Assembly (NCBI GenBank): GCA_033675265.1
Contig: JAUJYZ010000760.1
Location: forward strand, 155,513 to 219,512
Direction: 5' to 3'
DNA: 64,000 bases
DNA from: Actinostola sp. cb2023
Lineage: Eukaryota > Cnidaria > Anthozoa > Actiniaria > Actinostolidae
The position numbers and the translations under genes are program-made. The notes below the pieces were generated by a model that was given only the letters and a program-made list of their open reading frames with translations, was not told the DNA's origin and searched no databases. Positions 1 through 64,000 of the stretch are shown here, in pieces. Positions within the stretch are counted from its first letter, which is position 1; each line of letters begins with the position of its first letter.

Positions 1-1311
1 CTTCCTAAAACTAATATCTATAAAAGCTATACCTCGCTATAACTTACAAGATTATTCATTTAATATAAACACTAATAACAAATGGTTTACAGTATTCATT
101 CCCTTTTGATAAGGTCTAACATTACCGCTACTTAAATGAAGTTGATTATTCCTAAAAATGGTTAAACTATTGCAACATCCATAGTGACGTCACAAAACCA
201 TAATGACGTCACACAACATCAAAATTATTTACCATCATGAGACCTGTCCCCCTATTTACGAATATCATCGATTTTATTGATTAGTTATGCCTGATAAAGT
301 AAAAAATAGTTTCTACCTTATTGCCAGAATACCACGTCTCCTGAGTCTGGTCCACATCATTCTGTAGCCCAGCTGACTATGATTTGTAAAAAAAAGAAAA
401 GTGCATGTGTATGTGCCAAATAAAGACCCCTCCACACGATCCCTCCATACACAAAGAAAAAAAACTACCAAAATGGCAGACATACAATGTAACATCCTTT
501 GGAAGGAGACTTCGGTCATGACTGGGGATGCCATGCTTTCTTTGGAATCTATTCAATGCACTTTGCCTAAGACACACAAAATATAAGATAAATAATAGAT
601 AAAATCATAATCATAAATAAATATATGCAAACATCATATCAATAAAATTGTAATTCAGATTAATCTTACGACCAAACAAGGTTCATGTTTTTCTTCAGAT
701 ATTTTCTGGTTATGTGTACATATTTATTTTGACAAACGAGCTCCTCCACAAAGTTCTTTATTTCTGAAAGATGTCATGTCATACAAAAAAATCTTAGATT
801 CATTATTGGTACAAGATTCATTATCTTTAGAGGTGTCAGTGACGTCATCTACTCAACCCAAACATTCAGCTCCTTACATTTCTTTGTATTTTGTGAGTCA
901 AAATATCTCAATGTTTTGTTCACATATCAGCTCTGCATTGAGGAAAACTGGTCAGACAATCAATCCTAAGCACAAATAATGTAAGAAAACTTTTAGCTCC
1001 ATAGAAATAAATTAATTCAAGAAACAAAATACAAACTACTTTCGCAAACGTGTGTTTTCCTTCTGCACACCCGAAAAGGATGCTGGGAACATTCATGGTT
1101 TTTAGGCGGGGAAAAAATAGGATGTTAATGTGGGGCATTTTTGTAAAAAAAAACATTTTTTCTGTCATGTTGAAAACAAAAAGAAAGCAAAGATAAAACG
1201 ACCAAACTGGTTTAGAACTTAGAACAATGTGAGTTGATACAAGCAGTGAAGAGAAAAAAGCAATAGTCACTTTTCTCTTTCACAGATCCCATTGTAAAAC
1301 CACTGTACTTA
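1..1311. other. intergenic, no gene recognised
   Basis: AT-rich sequence with only short chance open frames. A stretch near 1041-1090 reappears inverted near 41064-41113 (shared 'GKH.F.KVV'-type translation), so part of it is repeat-derived. Two TGACGTCA-like motifs at about 185-215 are seen, without other promoter evidence. Confidence 0.5.
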
Positions 1312-1476
1312 TTGACAAACAGACGCATTTGTACAGGGTTAGCCTAGAGTCAGTGTAAATTATTCACAAAACAAGAACACGAAAAAATGTTGATATGAAA
1401 CAATAGAAACATTTTTGAATTGCACGGACTGGTTTCTGAATCGAGGCTAACCCTGTACAAATGCATCTTTTGTCAA
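1312..1476. repeat. short foldback element (MITE-like)
   Basis: Inverted arms of 33-34 bp at 1312-1345 and 1444-1476 share the core GCATTTGTACAGGGTTAGCC. The spacer is about 98 bp and non-coding. Size and architecture fit a miniature inverted-repeat element. I could not define a target duplication. Confidence 0.7.
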
Positions 1477-1596
1477 AGACAGCTGTCATCTCTAAACAAC
1501 GCGAAACTGGAGTATTACGTCAGTTGTGAGGTTTTTACACTGAGCCGAGGTAAACCCATTATTTACACGGTATTTGTATTTGTATAGATATATTTA

Positions 1597-1754
1597 TATG
1601 GTACCAAATAAACTATGTTATTGTCATTCATGATTCGCTGAGTTTGTGAAATCTCAGTAAATTGCAAGCCGGAAAGCATGTTCTACCGAGTCATGCAACA
1701 AGCAACCAAATGCTGTTTTAATCGCACTAAAATATCTATATTTATTTCAAATAG
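1597..1754 (+). repeat. dispersed repeat, copy 1
   Basis: This segment, beginning TATGGTACCAAATAAACTAT, recurs in the same orientation at 12379-12531 with scattered substitutions. Its element class is unknown. Confidence 0.7.
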
Positions 1755-2356
1755 GCTACATATCAGTTAGAAGCCCGACTTCATGCTTGTTGAGCATCCA
1801 GTTATTAAGGAGAATGAAGTGAACTACATGAAATGGGGGCAATTTTGAGGATTTTCCAGCAGTAAGAACCTTGGACTGTTGTTTGTTACCGTTTGTTTTG
1901 AGTCATGTTGTCGAATGCAAAACCATTCCCATGCATTTTCAATACGAGAAACAGGAAATTCCAAGTGGATGTTAAGGAGAGGGAGAGGGGGGTCTGACCT
2001 AAACGTCCAGTGGACGTTGAGCGGGAAAAGGTGAATATGTCGATGGCCCCTTAAAAGAAGATGTTAATATCGATATAAATATTACACTTATAGTATTACT
2101 AAAACTATAAGATTTTGTATGTAAAAAGATATTTATAAAATAACTATGATATAAGGCGCGCTCTGATTGGCTAAAAAGCTATGTGATATAAGAGCACAGA
2201 AACATGGTTTTGATGACGTTGAACAACCTTGGGAGCGATGCAGTGGATTTAATCGACCACAAATATATATTTTCTGTTGTCAAATATGTTTTATTTACTA
2301 AACAAAAGCCATAGAATTACAGTTTTTCTTGTTTAGTTAAGTTCAAGTTCTATCTA
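1755..2356. other. intergenic, no gene recognised
   Basis: No coding signal. A 'GGCGCGCTCTGATTGGCT' stretch near 2155 looks like part of a dispersed non-coding repeat, but I found no partner arm. Confidence 0.4.
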
Positions 2357-3884
2357 CAGTACCGCCTAAAATTATTGCAACAGCTAAGAACCGCAATTGC
2401 GCCACAAAAAGACTTCTTTAAGAGAACCGCAATTTGCGGACTTTTGCGGTTTTCTGTTGCGCCTCGGTCATTTTTCATAAAAACCGCAATTTGCGTTTCA
2501 CGGCAAAAGACAATAGAACGCAATAATACGCAAAATTAATTGATTCACCCGCAAAGATAATATATTCGTTCGAGTTGAAGCTCAAATGTGCAAGGATCCC
2601 ACAACAAATCAGTCGATTATTCGATAAGATGAAAGCACTTTATGATGTTTTATCTGCTTTGACGAAAAATTACGATCAGTATGTCGTTCACTGAAACGTG
2701 AAGTGATGACAAGTTTATGAAAATTATTCACTGACAGCCGCTCTGATCGGTCTTTAGAGTTGGAATTCATGTCTTAAGACATCTTAAAATTATACCTTGT
2801 GAGGAACTAAAGTTAGGAGTATGAAGATATCGCACTTGACTTTCTCAACTTCGTGACTGGTTTGATCCGGTTCACGCTGCACACGTGGCTGGTGTCACAC
2901 AACACCAAAACAAACTAACAAGTAAACTCCGAAAAAAGTGTTTGAGAAATGTTCAGATTCATCCAGATTCCAAATAAATGTTTTTCATTTGGTAATAAAG
3001 GCTTTTGAGCAAAAGATTTAGGATCAAACAAGTCGTTTATGTGAATAATAATCTTCTCAAGAACTCACTTCGTATCGTAAACAAACATTTCACACCTTCA
3101 GCTTGATTATGTTTGATGAGTCGTTCTCTGGTCGTTTTGATTTACCAAATGAGCAAAAGTAACCATATCTAATGTAAAGTTATTTTTGAAATACATTTTG
3201 TCACATTTCAGACTTTATCTGACTAGTTTTTATAAAGTTCCCAAGCTTTCCGTACATTCTCACGGGTTCAACACACCATGTGTCAATCAAACTGTCTACA
3301 ATTCACCAACATCGTAAATCACGGCATTTGTGTTTTCGTAATCACAGCGTTGTGTTTTAGAGATGAAAAGTTTGAGGTTTCTAGATTTAGTAATCGTTGA
3401 CCGATCTACTAGTAACAGTTTGTTACTTTGGGCGAGTAAATGGACGGACTCGAATCCTGAATAAAACCTGCACGGTCACGGCAAGTCATGCGTATGTTTT
3501 TCACAGTCATTACAAAATCTATTTTAGAAGTTGCGATATTTTATCCTCAGCCTACGACTATACCGGCAATTGCATGAGTTTCCGAGCATTATTACGAGGA
3601 GTTGTTTGGTTGTTATTGTTGAAATGATTGAAAGTCTACATGTAGTAGATCGACTAAAAACGCAAAGATAATTTATTTGCAATTCACCCAACTCGCACAC
3701 AAACAATGAAAGCGCAAAAAGACTTCTAAAAAGAAAGCGCACTTTGCGGTGTTCAGTTTTTAATGAGTTTGGACGCCATTTTCTTTTGCGGTTTATTTTT
3801 GCGCTTTTTACGGCCGCAAAGCGCAAAGCGCAAATAAAACGCAATTGCGGTTCTTGGCTGTTGCAATATTTTTAGGCGGTACTG
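2357..3884. mobile_element. non-autonomous TA-flanked DNA transposon (Tc1/mariner-like)
   Basis: Seen: terminal inverted repeats starting CAGTACCGCCTAAAA on the left, with the matching complement ending GGCGGTACTG at 3884, extending about 45 bp into the CGCAATTGCG subterminal motif. A TA dinucleotide sits outside each end (2355-2356 and 3885-3886), as expected for Tc1/mariner target duplication. The 1,528-bp interior has no transposase, so the copy is non-autonomous. Both ends are rich in GCAATTGC-type palindromes, a theme shared with 25545-25828. Superfamily assignment rests only on the TA and CAGT ends. Confidence 0.75.
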
Positions 3885-3886
3885 TA

Positions 3887-4799
3887 GATGTGATTTTGCT
3901 GATTTTAAACCGAAAATTTGCAAGAATTGAGCTTCAATTTCAAACACTCCAAGAAACTCGACGAATCGTCCAATTATTTTTGTCCACATAACTGAAGAAA
4001 ACTAAATGTAACTGCTCAGTTATCTGAATAACATACTAACCGTTCTGTGAATTATGTAGCTACAAATATTTTTTCTAGTGTACGACTGAAAATATCAAGA
4101 AAAGATAGCCGTATTTAACTTATACTCACAAAACAGTGAAAATAGAGAGATTCTTGTAGCTGCACGGGCGGGTTCGCCAGAACATTCATATCTCTAGTAA
4201 AATATGTCAAAGAGAAAAAATATCTTCAAATGTCTCAGAAACGTCCATCGCTTACACATTCTTGGTTGAGAAAAGTGATCAAAAGATTCAAAAATACAAC
4301 AAAAACTGTGAATATTTGGCTACCTGACTTCGTGCTCCATTCATCAAGTTGTCAAATATTTCAGAAAGTTTGACGACTCTTCGTCATTGACTGAATTGGC
4401 TCAGCTTTTCTCACTTCTTCGTGTTTCGTTTTCACAGGATACAAAACGAAGTGTAACCAGCATTCTTCTGTAATTTTCTGACAGAAAATAGCATTCTTCA
4501 AAACGTTTTTCCTGTCAAAACACTAAACGGCACTGATAAAAGTTGTTGAGTCACTTTGCCATTTTGATTTCTTTCGTGAGATTTGATTGGATGATGGGCG
4601 ATTTCTGACGTTTTTCAGGAGGCTCGTGATTCTAAAGCTTTTCACATGTTCTCCCAACATCTTGCATGTTTCTATCAGAGCACAGAACATGGAAAAGCGT
4701 TTTCTAATGCTTAAATAGTATATGAATATGAAACATTAAATAATAAGCTCTGTCTGGAAACTTGCAGCATGAATCATATGATTCAAGAGCAACGTTATC
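3887..4799. other. intergenic, no gene recognised
   Basis: AT-rich sequence without domains, long frames or clear repeat structure. Confidence 0.4.
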
Positions 4800-5060
4800 T
4801 TCAGTGTTATTCCACTGGGACGATGGTGAACAGGAGGGCACGAAATAGTTCAAGGGCAATACTGTTTCTTGTAATATAGATTGCTCTCATTTTGTTTAAA
4901 CCGGTGAAATTTACCGTATTTTCTGGTGTGCCATTCCACTGAGACCATGGTGAACAGGAGTGCACCATGTGATTCAAGGGGAACACTTTCTCGTAGATGT
5001 TCTCATTTTGTTTTAAACCTGCGAAATTTATCATATTTTGTGGTGCACCAAGAACAATAC
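4800..5060. repeat. diverged ~115-bp repeat, cluster 1
   Basis: Two diverged units with the signature 'ATTCCACTGRGACCATGG' followed by 'GAACAGGAG.GCACCA', then 'TTCAAGGG'. The same unit recurs in the clusters at 6720-7225 and 8390-8905. Confidence 0.65.
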
Positions 5061-5393
5061 TATTTCCTGTAATGAACATTGCTCTCATTAGTCACATGAG
5101 TTTAAAAACTCAGGCCATATTGTTGTTGTTTCTTTTTTTCAATGTCAGAAATCTGCAAAGTTGCTCAATACTTCCGATACCCAGATGGGAAGGCACTTGA
5201 TATGGATTTTTTCAAGGGAAATCTTGCACTCTTTACTTGTCAGAGTGTTCGGTGTGTAGTCAAAGACTAGAAGATCTCCCAGCAGCGAAAAATGAAGAGC
5301 CATCAATGCCAAGAGGTCTATGTAGCAACTCTTCGCTGGATGTCAACATGCTGATATTCGCAAACTGAAACAGAGGCACATAACATAGATAGA

Positions 5394-5534
5394 GGATATT
5401 ACATGGGCGCGCGGAGATACGAATTTTATCTTCGAGTGTTGATGATATCTCTCACGAGTGAGCGCAGCGAACGAGTGAGAGATATTCAACACGAGAAGAT
5501 AAAATTTGTATCTCCAAGCGACCATGTAATATTC
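5394..5534. repeat. near-perfect palindromic foldback
   Basis: Arms read from 5395 (GATATTACATGG) inward and from 5534 (complement of GAATATTACATGG). They share GGAGATAC, AATTTTATCTTC and ATATCTCTCAC blocks around a short GAGTGAGCGCAGCGAACGAG loop. Transcribed, this would form a long hairpin. No coding content. Confidence 0.8.
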
Positions 5535-5537
5535 TGT

Positions 5538-5701
5538 TTATTATATAATTATCGATGAAACATTTTTATTATTTTTTAAATAATTTTTACTTTACGATAT
5601 GAGATCTTCACATGTGAAGATAACATGTTATCTTCACGTGTGAAGATATCAATTTTTCGAAGGAGAGAAATATAGATATTTCATCGATAATTATATAATA
5701 A
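5538..5701. repeat. second, abutting foldback with inner palindromes
   Basis: 23-bp perfect arms lie at 5538-5560 and 5679-5701 (TTATTATATAATTATCGATG...). Inside are two palindromes, ATCTTCACATGTGAAGAT and ATCTTCACGTGTGAAGAT. It lies directly beside the foldback at 5394-5534, so the two may be one nested element. Confidence 0.75.
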
Positions 5702-6015
5702 AAGCATTTATCAATTATACAAACTTGAAGTTAAGCTGATGCATTACAAACCTGGATAACTGAAGTCAGTTGAAAGAAACAAACCGTTACCCAGCTTAGA
5801 GACTGACGAGCACAGTATGCTATTTATATCTAACTTGAAGATGAATTGGACTTGAAATTGTTGCTGTGGTGCGGTGCGTCTTTGAGTTCAGGCGAAAACA
5901 ACTTGAAATTCAATCTAACCGGAACCCACTAAATACGCCTCAAACCCTCAAATAACTATTAATCTTTGTTTGTAGCAAGTATTTGAAGAACAAGGTAGAA
6001 AAGGGAGGCTTTCTA
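5702..6015 (+). repeat. dispersed repeat family, copy 1
   Basis: Shares ordered blocks with 6150-6575 (direct) and 12910-13355 (inverted): 'ACAAACTTGAAGTTAA', 'GAGTTCAGGCGAAAACAACT', and a terminal block 'GAAGAACAAGGTAGAAAAGG'. Non-coding here. Confidence 0.7.
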
Positions 6016-6149
6016 GAAAATCAAAATAGCTCCTCAAGACATGATGGAAGCCCAAAGGCACTTGATGTGGAATTTCTGGAGGGAAATCTTGCACTCTTTG
6101 CTTGTCAGAGTGTTCAGTGTGTAGTCAAAGACACATGGAAGCCTTGGAA

Positions 6150-6575
6150 GCTTTTATCAGATACATGTATACAAACTTGAAGTTAAACTTACATTGTAAA
6201 ATTAAATCATTACTAAATTAACCTGGATATTTAGTTGAAAGCAAGAACTATGAAGCTTACCCAAAAACTTACAGACTCGAGCACAAGCAATACGGCATTA
6301 CATACATGCTAACTTGAAGATGAATTTGACTTGCATTTGCGTTATTGCATTTGTGTATTGATTGTCATTTTCATTATTTATTTATTATTTTCAAACAAGT
6401 TTGCCGTTGTGTGTTGTTGCTGTGCTACGACCGTCTTTGAGTTCAGGCGAAAACAACTTGAAATTCAACTGACCCGAAACCCACTATATACACCTCGAAC
6501 CCATGCATCAAGCTTTATTTGTAGCAAGTATTTGAAGAACAAGGTAGAAAAGGGAGGCTTTCTAGAAACGAAAAT
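6150..6575 (+). repeat. dispersed repeat family, copy 2
   Basis: Same block order as 5702-6015, with an additional T-rich middle (near 6350-6400) that is also present in the inverted copy at 12910-13355. Confidence 0.7.
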
Positions 6576-6719
6576 CAAAATCATATACAAACTTCGAAAT
6601 CCACACTTATACAGTGATCCCAATTCTTGAAGCATATTGTGTATCCAAAGTTTCGAGATTTCGTGTCAGTAGCTCATTCCCAACAGGGCAGGAGTGTACA
6701 TTGCCAATAGCAATGTCTA

Positions 6720-7225
6720 GTTTTGTTATAAAATTTACTGTATTTTCTGGTGTTTTATTCCACTGAGACAATAACAGGATTCACCATATGATTCAAAGGC
6801 AACACTTTCTCATAATGTAGATTGTTCATCAAAGTTACCGTGTTTTCTGGTGTGCTACTCCACTGAAATCATGGTGAACAGGAGTGCACCATATAATTCA
6901 AGGACTGATTGTTCTCATTTTGTTATAAACCTGTGAAATTTACCATATTTTCTGGTGTGCTATTCCACTAAGATCATGTTGAACAGGAGTGCACCAAATG
7001 ATTGAAGGGCATTACTATTTATTGCAATGCACATTGCTCTCATATTGTTATATACCTGTGGAATTTACTGGCATGTTATTCCCCTGAGACCATGGTGAAC
7101 AGAGGAGTGCGCCAAATGATTCAAAGCCAATGCAGATTGCTGTCATTTTCGTATAAAACTTGGATATTTACATTATTTCTGACCTGCTATTTTACTGATG
7201 GTGAACAGGAGTACAGCATATGATT
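6720..7225. repeat. diverged ~115-bp repeat, cluster 2
   Basis: Five diverged units, near 6754, 6868, 6961, 7077 and 7190, each with the 'CCACTGAGACCATGGTGAAC' type signature followed by 'TTTACCGTATTTTCTGGTG'-like sequence. Spacing is about 95-115 bp. It looks like an old tandem array broken by other repeats. Confidence 0.7.
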
Positions 7226-7240
7226 AAGTAATGATCCGTG

Positions 7241-7397
7241 GTTGGCATATATCAGGGGTCAAATCCAGAAGAGCAGTTGTTTTATAATGCATGAAAGTGA
7301 TTGGTGCAATACCTTGGTTGGTTGGCATATATCAGGGGTCAAATCCAGAAGAGCAGTTGTTTTTATAATGCATGAAAGTGATTGGTACAATACCTTA
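7241..7397 (+). repeat. 80-bp direct duplication
   Basis: The unit beginning GTTGGCATATATCAGGGGTC occurs at 7241 and again at 7321, nearly identical over its whole length. It is a simple tandem duplication. Confidence 0.85.
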
Positions 7398-8389
7398 AAA
7401 GTTTGAAATTTGAATTCAAAACTAAATAAAATCGACCATAAAAGGACTTTTTGGAAGATATTTATTCCCCAATGTAGAATGGCCTGGATTGAAAAGTTTA
7501 AACTAGTATAATGTTCTTTTAAAAATATATTAATATGTTCGAAATCATCTAAACAATTTGTTGCCTTGAAATAACACTTTGCTCCTTGTGATATCCTGAG
7601 TGAGATGTCTAGTTGTTCAAGAAACACTGTTCATTTCACTATCTGCAGAATATGTGAATTGCTGATGTCCGTCCTAGCAACCGACAACGTGGTTATATTT
7701 CTGAAGATTTCCAATTGAATGAAAACATAAAGTTTTCCAGTGTCAAACGGTCTTCACCGGCTGATTTGCAAACTCCACAGCTTGTAGAATTATATCCTTT
7801 TGATATTTTGAAGTTCTGAAATTGCTCTCTAAATTACCTACTTGAGTGCTGTATATCATATATTGCTTTTAGCGAGTTTTTGGGTCAAAGTGTGTAACTC
7901 ACTCTCAAGTTTACACAAGGTTGTCAACTTAGTACCTCAAAATCGCCAATCTTGCGTGGTTTTCGCTCGAATATCACCGCTAAGTTTAAAGTCAATCACA
8001 TTGAGAGAAGTTCTTTCAAATCTGGGAAGATCAGCCACTTTTTGGCACTCGCACCACAGGGTGAAGTACGCAGACTAGCTTTCTGCTGGGGATATGTCAT
8101 AAGATGTTTGTTGAACCAGTTCCCCGTTTCAGTTCAAATTACCCATACCCAATGGACAAAAGACTAGAATCGAGCTGAGCTATAAATATACAAAGGGAAC
8201 TCATTACACCATAATTTTTTTGTGCGATTTTCTGTCTCCATTTTATTTACTTATCCAATTAGGTGTTGACAATTTCAAACCTTTCCTGAATTTGAATTGT
8301 CTACTTACTCTCTTTCTTGCAAGTTAGATTGCTCTCATTCTCCAAAACCAATCTAGCTTGCTCTCCTTCTGTAACTTTGAAGTTTTTCT
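7398..8389. other. intergenic, no gene recognised
   Basis: AT-rich; open frames here show no recognisable domain and overlap on opposite strands. Confidence 0.4.
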
Positions 8390-8905
8390 TTTCATGTTCT
8401 GCTATTAGACTGGTACCATAGTACATTTTGGACATTTAAGGGCGGCAATACAATAGTTTTTATCCTAGTGTAGATTGCTCTCATGGACTTATTACACTGG
8501 GACCATAGCAGTTCACATGCACAAGATAAGGGCAACTCTTTCTCCAATTTAGATAGCTGCCATTCTGTAACTTTGAAGTTTTTCATTTTCTGGTCTGCTA
8601 TTACACTGGAACCACAGTACATGTTGGTCTAAAACAGTGATGTTTACAGAATGTTATCATCTGCTATTACACTAAGACCATACTAGCTCGCATGATCAGA
8701 AGTGTAAAATATGATTCAAGGGCAATACGTTTTCTTGTAGGTTACTCTCTTTTTGTTATAAAACTGTGAAATTTACAGTATTTTCTGGTCTGCTATTACA
8801 TTGTGGGGCACTATTTTTAATGCAATGTAACTTATACTGTGCTGTTACACTGGGACCATTGCAGGTGACTTGAACAGGATGGCACCACATGATTTTAGGG
8901 CAATA
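8390..8905. repeat. diverged ~115-bp repeat, cluster 3
   Basis: Units with 'TATTACACTGGGACCAT' signatures near 8400, 8490, 8595, 8660 and 8830, related to the clusters at 4800 and 6720 but further diverged. Confidence 0.6.
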
Positions 8906-10011
8906 GGTTTTGTCAAGTCAAGATATACAACCTTGTTTTTACGGAAATGTTGTCTCTTTTTATCCAGTATTATGAACAGTATCAACATTTTGAACTTAAT
9001 TTTTAAAATTATAAACTCCTTTGGACTTCTACTACTGCTACTATGTTGGTATTCATCATATGTATGCTGTTCTTGAACTGTACCTAATTATAACTTTATT
9101 TAAACACGGTAATCCCATCATTTTTACAATGAAGATAATAAGATCTAAATATCTATATACATATAATACAATATCTATCTAATGATTACATAATAGCTAA
9201 TACTAAAAACAAGATATTAAACAAAAGAACCTGCATTCCAAGAATGTTGTGTATTTTAAGTTAAAAAAATCGTTTACAACCAGCATGAACACTTAGCACA
9301 TATATGGAATTGGTTGTACTGCAATGAAGTGGAATGCTTTAAAACGTACCCAGATCTGTTCAGACATGTATGGTGTTTCATTGGCCATCATCAGAATATC
9401 ATACTTGATTAAAAAGATAGTAATTAAGATTTTATTAATAGCAAATGATGCCTGCTAATGCCATCTACAAGAAATAAACTGTAAACCAATAAGAATTCAA
9501 TAAGATATATTTACCAAGATAACACACAAGATAGCATCTAACATTTGTAGTACAAACCCGCTGTGCAGTTAATATTCACCCTCTTTACACCTGCTTTATG
9601 GTATTTCACAATGAAAAACTCAATCTCAAAAAGGTATCTCAACAAATTAAAGAAGAGGTTATTGTTGTGTACAATATGGTAAAATCCTTTCAGGCCATTG
9701 CTGCATGATACTTTAAAGCCCAACTCCAGTCACTAAAACAGATTGAAGGACATAGAAAATATGGGAAATAAACAACTTCATTGATCACAAAGCTGAATTC
9801 CTCTTCTTTCATTGGCAACACTCCTTTTTTCTGTATACAGCCCTGTAGGTTGTGATGATTCTGTTGTTTTTATTTGGCATATTGTGGATGGGAAACGCAC
9901 AATTTGGAGTTTTCAAAAAAGGCGACTTACAAGAGATTGATATTCAAATCACACTGAAAATTGAAGAATATGAAACTGGGGGTGGTTTATGTACTGAAGT
10001 TAGATTGAAAT
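8906..10011. other. intergenic, no gene recognised
   Basis: AT-rich sequence with no domain, splice pattern or clear repeat arms. Confidence 0.4.
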
Positions 10012-10036
10012 AATAAATAAATAAATAAATAAATAG
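10012..10036 (+). repeat. (AAAT)n microsatellite
   Basis: About six perfect AAAT units. Confidence 0.9.
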
Positions 10037-10126
10037 AAAATAAAAGAAGAAAGTTTGTGGTATTGATGTCATTCATCCATATCGGATGGAGGTCATTATT
10101 ATATGGAAAAGGAAAAGAAATAGATT

Positions 10127-10245
10127 TTGAATAAAGCAAAAGGACATTGAATAAAGAAAAAGGGCATTGAAAAAAGGAAAATAACACGGAGTAAAGGAAA
10201 AGAACATTGAATAAGGGAATATAACATTGAATAAAGGAAAACGTG
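10127..10245 (+). repeat. ~20-bp A-rich minisatellite
   Basis: Imperfect tandem units of the type GAATAAAGGAAAAGAACATT, about six copies. Confidence 0.75.
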
Positions 10246-10411
10246 TTATTTTGAGGAAAGGGTTTGTTTCCATTTCCGAAAAAAAGCCTGTATGGTGTAT
10301 CTTACCCTGAAAATGTTACAACAAATACTTCCAAACCATTTACAGTATTTCCAAATAAAATAGCCTGGCCAAACATATTGATGAACTCTGGGTTGATATT
10401 TTAGCTATATT

Positions 10412-10669
10412 GAAACAAGGCTTACTGATATAGTCAGTGAGAATGAAGTCAGCATTAAGGATTATAATATTAATTGAAATGGAGGTGGAGTTTGTTTTTA
10501 TAGCCGAACAACTATAAATTATGTCCTTAGAAGTGATTTAAAATTAAAAAAGCTTGAAACCCTATCTATTGAAATAAAGAAAGAGCCTTTCATTATTACT
10601 ACATGGTACAGACCTCCCAATTCACCCCCTGAACTTTTTCAACACTTTGAAACGCAAATTTGGAAATGA
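10412..10669 (+). pseudogene. LINE endonuclease fragment (L2/CR1-like)
   Basis: The frame reads ETRLTD near its start, then NGGGVCFYSR, and ends with ITTWYRPPNSPPELF. These are hallmarks of the endonuclease/exonuclease/phosphatase-fold domain of L2/CR1-type non-LTR retrotransposons; the E of ETRL corresponds to the metal-binding glutamate region. One in-frame stop lies just before NGGGV, and a stop ends the fragment at 10669. No reverse transcriptase follows; the sequence runs directly into an oppositely oriented hAT remnant. It is therefore a truncated dead LINE copy. Confidence 0.8.
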
Positions 10670-11459
10670 GACACAGGACAGGACACTCGCCATAATGTAG
10701 ATTGTGTGCTATGATCTCCACGCTGATTACAATGTAGTTGAAAGCTTCATTGAAGTGATCGTATGATTCAGCTTGTTCTGCCCATCTTGTTGTACACAAT
10801 GTAAGTAGAGCTTTCTTTCTGCTGTTTTCTGGATGCTGATCGATCTTCATTGATGGCAGCCAATAGTTCATTACGCTTTGGAGTTTAGGTAAAATATTTG
10901 TAAACTTGTTCCTCACTGCTGTCAGGGCACATGCATGAACAAAGACAACGGATGTAGATTGTGTTGGGAGTGCCATGATTATAGATTTCTGCCTGGACTC
11001 CATACTCATGGAAGCTGCACCATCATATATATCCCTGTCCACGATGGTCCTGAATTGGGATGTTCAGGTCTCTTGGGGTATCCAGCAGTGCAGTAGATAT
11101 AGCTTTTCCCCTCCAATTCCTTATTATAATTTACAAACCTCATCACAATTGTGGCTTGTTGCTTCATCTGCCAGGATAGAGTAATACTTTGCATCTTTGG
11201 TTTCTTGAACAATCCTCCTTTGTATAAATTGCTTGCCAATAACTTGAATCATTTCGTTAACTCTTCTGTTTGGATTCAAGTAGTAGGTGATCATGAGCTT
11301 CAGCAGTGCAAGAAAATTATCTGGATTTCATGGCTGATCCAACTTCCCCTTATCTCCTTTTAAGGCAATACTCTGGGGCCCAAAGTAAAGTACTTTTGCT
11401 ATGGCTTTCAAGATCTATCGGTTTTCACGGATGTGTTTGTCTCTTTCTTTGTCAAACAG
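10670..11459 (-). pseudogene. hAT-family transposase remnant (DUF4371/ZMYM1-like)
   Basis: Minus-strand frames contain, in order, LFDKERDKHIRENR, ILKAIAKVLYFGPQSIALKG, NPDNFLALLKL, YYSILADEATS and YDGAASMS, then a block with CTTRWAEQAESYDHF. This order matches the DUF4371-type transposase family, including the SILADEAT and GYDGAASMSG catalytic-core neighbourhoods of hAT elements. Several stops and frame changes interrupt it, and the HC..H..NL motif normally following GAASM has decayed. No terminal inverted repeats were found. Its truncated end abuts the LINE fragment at 10669. Confident at family level; certainly non-functional. Confidence 0.8.
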
Positions 11460-12378
11460 ACAACTTACAGTTGATGTAGGGCTTTTGATGGATACTCTGA
11501 ATGCTTGTGCAGCTAACATGCCATCTCTGGTATGACTTCTCTGCATGCTCGACTATCACCATTGTATATCTAGCCCATTTCTTGGATTGACAAACAAGGC
11601 AGAGATAATACAAAGGCATCAGCTAGATGTTTACTATACTTTAGCAAGGGCGATTATTAAAGTACTGGCATTGAAAGGAACACTAACAAACATTATCGAA
11701 TAAAAATGATTTCATGACATTGTCGATCTCTTGCTTTGTCATTCTGCCATTAATGTATTCCAATAACTAGCAGCTATGATTACCAGTATTAACATCAGCA
11801 TTGACTGGAAGGGTTTCAGCACAGGTTTCAGGTCAGGTTTCAAGCAGAACTAATGTTAACAGCCGATAACAAGATGCCATCGCCGGGGATGGTACTCTCA
11901 ACTACAGAGCAAGAGGCTGTTGCTTCAGGTTATTTGTCTTCAAGTTTTGGAATTCTGGTGTAAAAGCTTAAAATATAATTGCTGTGTTCGCTTTTACGCT
12001 TTTTAGGAGGCGTATCTGAACTGTAGTGAAGTAGCAAATTAATTATGCCGTTGTTGCCCAACGTACGCATGTCGGTGTTAATTTCAACGTAATACCACAG
12101 TTTACAAGGAAGACCATCGCGAAGTCAATGTCTATACTTTGTGCTGCTGTTATTTTGTGTTGTGGTAAGCTAATAACACCAATAGATATTTATGTTTACG
12201 CCATTCACGTATTTTTATGAGTTTTTGAAATCGTTCAGTTGCAAGGAAATAATTTGAATGCCCAGAAATGCAGGAAATATTCTTCTTGATTGTCCGTAGC
12301 CTGATTTGCAGATGGTCCGTGGTCCTCCGCTCACATTGTTTAGTCACACTGCAGTTATTTATCTTTTAATAGATATAC
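11460..12378. other. intergenic, no gene recognised
   Basis: No supportable gene. May include further eroded flanks of the hAT remnant. Confidence 0.35.
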
Positions 12379-12531
12379 TTATGGTACCAAATAAACTATT
12401 GTCATTGTCATTTATGATTCGTTGAGTTTGTGAAATCGTTTTTACAAGGAAAGCGTGTTCTACTGAGTCATGCAACGAGCGACTAAACACTGTTTTAATT
12501 GCACTGCGATATCTATATTTAGTTCAAATAG
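12379..12531 (+). repeat. dispersed repeat, copy 2
   Basis: Direct-orientation partner of 1597-1754, starting TATGGTACCAAATAAACTAT and ending near 'TTCAAATAG'. Confidence 0.7.
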
Positions 12532-12909
12532 AGCTAGTAGAGTGTCTAGTTTCTTCATAATTTAGGTAATGCCTCAACACTATTCTTGGGCTTCCTGTGT
12601 TGTTGAATTGGGGTTCCTGTGGCAGTCTTGATGCTGGGTACAATCTCGATTTTTGTTTTTCACTCAATATGATTTTTGGAGCACCCTGATGACGTCATAG
12701 TTGTGCTATATGTTTGGTCCACGTTGGAGCTTTCATATCACATTTCTTCAAGTAATTTAATAATTTCATTCATGGAAGTAGACCTTGTAAGCAAGGTACA
12801 CTCGTTCCCTGTTGGGATTGAGAAAGGTACATGAAAGCTTTGGCATGGTTTCAAGACTGATTGGGATCCCTGTGGTAGTGTGGATTTCGGAGGCCGTGTT
12901 GAGGTTCGT
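12532..12909. other. intergenic, short recurrent phrases
   Basis: Non-coding. A 'GGGCTTCCTGTGTT' phrase here reappears near 27409, hinting at another old dispersed repeat, but the alignment is too short to define one. Confidence 0.35.
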
Positions 12910-13355
12910 TTTCTAGAAGGCCTCCCTTTTCTGCCTTGTTCTTCAAATACTTGCTACATATTTAGATTGATAGTTATTTGAGGGTTGAGGCATATTTTGT
13001 GGGTTTCGGATGTGTTGGATTTCGAGTTGTTTTCACCTGAATTCAAAGAGACATATGTAGCACAGGAACGACACATATACTACTTGTTTGAAAATAATGA
13101 AAACCAATAAATAATGAAAATGACAATGCAATCACGCAAATTCAAGTCCAATTCATCTTCAAGGTAGCATGTACATGTATGTAAGATTGATTGTGCTCAG
13201 GTCTCTAAGTTTCTGGGTAAGCTTTGTAGTCTTTGCTTTCAGGTTAATTTTGTAATGATTTTCTTTACAATACAACAGTTTAACTTCAATTATAATAATA
13301 AAAGTTGAACTTCAAGTTTGTATACATATAACTGATAAAGGCTTTCAAGGCTTCC
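12910..13355 (-). repeat. dispersed repeat family, copy 3 (inverted)
   Basis: Reverse complement of the family at 5702-6015 and 6150-6575. It opens with the complement of 'GAAGAACAAGG.AGAAAAGG' and ends near 'ACTTCAAGTTTGTATACA'. Confidence 0.7.
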
Positions 13356-14273
13356 ACTTTTCTCTGTTTCAATTCGCAAATATCTTGGGCAAGTTGACAT
13401 CGAGCAAAGGCAGTTGCTACTTAACGACCATCACGTTGCTGATCTTTTCGTTTTTCACAGCTCTTTCACGAATGGAAGGGGTGGCGATCTCCTAATAGGG
13501 CACAAACAAACAAATTTTCACTCATTGAGGTGATAAATATCGATCTACAACATTTGAATTTGAATGTTCAAATATTTTCAATCTAAGAATAAAATTTAAG
13601 AACATAAACGAAGTTGCTCAAACGTGCGTCTTCTTCAAGACATGTGTGTCCATTGTACAGATTAGATTAGGGTCGGGACACATGACCTACAGTTTTACCT
13701 TCTTATCCGAGAATACGTCTGAATAAGAAATGCATCGAATTGCAGTAAGCAAACACCTCGAACAGTGTCCAGAATAATTTGTAAATAAAAAAAACCAGGT
13801 GGTCGAGAAGCAAAGCTTCGAGGACAACTGATATTTTGAGAACCATCTTTCAGTCAAGGACATTATTATCCGATATACCAGTACGCCAGAAAGGGGTTTA
13901 TTTATTTTATAGCCTTTCGATAAATTTTCTACGTATGTCTTCTGTAAATAAAACACTCAGCTCGGAAAAACTACGTTCATTGCATGTTCTGTTGACTTTT
14001 TGGTATTTTTTTTCCGGACTGCATTGTCTACCAAAACCTTTATTTTCAGGTAATTCGTCAAAATGGGGCTGTCAACTGTCATTACAATTTAGATAATTTT
14101 ATTTTTCTCTAAAGTGGGAGATATCATCTCAAAACTGGAGGATATTATCTGACATCCGTCCAGTGAAATTGTACCATGTGACCCGATTTGACCAATGGGT
14201 GAGCACACAAATTTTTTGATGGGTTATATATAAATATTGAAAAACTAATGAGTTTTGCATTTCCTTTAAACAC

Positions 14274-14441
14274 TGTTGAATATGTAATTAGTTAACGCGA
14301 AAAGGATCATGGTACCTCGTGCTTTTGTAGAAAAGAACATGGCGGACATCTTTTAGGAGCGAGTATCTTTTAGAGAATAAAGTCAAGCGGAACGGAATCT
14401 TTTACGTCTTTTACGACTGGATTGGAATCTATTATTTTACA
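14274..14441 (+). repeat. 5' LTR of BEL element
   Basis: 168 bp, TG...CA ends, no difference seen from the 3' LTR. Contains ACATGGCGGACATC and presumably the promoter; I could not identify a convincing TATA box. Confidence 0.95.
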
Positions 14442-14459
14442 TGGTCCTTCGAGCCGGAT
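14442..14459 (+). promoter_or_regulatory. primer-binding site, tRNA-Tyr type
   Basis: TGGTCCTTCGAGCCGGAT begins immediately after the LTR. It is complementary to the CCA-extended 3' end of metazoan tRNA-Tyr (acceptor ...CTCGAAGGA-CCA). The identification uses remembered tRNA features, so the amino acid should be treated as likely rather than proven. Confidence 0.75.
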
Positions 14460-14514
14460 CTTGAACATTTAATTGGAATCTCAACGCGTTGGAATTGGAA
14501 CTGAAAGTCTTACG

Positions 14515-14700
14515 GAATACGAATCAAAGTCTTACAATTACATGTACGGATCAAAGTCTTAATTGGAATCAAAGTCTTACGAATCAAAGTCTTACGGTAT
14601 ACGAATCAAAGTTTTAATAGGAATCACAGTCTTACGAATCAAAGTCTTAATTGGAAGTCGAATCAAATTCTCACAACTGGAATCAAAGTCTTACACTGAG
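14515..14700 (+). repeat. minisatellite in the BEL leader
   Basis: About nine imperfect copies of a 14-16-bp unit resembling GGAATCAAAGTCTTA lie between the primer-binding site and the gag start. They add length variability to the untranslated leader, where packaging signals would be expected. Confidence 0.85.
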
Positions 14701-14708
14701 TTGAAATC

Positions 14709-16145
14709 ATGTCGTCTGCCGATCTTACCCGGAAAAGGAAGATACGTGGAGGTCACAAGGGATCGTTGACGCAAATCTTTGGAGTTGTTGACGAAATAAT
14801 GGATCTTGAAGACCCAGCAGGGCACGAGCCAAAGCTGAGACAACTAATGACAACGTTGGAAGAAAAGCTAAGTCTACTGCATACACTCGACGATGAAATT
14901 TTAGCACTCGTCAAAGACGAAGACATAGAAGGAGAAATTGAAGAAGCGGATCGTCTGAGAGGAAACATACGACACTACATGTTCAGAATCGAAGAGAAGT
15001 TGAGTTTAATTCGTAGCCAAGCCAAGATAACGAATAAACAGCATTCACCTGAATCACACGAAATTCCTGTTGTTGTTGTAACTCAACCTTCAAGTGGTGA
15101 AAATCAACCGTCAACTTCTGAAGATAATCAACAATCTTCAAGTGCTGATCAACAATCTTCAAGTGCTGATCAACAATCTTCAAGTTCTGATCAACAATCT
15201 TCTAGTTCTGGTAATCAACACATGTCTTCAAGTTCAACTTTACCAACGTCCAACCCTATTATGACCAAGGGTCCTCAAGTAAAGTTACCCAAGCTTGACC
15301 TCAAGAAATTTAGTGGTGATTTAAGCAAATGGCAGTCCTTCTGGGATACTTATGAAGCCTCAATACATAATAACCAGCACTTGGCATCTATTGATAAGTT
15401 TAATTATTTGATATCACTACTACAAGGAGTGGCCTCTGATGCAATCGCAGGATTATCAATCACCAATGCTAACTACATGGAAGCTATAACAATATTACAG
15501 AGAAGGTTTGGAAACAAGCAACAGATAATTAATCGACACATGGAAATTATTCTCAATGTCAATCCTGTGAGGTCAGGATATCAAGTAAAGGAATTGAGAC
15601 AGTTGTATGACACTATAGAATCACATGTACGTAGTCTGAAGTCTCTTGGTGTACCTTCAAGTTCTTATGGAACTCTCTTGTCATCTATTGTTATGAATAA
15701 GCTCCCACAAGAACTAAAGTTATTGATTAATCGAGAAGTGAAAGGTGAAGAGATGGAGCTAGAGCGTTTGTTAAAGGTGTTTGAAGCTGAGCTGGAAGCC
15801 AGAGAGCGTGCTGGAGCAAATACATCTAATACGTCTAATACGTCTACAAGTAAACCTTCTACTACTAACCGTGCTACACGTCTACCCACGGCAGCAACAT
15901 TAGTATCAGGTGCCACCAGCAACAGTATCACATGTTCCTATTGCAAACAAGCACATACTTCCAATAGTTGTAATGTGGTAACAGATGTAGCGGCAAGAAA
16001 GAAGGTATTGATGAGGACTGGAAGATGTTTTATTTGCCTCAGAAGGGGTCATATTAGCAAAGAATGTAGATCCAAAGGGAAATGTATCAAGTGTAACGGA
16101 CTTCATCACATCAGCATATGTAACCAAGGAAAAAAAAAAAAATAA
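14709..16145 (+). CDS. gag: BEL gag region (prematurely terminated)
   Basis: 478 codons encoding the structural protein that coats the element's RNA in particles. Seen: an N-terminal helical region, a Q/S-rich tract (residues about 130-175) built from near-identical 24-bp DNA repeats, and a DUF1759-like gag core from LPKLDLKKFSGDLSKWQSFW (about residue 195) to about 340. Then zinc knuckles with the spacings of CFICLRRGHISKEC (CCHC) and CIKCNGLHHISIC. The chosen ATG is the first after the leader. The frame ends in KKKK-stop only because an A-rich insertion interrupts it; immediately after the insertion the downstream frame is the natural continuation into the protease, as in BEL elements where gag and pol share one frame. 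Confidence 0.9.
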   Translation: MSSADLTRKRKIRGGHKGSLTQIFGVVDEIMDLEDPAGHEPKLRQLMTTLEEKLSLLHTLDDEILALVKDEDIEGEIEEADRLRGNIRHYMFRIEEKLSLIRSQAKITNKQHSPESHEIPVVVVTQPSSGENQPSTSEDNQQSSSADQQSSSADQQSSSSDQQSSSSGNQHMSSSSTLPTSNPIMTKGPQVKLPKLDLKKFSGDLSKWQSFWDTYEASIHNNQHLASIDKFNYLISLLQGVASDAIAGLSITNANYMEAITILQRRFGNKQQIINRHMEIILNVNPVRSGYQVKELRQLYDTIESHVRSLKSLGVPSSSYGTLLSSIVMNKLPQELKLLINREVKGEEMELERLLKVFEAELEARERAGANTSNTSNTSTSKPSTTNRATRLPTAATLVSGATSNSITCSYCKQAHTSNSCNVVTDVAARKKVLMRTGRCFICLRRGHISKECRSKGKCIKCNGLHHISICNQGKKKK

Positions 16146-16184
16146 AAAAATAAAAATAAAAATAAAAATATGTAACCAAGGAAA
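16116..16184 (+). repeat. A-rich insertion flanked by a 17-bp duplication
   Basis: ATATGTAACCAAGGAAA occurs at 16116-16132 and again at 16168-16184. Between the copies is a 35-nt tract of A-runs broken by T, (AAAAT)n-like. The net gain of 52 bp shifts the reading frame and creates the stop at the end of gag. The form (duplicated target, A-rich tail only) resembles a maximally truncated target-primed retroposition. Confidence 0.8.
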
Positions 16185-16260
16185 GGACACTGAACAATCA
16201 CAAGGACAGCATAAGCCTACAGCAAATAACACACAGTTCAATAGCTCCCCATCTACATCA

Positions 16261-19200
16261 ATGTATGTCAGTGCAGGAACCCCAATACTGCTTCAAACAG
16301 CCCAAGCACAAGCTTCAGGAGAAAACTCAACTGTGAATATGAAGGTCAGAATTATTCTAGATGGGGGGAGTCAAAGATCCTATATCGTCGACAAGGTGAG
16401 GTCAGCCTTGAATCTACCCACTGAACACACAGAACCCATGCTTATCCAAGCCTTTGGGTCAACAAGTGAGAAACCCATTGACTGTCATGCTGTTAAGCTT
16501 GACCTTAAAACCCAAGATGGAGGGAGTATCAATATATCAGCATATTCTGTGCCCTTTATTTGCACTCCAGTCATTAAACAAACAGTCTTAGAAGCTCAAG
16601 AGAAGTATAATCACCTAGCCAACTTAAAGCTGGCAGATCCCATTCTGGGGAACAATGATGCACAAATTGACTTACTGATTGGATCTGATCAGTATTGGAA
16701 GCTAGTGACTGGATGTGTGATTAAAGGGGAGAGTGGCCCCACAGCAATTCATACTAAGTTGGGTTGGGTTCTATCTGGACCCATGGAGGATGACATGCCC
16801 AATGACAGGGCCACCACCAATCTAGTGACACAGACCCATACTCTACAAGTAACAAGTAGCAATGTAGCACCAGCACATCTACCCACGGATGATGTAAACT
16901 ATGATCTTAAGGCCTTCTGGGATCTAGAATCTCTGGGTATCATCAAACCAGAGAAAACAGTGTACAGTGAATTTATTGATACAATCTCATTCCATGATGG
17001 AAGATATGAAGTACATCTACCTTGGAAGGACCCAAGACCAGTCCTTCCAGACAATTATGAAACTAGTCTGAAACGTTTAAATGGCTTACTTAAACGACTG
17101 AGACAAGAACCTGACATATTACTAGAGTATGATGCAGTTATTAAAGACCAGATTAAGAGAGGGATTGTTGAAGTAGTGGATACACCGGAACCTGGAGAAG
17201 AAGGTAAAGTCCATTATTTACCTCATCATGCAGTTATCAGGAAAGATAAAAGTACAACAAAGTTGCGGGTAGTTTATGATGCTTCGTGCAAGTCTACTGG
17301 ACCCTCCCTCAACGATTGTCTTTATACTGGCCCAACGATGTCACAAAAGATAATGGAAATTATTCTACGATTTAGATCTCACAAACTAGCCTTAGCAGGT
17401 GACATTGAAAAGGCATTTCTGAACATATCTGTAGTTAAAGAAGATAGAGATGTTCTCAGATTTCTTTGGATTGACGATGTAAGCAAGGACACACCCAACA
17501 TAGTGGTGTTGAGATTCACCAGAGTTACATTTGGAGTCACTTCAAGCCCATTCTTGTTAAATGCAACTCTGAACTTTCACATTGAAAGATATAGACAACA
17601 AGATTCAGAATTCGTAGAAACTATGACACGTGCAACCTACGTTGATGATGTTAGCACAGGAGCTGAAACCGTAGACAAGGCTTATGAACTGTACTTGAAA
17701 TCTAAAGTCAGATTAGCTGAAGGAGGATTCAATCTCAGGAAATTTGTTACTAACTCTGCAGAACTTAGACAACAAATAGAAGACAATGAAGCTAACATAG
17801 AGAAGTGCATGAATTCTACGTCAGAGTCACATAACTTAAGTGTGGACACCCACACTGATGAGACACACCTTAACCAGGTACAGTCTAGTGAATGCACAAC
17901 AGAACACAAGATTCTTGGAGTACAGTGGAATTTCAATGAAGACAACTTTATTTATGATCTGAACTCTCTAGGAATGTATGCTAGTAACCTAGAGCCTACC
18001 AAGAGGAACGTGGCTGCAGTTGCTGCAAAATTCTATGACCCTATTGGATTCTTATCTCCTGTCACTCTGCAAATCAAGTTGCTTCTACAAGAAATCTGCA
18101 TAACAAAGGTCGGATGGGATGAAGAATTGAATGATGAATTGAAACAGAGATGGAAGAGAATAGTTGAAAGTTTGTTGAACTCGGAAACAATTCTGCTAGA
18201 TCGTTGCTACTTTAGTGAAGTCAAGGAGCAAGTTGTGTCTTGCAATTACCATGGCTTTTGTGATGCCTCTAACCAAGCATATGCAGCTGTTGTGTACTTA
18301 CAAGTCAGGACTACTACTAGTACTTATGTGAAGTTTGTAGGATCCAAAACAAGAGTAGCCCCACTAGACAAACAGACCATCCCACGGCTGGAACTTGTGT
18401 CAGCACTCATCTTAGCTAGGCTTATCGTAACGATAACAGAAGCGTTGGAGAAGGAAGTTCCGGCAGACAGTATCAATTGTTGGACTGACTCGACCGTAGC
18501 TCTTTATTGGATAATACAAGTGGAAAAGGAATGGAAGCAGTTCGTCCAAAATCGAGTTCGTGAGATTAGGACACTTGTACCTGCCCATGCGTGGAAGCAC
18601 TGTCCAGGTATTGAAAACCCTGCAGACATACCCTCACGTGGAATGAGTGCTCCAGAGCTATCATGTTGCTCAACTTGGCATACGGGTCCAGCATGGCTCA
18701 GTGAATCCAACTTAGAACCTACTCTAGATGAGAACTCATCGATGGATCCACCAGCGGAATGCTTAGATGAAATGACTTTGAAGAAACGAAACCAACAGGT
18801 TTCGCTACTCGTGACAGAAGAAAGCATCCACATCAGCGAATTAATCAAGTGTGACAGATTCAGCAGTTTGCAAAGACTTTTAAGAGTCACCGCCCTAGTC
18901 ATTAAGTTTGTCAGAATCCTTAGATCAAGAGTTAAGAACAGAGAGACTATGAACAAGTCTACTAGAGCTCTCAGGTCAAGGACAAGGGAATTCAGTAAGG
19001 AGGAAGAAATAAAGACCATCACAGAAACCGACATAACAGAAGCAGAGTTGTACTGGATAAAAGAAGTTCAAGATGTCATGACAAGGAACCATCAGTATAA
19101 GTACTGGAACCAAGAGTTTGGAGCATTCACTGATGAACAAGGAGTCATTCGATGTGGGGGAAGAATATCTAATGCTCAAATACCGTATGGAACTAAGCAC

Positions 19201-19497
19201 CCAATACTACTCGATGGCAACCACCAATATTCTATACTTCTGATGAAGGATTATCACTTGAAAGTGATGCATAACGGAGTAAAAGAAACACTTACAGAAT
19301 TGAGAACAAGGTTCTGGTTGGTCAAGGGAAGACACACAGTGAGAAAGATTATCCATAATTGTGTCATTTGTCGTAAGTTTGAAGGGGAGACCCTACAATG
19401 CACCAATGTCACCACCATTACCAGAGTCGAGAATCAAGGAATGTCCACCATTCACATTTACTGGAATAGACTTTGCTGGACCTTTATACGTGAGTGA
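16261..19497 (+). CDS. pol: BEL protease-RT-RNase H-integrase N-terminus
   Basis: 1,078 codons from the first downstream ATG; the true protein continues from gag upstream. Order: aspartic protease (DUF1758) with LDGGSQRSYI at residues about 32-41; reverse transcriptase with LRVVYDASCK, LALAGDIEKAFLNI and the catalytic YVDD at about 17638-17649; a Peptidase_A17-like stretch with FYDPIGFLSPVTLQIK; RNase H with GFCDASNQAYAA and CWTDSTVALYWI; then the integrase HHCC zinc region ending CVICRKFEG. The frame leaves the conserved path near 19385, where a GGGG run has one base too many, and terminates in unrelated residues at 19497. Replication enzymes of the element, acting in cytoplasmic particles. 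Confidence 0.92.
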   Translation: MYVSAGTPILLQTAQAQASGENSTVNMKVRIILDGGSQRSYIVDKVRSALNLPTEHTEPMLIQAFGSTSEKPIDCHAVKLDLKTQDGGSINISAYSVPFICTPVIKQTVLEAQEKYNHLANLKLADPILGNNDAQIDLLIGSDQYWKLVTGCVIKGESGPTAIHTKLGWVLSGPMEDDMPNDRATTNLVTQTHTLQVTSSNVAPAHLPTDDVNYDLKAFWDLESLGIIKPEKTVYSEFIDTISFHDGRYEVHLPWKDPRPVLPDNYETSLKRLNGLLKRLRQEPDILLEYDAVIKDQIKRGIVEVVDTPEPGEEGKVHYLPHHAVIRKDKSTTKLRVVYDASCKSTGPSLNDCLYTGPTMSQKIMEIILRFRSHKLALAGDIEKAFLNISVVKEDRDVLRFLWIDDVSKDTPNIVVLRFTRVTFGVTSSPFLLNATLNFHIERYRQQDSEFVETMTRATYVDDVSTGAETVDKAYELYLKSKVRLAEGGFNLRKFVTNSAELRQQIEDNEANIEKCMNSTSESHNLSVDTHTDETHLNQVQSSECTTEHKILGVQWNFNEDNFIYDLNSLGMYASNLEPTKRNVAAVAAKFYDPIGFLSPVTLQIKLLLQEICITKVGWDEELNDELKQRWKRIVESLLNSETILLDRCYFSEVKEQVVSCNYHGFCDASNQAYAAVVYLQVRTTTSTYVKFVGSKTRVAPLDKQTIPRLELVSALILARLIVTITEALEKEVPADSINCWTDSTVALYWIIQVEKEWKQFVQNRVREIRTLVPAHAWKHCPGIENPADIPSRGMSAPELSCCSTWHTGPAWLSESNLEPTLDENSSMDPPAECLDEMTLKKRNQQVSLLVTEESIHISELIKCDRFSSLQRLLRVTALVIKFVRILRSRVKNRETMNKSTRALRSRTREFSKEEEIKTITETDITEAELYWIKEVQDVMTRNHQYKYWNQEFGAFTDEQGVIRCGGRISNAQIPYGTKHPILLDGNHQYSILLMKDYHLKVMHNGVKETLTELRTRFWLVKGRHTVRKIIHNCVICRKFEGETLQCTNVTTITRVENQGMSTIHIYWNRLCWTFIRE

Positions 19498-20404
19498 AGG
19501 AAAGAAGAAACCAAGCTACAAGGTATGGATTTGTCTCTATACGTGCTGTGTAACAAGAGCAGTTCATCTGGACATTGTTCCAAACATGACACCAGAAGCC
19601 TTCATCAGAAGCCTGAGACGCTTTGCAGCCAGGCGAGGTCTACCGTCCAAGATTATATCAGATAATGGAACAACCTTTCAAGCAGCTAGTAAGATGTTAA
19701 TTAGTCTTATGAACGACCCTAGCGTACGTCGACATTTAGCAGAGGAGAGAATAGAATGGTCATTCAACTTACCTAGAGCCCCATGGTGGGGAGGTGTCTT
19801 TGAGAGACTAATAAAGTCAACCAAGAGATGTTTAAAAAAAACAATGGGAAGAGCAAGCCTCACATACGAGGAACTCCTGACTACAGTGATTGAAGTTGAG
19901 GCGATACTCAACTCAAGACCGTTGTCATACGTGACCGTTGATGACATTGATGAACCACTGACGCCATCTCACTTACTTCATGGCCGAAGATTATTGAACT
20001 TACCAGATGCGAACATGAAAGCAAACTTGAACTTTGACACAGATGTATCAACATCTGACTTGAGCAAAAGAATGAAACATTTAAGCTGCCTAATGAACCA
20101 TTTCTGGCTCAGATGGAGAAACGAATATTTGTTGGAGCTGCGAGAATCACACCGTCACTCTGCTAAGAAAAGAGGTAAAGCAGATACTGTAAAGATTGGA
20201 GATGTTGTTATTGTTCATGATGACGATAAACCCAGAAGACTTTGGAGACTTGGAAGGGTGGTCAAATTAATTGCTGGTTCTGACAACCGTGTGCGCGGAG
20301 CTGAAATCATGGTCAAGTCTAAGAGCAGAAGACCAACAACTATGAAGAGACCGTTAAAGAAGTTATACCCATTGGAAATAAATGACAATGTAGATGGACA
20401 GTGA
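19388..20404 (+). CDS. BEL integrase core and C-terminal domain
   Basis: Continues the integrase in another frame after the shift near 19385. It can be read as open from an upstream ATG at 19361, but that start is an artefact. Catalytic triad visible: D in TGIDFAGPLY, D in IISDNGTTF and E in PWWGGVFERL, followed by ILNSRPLSYV and a DUF5641-like C-terminal region with WRLGRVVKL. This enzyme joins the element's cDNA to host DNA. The stop at 20402-20404 is followed by about 125 bp of untranslated sequence and the purine tract. No envelope frame is present. Confidence 0.92.
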   Translation, partial: RPYNAPMSPPLPESRIKECPPFTFTGIDFAGPLYVSEGKKKPSYKVWICLYTCCVTRAVHLDIVPNMTPEAFIRSLRRFAARRGLPSKIISDNGTTFQAASKMLISLMNDPSVRRHLAEERIEWSFNLPRAPWWGGVFERLIKSTKRCLKKTMGRASLTYEELLTTVIEVEAILNSRPLSYVTVDDIDEPLTPSHLLHGRRLLNLPDANMKANLNFDTDVSTSDLSKRMKHLSCLMNHFWLRWRNEYLLELRESHRHSAKKRGKADTVKIGDVVIVHDDDKPRRLWRLGRVVKLIAGSDNRVRGAEIMVKSKSRRPTTMKRPLKKLYPLEINDNVDGQ

Positions 20405-20528
20405 AAGAGATTCAAGAGAACAATCACATTCATTTCAGTTTAAATTTAGAAACATTGACATTGTTATACAATAGTTGTATCAAGTTGGAATTGTAAAGAT
20501 TAAGTTGTTCAGCCTATTGGAGCTTCCC

Positions 20529-20541
20529 AACGGGGGGAGGA
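20529..20541 (+). promoter_or_regulatory. polypurine tract of BEL element
   Basis: A G-rich purine run (CGGGGGGAGGA) lies immediately before the 3' LTR, the usual plus-strand primer position. Confidence 0.8.
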
Positions 20542-20709
20542 TGTTGAATATGTAATTAGTTAACGCGAAAAGGATCATGGTACCTCGTGCTTTTGTAGAA
20601 AAGAACATGGCGGACATCTTTTAGGAGCGAGTATCTTTTAGAGAATAAAGTCAAGCGGAACGGAATCTTTTACGTCTTTTACGACTGGATTGGAATCTAT
20701 TATTTTACA
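20542..20709 (+). repeat. 3' LTR of BEL element
   Basis: Base-for-base the same as 14274-14441 by eye; followed by the target duplication AACAC at 20710-20714. Confidence 0.95.
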
Positions 20710-21013
20710 AACACGATGGGTCCACATTTGGGAATTACTGCGCTATCGGAGATAAACAGGGCCTGGTGCTTCTTTTTGCAACCAGCCTGATTGCATCCTC
20801 CTTGCAGAAGGATTTTCTTAAGCATAGTATCAGTAAATGGCAGGCTGGACACCTTCATGAGTTCTGGAACAGACATTGCCATGCACTGGACTTTAGCTTC
20901 TGTACAAAGAACTTGTGGATTGAAGCACATGATGATCTAAAAAGGAAAATCAGTATCTCTTTATATATGAATATGATTCTAGCCCCATGGGGAGAATTAA
21001 TAATGTATTATTA

Positions 21014-21157
21014 TCATGGGCGTAGGCAGGATTTTTCATAATGGGGGGTCACACTCCATATCGTTCTCCACCAAATCCCCCCTCCCCTCCCATCCTCAAA
21101 CATATAGGGGAGGGGGTCTCACAGGCAGCATGTGACCTCCCCCTGCCTATGCCCCTG
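21014..21157. repeat. short hAT-like MITE in tandem unit 1
   Basis: Ends CATGGGCGTAGGCAGG (left) and CCTGCCTATGCCCCTG (right) are imperfect inverted repeats of the CAGGGGCGTAGCCAGG type often seen in animal hAT elements. The interior is short and C/G-run-rich. A TTA microsatellite follows. Confidence 0.6.
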
Positions 21158-21446
21158 ATTATTATTATTATTATATATACTAGGTAAAGGTTATATCATC
21201 CGTCCAGTGAAATTGTACCACGTGACCAGATTTGACCAATTTATTTATCGAACATTTCGGTTGTATACTGCAACCTTCCTCGGCGATGGAATAATGGCTA
21301 ATGTAAATTTTCCCCAATGGGGATATATATGACTTGAGATATTACATAATTATTATTTTTGTATAAAAATGCTAAATTTGCCTATTTTTGAAACAGTTGT
21401 GGTAAAATTAGCAATTGAGGTTTAAAAAAAGAATGATTTACTTGAA

Positions 21447-23049
21447 GGGGTGACGATCTCCTAATAGGGCACAAACAAACAAATTTTCACTCATTGAGGT
21501 GATAAATATCGATCTACAACATTTGAATTTGAATGTTCAAATATTTTCAATCTAAGAATAAAATTTAAGAACATAAACGAAGTTGCTCAAACGTGCGTCT
21601 TCTTCAAGACATGTGTGTGTCCATTGTACAGGTTAGATTAGGGTCGGGACACATGACCTACAGTTTTACCTTCTTATCCGAGAATACGTCTGAATAAGAA
21701 ATGCATCGAATTGCAGCAAGCAAACACCTCAAACAGTGTCCAGAATAATTTGTAAATTAAAAAAAACCAGGTGGTCGAGAAGCGAAGCTTCGAGGACAAC
21801 TGATATTTTGAGAACCATCTTTCAGTCAAGGACATTATTATTCGATATACCAGTACGCCAGAAAGGGGTTTATTTATTTTATAGCCTTTCGATAAATTTT
21901 CTACGTATGTCTTCTGTAAATAAAACACTCAGTTCGGACTACGTTCATTGCATGTTCTGTTGACTTTTTGGTATTTTTTTCCGGACTGCATTGTCTACCA
22001 AAACCTTTATTTCCAGGTAATTCGCCAAAATGGGGCTGTCAACTGTCATTACAATTTAGATAATTTCAATTTTCTCTAAAGTGGGAGATATCATCTCAAA
22101 ACTGGAGGATATTATCTGACATCCGTCCAGTGAAATTGTACCATGTGACCAGATTTGACCAATGGGTGAGCACACAAATTTTTCGATGGGTTATATATAA
22201 ATATTGAAAAACTAATGAGTTTTGCATTTTTATTTGGACCCTTTCCTTTAAACACGATGGGTCCACATTTGGGAATTACTGCGCTATCGGAGATAAACAG
22301 GGCCTGGTGCTTCTTTTTGCAACCAGCCTAATTGCATCCTCCTTGCAGAAGGATTTTCTTAAGCATAGTATCAGTAAATGGCAGGCTGGACACCTTCATG
22401 AGTTCTGGAACAGACATTGCCATGCACTGGACTTTAGCTTCTGTACAAAGAACTTGTGGATTGAAGCACATGATGATCTAAAAAGTAAAATCAGTATCTC
22501 TTTATATTTAAATATGATTATATCCCCATGGGGAGAATTAATAATGTATTATTATCATGGGCGTAGCCAGGTTTTTTCATAATGAGGGGTCACACTCCAT
22601 ATCGTTCACCACCAAATCTCCCCCCTCCCCTCCTCAAACATATAGGGGGAGGGGGGGGGGGGGTGGGTCACAGGCACCCTGTGGCCTTCCCCTGCCTATG
22701 CCCCTGATTATTATTATTATTATTACATATACTAGATTTGACCAATTTATTTATCGAACGTTTCGGTTGTATACTGCAACCTTCCTCGGCGATGGAAAAA
22801 CGGCTAATGTAAATTGAACCAAGTTTTATATACATTGGGCAATTGTACATGTTTGTTAATTGATGTATTGTTACTCATGGAATGCCATGCTTCCAGAAAG
22901 AGTCTTTTTCCCCAATGGGGATATATATGACTTGAGATATTACATAATTATTATTTTTGTATAAAAATGTGCTAAATTTGCCTATTTTTGAAACAGTTGT
23001 GGTAAAATTAGCAATTGAGGTTTAAAAAAAGAATGATTTACTTGAAGGA
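21447..23049 (+). repeat. tandem unit 2, natural empty site of the BEL element
   Basis: Direct repeat of 13475-14273 plus 20715-21446. The BEL target is uninterrupted here (TTTAAACACGATGGG near 22249). Differences include extra sequence near 22816-22911 and small indels. The unit ends with ATTTACTTGAAGG, as does unit 1. Confidence 0.85.
22556..22707. repeat. short hAT-like MITE in tandem unit 2
   Basis: Paralogue of 21014-21157 with ends CATGGGCGTAGCCAGG and CCTGCCTATGCCCCTG and a longer G-run inside. Confidence 0.6.
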
Positions 23050-23085
23050 CTTTCTTTTTACGTGTAAACCTTAAACCCAACCTTA

Positions 23086-23291
23086 GAGTCGTTTTCGTAT
23101 GAGTGGGAAACCTACGGTACGGAGTTACGGTCACGGTACGGAATTGAAGACATCTATTCAACCAATCATAGCCCGCAAAGTCATCGCTCAACCAATCAGA
23201 ATGCTTGGATACAGCATGATGATGGCGCGATACGGTCACCGTACGGCACTAACCGTACCGTAGCTACTTCCCACTCATACGAAAACGACTC
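23086..23291. repeat. 206-bp TA-flanked MITE
   Basis: Inverted arms start GAGTCGTTTTCGTATGAGTG and are flanked by TA at 23084-23085 and 23292-23293. The interior carries CGGTACGG-type motifs in both orientations and two CCAATCA boxes. Confidence 0.8.
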
Positions 23292-23293
23292 TA

Positions 23294-25544
23294 TACTATA
23301 AATAGATTGAGGCTAGTATTGTCTGCACGACAATCACAATCAACAATTTCGATTCATAATGTTACTATTACAACATTGCTAAACCCTTACAAAGAAAATA
23401 TGTTTTTATAACAGTTTTATTTTACTTTTCATTGAGTCTATTGCACCTGTGCATCTTTGGATCTAGTGCCTTCCTCTTGTTTTCCAGTAAATGATCTGCA
23501 TTTATTAGCTTCTTGTTAGCTGACTCAATCCCTCTGTTGTTCATAATCATATCCTCTTTGATATCTTTCCTCCTCTTCATAAAACTTCCAAGGTTGAATC
23601 TGGGATGACTGACGCCCGTAAACAAAGACGAATCGCGACAAATCTGACCCAATTATTCAAAAACAAAAATGAAGTATTTCTCGTGTGTCGACAAATAATT
23701 TAAATCCAAAAACAAAAGCATATTTCAGCTTGGATTGCTTTAGAAGAGCCATCACAATTCTTTCTCAGTCACTTCACATGTCTGGCACCTTTTGTTGCAG
23801 GTTTTGTAGTGTAATGTATTTCGAGTTTGTTCTCCCATAACCACACCAACAGTTTATATAACTGCATATCACAATTACATAAATATATATAACACACACC
23901 TATCAAGCTATTATATGCTAGCCCGTGTCATATGATACTGTAAGGTTAACTGGTATTTCTTTATTTGCAGACTCTGTAGGCCCATCAGCTTTTACCTGAA
24001 GGTTTCTCTCTAATGTTGTCATTTAAACACATGACTGTTTTGCAACATGTTCAATGGCTAATCCTGCCTCAGCTTGTCGATGAAGAGTAGTGTGTGAAAT
24101 GGGTGGAATGTTCATTGATGTAAGGAATGCATTGACATGAGTTGGCCCAATGCATATAACTATAACCGGTTACATGAAAAGTCAAATCCTCGTTCTTGCC
24201 CAAGGAGAAAAGTCCCTTTTTCAAAAAGAGACGAAAACGCTTTCCTCGAAAAATGGACTTTTACACACACACTCTGAGAAAGACCAATGTCGTTCTCGGG
24301 AGTACATGTGAATTGTAGCTCCTCAAACATCGCCACTTTGATGAGCCACCATTTTCTTTGAAAGTAAGTATTTTGTGTATGCATTGGCACGGCATAATTA
24401 AGTAATGATGCCAGCTGTTCAAACTTTTGAAACATTACCCCAGAAAGAGTTATGGCTGCAGTTAGGGTAACCTTTACTCTTTTGGTGATTGATCCCAAGC
24501 AATTGATCACCATACTTTCTCATACTTTCTCATAGCGTACATGTACGAAACTTAGCTCGTTTTTAAGCTAATTACTAAAGGAACGTTTTTTATAGTATTT
24601 TGACTGGTGTGCAATTATATCTAATTTGTTTTTATACAAGAAAACGAACAACCGGTGAACGAAGTGTCCTTGCACTTTGTCTCAAAAACACCATAGTGAT
24701 GATCGTAAACAAACTTGTTGAATCACCGTTTCTAAAGCTTATTGGAGGAGAAAATACTCACATTTTGATAATGATATAAATGTGATTGATAGTAAAGCTC
24801 TCTTCACAAGAAATCACCGTATCTCTTAGATTCTCCATTAAAAAGTGAAGAGTAAAAGGAATGGATTGGTAAAGTCCCCGTCAAAGCGCCCTGGTTCTCT
24901 TAGACGTTTTCACGTGCTAATAACGCAACATGTGTCAATCAAGTGTATCAAACATAACATTCTCACGTGTACGCTAATGAACTAGATTTTAGAACTGATA
25001 ATACCGAAAGCTGGTGGGAATGACGTGAATGAATGTTGTTTATAAATTGTCGGATTATGATTTCAAGAATTCATTTAAAAAACTTTTTGCTGCCTTTATC
25101 GTCTTACTGTAAAGTGAAGATACGTGAAGCTTCTTCAAGCTTGCATGGTGTTCTACTTTTAATACTTTATGGTAAGGTTCCGACAGAAATTTAAAAGCAC
25201 GTGATGTTTCAGACATTTCAATAAAAACGGCACAAGCTGATAAAAATAATAGCTAAGTTGATTCAACATCGTCCGTGTATTTCTAGACATACATGTACGC
25301 AGTTTCTTTCGGAAATGCAAATTAACGGCTGCGAGTAAAAGTCTGTCAAGCCTGTAATGAGGTAAAAAGTTGAGATTCAGACTACACAAACTCTTTTGAG
25401 AACTCATTGAGAACTGTTTTGAGACCTTTACATCGAGATAACTATTCCTTCATCATTACAATATCACCATATTATATTATAGGCAAGACAAGTGATCGTA
25501 AAGAATATGATGACTACATTTGTATTTTGTGTTATGACGATCGA
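23294..25544. other. intergenic; one weak ORF
   Basis: No convincing gene. A minus-strand frame at 24160-24513 (117 codons) contains LTAAITLSGVMFQKFEQL and could be a transposon-protein fragment, but I cannot assign it. The remainder is AT-rich without clear arms. Confidence 0.35.
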
Positions 25545-25828
25545 ACCAATTGCGCCTCGAACAACCGCAATTGCGTTTGTCGCCACAGCCGCAATTGCGC
25601 CTCAATTGTGGCTAAACAGAATTGCGGTTAGGCCAAACACAATTGCGTTTGGTCTAAATGGAATTGCGGTTAGGGGCAATTGCGGTTAGGGGCAATTGCG
25701 GTAAGGGGCAATTGCGGTGAAGCGCAATTGCAGTTAACGATCGTTATATTGCGCGTTTGGGGTACCGCAATTGCGGTAACGCAAGCGCACTTGCACCGCA
25801 ATGCGGGGAAAACTTTTGGGCTGTACTG
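25545..25828. repeat. cluster of CAATTG-centred palindromes, probable transposon end
   Basis: At least a dozen CAATTGC/GCAATTG motifs, many as GCAATTGCG or GGCAATTGCGGTTAGG, in under 300 bp, ending CTGTACTG followed by TA at 25829-25830. The outer end (complement CAGTACAGCCCAAAAG) resembles the terminal repeat of the element at 2357-3884. I found no left partner, so this is probably one end of a related Tc1/mariner-like element. Confidence 0.65.
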
Positions 25829-25832
25829 TATG

Positions 25833-26926
25833 TGTATATGTATATCTAAATTTTTTTTGAAAGATAAGTCTTTTAAAATACTGGTTATGATTTCATACCC
25901 GCGCGCACTATCAGGAAGTGAGTTCCATAGAGTCAATGAATAGACAAACATAGAGTGGCATGTTTATTATTATTATTATTATGTTTGAAAGACGGTCCAC
26001 CATAACACAATAGTTTTTCAGGCAGCGGGACTTTTAAGAGCCTCCCTTTACTTTAACGTAGTTGTCTTGCAGGTGCATATGGCTGCAACATATCTTTAAT
26101 GTACTGTGGTGCTAGACCATTCAATGCTTTGTATGTTAATAAGAGCAGTTTAATCTCTGTCCTTTGTTTGACGGAGCCAGAGCAATTTCTTTAGAATCGT
26201 TGTTACATGATCAGACTAGACTTCCTGCTTTTTGTTACCAGTTGTGCTGCAGAGTTATGTACATTTTGTAGGTGATACAATAAAAATTGTGGAAGTCCAT
26301 ATAGTAGAGAATTAGAACTGTCTAGTTTGCTGGAAATAAAAGCATGGACAAAGATTTCAGTACCTGATTTTGACAGACAGTTCCGTATTTTCGCTATATT
26401 ACGTGAATGAATGTTTTGCATATTTTGGCTACGTGTTTCTCAAGGAAACAAAGATTGCACCAATATTTATTGCTGAAAAATCCGGCTCTACCCATTCATT
26501 GTTGACTTTGATATAATCTATAGTTGGTTGAGAACGGTGTTGTGTATTCATTACTATCAGTTCTGTCTTGTAAGTTTAAGCTTATGTGTACCATCCATGA
26601 ATTGATCTCATTGTCATTCTATGGAGGATTACTGTTCATTTGATGTGGGCTTGAATGTAAAATAGTGCTAAGTGGCATCTGCATATAAGTAGCAATGGTA
26701 TCCCTGCCCGTGGGGCTTCATGATGTCGCCAAGTGGAGATATATACAGTACGTACAGTTTCGGACCAAGTACGGACACTGGGCCACTCGATAACAACACA
26801 CTGTTTCCGGTCGTGATGGTAGGACTCCAACCATTTCAACACTTGACCCTTTATTCTAAAGCAGCTGGAGAGCCTTGGCACCTTGTGATCCACCGTGTCA
26901 AATGCTGCAGACATATCAAGTAGCAT
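25833..26926 (-). pseudogene. LINE reverse transcriptase remnant (L2/CR1-like)
   Basis: Minus-strand frames show LLDMSAAFDTVDH, then GQVLKWLESY and DRKQCVVI of the RT palm. Next comes the RT C-terminal region with EIFVHAFISSKLDSSNSLLY, LPQFLLYHLQNVHNSAAQLV and finally LWNSLPDSARGYE. These are typical of L2/CR1-clade second ORFs. The catalytic YADD region is garbled by frame changes, and a TTA microsatellite lies near 25966. The 5' part of the LINE is missing beyond about 26930. The palindrome cluster at 25545-25828 abuts its 3' end, consistent with an insertion there. Confidence 0.85.
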
Positions 26927-26929
26927 TCT

Positions 26930-27569
26930 GCCAATTTTTCGTCTACATTTCTTTCTATGAAGCCAACTGAGCTGTGGACATCTCTTTCCATTGCTTCAAA
27001 CTTGGTGTTGTTCTCGCTCCTTAGCTTGCCACTAACCGTCTCTACAATATTGTTCTCAAGCCAAGAGATTTCTGTTGTGATCCTATCTTGCATTTGCCAT
27101 TCAAATGCCTTGACCAATTCTGATACTGTTGACCAGTATGATGCAACCTACCATGATGCAACCTCATGGTTTGGATCTTGTGGTGTGTCAACTGTCGCCA
27201 TTAAAAACCCCCCGCTATATTCTAGAAAGAAAGTCGATTAGAACAGTTGAGTATCATTTGGCCACAATGGCCGCCATTGATGCAACCTCTCATGGTTTGG
27301 ACCGCAGGTCAATTAAGGCTCTCTAGTAATGCTAATATTATTTTCCGTACACGTTATGTTAATAAAACAAAACAATATGTTTATAATAATAATAGCGAAC
27401 TCATCTTGGGCTTCCTGTGTTCCTGTGGCGGATTTTGATATTAGTTAGTTAGTCCCAATGATTTTCGGAGCATGCAGTACTTATGACCAGCGGTGGTAAC
27501 AACAACATGGTGTTCGAACACGTTATTTGGTGACACTGAATGTTCTCCTTGGTTGCATCGAACTTACAC
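26930..27569. other. intergenic, no gene recognised
   Basis: A minus-strand frame upstream of the LINE remnant (to 27117) is coiled-coil-like, with no identifiable domain. A short ATGATGCAACCT phrase repeats near 27139-27285. Confidence 0.35.
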
Positions 27570-28978
27570 TTAGAAAATAGATATCTTCCAAAATCTCTCA
27601 TCAAAATAAATCCTCTGCTTAAAGAAATCTATCTCAGTCCACACACAAAAATCACACCATTTAAGACCACTTACACCCATTTGCCCTTGAATTTGATAAA
27701 GATAGTTGTGATTTTTCTTCAATTCAATACCTTCTGATGTCTGTTTTAAACAGAACTGTTTGTTATCCTGAATTATTGTGTTTATATCTTTATGCGATCC
27801 ACTATCAGGACATTTGGCCTCAAAAAGACCATAGCCACTGTATTCAGCTACCGAGGGGTCATAAATAACACCATCTGGAGATGCTCCAAGCCAGCAGAAT
27901 GCTGGGTTAATGACCAATCCAGATTTATACAGTTTTGTACCTGCTGCCTTTCCATGATCAAGTTATTCTTTAGCAGCCCTTGACTTATTTGCCAACCCAT
28001 ACTTCATTGCTGGAGTTTGTATTGACTTGCCTTTAAATAGTTCTTTTAACAACTTTTCACTGACTTCAGCCTTTCATTTGGAAACCTGTCCAAATTGAGA
28101 TGCAGTTATGCGCTTTGCTCTTTCAATTCTCCATTTCACACTACCTGATTGTTCCCTGGTGTCGACTTCTAGTTTAGCTGCTTCTTTTGGAGACAATGTG
28201 ATAAACTTCAAATCTATATTTTGATATCCATATTTATATTCACTCCATTCACCAAGAACAGGTAATTCAAATGTTCAATTGATGGTAGTTGGTAACTCAA
28301 AGGGGAACCCATGGGATATTCACCAAAGTTAGTTTTTACAGACTTCTTTGAATCATTGTTGATACTGTTAATTGTAGCATTAGGGCATGTCTTTTTGAAG
28401 TTTTTCTGGAATTCTTCTAATACTTCTTTTGTATCCTGGGCATTTTTCTTTGTCCGAGAAATCGGGTTATAAAGGCAAAGTGATGCACATCGTGTAGTCT
28501 TTTTATCTAACACTGGTTTTGCGAAATTTACCTGCATCCAAGGTTGAGGATTAATTTTGGAACCTCTCGGTACGTGCCACTGTTGTGGTTTTGAAGTACA
28601 AGCCAAGATGTCCTTGTCGTCCATCGAACTCAGAACTGCATACGATAAAGCTGACAAATGATGACAGTGTCCTTGTCCAGCCTTACAAGAGCACTTCCTG
28701 AATACTATGTTGGCTTCAGAGCCATTGTATTCTATAATAATCTTCATTTCGTGGGGTTTCTCAGATTTGCACATTGAGTGAAAGCACTTCCCTTTCAGTA
28801 CACAACATTCCGCTGCTTCGTCAAATGTAATCATAAGATCGTGAATATAATCCTCCAGGAAGAATGCCTGAGCTCTACTATCTGTTTTCTTTGTCTTGAT
28901 AAATTCTTCAAGGCATTTCTTCAAGGATATTTTCAATTCTTCCGTCGCCATCTTTGTGTGTGTTTTGCAAACTTGCAA
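27570..28978 (-). pseudogene. SWIM zinc finger plus YqaJ-like nuclease protein, main body
   Basis: From the ATG at 28978, 254 codons are open and contain a SWIM motif (C96, C98, C105, H107 in FRKCSCKAGQGHCHH). After a frame change near 28260 the conserved path continues (WRIERAKRITASQFG), crosses two in-frame stops (about 28077 and 27977) and reaches the YqaJ/lambda-exonuclease-type core: LGASPDGVIYD, GLFEAKCP and NHNYLYQIQGQMGV. These supply the acidic D and E-x-K residues and the downstream glutamines. Known: YqaJ-fold proteins are metal-dependent DNA exonucleases, and relatives accompany some eukaryotic DNA transposons. Three disabling changes make this a pseudogene. Upstream exons are at 32513-33063, beyond the Harbinger insertion. 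Confidence 0.85.
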
Positions 28979-29659
28979 TCAATGAAAACATGGCAACGTT
29001 TGGCGGGAGTCATACCTCCAGTGCCCAGTCCCCGCGCGGAATGAAAAAGGTATATTAGAGACACAAACTTGGTCACATAGTTGATGATTTCCAAGATTAC
29101 TGAGGGCCATATTTTGTATTTTTGGTCATCTTCATCTTTCTTATCATGCCAGAGGATGTCTTTTAGTGTGCTGGGGCCGGTTGCATAAAACCTGTGTTAT
29201 CTTAAGTGAGGCACTTAAGATTGTGTTACGGGTTTCCTAAAGCGTGTTGCATGAAGCTTACTTAACACATTCGTAAGTGAATTACTTAAGAGTGAATTTA
29301 CGGGGACACTTAAGTTCTTGGTTAAGCATAAATATTTTTAATTCGTAGAACTCATAGAATTTGATTACAGAAATGTATAATTAACAAAACCTATAGAAGC
29401 TAATAAATCAAAAAGCTTTCAAAAATGAATAACATCGATTGTACAAAAATGTAAACGGATTACTTGATGAAATGAAGGAAAGTAAAATGAGCACATTTAT
29501 CTATTCAGTTATTTGTGCGAGTTCGTCTTTTGCAATTGTAATTTGTAGGTCTAGTAATTGTTCTTTCTTTCTTAATACTCGCATTTTAATCTCATGTTCC
29601 TCTTTTAACTGTTGTTCGTACAGATTACTTATGATTGTGGTGTCGCCTGCTCTCACTTG

Positions 29660-30217
29660 TTAACTTTTCTTTTCTTCTTTCTTTGGTTGTTGTGGCACAT
29701 TCTCCTCCCAACTAATATCTTGCTCTGAGTTGAACTGCTCACTCGTCGTTTCCAAGGCTTCATGACCATCTGACTGTTCTCCATCTAAGCTATTCGTGCT
29801 TAGTTGCGTTGTTGACGATTCACCAGAGTCTATTCCCCCGTCTATTGACGTCAGTGAAGGGTTTTCTTTACCAAGAATTTCGGTAACCATATCATCGTTT
29901 TCGCTCCACTCGATTGCACCGCCACCAGTCTTCATTTTCTTGTGATACTTTGCTTTCGTTGCTGAAGAAACGTCTTCCCACTTCTTTTTAATTTGTTCTT
30001 TCGCTCTTTTGGGGTATCCAGCTGCTGCAAGTTCCTCCCTAATTTTTAGCCATGCATCTGTCTTCATGTGAAAAGTTAATTTTGGGCTTAGTGCGCCGAA
30101 CAACGTCCCTTTAGATTTTCTAATCTTGTTGAGTAGAAATCTCACTTCATCTTGTTTGAAGTTCGGTGCTCGCTTTCGTGTTGGTCCATCATCACTTTCA
30201 AGCTTTCTTTTCGACAT
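29660..30217 (-). CDS. Harbinger Myb/SANT-like DNA-binding protein
   Basis: About 185 codons, starting MSKRKLESDD (an ATG two codons further upstream, at 30223, is also in frame). Residues about 15-90 form a Myb/SANT-like trihelix domain: NFKQDEVRFLLNKIRKSK, AWLKIREELAAAGYPKRAKE and IKKKWEDVSSATKAKYHKK. The C-terminus is acidic and serine-rich. Known: in PIF/Harbinger elements this partner binds subterminal DNA and helps bring the transposase to the nucleus. The frame is intact although its neighbour transposase is broken. It is transcribed away from the transposase, with the 74-bp array between their starts. Confidence 0.88.
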   Translation of the reverse strand: MSKRKLESDDGPTRKRAPNFKQDEVRFLLNKIRKSKGTLFGALSPKLTFHMKTDAWLKIREELAAAGYPKRAKEQIKKKWEDVSSATKAKYHKKMKTGGGAIEWSENDDMVTEILGKENPSLTSIDGGIDSGESSTTQLSTNSLDGEQSDGHEALETTSEQFNSEQDISWEENVPQQPKKEEKKS

Positions 30218-30421
30218 CTTCACTTACAAATTCTTGGTAGAAAAAAACCTTGAGTAGATACTTGATTCGTACCTTTATATATGCTTCATTCAAATGCCCA
30301 AGTATTGTTATTCTGATGAGAGTCACTGTTTTTATAATTATGCGATTGTTATATAACCTTGAACCGAAAAAGCGCCCGGTTAAACGCTTTGATATTTTTG
30401 AACTTTATTGTCAGTTTTGAA

Positions 30422-30825
30422 AGGTTATGTCATCGCATTATGCAACGAAGCTTTGGACATAAATTGTTCTATTGTACAATTAGGGGGGTTATTTTGAGGT
30501 TATGTCATCGCATTATGGAACGAAGCTTTGGACATAAATTGTTCTATTGTATAATTAGGGGGTTATTTTGAGGTTATGTCATCGCATTATGCAACGAAGC
30601 TTTGGACATAAATTGTTCTATTGTATAATTAGGGGGTTATTTTGAGGTTATGTCATCGCATTATGCAACGAAGCTTTGGACATAAATTGTTCTATTGTAC
30701 AATTAGGGGGTTATTTTGAGGTTATGTCATCGCATTATGCAACGAAGCTTTGGACATAAATTGTTCTATTGTACAATTAGGGGGTTATTTTTGAGGTTAT
30801 GTCATCGCATTATGCAACGAAACTA
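30422..30825 (+). repeat. 74-75-bp minisatellite inside Harbinger
   Basis: Unit starts AGGTTATGTCATCGCATTAT at 30422, 30497, 30571, 30645, 30719 and 30794; copies are nearly identical. It lies in the shared promoter region between the two element genes. Confidence 0.93.
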
Positions 30826-30906
30826 TTCTTTATAATTTGACATTTTTATACAAGTGCAATGCTTTTGATGTAGTTGAGAAGGTAGTAAACGTTTCACTCT
30901 TCCAGC

Positions 30907-31988
30907 ATGTTATACGATCTCCACCGTTTCCAAAATTTCCAGCATATAGCAGAACTTCATGAAAGGATTGAACAGAGACATTTACGTAGGCCTAGAGTAT
31001 TCAGAGACAGAGAAAACCCATTAGATGTCTTATCTGATGATGCCTTTTTCAAAAGATTTCGAATGCCCAGAGCAAAGTTCTATGAACTTCTCCAGTATGT
31101 TCACGATGATCTCGAACACAACACTCAACGAAACCATGCACTTCTTCCCTCTCAGCAACTCATGATAGGCCTACGTTTTTTTGCGTGCGGATCTTTTCAA
31201 CAGGTTATTGGTGATACGATAAATGTACATAAAAGTACTGTTAGCCGTACTATCCAAAGAGTTATAACAGCAATTCTCAAGCTTAGGAAGGAGTAGTATA
31301 TATTGGCCCAGTGAGCCAGAATGCGCAGCAATTGCTTTAGAATTGCATGAACTGCACCATTTTCCGTGCGTCGAGGGATTTATAGATGGAACTCATATAA
31401 AAATCGTGAAACCAAAACATCATGAAGTGGTGTTTGTAAACAGAAAAGACTTCCACTCTATCAATGTTCAAATATGCGGGAATGGAAGATTAATGATTAC
31501 AGATGTTGTGGCAAAATGGCCAGGATCAGTCCACGACTCGCGAATTTTAAAAACCTCAAGTCTTTATGACAAGTTCAAGCAACAGCAATTACCACGTTTG
31601 CCTAATGGTGTGATTCTGGGTGACAGTGGCTATCCATTGTTAACATGGCTTTTAGTCCCCATTGTGGAATATCCAGCTATGACGGCATCCGAGAAGCTAT
31701 ATAACAAGACCCACAGATCTACACGCTCTATGATAGAGAGAATTATAGGTATCCTAAAGAGACGTTGGGCGTGCTTAAAGGAGCTCAGAATGACCTGCCA
31801 AGTGTTGTGAAATAACTGTCGCCTGTTGTATTTTACACAATTATTGCCGTGATCTTCCAATTAATGATGAAGAGGGACAGTTAGACGACATTGGTCTTGA
31901 TGACTGTTCTAATAATGGCCAAGAAACTGAGGAAACTGAGGAAGGAAAACAACAAAGAGCAGAGTTCATTAGATCTTTCTTTTCTTAA
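30907..31988 (+). pseudogene. Harbinger DDE transposase (HARBI1-like), frameshifted
   Basis: The first frame (30907-31296) holds the N-terminal part with a helix-turn-helix-like GDTINVHKSTVSRTIQRV. After a frameshift near 31290 the catalytic part follows in another frame: D in EGFIDGTHIKI (about 31385), D in ILGDSGYPL (about 31622) and E in MIERIIGILKRRW (about 31735). A second shift near 31808 leads to a C-terminal segment with VACCILHNYCRDLP, typical of HARBI1-like proteins, with an acidic tail ending at the stop at 31986-31988. The DDE triad is present but the protein cannot be made from this copy without frame changes. Family assignment is firm. Confidence 0.9.
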
Positions 31989-32512
31989 TCAAAGTGTGTT
32001 CTGCATATTGTTAATTAGAATCTAGCGGCAGGAAAAATAAAACCTAAAAATGACAAACTTTGCTTGTCGAATCTTCTTTACATAAAATGTGCATACATGT
32101 ATGCTGCAAAATAGCGCTAAATAGCACAATACTTTTTCCTGAAAATATATCTCCAAATTAGTCCAAATAAACACACTTACAATACAAGGCTATGATATGT
32201 TTATAAATTAAAAATATTGAAGGAAATTTTAAACTGAAAGTAAAATTTTCCATGACGCACTTAGTTTTACGGGACCTCTAGGGCTCCCGTAAATTTACGG
32301 ACGACTTGTGCACTTAAGATATGGGCGCAATACGTTTATGCAACACCCGTATATGTCGTTGCATAAACAGCACTTAAGTGGTCACTTACGATAATCGTAA
32401 GATCCAATACTTAAGTGAAACACTTAAGTGAGCAATTAACTCATTCTTTGCAACAGTCTTAAATTACGAGTACACTTAAGTAGACTCGTAAGTTTTATGC
32501 AACCGGCCCCTG

Positions 32513-33063
32513 GTCTCTACTGTAAGCGAGTTGAGGCGTCGAGTCTACTTCTGCTTCTTTCAATACTGTCGTTTCAACCTTGTCATCTATCTCCTCTTCA
32601 CTCAGAAGCACATGGCTAACTACGTCATTTATATTCCCTTTCTCATCAAATTTCCATAAGCTTCACCAACTGTAAAGGCCATGTCGCTTGACGTGCAAGT
32701 TGGAAGGGATGGCAATTCAACTGCTTCATGACCTTTCAACAGAAGCAATTGAAAATATCACAATTCTTAAATTAAAGACAATATGAGTATTATTATATAG
32801 CATTGCATAAGGTGCCATATAGCATATCATATAATGTTATAATAAATACGCACCCCCTCACTCCTCTCCCCCAAGAAATATGGTACAGTAACAAATTACA
32901 GAATATGGCATACAACTTGCATATTATATACAAAGTTACGGCATGTTCCTAAATGTAGTACCGTATTAAAACAGTAGTAACATAGTGGTGATACTTACCA
33001 TCAGAGTCAATGTCTTCAGGTGCATATTCAGGTACAAAGTCTGGTGCATTTAGATCTTCTGGT
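32513..33063 (-). pseudogene. 5' exons of the SWIM/YqaJ-side gene
   Basis: Two minus-strand exon-like blocks. One is 32999-33063, bounded by TTTCAG and GTAAGT and reading PEDLNAPDFVPEYAPEDIDSD. The other starts at 32732 after an AAAG acceptor and joins in phase as GHEAVELPSLPTCTSSDMAF; a frame change near 'GEAYG' follows, then DVVSHVLLSEEEIDD. This exon is cut by the Harbinger target at 32510 and its reading resumes below 29173 (with ...LKDILWHDKKDEDD). I infer it belongs with the SWIM/YqaJ gene or a gene just upstream of it. The acidic composition gives no function. Confidence 0.55.
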
Positions 33064-33380
33064 CTGAAATTAAATATTGATAATAAGATTAGTTCCCAAT
33101 TTTGGTTACTATTGGCCAGCTTTCATACAAGTTCATAGAAAAGCATTTTGGACATTCATATCCATTAACGTGGGTGTAGATTTTGATGGATCCTAGGACC
33201 CCAAAATATACACCTGTAGTGTCGATTTCTATAAAGTATATTTGGGGCAATAAATTTCATACGTCTCCGCATACTTGTCCACAAATTCTGAAATATAATA
33301 ATTAAGTAAATAAGTATAAGTATGTTTCTTTAAAATAATAAGTAAGTATTTTGCCATTATATACTCCAGAGGAAGATTAA

Positions 33381-33538
33381 AGTGTTTATGAAACCAAATT
33401 TTAAGACTGTATTTGATTATAAAATAATACAATTCATGAGTTTCTGATCATCATGGTTCTTTTTTGTTGAAATTCAGTTATAGAAAATATTTGTTTTTGT
33501 CCTCGGAAAATCGTCACTCAGCGTCAAAAAGTGTCCGG
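33381..33538 (+). repeat. left terminal inverted repeat (158 bp)
   Basis: Matches 36885-37014 and, full length, 38453-38611 in reverse complement. Its inner part, with GTCACTCAGCGTCAAAAAGT, lies just upstream of the THAP gene. Confidence 0.92.
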
Positions 33539-33629
33539 TCTATTTGCACGGTCAAACGAACGATGTTACGTCACTGCGTGGACTCGTCGCCAGCTACGTA
33601 CTTCCAGCTCATGTTGTACTGTAAACGTG

Positions 33630-35510
33630 ATGGCGGAGTCGAAAAGGCGAGGCGGAAGATATTGTGTAAATTGTATTGTAAAAACAGTTCCAATACTCAA
33701 AACATTTCTTTTCATAAATTCCCTAAAGATGGAAGAAGATCGGCGTGGGTTCGTTTCGTACAAAAGCACAGGCCGGGTTGGCAACCAAGTGACTCTTCAG
33801 TACTATGCTCTGTTCATTTTCATGCTGAATGTTTTGTCCAAAGACCGGATATTAGTTTGGATAATAGATTTAGAACCAAACCATGGCTTAGCAAAACTTC
33901 AATCCCTTCAATTGACATGGTGGGTACGCCAAAATTAAGTACGACACTTATAACAGCACGAGAAAAACTTGATCATTCTCTAGACCAACTGCCACATAAT
34001 TCATATATTGAGGTTAGTATATATCAATTGTGAGGTATCTAATTGTAAGTTTATTTATTTATTTCATTTTCATAGGTACCTGTGAATATTTTAAACTGCA
34101 CTTAATACTCAATAAAACAAGTATTCTAAATGATATCAAGAAGCTTTCCTCTGATGCACAAACTAGTTGCTTGGAGGGTTTCCACTCAACATTGAATCAG
34201 TGGCATCCCAAGATGATTTGTTTCTCTTGGCTTGGGACTCATTGCAGGTAAGAATTTGATTTCATGATATACCAGGGACGGTGGAGACAAGGAGGCTCCC
34301 CACTTTTAGTAAGAAATATTAATTTTAAAGGAGCAATGTAAAACAATATATTAGATGTACAATGTAAGATGTAAGGTCCCAAAACCAGTCCCCCCCCCCC
34401 CCCCCCCCCCAACCACACACACACACTTAAAAATGCTCCGCCGTCCCTGTATATTATATACAACCATATTCTATTACATGCAATCTGGTAGACAATTTCA
34501 AGGAAACAAAATGCTCCTACTTACCAAGTATCAATCTTATTTAAACTGTAGACACATCCTTGCAAGTTTGCATTTTAATGAAAACCTTCATAGAATGACA
34601 CAAGTGTCAAAGGATGGCAAAAGATACATCAATGTTACTTACCCAAAGTACAAAATGGGTGAGGAAGTTGTGCGTGACATAGCTGTGAAACCTACATACG
34701 GTGAGTAAAAACACATATTGTATCAATAGAGATTACAGCACAAAGCTCCCAACTATGACCACCGTTAATGTATCCGCATACTTTTGTCTTGCCATCGGCT
34801 CCAATTAGCGGTTAGATCAGAGAAAAGATAAGGCAATCCTGCAAAGCTGATTGGATAATGGCCAAGACGAAAGTATGCGAATACATTATAGGTGGTCATA
34901 GTTGGAAGCTTCGCACTGTAATAGATGTAGCAAATAACTTGTGTGACTATGCATCAACCATTGAATAGTTGTTAAATTATCAATCATAGGTTATGTCGAA
35001 AACATGAAAAAAACTACTGTTCAGTTTGACCAGAGACACATTAAACAAAATAATGAGTGAATATAAAACCAAAGTTCCTGGACCATTAAACAGTAAATTC
35101 CCACAGAGAAGAAGCAAAGATGAGGCCATGGTTCGCTACAATAAGAGAAAAGAAACAATTGTAACTTTGGTACCAACAGGTAAATATGAAAACAAAATGA
35201 AACTCTAACATGTATTATGTTTATTCAATTGTCTCATAATTCAGGTATTTTGTAGAAGGACCCTGACATTTTGACTGCAAGCTGCTAGTTTTCTTCAGGC
35301 GATCGATGGTGTAGACTGATTTGTGTTTTGTTTATGATTTTTTATGTTGTAGCCAAGCAACAAGACAAACTTCTTCAAAATTGTTCAATCAAAAGGAAAT
35401 CTGATGATTCTAATCTACCACCGCCAAAGAAAAAAACCAGAATGTGCAAGAAATGTAATAACCCAAAACTAGGACACCCAAAGAATAAATGCCCTACTGG
35501 AGATATTTAA
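33630..35510 (+). pseudogene. THAP-domain/zinc-knuckle protein of the TTAA transposon
   Basis: Five exons: 33630-34012, 34076-34247, 34552-34700, 34990-35179 and 35353-35510, with GT/AG boundaries (e.g. CAG|GTAAGA at 34247). Exon 1 encodes a THAP zinc finger: YCVNC, a HKFPKDG..R..WVRF core, LCSVHF and a final KPWL..TSIPS segment. Exon 2 reads CLEGFHSTLNQWHPKMICFS, exon 3 HILASLHFNENLHRMTQ, typical of the C-terminal part of THAP-containing transposases, and exon 5 ends with a CCHC-type knuckle MCKKCNNPKLGHPKNKCP. Disabling changes: a frameshift near 33685 inside the THAP domain, a phase mismatch at exon 2, and an A-run shift near 35010. I see no catalytic core between exons 1 and 2; it may have been deleted. 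Confidence 0.8.
34390..34425 (+). repeat. poly-C tract and CA run
   Basis: About 21 consecutive C followed by a short (CA)n, in an intron of the THAP gene. Confidence 0.95.
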
Positions 35511-36209
35511 AAGAAAAGGACTGTGAAAATGCATTTATCAATAAATTCATTATAAGTTGTAAACAAAATATTAAAATCCACTTAGCTAGCACAGTCGCTA
35601 GCACAGGTTTAGCTGTTATTGGCATCTCGTTCTTGCCCAGAGTGGTAGCCTTTAGTAGTTAGGGTAGGGTATCTACTCCTAATGTCATGATATATGCAAG
35701 CTGGAAGAGGTCTAGTATTCTCCCAGCCCATGTATCCACATATCTATCTGATTAACCATCTATAAGCCACTGCCTTAATAACCTAGAAGGTACAAAATTA
35801 CACTTATTACTTAGAGAGAAAAACCTACACAATTAATGCCAAGGATAAATAAATGGGAACTAGACAGAAATGCTTTGTACAATATTAGAATGATTTCACA
35901 TGACTCACTTAGATTCATAATATGGTTTGTGTGGACACTTGAACGAACACTTCAAGATCTACTCAGATCATTATTTTCCCAACTGTCTACTGCCTCGTAA
36001 TGTCTCAAATGAAACGCAGAGTTCAAATACACCAAGTGATCAAAATAAGTTTTATTTCCAATCAATTATCTCAATCGATAATTTACAGTATGCATTAAAA
36101 AAAAATCAAGGTGTTCACCGTTCAAGTGTCCACACTGTAAGTGCGTTGTATGTTCTTGTTTTATTACGAAATAATATTAAACGTGAAAATAAAAACGATA
36201 GATCAGCAA
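35511..36209. other. intergenic region between the two convergent transposon genes
   Basis: Contains AATAAA-type signals for both genes (plus strand near 35540; minus strand near 36045). No further ORF is supported. Confidence 0.5.
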
Positions 36210-36767
36210 TCAATTCTTACTCGTTTTCAGCATGTTCTCGTTTACGGTAGTGTCTACCTTCTTATCGGTGAACAGAGGCCCAACATGCTCAAGTACTGTT
36301 TTGTTGGTCATCGCTTGGTAATCAGGATGTGTCAAAATACATCCAGCATTTAGGCCTTCAAAAGTAAAGCGACCTAAGCAATTGGCAATTTCCTTACAAC
36401 AGCGAAATTCTGCACACAAAACCAAACGATCGTCCTTACAATTGCCACAAGAACACCTGCACGAAAGCAAGAGATAGTCAGACAAGTACAAATATGTAAA
36501 GATTTACAAATAAACTTTTATTCAATATAATACTTACCAATTTTGTAGAGGTACTATTTTCTCAAATCTTTGTCTCAAGTTATGCTCTGTGAGTCCATCT
36601 TCATCGCTCTCACTGAGAGCTTGTTCTGCCACATCAGTATGATTTGTTGCGGCTAGAGGTTGGTCTTCGTAAGGCCTGAAGAAGCTTTCAAAATTAAAAT
36701 TGTTTTCCGTCTGATCATCATCACTAGCTTCACTTTCGTTCGTGGATTCTGATTCCAGGTCAGACAT
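36210..36767 (-). CDS. P2X7-ballast-domain protein carried by the transposon
   Basis: Two exons, 36538-36767 and 36210-36456, with clean GTAAGT and TTCGTGCAG sites; the sum is 477 nt with no stop, giving 158 residues. Exon 1 (from MSDLESESTNESEASDDDQ) is acidic and disordered. Across the junction the motif WCSCGNCK is formed, followed by CCKEIANCLG, CILTHPDYQAMTN and KTVLEHVGPLF. This is the signature order of the cytoplasmic 'ballast' domain known from vertebrate P2X7 receptors (WCxCGxC, CC.E, a C-x-T-x-H-P-like block, then VL). No transmembrane segment or P2X channel domain is present. The conserved arginine/tyrosine C-terminal block of the ballast is missing, so the domain is partial. Function unknown; it could be a DNA- or protein-binding accessory of the transposon. 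Confidence 0.8.
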
Positions 36768-36884
36768 GATTTTAAAACGCAAAAACTACATGTACAACTG
36801 TACTAGAAACAATAACAATGGCCGACAAGAATTACCACACTCCTCGCAGTGACGTCATCGCAATGCCGTGCTAGGTCCCAGGCC

Positions 36885-37014
36885 CCGGACACTTTTTGAC
36901 GCTGAGTGACGATTAACTGAATTTCAAACAAAAAAGAACCATGATGATCAGAAACTCATGAATTGTATTATTTTATAATCAAATACAGTCTTAAAATTTG
37001 GTTTCATAAACACT
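36885..37014 (-). repeat. right terminal inverted repeat (130 bp, internally deleted)
   Basis: Complement of 33381-33538 minus 28 bp corresponding to the ATTTGTTTTTGTCCTCGG region. Confidence 0.92.
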
Positions 37015-37546
37015 TTAAACAATTTCAATAAATGTTTCGCGATTGGTCAGTAAAAACTTGGAATATAGTTGTTGACACAGTGAATATCATATTGTTGGTG
37101 GACTTGTTTGTTTAAGTAGAGTATTATGACACACTAAATTGAGCAGCACAAAAGCTGTTTATCTTATATACAAAGACATGACATAGCCGACTGTAGCTGT
37201 CATAATGTCTCACCTCGTCACATTAACCTTGATTGACGCGGTGCATTGGTCATACTTGCAAAAGCTTGGTTTTCGTTCAATAACTTTTATAATTTACGTT
37301 CGAGTGATGTGTGACAAAGGTTGATGCCGTAACAAGTTTCACAGATTGACTTAATGTTTCCACGTTTGGAATGTTATTCCAATGATCTTGCAACTTCTTC
37401 TGGATCTTAGAGGAAGACCTGCTCTATAACATTAATCAAGTTCATCTTTTACCCTTCTAAGGACAGATCTCTCCCATGGCAGACGTTTGACTAAGTAACC
37501 CTTCAGAATCAGCTTCCCATCCTCGCTCTCTGAAAGGTCACTCTCA

Positions 37547-38390
37547 TCAGAGCTGGTGTAGCTTACTTGCATTCTGTAGGAATGTAGTTAACATGGCAAA
37601 GGTATTTTCAACCATAGGATTGGTTGTTTCAGGTACATTTAATAAGTTGATAACAAATTTGTGATTGATTTCCTCTTCCATATGAACAAAAAAAAAGCTC
37701 AAACTTTTTGGGATCTTTTTCAATTTCATTGAGAAACCTTAGGGTAGACAGACGTTTCCGAAATTGATCAAGGGCAGCCTTATGTTAAACAACTGTTGCA
37801 TGTAGTATTTAACAACTGTTGCATGTAGAATATCAATGACTACATTATTATATATTTGTTGTTTTCCTGTGTTGTAAAGCAAAGGAAAATTATTATCTAA
37901 ATATTAGAATGGGTAAAATATTAAAATGGGTAAGCCCAAACTATGTAGAAAATTTCATGCTTTATCATAAAACGCAATTTCTTCAAAAAATTGCACATAT
38001 CTGCTGGACTAATAGTACCTTCTTTATGTTTTGATCATCTTTGTGGCTTAGTTCACTGTCGTCATCCCCTTCATCATGTGACTAATGTGTAGACATTTCC
38101 TTCCTCTGGGTCTTTGAGTTTTAAGGAAGATAGATCCAAACCAAATGACTTTGCAAACCACAAGCCACATTTTGCTCTTTCTTGAAAAAGCTTCAGTTTT
38201 CTTTTTGCCTGCTTTTCAGCAACCTCTCCTTTTTTCCAGAGTTATTCAGACCTGATGCTTTCTCAAGTTTGTTAATATAACCTTCTAGGGTCTTGTTTTG
38301 TAGCTTCTCAAATTCAATATTTTCGTCCCTTTGTTTACTGATCTCACTGTCTAATAATTTGTGTCTGCAAATTATTATAATGATTTACGA
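37547..38390 (-). pseudogene. unrecognised protein-coding remnants, copy A
   Basis: Minus-strand frames read LDSEISKQRDENIEFEKLQN (coiled-coil-like), LKLFQERAKCGLWFAKSFGL, and near 37560-37730 MEEEINHKFVINLLNVPETT followed by AMLTTFLQNASKLHQL. The last block is preserved in copy B, where an extra upstream stretch is also open; here an A-run length change shifts the frame. I do not recognise the family. Stops and frame changes between blocks suggest a decayed multi-exon gene. Confidence 0.5.
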
Positions 38391-38400
38391 ATGACCCAAC

Positions 38401-39966
38401 TACCACACTCCTCGCAGTGACGTCATCGCAATGCCGTGCTAGGTCCCAGGACCCGGACACGTTTTGACGCTGAGTGACGATTTTCCGAGGACAAAAACAA
38501 ATATTTTCTATAACTGAATTTCAAACAAAAAAGAACCATGATGATCAGAAACTCATGAATTGTATTATTTTATAATCAAATACAGTCTTAAAATTTGGTT
38601 TCATAAACACTTTAAACAATTTCAATAAATGTTTCGCGATTGGTCAGTAAAAACTTGGAATATAGTTGTTGACACAGTGAATATCATATTGTTGGTGGAC
38701 TTGTTTGTTTAAGTAGAGTATTATGACACACTAAATTGAGCAGCACAAAAGCTGTTTATCTTATATACAAAGACATGACATAGCCGACTGTAGCTGTCAT
38801 AATGTCTCACCTCGTCACATTAACCTTGATTGACGCGGTGCATTGGTCATACTTGCAAAAGCTTGGTTTTCGTTCAATAACTTTTATAATTTACGTTCGA
38901 GTGATGTGTGACAAAGGTTGATGCCGTAACAAGTTTCACAGATTGACTTAATGTTTCCACGTTTGGAATGTTATTCCAATGATCTTGCAACTTCTTCTGG
39001 ATCTTAGAGGAAGACCTGCTCTATAACATTAATCAAGTTCATCTTTTACCCTTCTAAGGACAGATCTCTCCCATGGCAGACGTTTGACTAAGTAACCCTT
39101 CAGAATCAGCTTCCCATCCTCGCTCTCTGAAAGGTCACTCTCATCAGAGCTGGTGTAGCTTACTTGCATTCTGTAGGAATGTAGTTAACATGGCAAAGGT
39201 ATTTTCAACCATAGGATTGGTTGTTTCAGGTACATTTAATAAGTTGATAACAAATTTGTGATTGATTTCCTCTTCCATATGAACAAAAAAAAGCTCAAAC
39301 TTTTTGGGTTCTTTTTCAATTTCATTGAGAAACCTTAGGGTAGACAAACGTTTCCGAAATTGATCAAGGGCAGCCTTATGTTAAACAACTGTTGCATGTA
39401 GTATTTAACAACTGTTGCATGTAGTATATCAATGACTACATTATTATATATTTGTTGTTTTCCTGTGTTGTAAAGCAAAGGAAAATTATTATCTAAATAT
39501 TAGAATGGGTAAAATATTAAAATGGGTAAGCCCAAACTATGTAGAAAATTTCATGCTTTATCATAAAACGCAATTTCTTCAAAAAATTGCACATATCTGC
39601 TGGACTAATAGTACCTTCTTTATGTTTTGATCATCTTTGTGGCTTAGTTCACTGTCGTCATCCCCTTCATCATGTGACTAATGTGTAGACATTTCCTTCC
39701 TCTGGGTCTTTGAGTTTTAAGGAAGATAGATCCAAACCAAATGACTTTGCAAACCACAAGCCACATTTTGCTCTTTCTTGAAAAAGCTTCAGTTTTCTTT
39801 TTGCCTGCTTTTCAGCAACCTCTCCTTTTTTCCAGAGTTATTCAGACCTGATGCTTTCTCAAGTTTGTTAATATAACCTTCTAGGATTTTCGTCCCTTTG
39901 TTTACTGATCTCACTGTCTAATAATTTGTGTCTGCAAATTATTATAATGATTTACGAATGACCCAA
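38401..39966 (+). repeat. tandem duplication copy B
   Basis: Nearly identical to 36833-38400. It contains a full-length 159-bp version of the terminal repeat at 38453-38611 and TTAA at 38612-38615, but no transposon body. Confidence 0.95.
39144..39950 (-). pseudogene. unrecognised protein-coding remnants, copy B
   Basis: Same blocks as 37547-38390. Here FLNEIEKEPKKFELFFVHME is in frame with the conserved segment ending KLHQL (67 codons). Unknown family. Confidence 0.5.
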
Positions 39967-40939
39967 TTTCCTGGGTTGGATAAGCGTGACAGCCCTAGAG
40001 GGAAAGAGTCTGTGTTTCCTTGGCTGAGAAACTCAAAGGCACTTGTGCGTGTAGAACGGAGAACGAGCCACCAGTAGCGCCTTGAATAGAGACCAGATAC
40101 GAATATGGTGTAAGTGTAAGGCTGGGTTAACAGAAACGTGAACAGGGGTCCGACAAGAATGAAGGGAGGTGAAGGTGCTAATACCTGTGAGAAACTGTTT
40201 TTTCCACCGGGAAGTGGAAGAAGAGATGCAGTGGCCGGCCAGATTGGTCACTCTGGACGTTCGCTGGAATGGCGTGGCCACAAGGTCGATAGAATACTGG
40301 CCGTAGGTCTGTTGAACTTGTGAATGATGTGAACTGTACGAGACTGCGCAGTGCAGAAATTGAAAATTTGGCGCCTTCGGCCCGAGCAATAAATAAATAA
40401 TATATATAATGCATATATATAATAGACGTAATGCCATTGAAGATGTTTTAAATATAAAATATCATCAGTCTATTTATCCATGGATGATTTCATATCCCAA
40501 CTAGTTCCCAACTAGCAACCACTGGTTCAAATCCAGTTTGGATTTTTTTTTCAAGTTTTACACTACACTTGAATATACTTTTCTTGCTGATATACATGTA
40601 TCAATCAATAATTTATCAGCAGTACTTAATTTAATATTCATACAAACGCATGCTCTTACCAGTACCAGAACTTTGTTTGCAATCAAATCTGTGCATTGTT
40701 TAATTGCAATGTATGGCGCCGCTATATTGGTGTACAGCCATAGTACACCACATGGTGGCTAAAGCAAAAGTCAACTTTAAAAATGTTCAAACGAATAATA
40801 CTTTCATTTTTGCAATAATCAAGTCAATAATGGACTCTAGAGGGGTATGCGTGACCTGGTTTGACTGAAAAGCTGTACAAGTATAGAGAAAATAATATTA
40901 TATAAGGGAGAATAACTAAATGTGAGTTTTTAAGGAGAT
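39967..40939. other. intergenic, no gene recognised
   Basis: Comparatively GC-richer at 39967-40400, with overlapping short frames on both strands and no domain. A tRNA B-box-like GGTTCAAATCC before a T-run near 40522 has no matching A box. Confidence 0.4.
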
Positions 40940-41257
40940 TTGATTTTGGTTTGTTGCATTGTTGCGAAATATTTTGCCTGTAGGACCGAGTGGCTCGACA
41001 CTCTAAAAAAGTCTAAAAAACGGAAAGGGCGGGATGCTTGCTGTCGAAAATTCCCGTATGTTCCCGGCATCCTTTTCGGACGTGCAGAAGGAAAACACGT
41101 GTTTTCGAAAGTGGTCCTAAGGAAATGGCTATTGTTTGGCGAGTTAAGGAAGGGAGAGGGAAAAATTCATGACTATATGAAGAAGAGAGATGGAAGTTTG
41201 CCGAGAAAGTGGCGTTTTGTTTTGCAAGGATGGATTTTGGAAGAAAATGTCATTTAG
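40940..41257 (+). other. ORF of unknown nature, shares a segment with 1041-1090
   Basis: 105 codons, basic, with VPGILFGRAEGKHVFSKVV; this piece is also encoded (inverted) near 1041-1090, indicating a dispersed element. No recognised domain, and opposite-strand frames exist. It may not be translated. Confidence 0.3.
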
Positions 41258-41413
41258 GAGGACCCCCCTCCATGTCAGATCCACTATCGGCATCATCCTG
41301 CTGAGCTTCGGCCTCCGACATGGATTCTTCAGATGACATATATTCCAATGCCAATATTGTTTTGACTTTTTCTTTCTCTTGAGGTGTAAGTGAAGTGGAA
41401 ACTGTCGCTGCCT
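41257..41413 (-). pseudogene. acidic exon of unknown gene
   Basis: Minus-strand frame from an AAG acceptor reads SKAATVSTSLTPQEKEKVKT, then MSSEESMSEAEAQQDDADSG, and stops just after. Acidic 'MSSEES'-type segments occur in animal transposon proteins. Probably one exon of the gene cluster at 41.7-43.5 kb. Confidence 0.4.
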
Positions 41414-41703
41414 TTGATCTTGAATTTAAAAGCTAATAAATGAAACGAAAAAAAGTGTAAGATACTATTTACATCAGGCGAACTTCGCCCCTTAGTTAAA
41501 ATTAACTCACGTTTTCGGATGTCTGTCAAGGCACCACACTCGTATAGATATTAGTCTAATGCACCTTAGTAGTCTCTAATTCCATTGTTTTCTTTTGTGT
41601 CTATTTGACTATTACACCTTGACTATTAGATTTTGTTTCACGGGTTAAATAAAATTTACTCTATCCGTGAAATAATTACTAGCTATTTAGTCCGTAATAG
41701 TAA

Positions 41704-42555
41704 TTAAAAAGAGTATTGGCTTCTGCTTTTGTGTTGCAATAGCGCTTCTCGAGCATCACGTGAAGAGCTCGAGAATCGTTCCCCTGTTTCCAAAATTTTA
41801 AAATCGTAGGAACCCGATGCAGTAAATACATACGGAAACCTTAGTACTGTAACTCCACCATCAATATCGGGAAAATAAGAACAATATTTCTTCTCTTCTT
41901 TCAACATTTGTTCCCAAGGATAGGTGTCGATATCTTTTTTAATAAAGCACTCCACTGACAATGCTCTTGCAATAGTACTGAGGTACAGTTTTTTGTCACA
42001 AACAAAAATTGTTCGCTCATGCAGGAGGGAGACTTCGTTGGATAGTTCTCTCATCTTGTAAAAATTCATGGAATTGAAGAGCTCTTTGACAAAGATTTCC
42101 AAACATTCTTTCATCTCTTTGTATTCAGGGTGGGTTGGGACGATAGAATACTCTTGCTCCATTACAGTTGGGATCAGGTCCAAAAGTTTCTCTTCTGGAT
42201 AGATTGTTTTCATGCGAATACGAACCGAAACCAACACATTCTGCCAAAACGTGCTATCTACTATCTGTTCGCCATTTCTGAAAGGAGCCATCTCCCAATT
42301 CTGCTCTCCACACCGTCGTGCTTGTTCTTGCCCTCCAAGCAACTTGCAAAGTTCATAAAATAGGAATCGGAACAGACATTTGACCTCTTGTAGTTTTCTT
42401 GACCATACACATACATCTAATTCTTTCAGTGGTTCACAGACTGAGATCGCCTATCGTATCCAGCTTGATTTTCTTGGGTTCCTGTTCAGCAGCTGTGTGT
42501 TTCCTTTTCTTTGCTGGACTCCAAGGAGGAAGAATTCGACCACTTCTCAGTTCCA
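41704..42555 (-). CDS. unknown protein starting MELRSGR, frameshifted near its N-terminus
   Basis: From an ATG at 42555 the frame reads MELRSGRILPPWSPAKKRK and meets a stop at 42435-42437; a shift just before it would join an open frame that continues without a stop to 41704. The long intact part (212 codons from 42342) contains WQNVLVSVRIRMKTIYPEE, VMEQEYSIVPTHPEYKEM and a C-terminal YSF. No domain is recognised. Basic N-terminus and soluble composition suggest a nuclear protein, but that is inference. Neighbour on the same strand: a GRF zinc-finger ORF 340 bp upstream, possibly from the same element. Confidence 0.5.
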
Positions 42556-42896
42556 TAGTAAATGTTGTGTCCGAAGTTTTGCTTTGACTTCAACTGAGCT
42601 ACTATGAAACCGAAGCTAACTTCTGGCTTGTTATATAGTTGTTTATTGTTTTGGAGAACAAAAGGGTTTATTGTTTTGCTTCAGGCTTGTTCAGACAGAA
42701 AAGTTTGTATAACTAATTAGCGTCGTTTTGACTCTTTAGTTGCAATAATAATAATAACACAGAAAACTCCAAAGATTTGGTTTAAAATCAATTTTATTAA
42801 CTCAGTTCATATGGTTGATTTATAAAAAGCAAGTTATAACTTTACGAATCAATCCAAGTGTTCATTTGGTTTCTGATTTCTCTAAAATAAATAAAA

Positions 42897-43532
42897 TCAT
42901 TGTGATTTTTTAACACTTTTGCCTTTCTTGGCAGAGTTTTTGTTTTGGTTGGATTTCTTAACTTTTTTGGTAGGCGGCGGTGGTGGTGCATCATCTTCGC
43001 TTTCAGACTCTTCTTCTTCCTTCCATTGAAATAAACTACAAGTTCCGTCTGGGGGTGCTGCATTGCAAACATAAAACCAACGGCCATAGTTCTCTTTTTC
43101 TGGATCGTTGACTCGAACAAGTTTAGCATACAAACGGTGATATTTACACTTTGGAGTATCCTTCTTGAATTCAAAACCATCCTCACCGATGTTAAGTTCT
43201 TGGATCATTTCTTGGGACATTCGTAGATTGCATCCTAGTTCACGATGGACCAGTTCCTTTTTTCTTTCAACAGCGAAATCGATCTTTTTTCCACAGCCAA
43301 ACCATACTCCCCCAGTTTTGGTTTTATTCGATTTTGCTGGAACTCCACATAAACATTTGGGAGTGCCTTCCATCTTGTTCAGAGCTTCTTGATACTTCGT
43401 TTGGATTCGTTTACTGGCTATAGATGAGTGACTAGAATTACGGAGGCTAATTTTTAAGTCTTCTTCGATACAATAGATCCCCCCACCCACCCCTCCCCCG
43501 TGACATTTTGGGTATTTAGCACTAATATCCAC
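42897..43532 (-). CDS. double GRF-type zinc-finger protein
   Basis: 211 codons; an internal start at MEGTPKCLCG is also possible because the first part lies in repeat-rich sequence. Two GRF-like modules: TPKCLCGVPAKSNKTKTGG with WFGCGKK, and CKYHRLYAKLVRV followed by GRWFYVC and CSLFQW. The second has the canonical C...GR.F..C...F.W pattern. Known: GRF fingers bind single-stranded DNA in proteins such as topoisomerase III and APE2. The C-terminus is acidic, then proline- and lysine-rich (KKVKKSNQNKNSAKK), a plausible nuclear-localisation tail. No catalytic domain is attached. The frame is intact. Possibly a mobile-element protein, given its neighbourhood. Confidence 0.7.
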   Translation of the reverse strand: MDISAKYPKCHGGGVGGGIYCIEEDLKISLRNSSHSSIASKRIQTKYQEALNKMEGTPKCLCGVPAKSNKTKTGGVWFGCGKKIDFAVERKKELVHRELGCNLRMSQEMIQELNIGEDGFEFKKDTPKCKYHRLYAKLVRVNDPEKENYGRWFYVCNAAPPDGTCSLFQWKEEEESESEDDAPPPPPTKKVKKSNQNKNSAKKGKSVKKSQ

Positions 43533-43700
43533 ATCAATTATTCATATTTAGCACGAATATATTATAGGGTCATTCATTATTCATATTTAGCACTAATATT
43601 CCACATCAATTATTCATATTTAGCACGAATATATTATAGGGTCATTCATTATTCATATTTAGCACTAATATCACCTTAGCACTTTAGCACGAATATATTA
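43515..43700 (+). repeat. ~76-bp tandem repeat
   Basis: Unit with ATTCATATTTAGCACGAATA, TATTATAGGGTCATTCATT and CACTAATAT repeated about 2.5 times. Confidence 0.85.
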
Positions 43701-43964
43701 AAACGCGGATCGTGCGATCCCTCCTATACTACTCACAGTGCCAAATAATTTGAACTATACAAGAGCGCTTTATATTATGAACAAAGAACAGTCTAGATTG
43801 CGGACCACGGGTAGCATATAACCAACAGACCATAAAACTAATATATTAATAGTATTATGGTCTCTTAGCTTGATAACTTACTTACAGTATTTTGAATATT
43901 CAATCATTGACTGAGAACCACGGTGAAAGTGTTTTAAGGACCTTTTTAGAGTGGCGGGGTATTC

Positions 43965-44370
43965 TAAGCCCATGCTGCAAACAGCTTGTTTAGGTCTGGA
44001 TAGTCAAGCACATAATTCAGGATTTTGAATTCAAAAGTAGCATCCTGATAGCCATCGTAAATTGGTATGCCTATTCTAATAACTCATCAACAAGAATGTC
44101 CAGGTATGGATCGCGTTTCAGACCTGCATAACCCTTTTGCCCGGGTATAATACCTACTAAAAGGATTGAGCTGAAAAGATGCCTTACGCACTTAGGTAGA
44201 TTAAGCATAGTAAGTGTAATGGGCCACATTGAGTATGATCCCTGCTTAAACCGACACACTCCATCAATTGAGAGTTGTAGCGAAAGCCCTCTCGAGTCGC
44301 CATGAAAAGCACCTGCATCTTGATATTCTTGCTGAAATTGGGAAGCATCATGAGTACCAGTCTATTGTGT
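43965..44370 (-). pseudogene. transposase remnant, EnSpm/CACTA-like 'transposase domain' family
   Basis: Minus-strand frames contain SMWPITLTMLNLPKCVRHLF, then ILLVGIIPGQKG, DPYLDILVDELLEL, and after a shift TFEFKI.NYVLDYPDLNKLF. This order is typical of the plant/animal transposase family in which 'SxWPv...nLPp..R......ilvGl' precedes a DPYLD...E motif. Several stops are present. The LINE fragment at 44375 cuts it off. Confidence 0.6.
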
Positions 44371-44374
44371 GGGA

Positions 44375-45195
44375 GGTTGGTTGTTATAGATAACAACCAA
44401 CTTAATGGGGTGATTTTCCTGGACCTTATAAAAGCTTTTGATACTATGAATCATCCTATTCTGCTACAAAAGCTCATATCATATGGGGTTACCTCTACAA
44501 CCCTAGATTGGTTCAATTCCTATCTTGATGAACGTAAACAGAAAACTATAATTGATGGAGTTATGTCAGACTTTTCTACTCTTACATGTGGAATCCCCCA
44601 AGGATCAATATTAGGCCCGTTATTATTTACATTAATGATCTCCCTGCATGTAACCTTTTCTCCACGCCAAGGATGTATGCTGATGATACTACATTAACTA
44701 CATCAACAGAAGATCAGCATGTGCTTCAAACTCAAATGAATCATGATCTGGACCAAATCCAAACTTGGCTTAGAGCAAATAAATTAACTTTAAATGTCAA
44801 AAAAACCAAATACATGCTCATAGGGAGTCAGTTTAAACTCGTTCAAGTACCAAATACTTTTAATATTAAGGCAGACGATGTATGACTGGAGAGAAAGACT
44901 GAATACAAATCCCTAGGACTTCTGATTGATCAAAACCTAACCTGGACTTCAAACATTCTTTTGATCTCAAAGAAAATCACAACACGTCTAGCTTTATTAA
45001 AGCGCTAGGCTCAATCTTACCACTTGAAACACGGCTGTGTATGTATAGAGCTCTAATTCTACCCTACTTTGATTATTGTAGCTCTGTTTGGAATTCTACT
45101 AGTAAAGGAATGTCTGACAAACTTCAACGGCTACAAAATAGATAAGCTAGAATCATTAAGCAGACAAATTATGAAATGTCAGTAATTTGTAAAGG
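44375..45195 (+). pseudogene. LINE reverse transcriptase fragment
   Basis: The first frame has GVIFLDLIKAFDTMNHPILL, WFNSYLDERKQK and CGIPQGSILGPLLF. A shift near 44625 continues with YINDLPACNLF, MYADDTTL (catalytic YADD) and LRANKLTLNVKKTKYMLIG. Further frame breaks near 44883 and 45005 lead to ALILPYFDYCSSVWNSTS and KLQRLQNR. Non-LTR RT of the jockey/L2/CR1 group, truncated at both ends. Confidence 0.87.
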
Positions 45196-45235
45196 GGCGC
45201 TTTTGTATAATAAATGATGCCTGCATTGACATCAC

Positions 45236-45352
45236 CGAATTGCCATATCCCGATTTCAAACCTTTATAACACGCAAATGCGAAGCTAAAATCACAAAATA
45301 CTGAACCATCCCACTATTCACTTTATATATAATCGATTTTCAAAATCAACTT
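45236..45352 (+). repeat. dispersed repeat, copy 1
   Basis: Shares ACTGAACCATCCCACTATTC and surrounding ~110 bp with 47338-47450, same orientation. Confidence 0.8.
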
Positions 45353-45722
45353 ATATGCCTGATATGCACTTTAATAATTTTTGTATATATATTAGTATAA
45401 TATATAATTGTTTTTTTTTACTGTAATTCGTCACTGAAAAAAAACTTTAATAATTGAAATAGGTGTTATACACATGCATTTCGATTATTAAAGTTAGTCA
45501 GACATGTGACCCAAAAGAATCATGGTAGTTTCTATTTACCAAGTAACTAGTTTGACAACGTCTAATCGGCAAATAGTTTAAATCAAAAGAGCGCATACAG
45601 TAAGTACTTATGCTCTCTTACATTTAAATGCATTGCAAAACCAGACGCAAATGGTCCTTCAATCCAATGTCCTCCCTTAAAAAAACATTTTTCTAATCAA
45701 TTAAGAAAGTTAAAGTGATTAC

Positions 45723-48549
45723 CTTTCAGTGTCGGTTGATGGCACTGGTTGAGCTGGCAGCCGCGCCGCTGTATCGTTCTGACCCGCACTGAAACATACT
45801 GAAAAGAGTGTGAGCATACTGCTGGTCATATTGACCAAGGGATATCAATTACCTTTCCACAGTATTGGTTGCTGTCGCTGGTTGATCTGGCAGCCGCGCC
45901 GCTGTATCGTTCTGGACCTCACTGAAACGTATTGAAGAGTGTACACGGTTGTCAGACCAAACACGATTTCTCTCTATAGCAACAGATTTGATTGCAATCG
46001 AAGAACGTAAATACCTACACGGGTGCGCATGTACCTGATGCTCTACTTACCTTGTGGTATCAAACACCGACGGGAGCTCATCATCATTATCGTCATCATC
46101 AGTGCTGTCCTCCAAGGAGATTTTTGTGATTTGCTAATTGAATCAAAAGTACGCAGTTTAGATATGCTGCATGAATATATATCAGTCAGCGCCAGGACAT
46201 GTGCCCAAGGCTCCTACGTACTGCGTTAAACTATACAGAAACCGTTATACGCCAGTCAACGTTTTATGGTTTTAAGAACAAATGAAGCCAGTATACACAC
46301 CTCTACGCCACAGCTTTCCATGTGCTTGCGGAGATCGTTCAGTGGACTGTTGCCGTGGTAAATGAAGCATTCCTCTGTTGGGTTCTGTTTGGCCAAAGGC
46401 AAGGGACTCGTCCAGGACTATATCCAGGATACTATATCTATACGCCCTGTCCCTAAAGCGCGAAGCTCTTCTGTAGAGCAGGCCCCACACGGGTGCCACT
46501 TGCATTTCAGTGCGAGACCTCATCTTTATAACCATGAGCTCGAAGCCACCACAAGACTCAATGGGTGGATAAAAGCTGAAAAAAATAAAGAGAAACTATA
46601 AAAACCCAGAAACACGATGCAACTTTTCTTGCAACGTTGCAACGTGTTTTTGGGGGTGTCACACGATGCGACGGTTGCAGAAGTAGAACTCGATCCTATT
46701 TCTGCAACTGTTGCGCGCAACGTTGCAATAAAAATTGCATCGTGTATCTGGGCCTTAACTTCAATTCAGCTGTGGCCAAATTATGATCGATATGATACCC
46801 ATATATAAATCTGGGCTTGTTTTATGTTAAGTGCACACAGGCAGCCCAACCATTGCATGGTAGTTATTGGGTTGTATTAGTATGAAAGGCTAATTTTTCA
46901 AAATTGAAATAAAAAAAAAAGTGAAAACATAAAAAAGACACGATAAAACAAAAATGAATGAAGAAACAAAGAAAGAAAAGAAAAACATTTTTCTGCGCGA
47001 ATATATTTAGACAAACAGATGAACAAATTTGTTTACTGCTACTGACAGTTTTAGAGTCTTCGAAGTGGAAGTGAGAAACAAAAGAAAACAGAAAACTAGC
47101 GTATGTTAGGCTACAAACTATGTCATCACGTGCGATTCCGATTGCTTTGTTTTGATTTGACTTATTAAGGCCCGTTCAAACGTGTAAAACATTTCAGTAA
47201 AACATCATAAAACATTGTTTTGTAAACTGTTTTATTCGTTTGGCCACCATGTTTTAACATGTTTTAAAGTGCCTATCACTCCTGTGAGATTGTTTTAAAA
47301 ATATATTCAATATAATCTGACGTCAAAATTACGTGATATTAGCATATCACGATTTCAAACCTTTCAAAACTCGCAAATGCGAAGCTCAAATCACAAAATA
47401 CTGAACCATCCCACTATTCACTTCATATGTAATCGATTTTCAAAAGAAAAAATTCACATGCACTTTAATCTGAACCTTGAAAGAACATCAACCCCTGAAG
47501 ACACCGTTAAAACCCTACTAAATAATGCTACGGTCAGACTAGCGCTATAACCGTGCTTGCTTGAATTAATTCTGTTTACCTAGCACAGTTCTAGCTCAAT
47601 TTCGAATGTGACCGACTTTTCACAACACCTAATGCTTAATAGTAAACTGATCCGAAATGCTAGAAAGTACAAAGGAACCGCAGCAAATCTCAAGCACGGT
47701 CCGTACCATGTTTGAAGCTTGCTAAGCAAATAAGTTTAATTGGTTTACTCGTATCAGCCAATGAAAATACTTTACGTTTGACCTGAAAGGTCATCAGAAC
47801 GCGCCAGCTTCGAATCCTTCAATCGCAGATTGACTTTTGCTCAAGGGAGTTCAGACGCGAAGAAGTATACAGTGTACAAGCGAATTATCGGTCGATGGAG
47901 TGTCCACGGCCATTCATGGAGGGCATTTTCAAGTATGGCTGCATTTACAAGGGCTAGAATCACCACTTGCAGATTCTGTCCAAGGAATATTCGATGGTTT
48001 GTCAGTTGTTGCTGAATAACCAGACATCTTCTTCTTCTACGATTGATTAACCGCTGCCTTAGCAAATTGAAACGGTTGTACATAAAATAAAGCAAGAGAA
48101 TAGAGATGTTATCCATGATTTCAAAAGATTGCTTGCAGCACGCTGATCTGAACAACGATATAAAAACAGTACGTTCTGTGACATATCAATTAACACTTTC
48201 AAGCAAGCAAGCACCCATTAGACAAGTCTGACCGTAGTGTGCTAGCTAAATTTCTAGCATTTGCTTAACTGACGTCATAAGTAAGCACGCTAAAGCACGA
48301 ACTCTAGCACTAGTCTGACCGCAGCATAAGGTGACTCAAAATTTCACGAAAGATAGTTCATACAGAACTGATATACGATACCTCATTAGCTGGAGCGTTG
48401 GCCGCTCGAACTTCGCCGTGTTGAGCTTGCTGGTCCGGCGCCGCTTGACCTTCTGCCTGGCCATCCTGATTACTAGCGTTTGCGTCTGCCAAAGCTTGTT
48501 CTACCTTTCCAGCCGCTGTTGGACGAGGCACTTGCTCGTTCTCTGCCAT
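45723..48549 (-). CDS. multi-exon gene (partial) with duplicated symmetric exons
   Basis: Exons inferred from phase-compatible GT/AG boundaries: 48382-48549 (MAENEQVPRPTAAGK..., Q/A-rich), 46301-46384 (NPTEECFIYHGNSPLNDLRK, HMESCGVE; a C-H-H-C pattern like a small zinc finger), 46051-46133 (QITKISLEDSTDDDDNDDEL), 45853-45921 and 45723-45788. The last two are both phase 2-2 and encode related peptides containing QNDTAARLP; they are a duplicated exon pair. Phases agree across all listed junctions, which argues for a real gene. No family recognised; the downstream end is not found and may have been destroyed by the LINE at 44.4-45.2 kb. Two foldback elements lie in the large intron. Confidence 0.5.
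46604..46752. repeat. ~150-bp MITE
   Basis: Inverted ends CCCAGAAACACGATGCAAC and its complement (TTGCATCGTGTATCTGGG), with internal TTGCAACGTTGC motifs. Lies in an inferred intron. Confidence 0.75.
47338..47450 (+). repeat. dispersed repeat, copy 2
   Basis: Direct partner of 45236-45352. Confidence 0.8.
47530..48326. mobile_element. non-autonomous Harbinger-like element, TSD TAA
   Basis: Ends TACGGTCAGACTAG (left) and CTAGTCTGACCGCA (right) within TGCT.../...AGCA; TAA lies outside both ends. 'AGCTAGAAC/GCTAGC'-like subterminal words recur. A minus-strand frame (47841-48155) with MDNISILLLYFMYNRFNLLR may be the remains of a transposase N-terminus, but the catalytic part is absent. Confidence 0.65.
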
Positions 48550-48958
48550 CCTTTTTGAATTACGAGTAAGTCGGGTTCTACATCTATCCGCCAAACCCGT
48601 CCTTCATCGCGGACACAGTGAATTGAAAGGGGTATGGTTTGCCTGTGTTTTCCTTTAATAATATTAATAATATATATTTCTTAAAAACGCACCTAACGGG
48701 AGTCTCGATGCTTTTTACAATATAACAAATATGTACTGAAAAAAAAAATCAAAAAAAAAATCTATATCTATATATATGTATGTGTATAATATATTACAAG
48801 AGAGGAAAGAAAAATATATACTCATCTGCATATATTAACTAATCCCTAGGGATCATATTTACAATTCAAATGATATATGAATAGTGACGCCTTATAATTG
48901 TAACCACACATGATGGGGCAACTTTCCTGTTGCCTTTACCCAAGCGTACATATCTATC

Positions 48959-50206
48959 CTAAATATACTGTCTGTAGGCTGCTTTTCTGAAAGAACGAGT
49001 TGTATTATCTTCACTGTCATTTTGAATGTCTGCTCTGTTCACTATGCATAATGGTAACACATCTGGATCAAGACAAAGCTTAGAAAAACGTGTTTGAATA
49101 GTAACACATTTTCTATTTCCACAACACTTGTTTTCCACTTCCTGGGGCATATAAATACAGTTTTTTCATTTACACCACTCTAGTAATGGACCCTCCCTTG
49201 ATGGTGGTGTAGTAGTTGTCATAGAAGCAGCACTGCTTTCCATTGAGGATAAATGAGTTCCCAGTATGGAATAGTCGTGTTCAGGGTTGTCGTCATCTAT
49301 TTCCTGTATAAGCAGAGAGTCTATGAACTCCATGGATCCAATTCCTTGTTGCAAAGCTTTTATTACTAAAGACTTAGCCGTATCCTCATCTAGTGTGAGG
49401 ATAATAATTATTTATGACAATAATAAGAACATATTTAGTATTGAGAAAAAATATACAATGTAAACTACTTTCGAGTACAATGTAATTGTGCTATTACCCA
49501 AATAAAGTCATCTTTATTATGTATATCAATATAATAATTGACAATATTTTTAATTTGCATAAGTAAGTAAACGAATAAATTAGAGATCACTCGGGTGATA
49601 CCTTGACAGGAGCATTCTCTTTACTTTGTTCCTCTTCTTCGGATTCCCTTGTCCCCGATTCACCGTGTGAATGTGCATTGGTGTCATTTCTAACAGCATC
49701 AGTTGAACTTTCCTGATAACACAATAATCATTCAAACATCAAGATTGGAAGGACAAGGAAAATATGTTGAGCCAACGATCAAACATGATCATAGCAGCCT
49801 CGAAAGCGTACATGTACATGTCCAGATTGATAAATAAAAGCAAGATAAGTTAGTTTTAGTTAAGTAACAGAATGCTGTAGTTTATAATGTATGGAATGAA
49901 GAACTATACCTTGTTTTTACATTGCTTTCTCGTCGTCACGTACCTGCATTCACTAGAACAGTGTCTGTTGTTTGTCTTGCAAATGCAACCAGAACGTTTC
50001 TCTGTTGACCTAGTGGAGCATGTAGATTTGCAAGAGCAGGATATCGATAGTGCCTACAGAAAGAAGTACACAAATTATTCGAAATCTGTTTAGTGTTTTA
50101 TATTATTTGAGTTCACACTACGAAAACCGATCTTCCTAGAGCACGTAAAAGCGTATAAATTATTTAGTGAGAAGCTTACCTCGTTTGTAATATTCTCTGA
50201 CGCCAT
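48959..50206 (-). pseudogene. cysteine-rich plus P2X7-ballast-domain gene with an in-frame stop
   Basis: Exons: 50180-50206 (MASENITNE), about 49944-50053 (SCSCKSTCSTRSTEKRSGCI..., a CXC-like cysteine-rich module), 49602-49712 (acidic, ESSTDAVRNDTNAHSHGESG) and 48959-49384. The last exon ends with a P2X7-ballast domain: EWCK, then a TGA at 49166-49168 exactly where WCxC needs its second cysteine, then KNCIYMPQEVENKCCGNRKC, TRFSKLCLDPDVLPLCIV and a C-terminal SFRKAAYRQYI. The domain is complete to the R..AYR.Y end known from vertebrate P2X7 tails. No channel domain. The exon 2 to 3 junction needs an alternative donor three bases downstream to keep phase. One nucleotide change separates it from an open gene. 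Confidence 0.75.
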
Positions 50207-50299
50207 GGACCAGCTGTCGGAGAAAATTCCTGGAAAACAGCGTTGAAATCGTGTACACATCGTACACAGCAATGGCGGCAAAATGAAAACGTTAGCAAG

Positions 50300-50767
50300 C
50301 ATAAACTTCCGGTATACTAGTACCCAGACCTTCGTTTTGGACATCCGGCTCCTTGACATTGCCACTTTAGGAATGGCTCGAGATCGATACTGTTTGGACG
50401 AAGTAATATTTCAGTTGAAACATTGAACGGGTTAATGAAAATAGTAACTCTTAAACCATATTCAGGATGCAGTAGTGCGTCGCGAAATTGTTGCTTGTCT
50501 TGATGAGCAAAGCCTTTATCAGGGAAAAATCAATTGAAAATGTCATACGCTTCATCGAATGCAATGCTTGAGCGCATAAACATCTGCTCACTTTTTCCAG
50601 ATGGAACCAAGGAAGTAAGATGCTGTAGAACACCATCTAGCCCTATCAGAGTTCTGTGCAGCAAAGTATTTGGACTGAGTCTTTGTATTTTTTCTTTTAA
50701 AACTAGTGAGTTCTCCTCCACAGTGCATGTCTGCAGAGACATGCACGGACATCATTGTGACCTATAA
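50300..50767 (-). pseudogene. unrecognised gene remnant
   Basis: Minus frame reads SLQTCTVEENSLVLKEKIQR, LLHRTLIGLDGVLQHLTSLV, DEAYDIFN, stop (50530-50532), then FFPDKGFAHQDKQQFRDALL and LKWQCQGAGCPKRRSG. One stop interrupts otherwise coherent coding over about 150 codons. Family unknown. It lies just upstream of the P2X7-ballast gene on the same strand. Confidence 0.4.
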
Positions 50768-50958
50768 AACATTTGATATGTCAGACTACTGAATTCAACT
50801 AGTTGACCAATATAGTCAGTATTAAAGTATTAATAGTAACATGAGGAGGTACCAACCAGGAACTATTTCGTTGATTCTGGTGGTCGTCCGAACAGAGAGT
50901 CGATAACAGAAGCAAAACAAAATGAAGCAAACTGAACCTCAAATGTTGCGTTTTTCTT

Positions 50959-51300
50959 TTAGTTTTTACCTTTCTTTCTCCTCTTCACCCCTTGAGTAGA
51001 GTGTTCTGTAATTTCAATATCCTCATCATCGCCAAGAGATGTCAAAACAAATCCTCCTACAGCTGCAGAAGGAAGGCCGAAGTTGAAAGAGTACCGGTGG
51101 CGGTGGTACTTTTCACCACTTCCACTCCTGGTCGTAGTTTTGCAATCATTCACAGTTTTATAACTAAGAAGAAACTGATATATAATATTATAATGAAGGT
51201 ACCTACAAAGTTGGAATATATTAATTTCCTTTGCTTGGGTCTGAACTACTTGAGAAGAAAATCTACAGAACTTCAACAACGATCCAGCAATTGCGGCCAT
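50959..51300 (-). CDS. small ORF starting MAAIAGSLLKF, uncertain
   Basis: About 113 codons. The N-terminus is short, basic and amphipathic; the C-terminal part reads KYHRHRYSFNFGLPSAAVGG, SLGDDEDIEITEHSTQ and RRKKGKN. An upstream in-frame ATG at 51387 exists, but ATGGCGGCAAT-type context favours 51300. No family recognised. It diverges from a second ATGGCG start on the plus strand at 51391-51393, leaving about 90 bp between them. Confidence 0.35.
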   Translation of the reverse strand: MAAIAGSLLKFCRFSSQVVQTQAKEINIFQLCRYLHYNIIYQFLLSYKTVNDCKTTTRSGSGEKYHRHRYSFNFGLPSAAVGGFVLTSLGDDEDIEITEHSTQGVKRRKKGKN

Positions 51301-51390
51301 TTTGATTGAGTATGAGTGGGTTCGGGGACTGGAGCGAGCATGAAAGAGAGGCTGTGTCCAGACCCCAGCTCTTCCACATAGAAACAAACA

Positions 51391-52391
51391 TGGCGGACGA
51401 AGAGGGAATACATGTTCTTCTTGAGAGAGCTGACCTACAGGGGTTCTGCGACAAGTTTATTGTACAAAAGATGCAGTGAAGTGCTTCATAATTTGTTGGT
51501 ACCACAATGTGTATCAGAGTTATTTCCATATCTGAGCAAAGCTGAAGAGTTCCCAAGGATTTGCAGATCAGTATAGAAGAAGAATTAAAAGTGCAGTGCA
51601 GAACACTAAACCAAGCATCTCTTGTTGTGGCTGCCATCACCAATACACTATCCTTCACTTGTATTATCAGATTCTACGTATCTGTGTTGTGGCGTCAAGC
51701 AATGTTGTCTTCCCTTCAGTGAAGCATATAATAAGTTGCACTGCTGTTGTCACGTCTTCAGTCAGTCACCGTGATAGTTGCCCTGAAGTTAACAATCAAA
51801 CCTGGTGTTATTACTAAAACCTGGTGTTATTACTAAAACCTAAAGATCATCTCTCAAGACAATCATTAATGTACGAACATAATACTTTATATAACAGCTT
51901 ATCTTTTATTATATTTATGATAATTGTAAGCTTAAAATGTCGCTCTCGGTCCCATTGATTGCTGTAGTGTGACTAAGTGCTGAATTTATGCAATACTTTA
52001 ATATAAGAAGGAAAAAAGGACTTGTATTGTAATGTTAATTGTAATTTTATTGATGACTTCACATTCATAATAAAATTGATCATTTCTGCTCTTTGCTATA
52101 GGTATTGTCATAACCTCAAACCTCCAATTGATGTCATCCAAGACAACCTGGACCAACTACAGCATTGTGTAAGGACTAAAGTCAAAAGCTAGTGCTCCGA
52201 CAATCAGAATCAACTTCAGGCATGATGTTTACAAGTACATATTCATGGAGAAAGGTGAAAAGGCTGTAGAAACAAACTGGCAGCTACTTGAAAAAAATAT
52301 GACTTTATAAAGTGCAACTTCCCACAAGATTGGGACAAAGTATTGAGCAAAAATGGAGATGGCAATAGGCTTAGATTTCCAGTAAAAGTAA
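51391..52391 (+). pseudogene. broken gene, N-terminal SAM-like helix and later exons
   Basis: Starts MADEEGIHVLLERADLQGFC then DKFIVQK, resembling the start of a SAM-like domain, and is soon frameshifted. A later exon after an ATAG acceptor near 52102 reads YCHNLKPPIDVIQDNLDQLQ with a GTAAGG donor. Another block reads INFRHDVYKYIFMEKGEKAV and, after a shift, CNFPQDWDKVLSKNGDGNRL. Coherent blocks separated by frame errors indicate a decayed gene. Family not identified. Confidence 0.4.
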
Positions 52392-52614
52392 GGTTGTTTC
52401 TTTCCTTATCCCCAAAATATTTTAGGGTTGACAACAATAACAATGTTGTCGAAGCTCCAATATCTTTTTCAGAAAATATATATTTATAGTTTGTTAACTT
52501 ACCCTTTACAAATAAGACATGAAAACTGTCACTAGTACACTCTTTCAATAGTGATGTTGTTCAAATATGTTCATAAAAATGTCTATAATAAATAACTCCA
52601 ATTGAAGCTTAGTT

Positions 52615-52809
52615 TCAGTGTTCTCTTAGAATTGAAATCAGTTGAGCTTTCTTGAATTTGGCAAGCCCTTTCATTTTACCCTTCCTTTCAATTACAGCAT
52701 TTCGAAGTTCTTTAACAGACATTGTTGTGTAGATTAATGTAGGGTTTTCATCATGGTCATTCTCAGAACTCTCCAAGTTCCTGTCATCTTTTAGTTTCCT
52801 TGATTTCAC
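52615..52809 (-). CDS. short SAP-like peptide or exon
   Basis: 64 codons; the C-terminal half MSVKELRNAVIERKGKMKGL followed by KFKKAQLISILREH has the helix-linker-helix pattern of a SAP DNA-binding motif (SVKELR...G....K..LI..L). The upstream half is acidic. May be the last exon of a larger gene; no partner exon found. Confidence 0.4.
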   Translation of the reverse strand: MKSRKLKDDRNLESSENDHDENPTLIYTTMSVKELRNAVIERKGKMKGLAKFKKAQLISILREH

Positions 52810-53768
52810 CCTTATTCATTCATTTGTTCAAGTTAATTTAATGGAGCAGAAGCCATCAAAGTTCGTTCTACGATGACGGCAAATTCCAGTTTATTTTTAA
52901 TACTTCACCGACATCGATGGATTCAAGCGGGCCTAAAATACTACTCTGCATCAATTTTCTACCTTATATTCTTCAGCTTAGTACGTACTAATATTCAAGA
53001 CTGGCTTTTGATTAAATGTGATGACAAGGAAGCGAAATAAATGCATGTTTTATCACTTGGCAGAATTCGAAAGCCACATGTGTCGCCAATTTGAAGCACA
53101 GGAAGCCCAAACATATAAGTGAACTTATCTCATGTCATTATCATTTGCTGAAATGTAGAATGACTGTGCAGTTACATTTTAACCTGCAAATAATTCAACT
53201 CGCAGCACTTCACTTTCTATTAGAAACGACTTATTTTAATATTAATTAATATTATATTAATATTGCATATTTTCTTATCCCAGTATTCCAGCTTGCGCTT
53301 CGAGTATAATAATAATCAATAATTTATTACTTATATAGCGCCTTATCCAAAGCTCTAATGCCCCATTCACACCGAAGCTAACACATGTTTTAAAGTGGTT
53401 TAACTAAACACGTTTAGAAAATTATCTACAAACGCCACGCAACATTTGGCACAAAACTGCTGGTAAACTGTCCTTGTGTTTGCATAGTATAAATACCAGA
53501 TAGTTTGATTCTTGTGAAATTAAGAGTGAATTTTTCTGTAAACCGGGTGAAATGTGGCACATGAGTCAAAAATCAAGGTGTCTGATATTTTGTCCAGGGA
53601 TACACTATTATAAGCCTATTCGCCTGGTATATTTATTTTATTCAAATTACTTTTTAATTTCTTGAAAAAAAAATAAAACCGTCACTGCCGATTTTGTCAA
53701 AAAATGTTTGAAATTAGAACGATTTTCAGGTCCAAGAAAACCATAGTTCTCGAATTCTCAACAGGAAA
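52810..53768. other. intergenic; SINE/LINE-tail-like segment
   Basis: No gene. Near 53308-53360 a TAATAATCAATAATTTATTA stretch followed by TTATATAGCGCCTTATCCAA resembles the 3' end of a widespread animal retroposon. Otherwise AT-rich. Confidence 0.4.
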
Positions 53769-56700
53769 CTAGACGCAAATAAGTTCAGATATTGAATTAC
53801 GAGATACTTGCGAGTAATTCAAGCCTAAAAATAGCATTATAAATGCTGTCATCATTGCCCGCGCCACAGATGCAGGATCAGCTTTCTGGCCTGATTGCTC
53901 GCCAAATCTAAATTTGGCGGCAAGATAGCTTATCTGACTTGACGTAAATCTGACTCTTCGAGAGGCTCCAGATTTGAGAGCCCATCCCATTGACAAGGAG
54001 GAATCGCAATGTGAGGAGGCTGGCATTGTGGCGTGAGTGTCGAGGTGTGGAACTCCTGCACTTTGTCCCTCGAGAGTTTCTGCATAGGCGAGAGCAGCCC
54101 TGTCTAATAGTGTTTCTCGTTCAAGTGCTCTTTGATGTTTGCCACAATCTAAGTGACGCTGCATTGAAGAGTGCCTTAGGAAGGTTTGAGTGCATCCTTC
54201 TTCGGGACATGCGAAGATTGCGTCTGCAGCATTTTCACTTATATCAGCAACTTCACTTTCATCCTCGCGTTTTTCTTGTCTGTCGTTTCCTCGTTGTAAG
54301 ATGGGCTTTCGTCTTTGTTTGACAGATACAAAACTGTTTGGCTGTGTGGAAGTGCAAATGATGGCTGGTAGCTCTGATGGAGATGGGGACTGTAGTTTAT
54401 TAGTCGGGATCAACTTTCCAGGGCCAATATCAAATGCCCTCCAGACGCGAATTCCATCGACTTCATACTTGATGTTGTTTAGGAGACTGACGCCTTCTAT
54501 CTTTAATGTTGCCATCTTAGATGCTGTCACAGATTCACAGAGGGTGACGTTCACTGCTGGTACTCCACCTGCTGACATAATTGCGTCTTTCATTTGGACT
54601 TGTGTCTCGATGTCGTTTCCAGAGTTTAAGTGAATTCGCATATGCGATTTGATTGTTGTGGCTTTTCTATCACACGAGCCTTTTCCGCCTTGTGGATCGG
54701 AAAAGTCAAGACGTTTGATTGTGACCTCATCGTGAAGGCCAAGTACTCTGGCACAGGTGATGGTTGCCCCACAGTGATAACAGCCTGCATTATCTTGACG
54801 GTTAAATACAGATGTCAGGCTAGGCATGGTTATCTTGAGTTGTTTTATAACATCTGCCATCACTGCGATCACAGCGCAGCTATCTTGGCTGCACGATGGA
54901 AATATGTGAACAAAAGTGAGCATCTCATATTCCAAGCCATTCTTCCTGGTAGCTACGGTAACATGCCATGGAATGCCACGTTTCCCAAACCAGTCGGTCT
55001 GGCTCTCTCTGTATTTTCTGGGCAAGTACTTCATTGCCCAGTCTTGTACCAGCAGAACAGATGACGCATCTAAAGACTCCAATACCTCTACACAAGCAGC
55101 ATCCTGGTTAACGGAGCGCAGAAGATGTGATTTCCACGCCAAGATCGTGTTTTTTGCTTGTTTCACTCTGTAAGAAAGTTGTTCCCTCAACACAGAAGAC
55201 ATGTTGTCATTTTGTGAAGCCAGCTCAGACTCGATTTCTTGAATCACTGCACTTAGCATTTCACAGCGTCACATATGTCAGTGTGTTCATGATCGCAACT
55301 AGACTGAAACGCAGGCTCCTTTGGATCGCTGAGGGCGTAGTCTCTGCAGTGATCTGCTACAGTTGACCTTTTAGACACATGTACCTGTGGCACAAATCAA
55401 GAGTACTTATTCAGTATCATTGGATACATTTGTAGCGTCATAGATTCCCCGGCCTTTAGTAATTTTATTTGTTTGGGAGCGCTGTTTTGAAATACAAATT
55501 CCATTATATGACCGATTATTTTAGACCACAAACTAGCTATATCAAGAAAATATTCCTACTCGGCCGTCTTCAAACACTATACCACAACATTTCCTAATTA
55601 GTACCATTGACACTCAGCTCATTTCGTTATCGTTGAAGTGATCATGATTGGTGGTGATACAAAGAAAATATTGGTGTAATAAATCATACCTTATAGTCGC
55701 TTTTCAGGTAGCGCTTGCTTTCACGAAGTCGAAGTTGTTGTCTCTTGGCCCATCCCATTCCTTGTCCGATATCTCCAAGAGTTTCCGTAACTTCTAACAG
55801 GTCCTCAAACGCTTCAGTCCCTGAAGAAGTTATATAATCAAGTCCTTGTAACGACTTCCTTACAGACGCTGCACAAGTTTTCAGAATGCGCAGCAATGTA
55901 CTACGCCCTATGGCCGTGAATCCTGACTCTTCACAATAAGATGTATACTGCTTTACTATTCTTTCAGGTAATAGTGTTCGTATGACGTTAGGAACTTTGA
56001 TGGTTTCTTTTGTTGACAGAGTGATTGTTCGCTCCCCGAATGGCAGATCTTGTATAACATGAGAGCTTGTAATAAACGCAATGAAATGATCGATTTGGGT
56101 TGTAGGAACTCTCATTCTAGGAGAGGGATTTGACTGTATGGGCACTCCCCTGCCATGTATTAGGCAATGGCGTTTAGCTTCAGTATATCGATGTTTGGTT
56201 AAATATGGGATCCAGCGCTGCAGTCGTTTGAATGATAGTTTGTCGGCCATCACTGAGAGAATTTGCCGTCTTGTTTCCCAGCAACTGGCAGCATTGTAGC
56301 ACTCAGCAAGAGCTTCAATTAGTGTTTCATCAAGGGCTGTATCATCGTTAGAATCATCGTCCGTAGATAAAGAGAGATGGATACTTTTGGAAGAACACAT
56401 GCCCTGGAAAAGTGGCGCAGAATCGCTTGGTGCGATATCCTGGAGAACAGCTGTCACACCTTGCCCAGCCTTGCGTATGTAATAACGCCTTGTTCTCTCA
56501 CTTGCACTTTCCCAGGGAGTGATGAGCTGTGATCGCATAGGAGATAGATCTCGAGAACGTAAATACTTATTTAGTGCTTCTGCAGGTTCTTGATTTGTGT
56601 CGCTGATGTCGTCAAAACTGACTTCACAAGAAGAGTCGTCACTATATATACTTGGGGGAATATAAAAACTTCCTTCTGGCGTTATGGGAGTATCTGATGT

Positions 56701-58238
56701 ACAAGCGCTCTGTAAAGTGAAAACAACCCTGTGACTGATAGTCTTCTATATCAAATGTGCAGAGTAATGCATGTGGGATAGGAGTGCATGGGTACCATTA
56801 ACTTAATGAATACCTCCATTAAACGACCACTATTTAATGTACCAATCATGCCGGTCGATTAATGGAGGTTCGACTGTATTTAAAATACAATTATATTAAT
56901 ATCCTTAAAAAATACTTAATCAGGTAAACGATTTGGCATGTGCGCAGTAGTGGTTGTGAAATGACGTTGGATGAAATTGGTATCCTTACAAACGGTAAAC
57001 CATCTACCTACCAAGGAAATATTTTCTATGCCAGTTGTGATATTGTGGATGGGATCTCTATGGCATTCACTATGAGGTTCCGTGGTCAGCATTGGTTCAG
57101 CACCAATGCTGGATCTGCAACCACAGCATACTCCTGTTGAGAAAGAAAATAATACTTTTGGTATATTTTCAAATCAAGAGTCGGAATAAAAGAAATTGTA
57201 ATTACAAAACAATCCCAGAGAAAAACAATGATTAAAACAATTGCGCACACACCTTTGTCTAATTATTTATAAATATAAATTTGGCCTCAATTGTGTAGGC
57301 CTCGTCCACACTAATCCGGATAAATTGGCCACTGAAAACTGGGGCGGATCTCGGAACTGGTTGCGCGCGTGGATTTTTTTGTATTAAACATCGTATTATT
57401 GAATTGTTCCTGGGCAGCAACAATCCGCCATAGGAAAACGGAAACTGGTTGAAAACGCTCTCTAGAGTGGATAAATTTGAAAACGCCGGCTGGGCGGTTT
57501 AGCCGTGGACGATAACGGAACTACAGTGGAACCTGGTTAATACGGACACCATCGGTCGTGACGAGACGCAGTGTCTGTATTAACCGGGTGTTCGTAAGGC
57601 CACTGTATTTGTTAACGCTGTATTGCTGGCGTTGCGACGATCATTAGCGGTCTCTTTTGCCGCTTAATTAGTGTTTTAGTTCTCATCCAAACAGATAAAT
57701 TTGAAAACGCATTTAAATGTTTATGGTTATCTTATTAACGATTTAGTGTGGGCGGATGCGTTTTTAAGACGAATTTACCAGTAAATCAGATCACCAAAAA
57801 TAAAGGATAACAAACAAACCACATACTTGAGCCAGCCGCAACAAATATTCCAGTGCGGTGAAGGATTGTCCTGGAAAGGGCTTTGCTGATGCCACGGTCA
57901 GCCTTTCGCGGTTTACCTCCCTTGGCATGCTTACACAGACCCGCTGGGACACGACTACGCTGCGTTCCTCTGCGCCATCCAATGCCGAGAGAATAACGAT
58001 GCGAGGGACAAACTGTCAGCTCTGAGATATCAGATGGCAAAGAAAAAATCGATACACGTGCTAATATGAGTTCCACCTCCGTGTCAATATCGATTATCCC
58101 CACTGATTTCGTGTGTCCTGAAATCTCTCTCTCGCATGAAAGAAGGGGAATTACATTGGTTTCTTTTCTATTTCTGTTCTCTAGGTCACAATGTCCACCA
58201 ACTGATCTTTGAAATGAGCAATTCACCTCCATTATCAA
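53769..58238 (-). CDS. four-exon gene of an unclassified C2H2-tipped family (possible RNase H-like core)
   Basis: Exons 57827-58238, 57012-57133, 55690-56709 and 53769-55384 join in phase with GT/AG sites (57826/57134, 57011/56710, 55689/55385). The protein is about 1,060 residues. Exon 1: ELTVCPSHRYSLGIGWRRG. Exons 1-2 form a cysteine cluster (VCCGC). Exon 3: TPWESASERTRRYYIRKAGQ, then LLPERIVKQYTSYCEESGF. Exon 4: VHVSKRSTVADHCRDYALSD, a one-base-type frameshift near 55262, then QDWAMKYLP, NRQDNAGCYHCG, DFSDPQGGKGSCDRKA and VWRAFDIGPGK. A C2H2 finger follows (FACPEEGCTQTF...HLDCGKH). The three spaced aspartates resemble an RNase H/DDE fold; that is inference. A degenerate paralogue at 60663-61470 shows this is a repeated, probably mobile, family. 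The C-terminal end here diverges after ARAMMTA and is probably truncated. Confidence 0.7.
56808..56879. repeat. short foldback in an intron
   Basis: ACCTCCATTAAACGACC and GGTCGATTAATGGAGGT form inverted arms; the outer right end GACTGTA resembles a Tc1/mariner terminus. It lies between exons 2 and 3 of the gene at 53769-58238. Confidence 0.65.
57526..57605. repeat. 80-bp TA-flanked mariner-type MITE
   Basis: CAGTGGAACCTGGTTAATAC at the left and a matching complement ending GGCCACTG, with TA at 57524-57525 and 57606-57607. Lies in intron 1 of the gene at 53769-58238, inside a larger region (57298-57750) whose ends share GTCCACACTAA / TTAGTGTGGGC. Confidence 0.75.
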
Positions 58239-58436
58239 ACTGATTCGCGAGGGAACAAGTGCTGGAATTGTTATTGTTCGATCTGTCAGTCAATTTTAAA
58301 ACAACATGTACCTTTCACATTTTCGGGAGTTTCACATTTTTTTCCATAGGAAAATACAACTTATCAAATATCATAAGAATTATTATTTTAATTATTATTA
58401 TAATTATTTTTAACTTTTATATATATTTAAAAAAAA

Positions 58437-58994
58437 TGTACGTACCCACCCCTACCCCTCCAGTGAAAAATACGCCATCCCTGAACAATTTCCAGCTGGT
58501 GGGCACATAGCTGAGATTATTCTGCACATTGAATGCTATAATTGTGCCAAGTTTGGTGCTTTTAACCAAACTGAAACGAACAACTTCATTTCACAATATT
58601 GTACCCACCCCTCCCCCCTCTGATCTAAAAATAGCCCCCCCTGACCAACTTCCGGAAGGGTCCATAGCTGAAATTATTCAGCTCGTCGAATACGATAACT
58701 TTGCCAAGTTTGGTGCTTTTAACCGAAAACGAACAATCATTTGACAATATTGTACCCACCTCTCCCCGTCTGGTCTAAAAATAGCCCCCCCTGACCCATT
58801 TCCGGGTGGGTCCATAGCTGAATAGCTGAATCTATTCAGCTCGTCGAATACTATAACTTTGCCAAGTTTGGTGCTTTTAACCGAAAACGAACAATCATTT
58901 GACAATATTGTACCCACCCCTCCCCCTCTGGTCTAAAATAGGCCCCCTGACCAATTTCCATAGTCCATAGCTGAAATTATTCAGCTCGTCGAAT
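58437..58994 (+). repeat. ~155-bp tandem array, 3.5 units
   Basis: Units start GTACCCACC near 58440, 58601, 58752 and 58909. Each includes a C-rich block, GGGTCCATAGCTGAA and GCCAAGTTTGGTGCTTTTAA. A lone partial unit follows the inverted repeat at 59669-59755. Confidence 0.9.
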
Positions 58995-59668
58995 CACAGG
59001 GAGCCCAAGCTTACTATCAGTGTATATATACATGTGACTTTGAAATGTGCAAATAAAAGTCATAATTTTCATCAAAAGTATTTGTTGTTGCTATATCTTA
59101 TGTTTAAAATCCTCTCTGAGTTGCCTGGAGTTGTTATTTGAGTTAAATTTGATTGTTTTCTTTTTCACTTACCTTTCTCTCCCTATACATAGTAAAGGGT
59201 GGAAACCGAGACCAACATCGAAGCCAACCGGGCCAACAAAATGTCCCGTTTCACCAACAAATATACTTCCAATCACGTTCAGATTCACATAGCTCACGGT
59301 CAGATAATGCACTTACACGGCACTGCACAGAAAACGATGAAAAGTGAAGCGATTCTAATAAATACATCGAGAGCAATCGTTTAGAACTTGCATTTTCGAT
59401 GCCACTAACACACAATCGGGCTGATCTGCGCGGACGGTACTGGGACCCAGCACCAAAAGTATTTCCACCGGGAGGTCCTGTGGTAATTTTGAACGAAACA
59501 AATTATTCCCCGTCAACAGGATCGTGTAAGTGCATTAGGCAACTCAAAGAGGATTTTAAACATAAGATATAGCAACAACAAATACTTTTGATGAAAATTA
59601 TGACTTTTATTTGCACATTTCAAAGTCACATGTATATGTACACTGATAGTAAGCTTGGGCTCCCTGTG
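58995..59668. repeat. large inverted repeat, 132-bp arms
   Basis: Arms 58995-59126 and 59537-59668 are reverse complements with very few differences (outer end CACAGGGAGCCCAAGCTTAC). They enclose 410 bp containing an exon-like segment. Array units flank both sides in the same orientation. Confidence 0.93.
59193..59525 (+). pseudogene. exon-like segment within the inverted repeat
   Basis: Bounded by a TATACATAG acceptor and a GTAAGT donor. The frame reads NRDQHRSQPGQQNVPFHQQI, then SRSDNALTRHCTENDEK, a TGA at 59345-59347, then ADLRGRYWDPAPKVFPPGG and VVILNETNYSPSTGS. No known domain. The stop makes it non-functional unless the true splice skips it. Confidence 0.4.
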
Positions 59669-59755
59669 GTCGAATACTATAATTGTGCCAAGTTTGGTGC
59701 TTTTAACCAAAATCGCACAATTCGACCATTTTTTTGCACCATATTGCCCCACTAC

Positions 59756-60662
59756 AACTGTCAACAAATAATACGGCAATGAAACTTTTGAAGATGAATG
59801 CAAACGTCCCTTATACTTTTAGTTTTATTTCGCACCCTTAAAATGGTTCAATGCGCTTGCAATTTACAGACATATAGCATGACATGATAGACTTCAGATC
59901 TAAAGACTTTTAAAAATATCTATCCACTAGTTTTGAAATAAAAGCTACCGTAACAAAGACGTTACTTCTGTAAGTAAAATGAGCATATTTATGACATCAC
60001 TTTTGCTTCATCGACTAAAATCTAGTGCATCAAACTTGATGGAACTTTCAAGACAAGTAGTTTTATGCCATAGTAATGATATATGGTGAAAACATTGTTT
60101 CGATCTGTCAGGAAAACACTGGCATCGATGATATAACAGAAAGTAAGGCGAATATTTACATTTTTGCTGGAAAATATTCAATCCAATATATTTCAAAAAC
60201 GCTCTCATAGAATGTTGTCAAACTTTGCAGTCTTGAAGATCTCCATCTAGAATATAAGAGACATTAGTCGATTTAAAAGTTTAGGTCTAGATGTCGAGAA
60301 AATTACTGATATGCAAAAACTAAGACGTCAGCCTCTCATTGCTATGTTAACGCCGATGTCAATCAAACCTACTTTTTTGGAAAGTTCATTCAAATTCTAG
60401 TAAATGTGTGACGCAGTTTACCCGACCGAGCTCAGACAGTGAAGTATCAGCCGTTCAAAGTTGGGGTAGTGTGCGTCTGAGTAATCAAGATGAGCCACCT
60501 TAAGGTCGAAAATATAGAGCATGCGCATATCTGACGACCTAGAATCTGGGTCTTCCGGTTTGTCTTTTACCAGATCCTTCGATTTTTCGTTAGAAAGCTG
60601 AGAAGGGTCTGGGGACGAGAATGATGGCGTCTCGTGTTGTTACTTCGTCTGTATTCGAAACC
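59756..60662. other. intergenic, no gene recognised
   Basis: No domain or repeat structure that I could support. Confidence 0.4.
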
Positions 60663-61470
60663 TTAGTTAAATACAATACAAATAGGATGAGTAAGTGCGG
60701 CGTCATTCGTAATTCGATTGTGTAACTCATTGAAATCGTTCTCTTTCTCCACATTGTGTTCTTCTTGCATGCCGAACTCTGTTATCTGATCAGGGAGTGT
60801 ACGCTTAGAAAACATGCGAGAGAAGAAACTCGTTATTTGCTTACTTGTTAGGAACTCGTCGCTAGTGAAAATGCGACTTCCATTACTGCCCCTAACAGTC
60901 ATCATAACTTTACCGACCGAGGCTGGATTCTATCCGGTTGATTCTCCAATAAGGAACTAATTGGACAAACATTTTTTTGCTTTTCCGAGAACCTTTTGAC
61001 TAGAAATTAGTGTCAAGCCCATTGGCAGAGACGGTCGATCCTGCAGCATCTGAGGAACGTCGCCAAACTGTTCCTCTAGTCTTGCTGCGTAACCATGTAT
61101 TGCTCTGTCATAGAGTGTTTCGTTTTCCAGAAATCTTTGATGTTTTCCACTATCTAAATGAAGATGTAGCGATGAAAATCGTTGATATATTTTAACACAT
61201 CCTTCTTCGAGACACGAAAAAGAAGACTAGTAGTGGGGTTATCATACGATGTCTCTCCATTGCTAGCGCTAATTGAACATGCGGTAGATTCCTCGGTGTT
61301 TTCTACGCGTCTATGCTTGGACTTCGCTGTAAATAAAATTTACAGGTGGCATTTTGTTCGTTGTACATTCAGAGCTTTTCACAACCTTGAAATCTGTTTT
61401 TACGAACAAGCTTGGATAATGGTATGCTCTTTCCAGGACCGACACCATAGGCTCTCCATACTTTCAAATA
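60663..61470 (-). pseudogene. degenerate paralogue of the 53.8-58.2 kb gene (C-terminal part)
   Basis: Reads KVWRAYGVGPGKSIPLSKL (compare VWRAFDIGPGKLIPTNKL in the larger gene), two stops, then CLEEGCVKIYQRFSSLHLHL and DSGKHQRFLENETLYDRA (the C2H2 finger and what follows). Further on it reads NPASVGKVMMTVRGSNGSRI and FTSDEFLTSKQITSFFSRMF. The latter stretch is the C-terminal domain that the larger gene appears to have lost. Several stops and a shift; the N-terminal three quarters are missing beyond about 61475, where a large inverted repeat begins. Confidence 0.8.
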
Positions 61471-61588
61471 GCCATTACAGTATTCTACATTCTAAACCTC
61501 ATTAATAATTCATGAGCAGTTGATCCAACCAGGTTGATTGAATCGGTCACATGCATGGATTTGTATACTCTGATATAGACACTGATCG

Positions 61589-61846
61589 ATAAAACATCAG
61601 TGTCTGTGTATCAGTGATACAGACCTAATGAATAAAAACATCAGTATCTGTATCAGTGATACAGACCTAATGAATAAAACATCAGTGTCTGTATCAGTGA
61701 TACAGACCTTATGAATAAAACATCAGTATCTGTATCAGTGATACAGACCTATAATGAATAAAAAACATCAGTATCTGTATCAGTGATACAGACCTAATGA
61801 ATAAAACATTAGTGCTGTATCACTGATACAGCACTAATGTTTTATT
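61589..61846 (+). repeat. ~41-bp palindromic tandem array ending in a perfect palindrome
   Basis: Five units of ATAAAACATCAGTATCTGTA followed by TCAGTGATACAGACCTAATG. The array terminates in a 47-bp perfect palindrome at 61800-61846 centred on TATCACTGATA. Confidence 0.92.
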
Positions 61847-62317
61847 AAACAGTTCTATATCAGTGATATGTGATATTTACTGCATGAGCGGCCTTGTTGT
61901 ATCGGTAGATATAGAACACGGACGCGAATGCTGTAAATGGCTTCTAAACCTCCATCCCAATTTACCTTGATTTAAAACAGTATTACACGAAATCTAAGCA
62001 AATAACACAAGAAAATTACAGACGTTCTTGTAAAGGTACTTTTGACGTCACTGTCATGCGCAGGATACACCTCAAGTCATCCCACATTGGAGAGAGCTTT
62101 TGTATTCGTAAGTAGGAAGCCGTAAGGATGATCACAACTTGCTGTCGGTGCAATATGCACCGACCCTATGCAAAGGTCAATGATACGAGTAAATGAGACC
62201 TTTGCATGACCTGTGTCAGTTCTATATCACTGACGTCATCGGCATAGCGCGCGCTCTGAATTCAATCGGAAAATCAAATCGTTTTATTTGAATTTGCAGT
62301 GACTATGTTATAAAAGA

Positions 62318-62499
62318 AATGGTCAACGCTTTAGCTGTGCGTCCATCGAGTTTATGGAGCACTTGGGAATTTGGGAGAGCACTCGTGAAGCTAGAGTTGC
62401 TCTCAGCTACGCCTCGAGCAACTCTTACGCTTCTCTCGTGCTCTCCCAAATTCCCGCGTGCTCCATAACTCGATGGACGCACGCTAAGCGTTGACCATT
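62318..62499. repeat. ~180-bp hairpin
   Basis: AATGGTCAACGC...CGTCCATCGAG pairs with CTCGATGGACG...GCGTTGACCATT; inner arms include GGGAATTTGGGAGAGCAC. A foldback element between the larger inverted repeats. Confidence 0.88.
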
Positions 62500-62741
62500 C
62501 CTTAATTATTACAAAGTTTCTGATACACCACTGATGTTTTATTGATCAGTGTCTGTATCGGGGTATACAGATCCATGCATGTGACCGATTCAACCAACCT
62601 GGTTGGATCAATTGCTCATGAATTATTAATGAGGTTTAGAAAAAACTGACACAGGTCATGCAAAGGTCTCATTTACTCGTATCATTGACCTTTGCATAGC
62701 ACCGACAGCAAGTTACGAATATCCTTTCGGCTTCCTACTTA

Positions 62742-63130
62742 AGCAAGTTCATGCAAGTTTTGACTTGCGTAGACGTTTGACCGCTAACTTGCAGATACTT
62801 GCATCGACTTGGATTGACTTGCATCAAGTTTGAACACGCTCAAATTCGAGCGCAAGTCCGTGCAAGTCGCTGCAAGTTTTTCACCGTTTGACCATAGTTA
62901 GGTTTGACCAGCAAACGCAAAGTGTCTTCGCAATTCAGCCGAACGAATACACCATAGTCAGTCCGATAGTTCGGATGATCGTTCAAAAGTAGACAAAATA
63001 TGCCCAAAAATTAAGAAAAATTATCGGTAAAGAAACACATGAACTTGCATCAACTTGCGTTCACCGTTTGACCGGCTACATGCAAGTAACTGCAACTTGC
63101 AGGGACTTGCGTTCACGTTTGACCCGGGCT
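62742..63130. mobile_element. 389-bp insertion with TTA target duplication
   Basis: Interrupts block B' between GGCTTCCTACTTA and TTACGAATAC; TTA lies at 62739-62741 and 63131-63133. Block B gives the empty site. The interior is full of ACTTGCA / TGCAAGT words in both orientations, with GTTTGACC near both ends. The TTA duplication fits a Harbinger-type MITE. Confidence 0.85.
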
Positions 63131-63593
63131 TTACGAATACAAAACCTCTCTCCAATGTGGCATGAGTTGAGGTGTATCCTGCGCATTAGTGATATCACAA
63201 GTACCTTTACAAGAAAGTTTTGTAATTTTCTTGTATTATTTGCTTAGAATTCGTGTAAATACTGTTATAAATCAACGTAAATTGGGATGGAGTTTTAGAA
63301 GCTCCTGCTCGTTTATTTAAACAGTACAATAAGGTTGAATGCGAATATTATATGTCCACATATCAAATCCAACGATGTATAACTGGATGTTTTTACTATA
63401 ATTTTGATGATAGGAAGCAGTTTGACTGAGAAGATCAAAGTTAAAGTGAATGCCGATTTTTAAAAAGGTACTTGTTCCGCGTATGATTTCTATTGTATTT
63501 TGCTCAAGAATTATTCATGAATTTGATAAAGAATTTGAAACTTTTGCGAAGTGCGAGAGTTCTTGTTCTAACAACCGTTGGGTTCAGTTTCAA

Positions 63594-64000
63594 TCATGCA
63601 GCAGTCAAATGCTAAGGACAATGCAGGTTTTTTATCCAGGATATTTCTATTTTTGGATGAAACAGTCTAATAAGACTTGGAATGTAAACGACCACTCAAT
63701 GAAAACGACTTGTTTTGAATTGTCTGATGAAGATAAAGCCGAATCACTTGTAGAAGACTTTGAGAAAGTATGGAAAGAAGAAGTCAAATCTGCCAAAAAG
63801 CAAGACAGACAACCGCGTCTCTGGAAAGCAATGGCTCGATTTATTCCTTGGAGTGATTACATTTGGTTAATCACTTTGAAGACTTTAGAATCTCTGTCTA
63901 TTTATTCTAGGCCTGTGCTGTTGTGGATTTATCTCAAAGCAGCGATTGGACAATCGCAACAAAAACACTCCATATGTACTTGCTGCAGCTGCAGCGGGCA
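63594..64000 (+). pseudogene. ABCC4/MRP4-like transporter N-terminus, frameshifted, runs off the window
   Basis: The first frame reads NAGFLSRIFLFLDETV then stops. The homologous path then moves between frames: FWM near 63652, KRPLNENDLF in a third frame near 63692-63721, then a long open stretch FELSDEDKAESLVEDFEKVW, KEEVKSAKKQDRQPRLWKAM and LESLSIYSRPVLLWIYLKA. A last shift near 63950 leads to TPYVLAAAAAG. This matches the N-terminus of ABCC4-type exporters (SR.FF/W..., ..DL..L..ED....L...F...W..E, first transmembrane helices). The full protein would have two membrane domains and two ATPase domains; only the start is in view. At least three frame changes suggest a pseudogene, though sequence errors cannot be excluded. 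Confidence 0.75.

Follow-up and report, generated by a model that had tools for sequence, protein, structure and literature searches.

A TTAA-flanked element of the sea anemone Actinostola sp., very probably a decayed Kolobok transposon, carries a broken KolX/ballast gene

The window, a stretch of 64,000 nucleotides from the sea anemone Actinostola sp. cb2023, contains an element with long inverted ends, the remnant of a THAP-bearing transposase gene on the plus strand and, convergent to it, a broken three-exon KolX/ballast gene on the minus strand. For an Actinostola sp. of a deep-sea vent, a genome paper gives 25.5% of the assembly as DNA repeat elements (PMC10803348). The features of the locus are as follows.

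33377..37018 (no strand): copy of what is very probably a decayed, non-autonomous Kolobok (Kol0-type) DNA transposon, 3642 bp, bounded by TTAA and inverted ends and holding the transposase remnant and the KolX/ballast gene
33377..33538 (+): left inverted end, 162 bp including the TTAA; starts TTAA/AG
33630..33922 (+): 5' part of the transposase gene with start Met and THAP domain (PF05485); the frame is broken between residue 17 and residue 23 of the Oculina relative P0006
33923..34062 (+): junction region, by tblastn and the relatives' alignment with no counterpart of P0006 residues 109-676 (568 residues)
34063..34248 (+): exon holding, by motif, the last E of the transposase's catalytic triad (LEGFHS, 34171-34188); 59-76% identity to 9/9 relatives tested
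34547..34702 (+): transposase C-terminal exon (RHILASLHFNEN...), located by tblastn of relatives
34732..34922 (no strand): palindrome inserted in an intron of the transposase gene, with arms of 60 bp at 87%
34990..35178 (+): transposase C-terminal exon with a frame break at an A-run near 35005, located by tblastn of relatives
35354..35510 (+): final exon of the transposase gene, containing the CCHC zinc knuckle and the stop; similar tail in 4/9 aligned relatives
about 35782-35609 (-): KolX/ballast exon 3, second half, AYRWLIR(stop)ICGYMG...LPAC...DIRSRYP; start approximate
35929..36135 (no strand): short segment of KolX intron 2 bounded by 17-bp inverted ends; probably a nested insertion
36221..36456 (-): KolX/ballast exon 2, zinc-binding half; presumed end, with donor GTAAGA from 36220
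36538..36767 (-): KolX/ballast exon 1, encoding an acidic N-terminus rich in Ser; it ends with ...PLQN and two bases of the W codon
36885..37018 (-): right inverted end, 134 bp, without 29 nt of the left end
38398..39964 (no strand): tandem second copy of 36830-38397, which spans the element's right end and 1379 bp of flanking DNA

TTAA flanks the element at 33377-33380 and 37015-37018, and the termini read TTAA/AGTG...CACT/TTAA, in agreement with a preliminary description of this DNA that had placed long inverted ends and TTAA at both of these positions. The inverted ends agree at 104/105 bp with one 1-nt indel and include a 92-bp perfect inverted match, far beyond chance by a simple probability rather than a shuffle-based one. 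Beyond them lies an extra 30-bp perfect inverted block (33509-33538 with 36885-36914), and the main difference between the two ends is the 29 nt present only on the left. A candidate end at 38615, which agrees with the left end over 163 bp at 98.8% and so better than the end at 37018 does, was considered as the true right end of a longer element. It was rejected: 36830-38397 is tandemly repeated as 38398-39964, and 38615 is taken for a copy of the 37018 end. The 4-bp TTAA target site duplication and the 5'-RR/YY-3' termini of Kolobok elements are both found here (AG...CT). RR termini separate Kolobok from piggyBac (Kojima and Bao 2022, PMC9587614), and the ends of Xenopus XKol elements are likewise AG (PMC6004289). 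A piggyBac identity was rejected: the remnant matches THAP/Kolobok-type proteins and the ends are AG (the piggyBac profile was covered through the Pfam scan only).

The plus-strand gene encodes a THAP domain (PF05485, E=3.3e-12, Pfam scan), as the preliminary description of a THAP/zinc-knuckle gene had held, but the gene is broken by an internal deletion and by two frame breaks, one inside the THAP domain (P0006 residues 17-23) and one in the A-run near 35005. With the downstream exons as a single query, X-padded to admit full-length relatives, 23/437 candidates reached E<=1e-5; the 16 of these named to organism are 13 cnidarian (stony corals, octocoral, anemones and jellyfish), 2 lancelet and 1 fish (anchovy) proteins. 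The same assembly holds a transposase relative, P0012 (QZH41_013093, partial; 58% identity over 73% of the query). Residues 1-17 and 23-108 of P0006 (881 aa, with THAP) align by tblastn to 33630-33910 in two frames and residues 677-842 to 34063-35154, and residues 109-676 are unmatched in the element in tblastn with nine relatives. All nine aligned relatives carry GDGRxDSMGH, DRH, D-x-W-H, HxxH..CxH and LEG. The first four lie in the segment missing here, whereas LEG with the last E is kept. These motifs are in line with the Kolobok DDE, C/DxxH and H2CH features, with the catalytic D/E residues assigned by motif; such features occur in 9/9 relatives, and in the window copy only the last E is left. 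By motif, the deleted stretch includes the first two catalytic aspartates; the THAP domain, last E and tail are retained. A CCHC knuckle tail like that of the window is present in P0010, P0013, P0015 and P0016 (4/9), and the remaining relatives end differently or are shortened. Among six relatives scanned with Pfam, P0006, P0013 and P0015 have THAP, P0012, P0015 and P0016 exceed the cut-off for the Mutator-like transposase model PF20700, and P0011 has neither. With five relatives as queries, no other site in the window matched a transposase of the Kolobok kind at E<0.1.

Judged by these alignments, the plus-strand THAP/zinc-knuckle gene is a Kolobok-type transposase minus about 568 internal residues. 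The suggestion in the preliminary description that it is an accessory partner is not borne out, as the gene matches the two terminal parts of a full transposase, the core between them being absent. Its relatives share THAP, DDE-type and H2CH-type motifs with Xenopus XKol transposases (PMC6004289), unlike the window copy, which keeps only the THAP domain, last E and tail.

The annotated two-exon product of the minus strand (158 aa) is 100% identical to the GenBank model QZH41_019131 of Actinostola sp. cb2023, and a sister protein on another contig of the same assembly, P0002, is 96% identical over 91% of that product. Against the P2X7 ballast family PF20478, the product alone scored E=0.0024 and 18.2 bits over 51 of 192 profile positions, which is under the gathering score (23.5 bits), with the second half not in the product; neither the single product nor a three-protein profile retrieved P2X7 among PDB sequences at E<=10. 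Relatives were collected with a probe profile that included P2X7 and a hand-typed consensus, and later profiles were built from these relatives. The P2X7-containing probe matched 389/914 candidates at E<=0.001, and 117 of the 120 listed were new. An alignment of 30 relatives matched the three window-type proteins in profile-profile comparison with a probability of 97.7 (E=1.5e-12, residues 29-134). A 39-row family profile, made of the three window-type proteins and 36 relatives, none named mammalian P2X7 and none much above 34% identity to human P2X7, gave four PDB matches at E<=1, all P2X7 (residues 466-594, best 5.8e-15). The predicted model of P0002 is of low confidence (pLDDT 57.2, pTM 0.23) and therefore gives no fold support. 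Membership of the minus-strand product in the P2X7 C-terminal ballast family, which the preliminary description had offered for checking against P2X7 profiles, is thus supported by sequence profiles: family profiles match strongly, whereas the Pfam match is weak and the PDB sequence search was empty. With PF20478 and the nanor-like/ZCD proteins the gene shares W-C-x-C-x-x-C, E-x-x-C-C and C-I and, in exon 3, A-Y-R...P-x-C...I-R, and it differs from them in having no channel domain and in having its halves in two exons, with a frame change and a stop. Window-type KolX is divergent, P0002 being 17-28% identical to 36 other aligned relatives.

The annotated 158 residues cover only the zinc-binding half of the ballast. 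The second half is encoded by exon 3, which matched positions 152-197 of a 200-position profile (hmmsearch, E=2.8e-6) and scored 25.4 bits with a C-terminal HMM; 200 two-base-block shuffles of the element reached at most 10.2. In a tblastn comparison of the window with 113 C-terminal halves, taken from the 117 new relatives, the best match (E=9e-8) fell at 35767-35633, and exon 3 was matched by 88/113 at E<=0.01 and by 65/113 at E<=0.001. A six-frame search with a family HMM (28 relatives, stops masked) gave three window sites at E<=1e-3, namely 49.3-48.9 kb, exon 3 (profile 152-197) and exon 2 (profile 74-131). Both ballast halves thus sit in order inside the element. The 158-aa protein had been considered as a natural short form, an idea that was dropped because exon 3 was found.

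The KolX/ballast gene is broken. Compared with P0002 and P0003, the two close relatives found (P0003 comes from a metagenome contig of 1509 bases), exon 2 shifts frame after FTDK. Both relatives end in HAENE, which is what the window DNA encodes when read in their frame through the exon 2 donor, suggesting, as judged from the window DNA, that these models run into the intron. Exon 3 contains an in-frame TAG (35746-35744) where relatives have a nearly invariant W, ahead of its own stop TAA (35611-35609), and its phase, followed by hand, suits neither exon 2 frame without another indel. The P2X7 ballast family has seven conserved cysteines (Kojima and Bao 2022, PMC9587614). The DNA has all seven: exon 2 encodes six (C78, C80, C83, C96, C97 and C116 of P0001) and exon 3 the seventh, in LPAC; exons 2 and 3 are in different frames, so no single product with all seven cysteines is encoded as the sequence stands. 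What was earlier described as an intact two-exon ballast protein of 158 residues is therefore right as to the product and its kinship; the third exon with its in-frame TAG was overlooked, and with the frame change in exon 2 the gene can no longer be called intact.

These observations bear on whether the element might be a functional two-gene unit, in which a free THAP/zinc-knuckle accessory accompanies an intact 158-aa ballast cargo. The GenBank model of the 158-aa product and the 96%-identical model (91% coverage) on the other contig of the assembly would fit such a unit. Against it, the THAP gene corresponds to the two outer parts of a full transposase without its middle and has two frame breaks, and the ballast gene has the exon 2 frame change and the stop in a third exon. 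The alignments largely contradict the idea, and we consider it very improbable. By analogy with truncated P-element proteins, which repress full-length elements, the copy might instead be a regulatory derivative whose deleted transposase represses full-length elements through its THAP domain while the short zinc half of KolX modulates the effect. The deletion leaves the THAP domain and the C-terminal portion in place, and the assembly also encodes a close relative of the ballast product; the frame breaks inside the THAP domain and near 35005 argue against this, and such a function seems improbable.

We conclude that the element is very probably a decayed, internally deleted DNA transposon of the Kolobok superfamily, of the Kol0 kind, an assignment that draws on its relatives and on KolX rather than on a tree with Repbase references. 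Kol0 elements encode a ballast-fold protein, KolX, and the lineage is represented by Kolobok-1_XT, with a transposase and KolX (Kojima and Bao 2022, PMC9587614). The element has this second protein of the ballast family, with its gene broken. It resembles the Kol0 lineage also in its TTAA target site, its RR...YY termini and the THAP-bearing DDE-type transposase of its relatives, and differs in lacking a catalytic core, in having both genes broken and in having KolX in three exons. That a host ballast gene was captured by chance between transposon ends, rather than being a Kolobok gene, would suit the observation that database ballast proteins are commonly annotated as short and lacking further domains (Rump et al. 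2020, PMC7016195), yet KolX is published as the second gene of Kol0 elements (PMC9587614) and the assembly has a close ballast relative on a different contig, which makes chance capture very improbable.

For the decayed Kolobok copy, the following history is proposed. The parent element would have carried a THAP-DDE transposase on one strand and, convergent to it, a three-exon KolX with a full P2X7-type ballast. In Kolobok elements generally, THAP binds the ends and transposition is by cut-and-paste at TTAA; the parental transposase would have acted in the same way, with KolX as a presumed accessory. In the copy described here the transposase has lost its core and KolX carries the frame change and the nonsense codon, so that neither protein is made in full. 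Good inverted ends and TTAA are kept, so the element could have moved in trans, and after the deletion only in that way, with the transposase of a complete relative. P-element transposase carries its nucleotide-dependence built in, and by analogy KolX might be a guanine-nucleotide and zinc cofactor of Kolobok transposition supplied as a separate protein, from which P2X7 would have inherited its guanosine site. We regard this as improbable too; were it true, the zinc half and the nucleotide-contact half would be separable modules, with the intron as the boundary between them. At the guanosine site, only two contact residues are conserved overall across the invertebrate set of Rump et al. 2020 (PMC7016195), and a full-text search for the name KolX found no biochemical role for it in the literature.

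The link between ballast and transposon is not new. Kojima and Bao 2022 (PMC9587614) already report it and derive P2X7 from fusion of a P2X4-like gene with KolX; the earlier proposal that ballast-like proteins are transposon genes open to capture by a P2X gene was right and had been published in that year. In full-text searches this was the only paper to link the P2X7 ballast to a transposon, and Kolobok and P2X7 also occur together in a review. The ballast domain is found across animals in Rump et al. 2020 (PMC7016195), the main text of which does not name transposons; two Ixodes proteins there join ballast to other domains, one written TAHP, which is perhaps THAP. The element is one more case, from a sea anemone, that agrees with the published view of the P2X7 ballast as a transposon protein. 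The copy is dead and so is not a further working example; what it offers is a record of the KolX exon layout and of the arrangement of convergent genes in one element. It also counsels caution, since broken transposon genes are entered in genome annotations as short ballast proteins. What is new is the three-exon layout of KolX, the internal deletion, the tandem duplication of the right end with its flank, and a second ballast-like locus. The latter, also decayed, lies at 49.3-48.9 kb, 12 kb from the element.

Besides the ballast gene of the Kolobok transposon, the window carries a second relative of the P2X7 C-terminal ballast, detected with the family HMM (E = 9.6e-15):

48878-49318 (-), second ballast-family gene

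Its product reads WCK*KNC...CC...CVT...AYRQYI*...PSCVVTIIRR, with two in-frame stops, and the gene is further decayed than that of the transposon. Of the 26 inverted pairs in the 46.5-53.5 kb region, the 25 listed provide no long inverted ends around it.

Further features lie at the right end of the transposon and in its introns:

36830-38397 and 38398-39964, tandem direct duplication of the right end together with 1379 bp of flanking DNA
34732-34922, palindromic stretch in a transposase intron
35929-36135, palindromic stretch in KolX intron 2

Aligned over 1597 columns, the duplicated copies show 6 mismatches and 3 gap openings, and the inner copy of the right end lacks 29 nt. The duplication reflects either a rearrangement that took place recently at this end of the transposon or an assembly error in which two haplotypes were joined; heterozygosity is 0.9% according to the Actinostola genome paper (PMC10803348). 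Both small palindromes are probably nested inserts.

Other features lie elsewhere in the window:

14700-20404, BEL/Pao-type LTR retrotransposon
27570-27962 (-), ORF with a YqaJ domain
29660-31810, Myb/SANT-like gene (-) beside a DDE_Tnp_4 transposase piece (+), a pair we take to be Harbinger-like

The BEL/Pao-type assignment is based on domain content within 14700-19494, namely DUF1759, Peptidase_A17, Integrase_H2C2 and, below cut-off, RVT_1.
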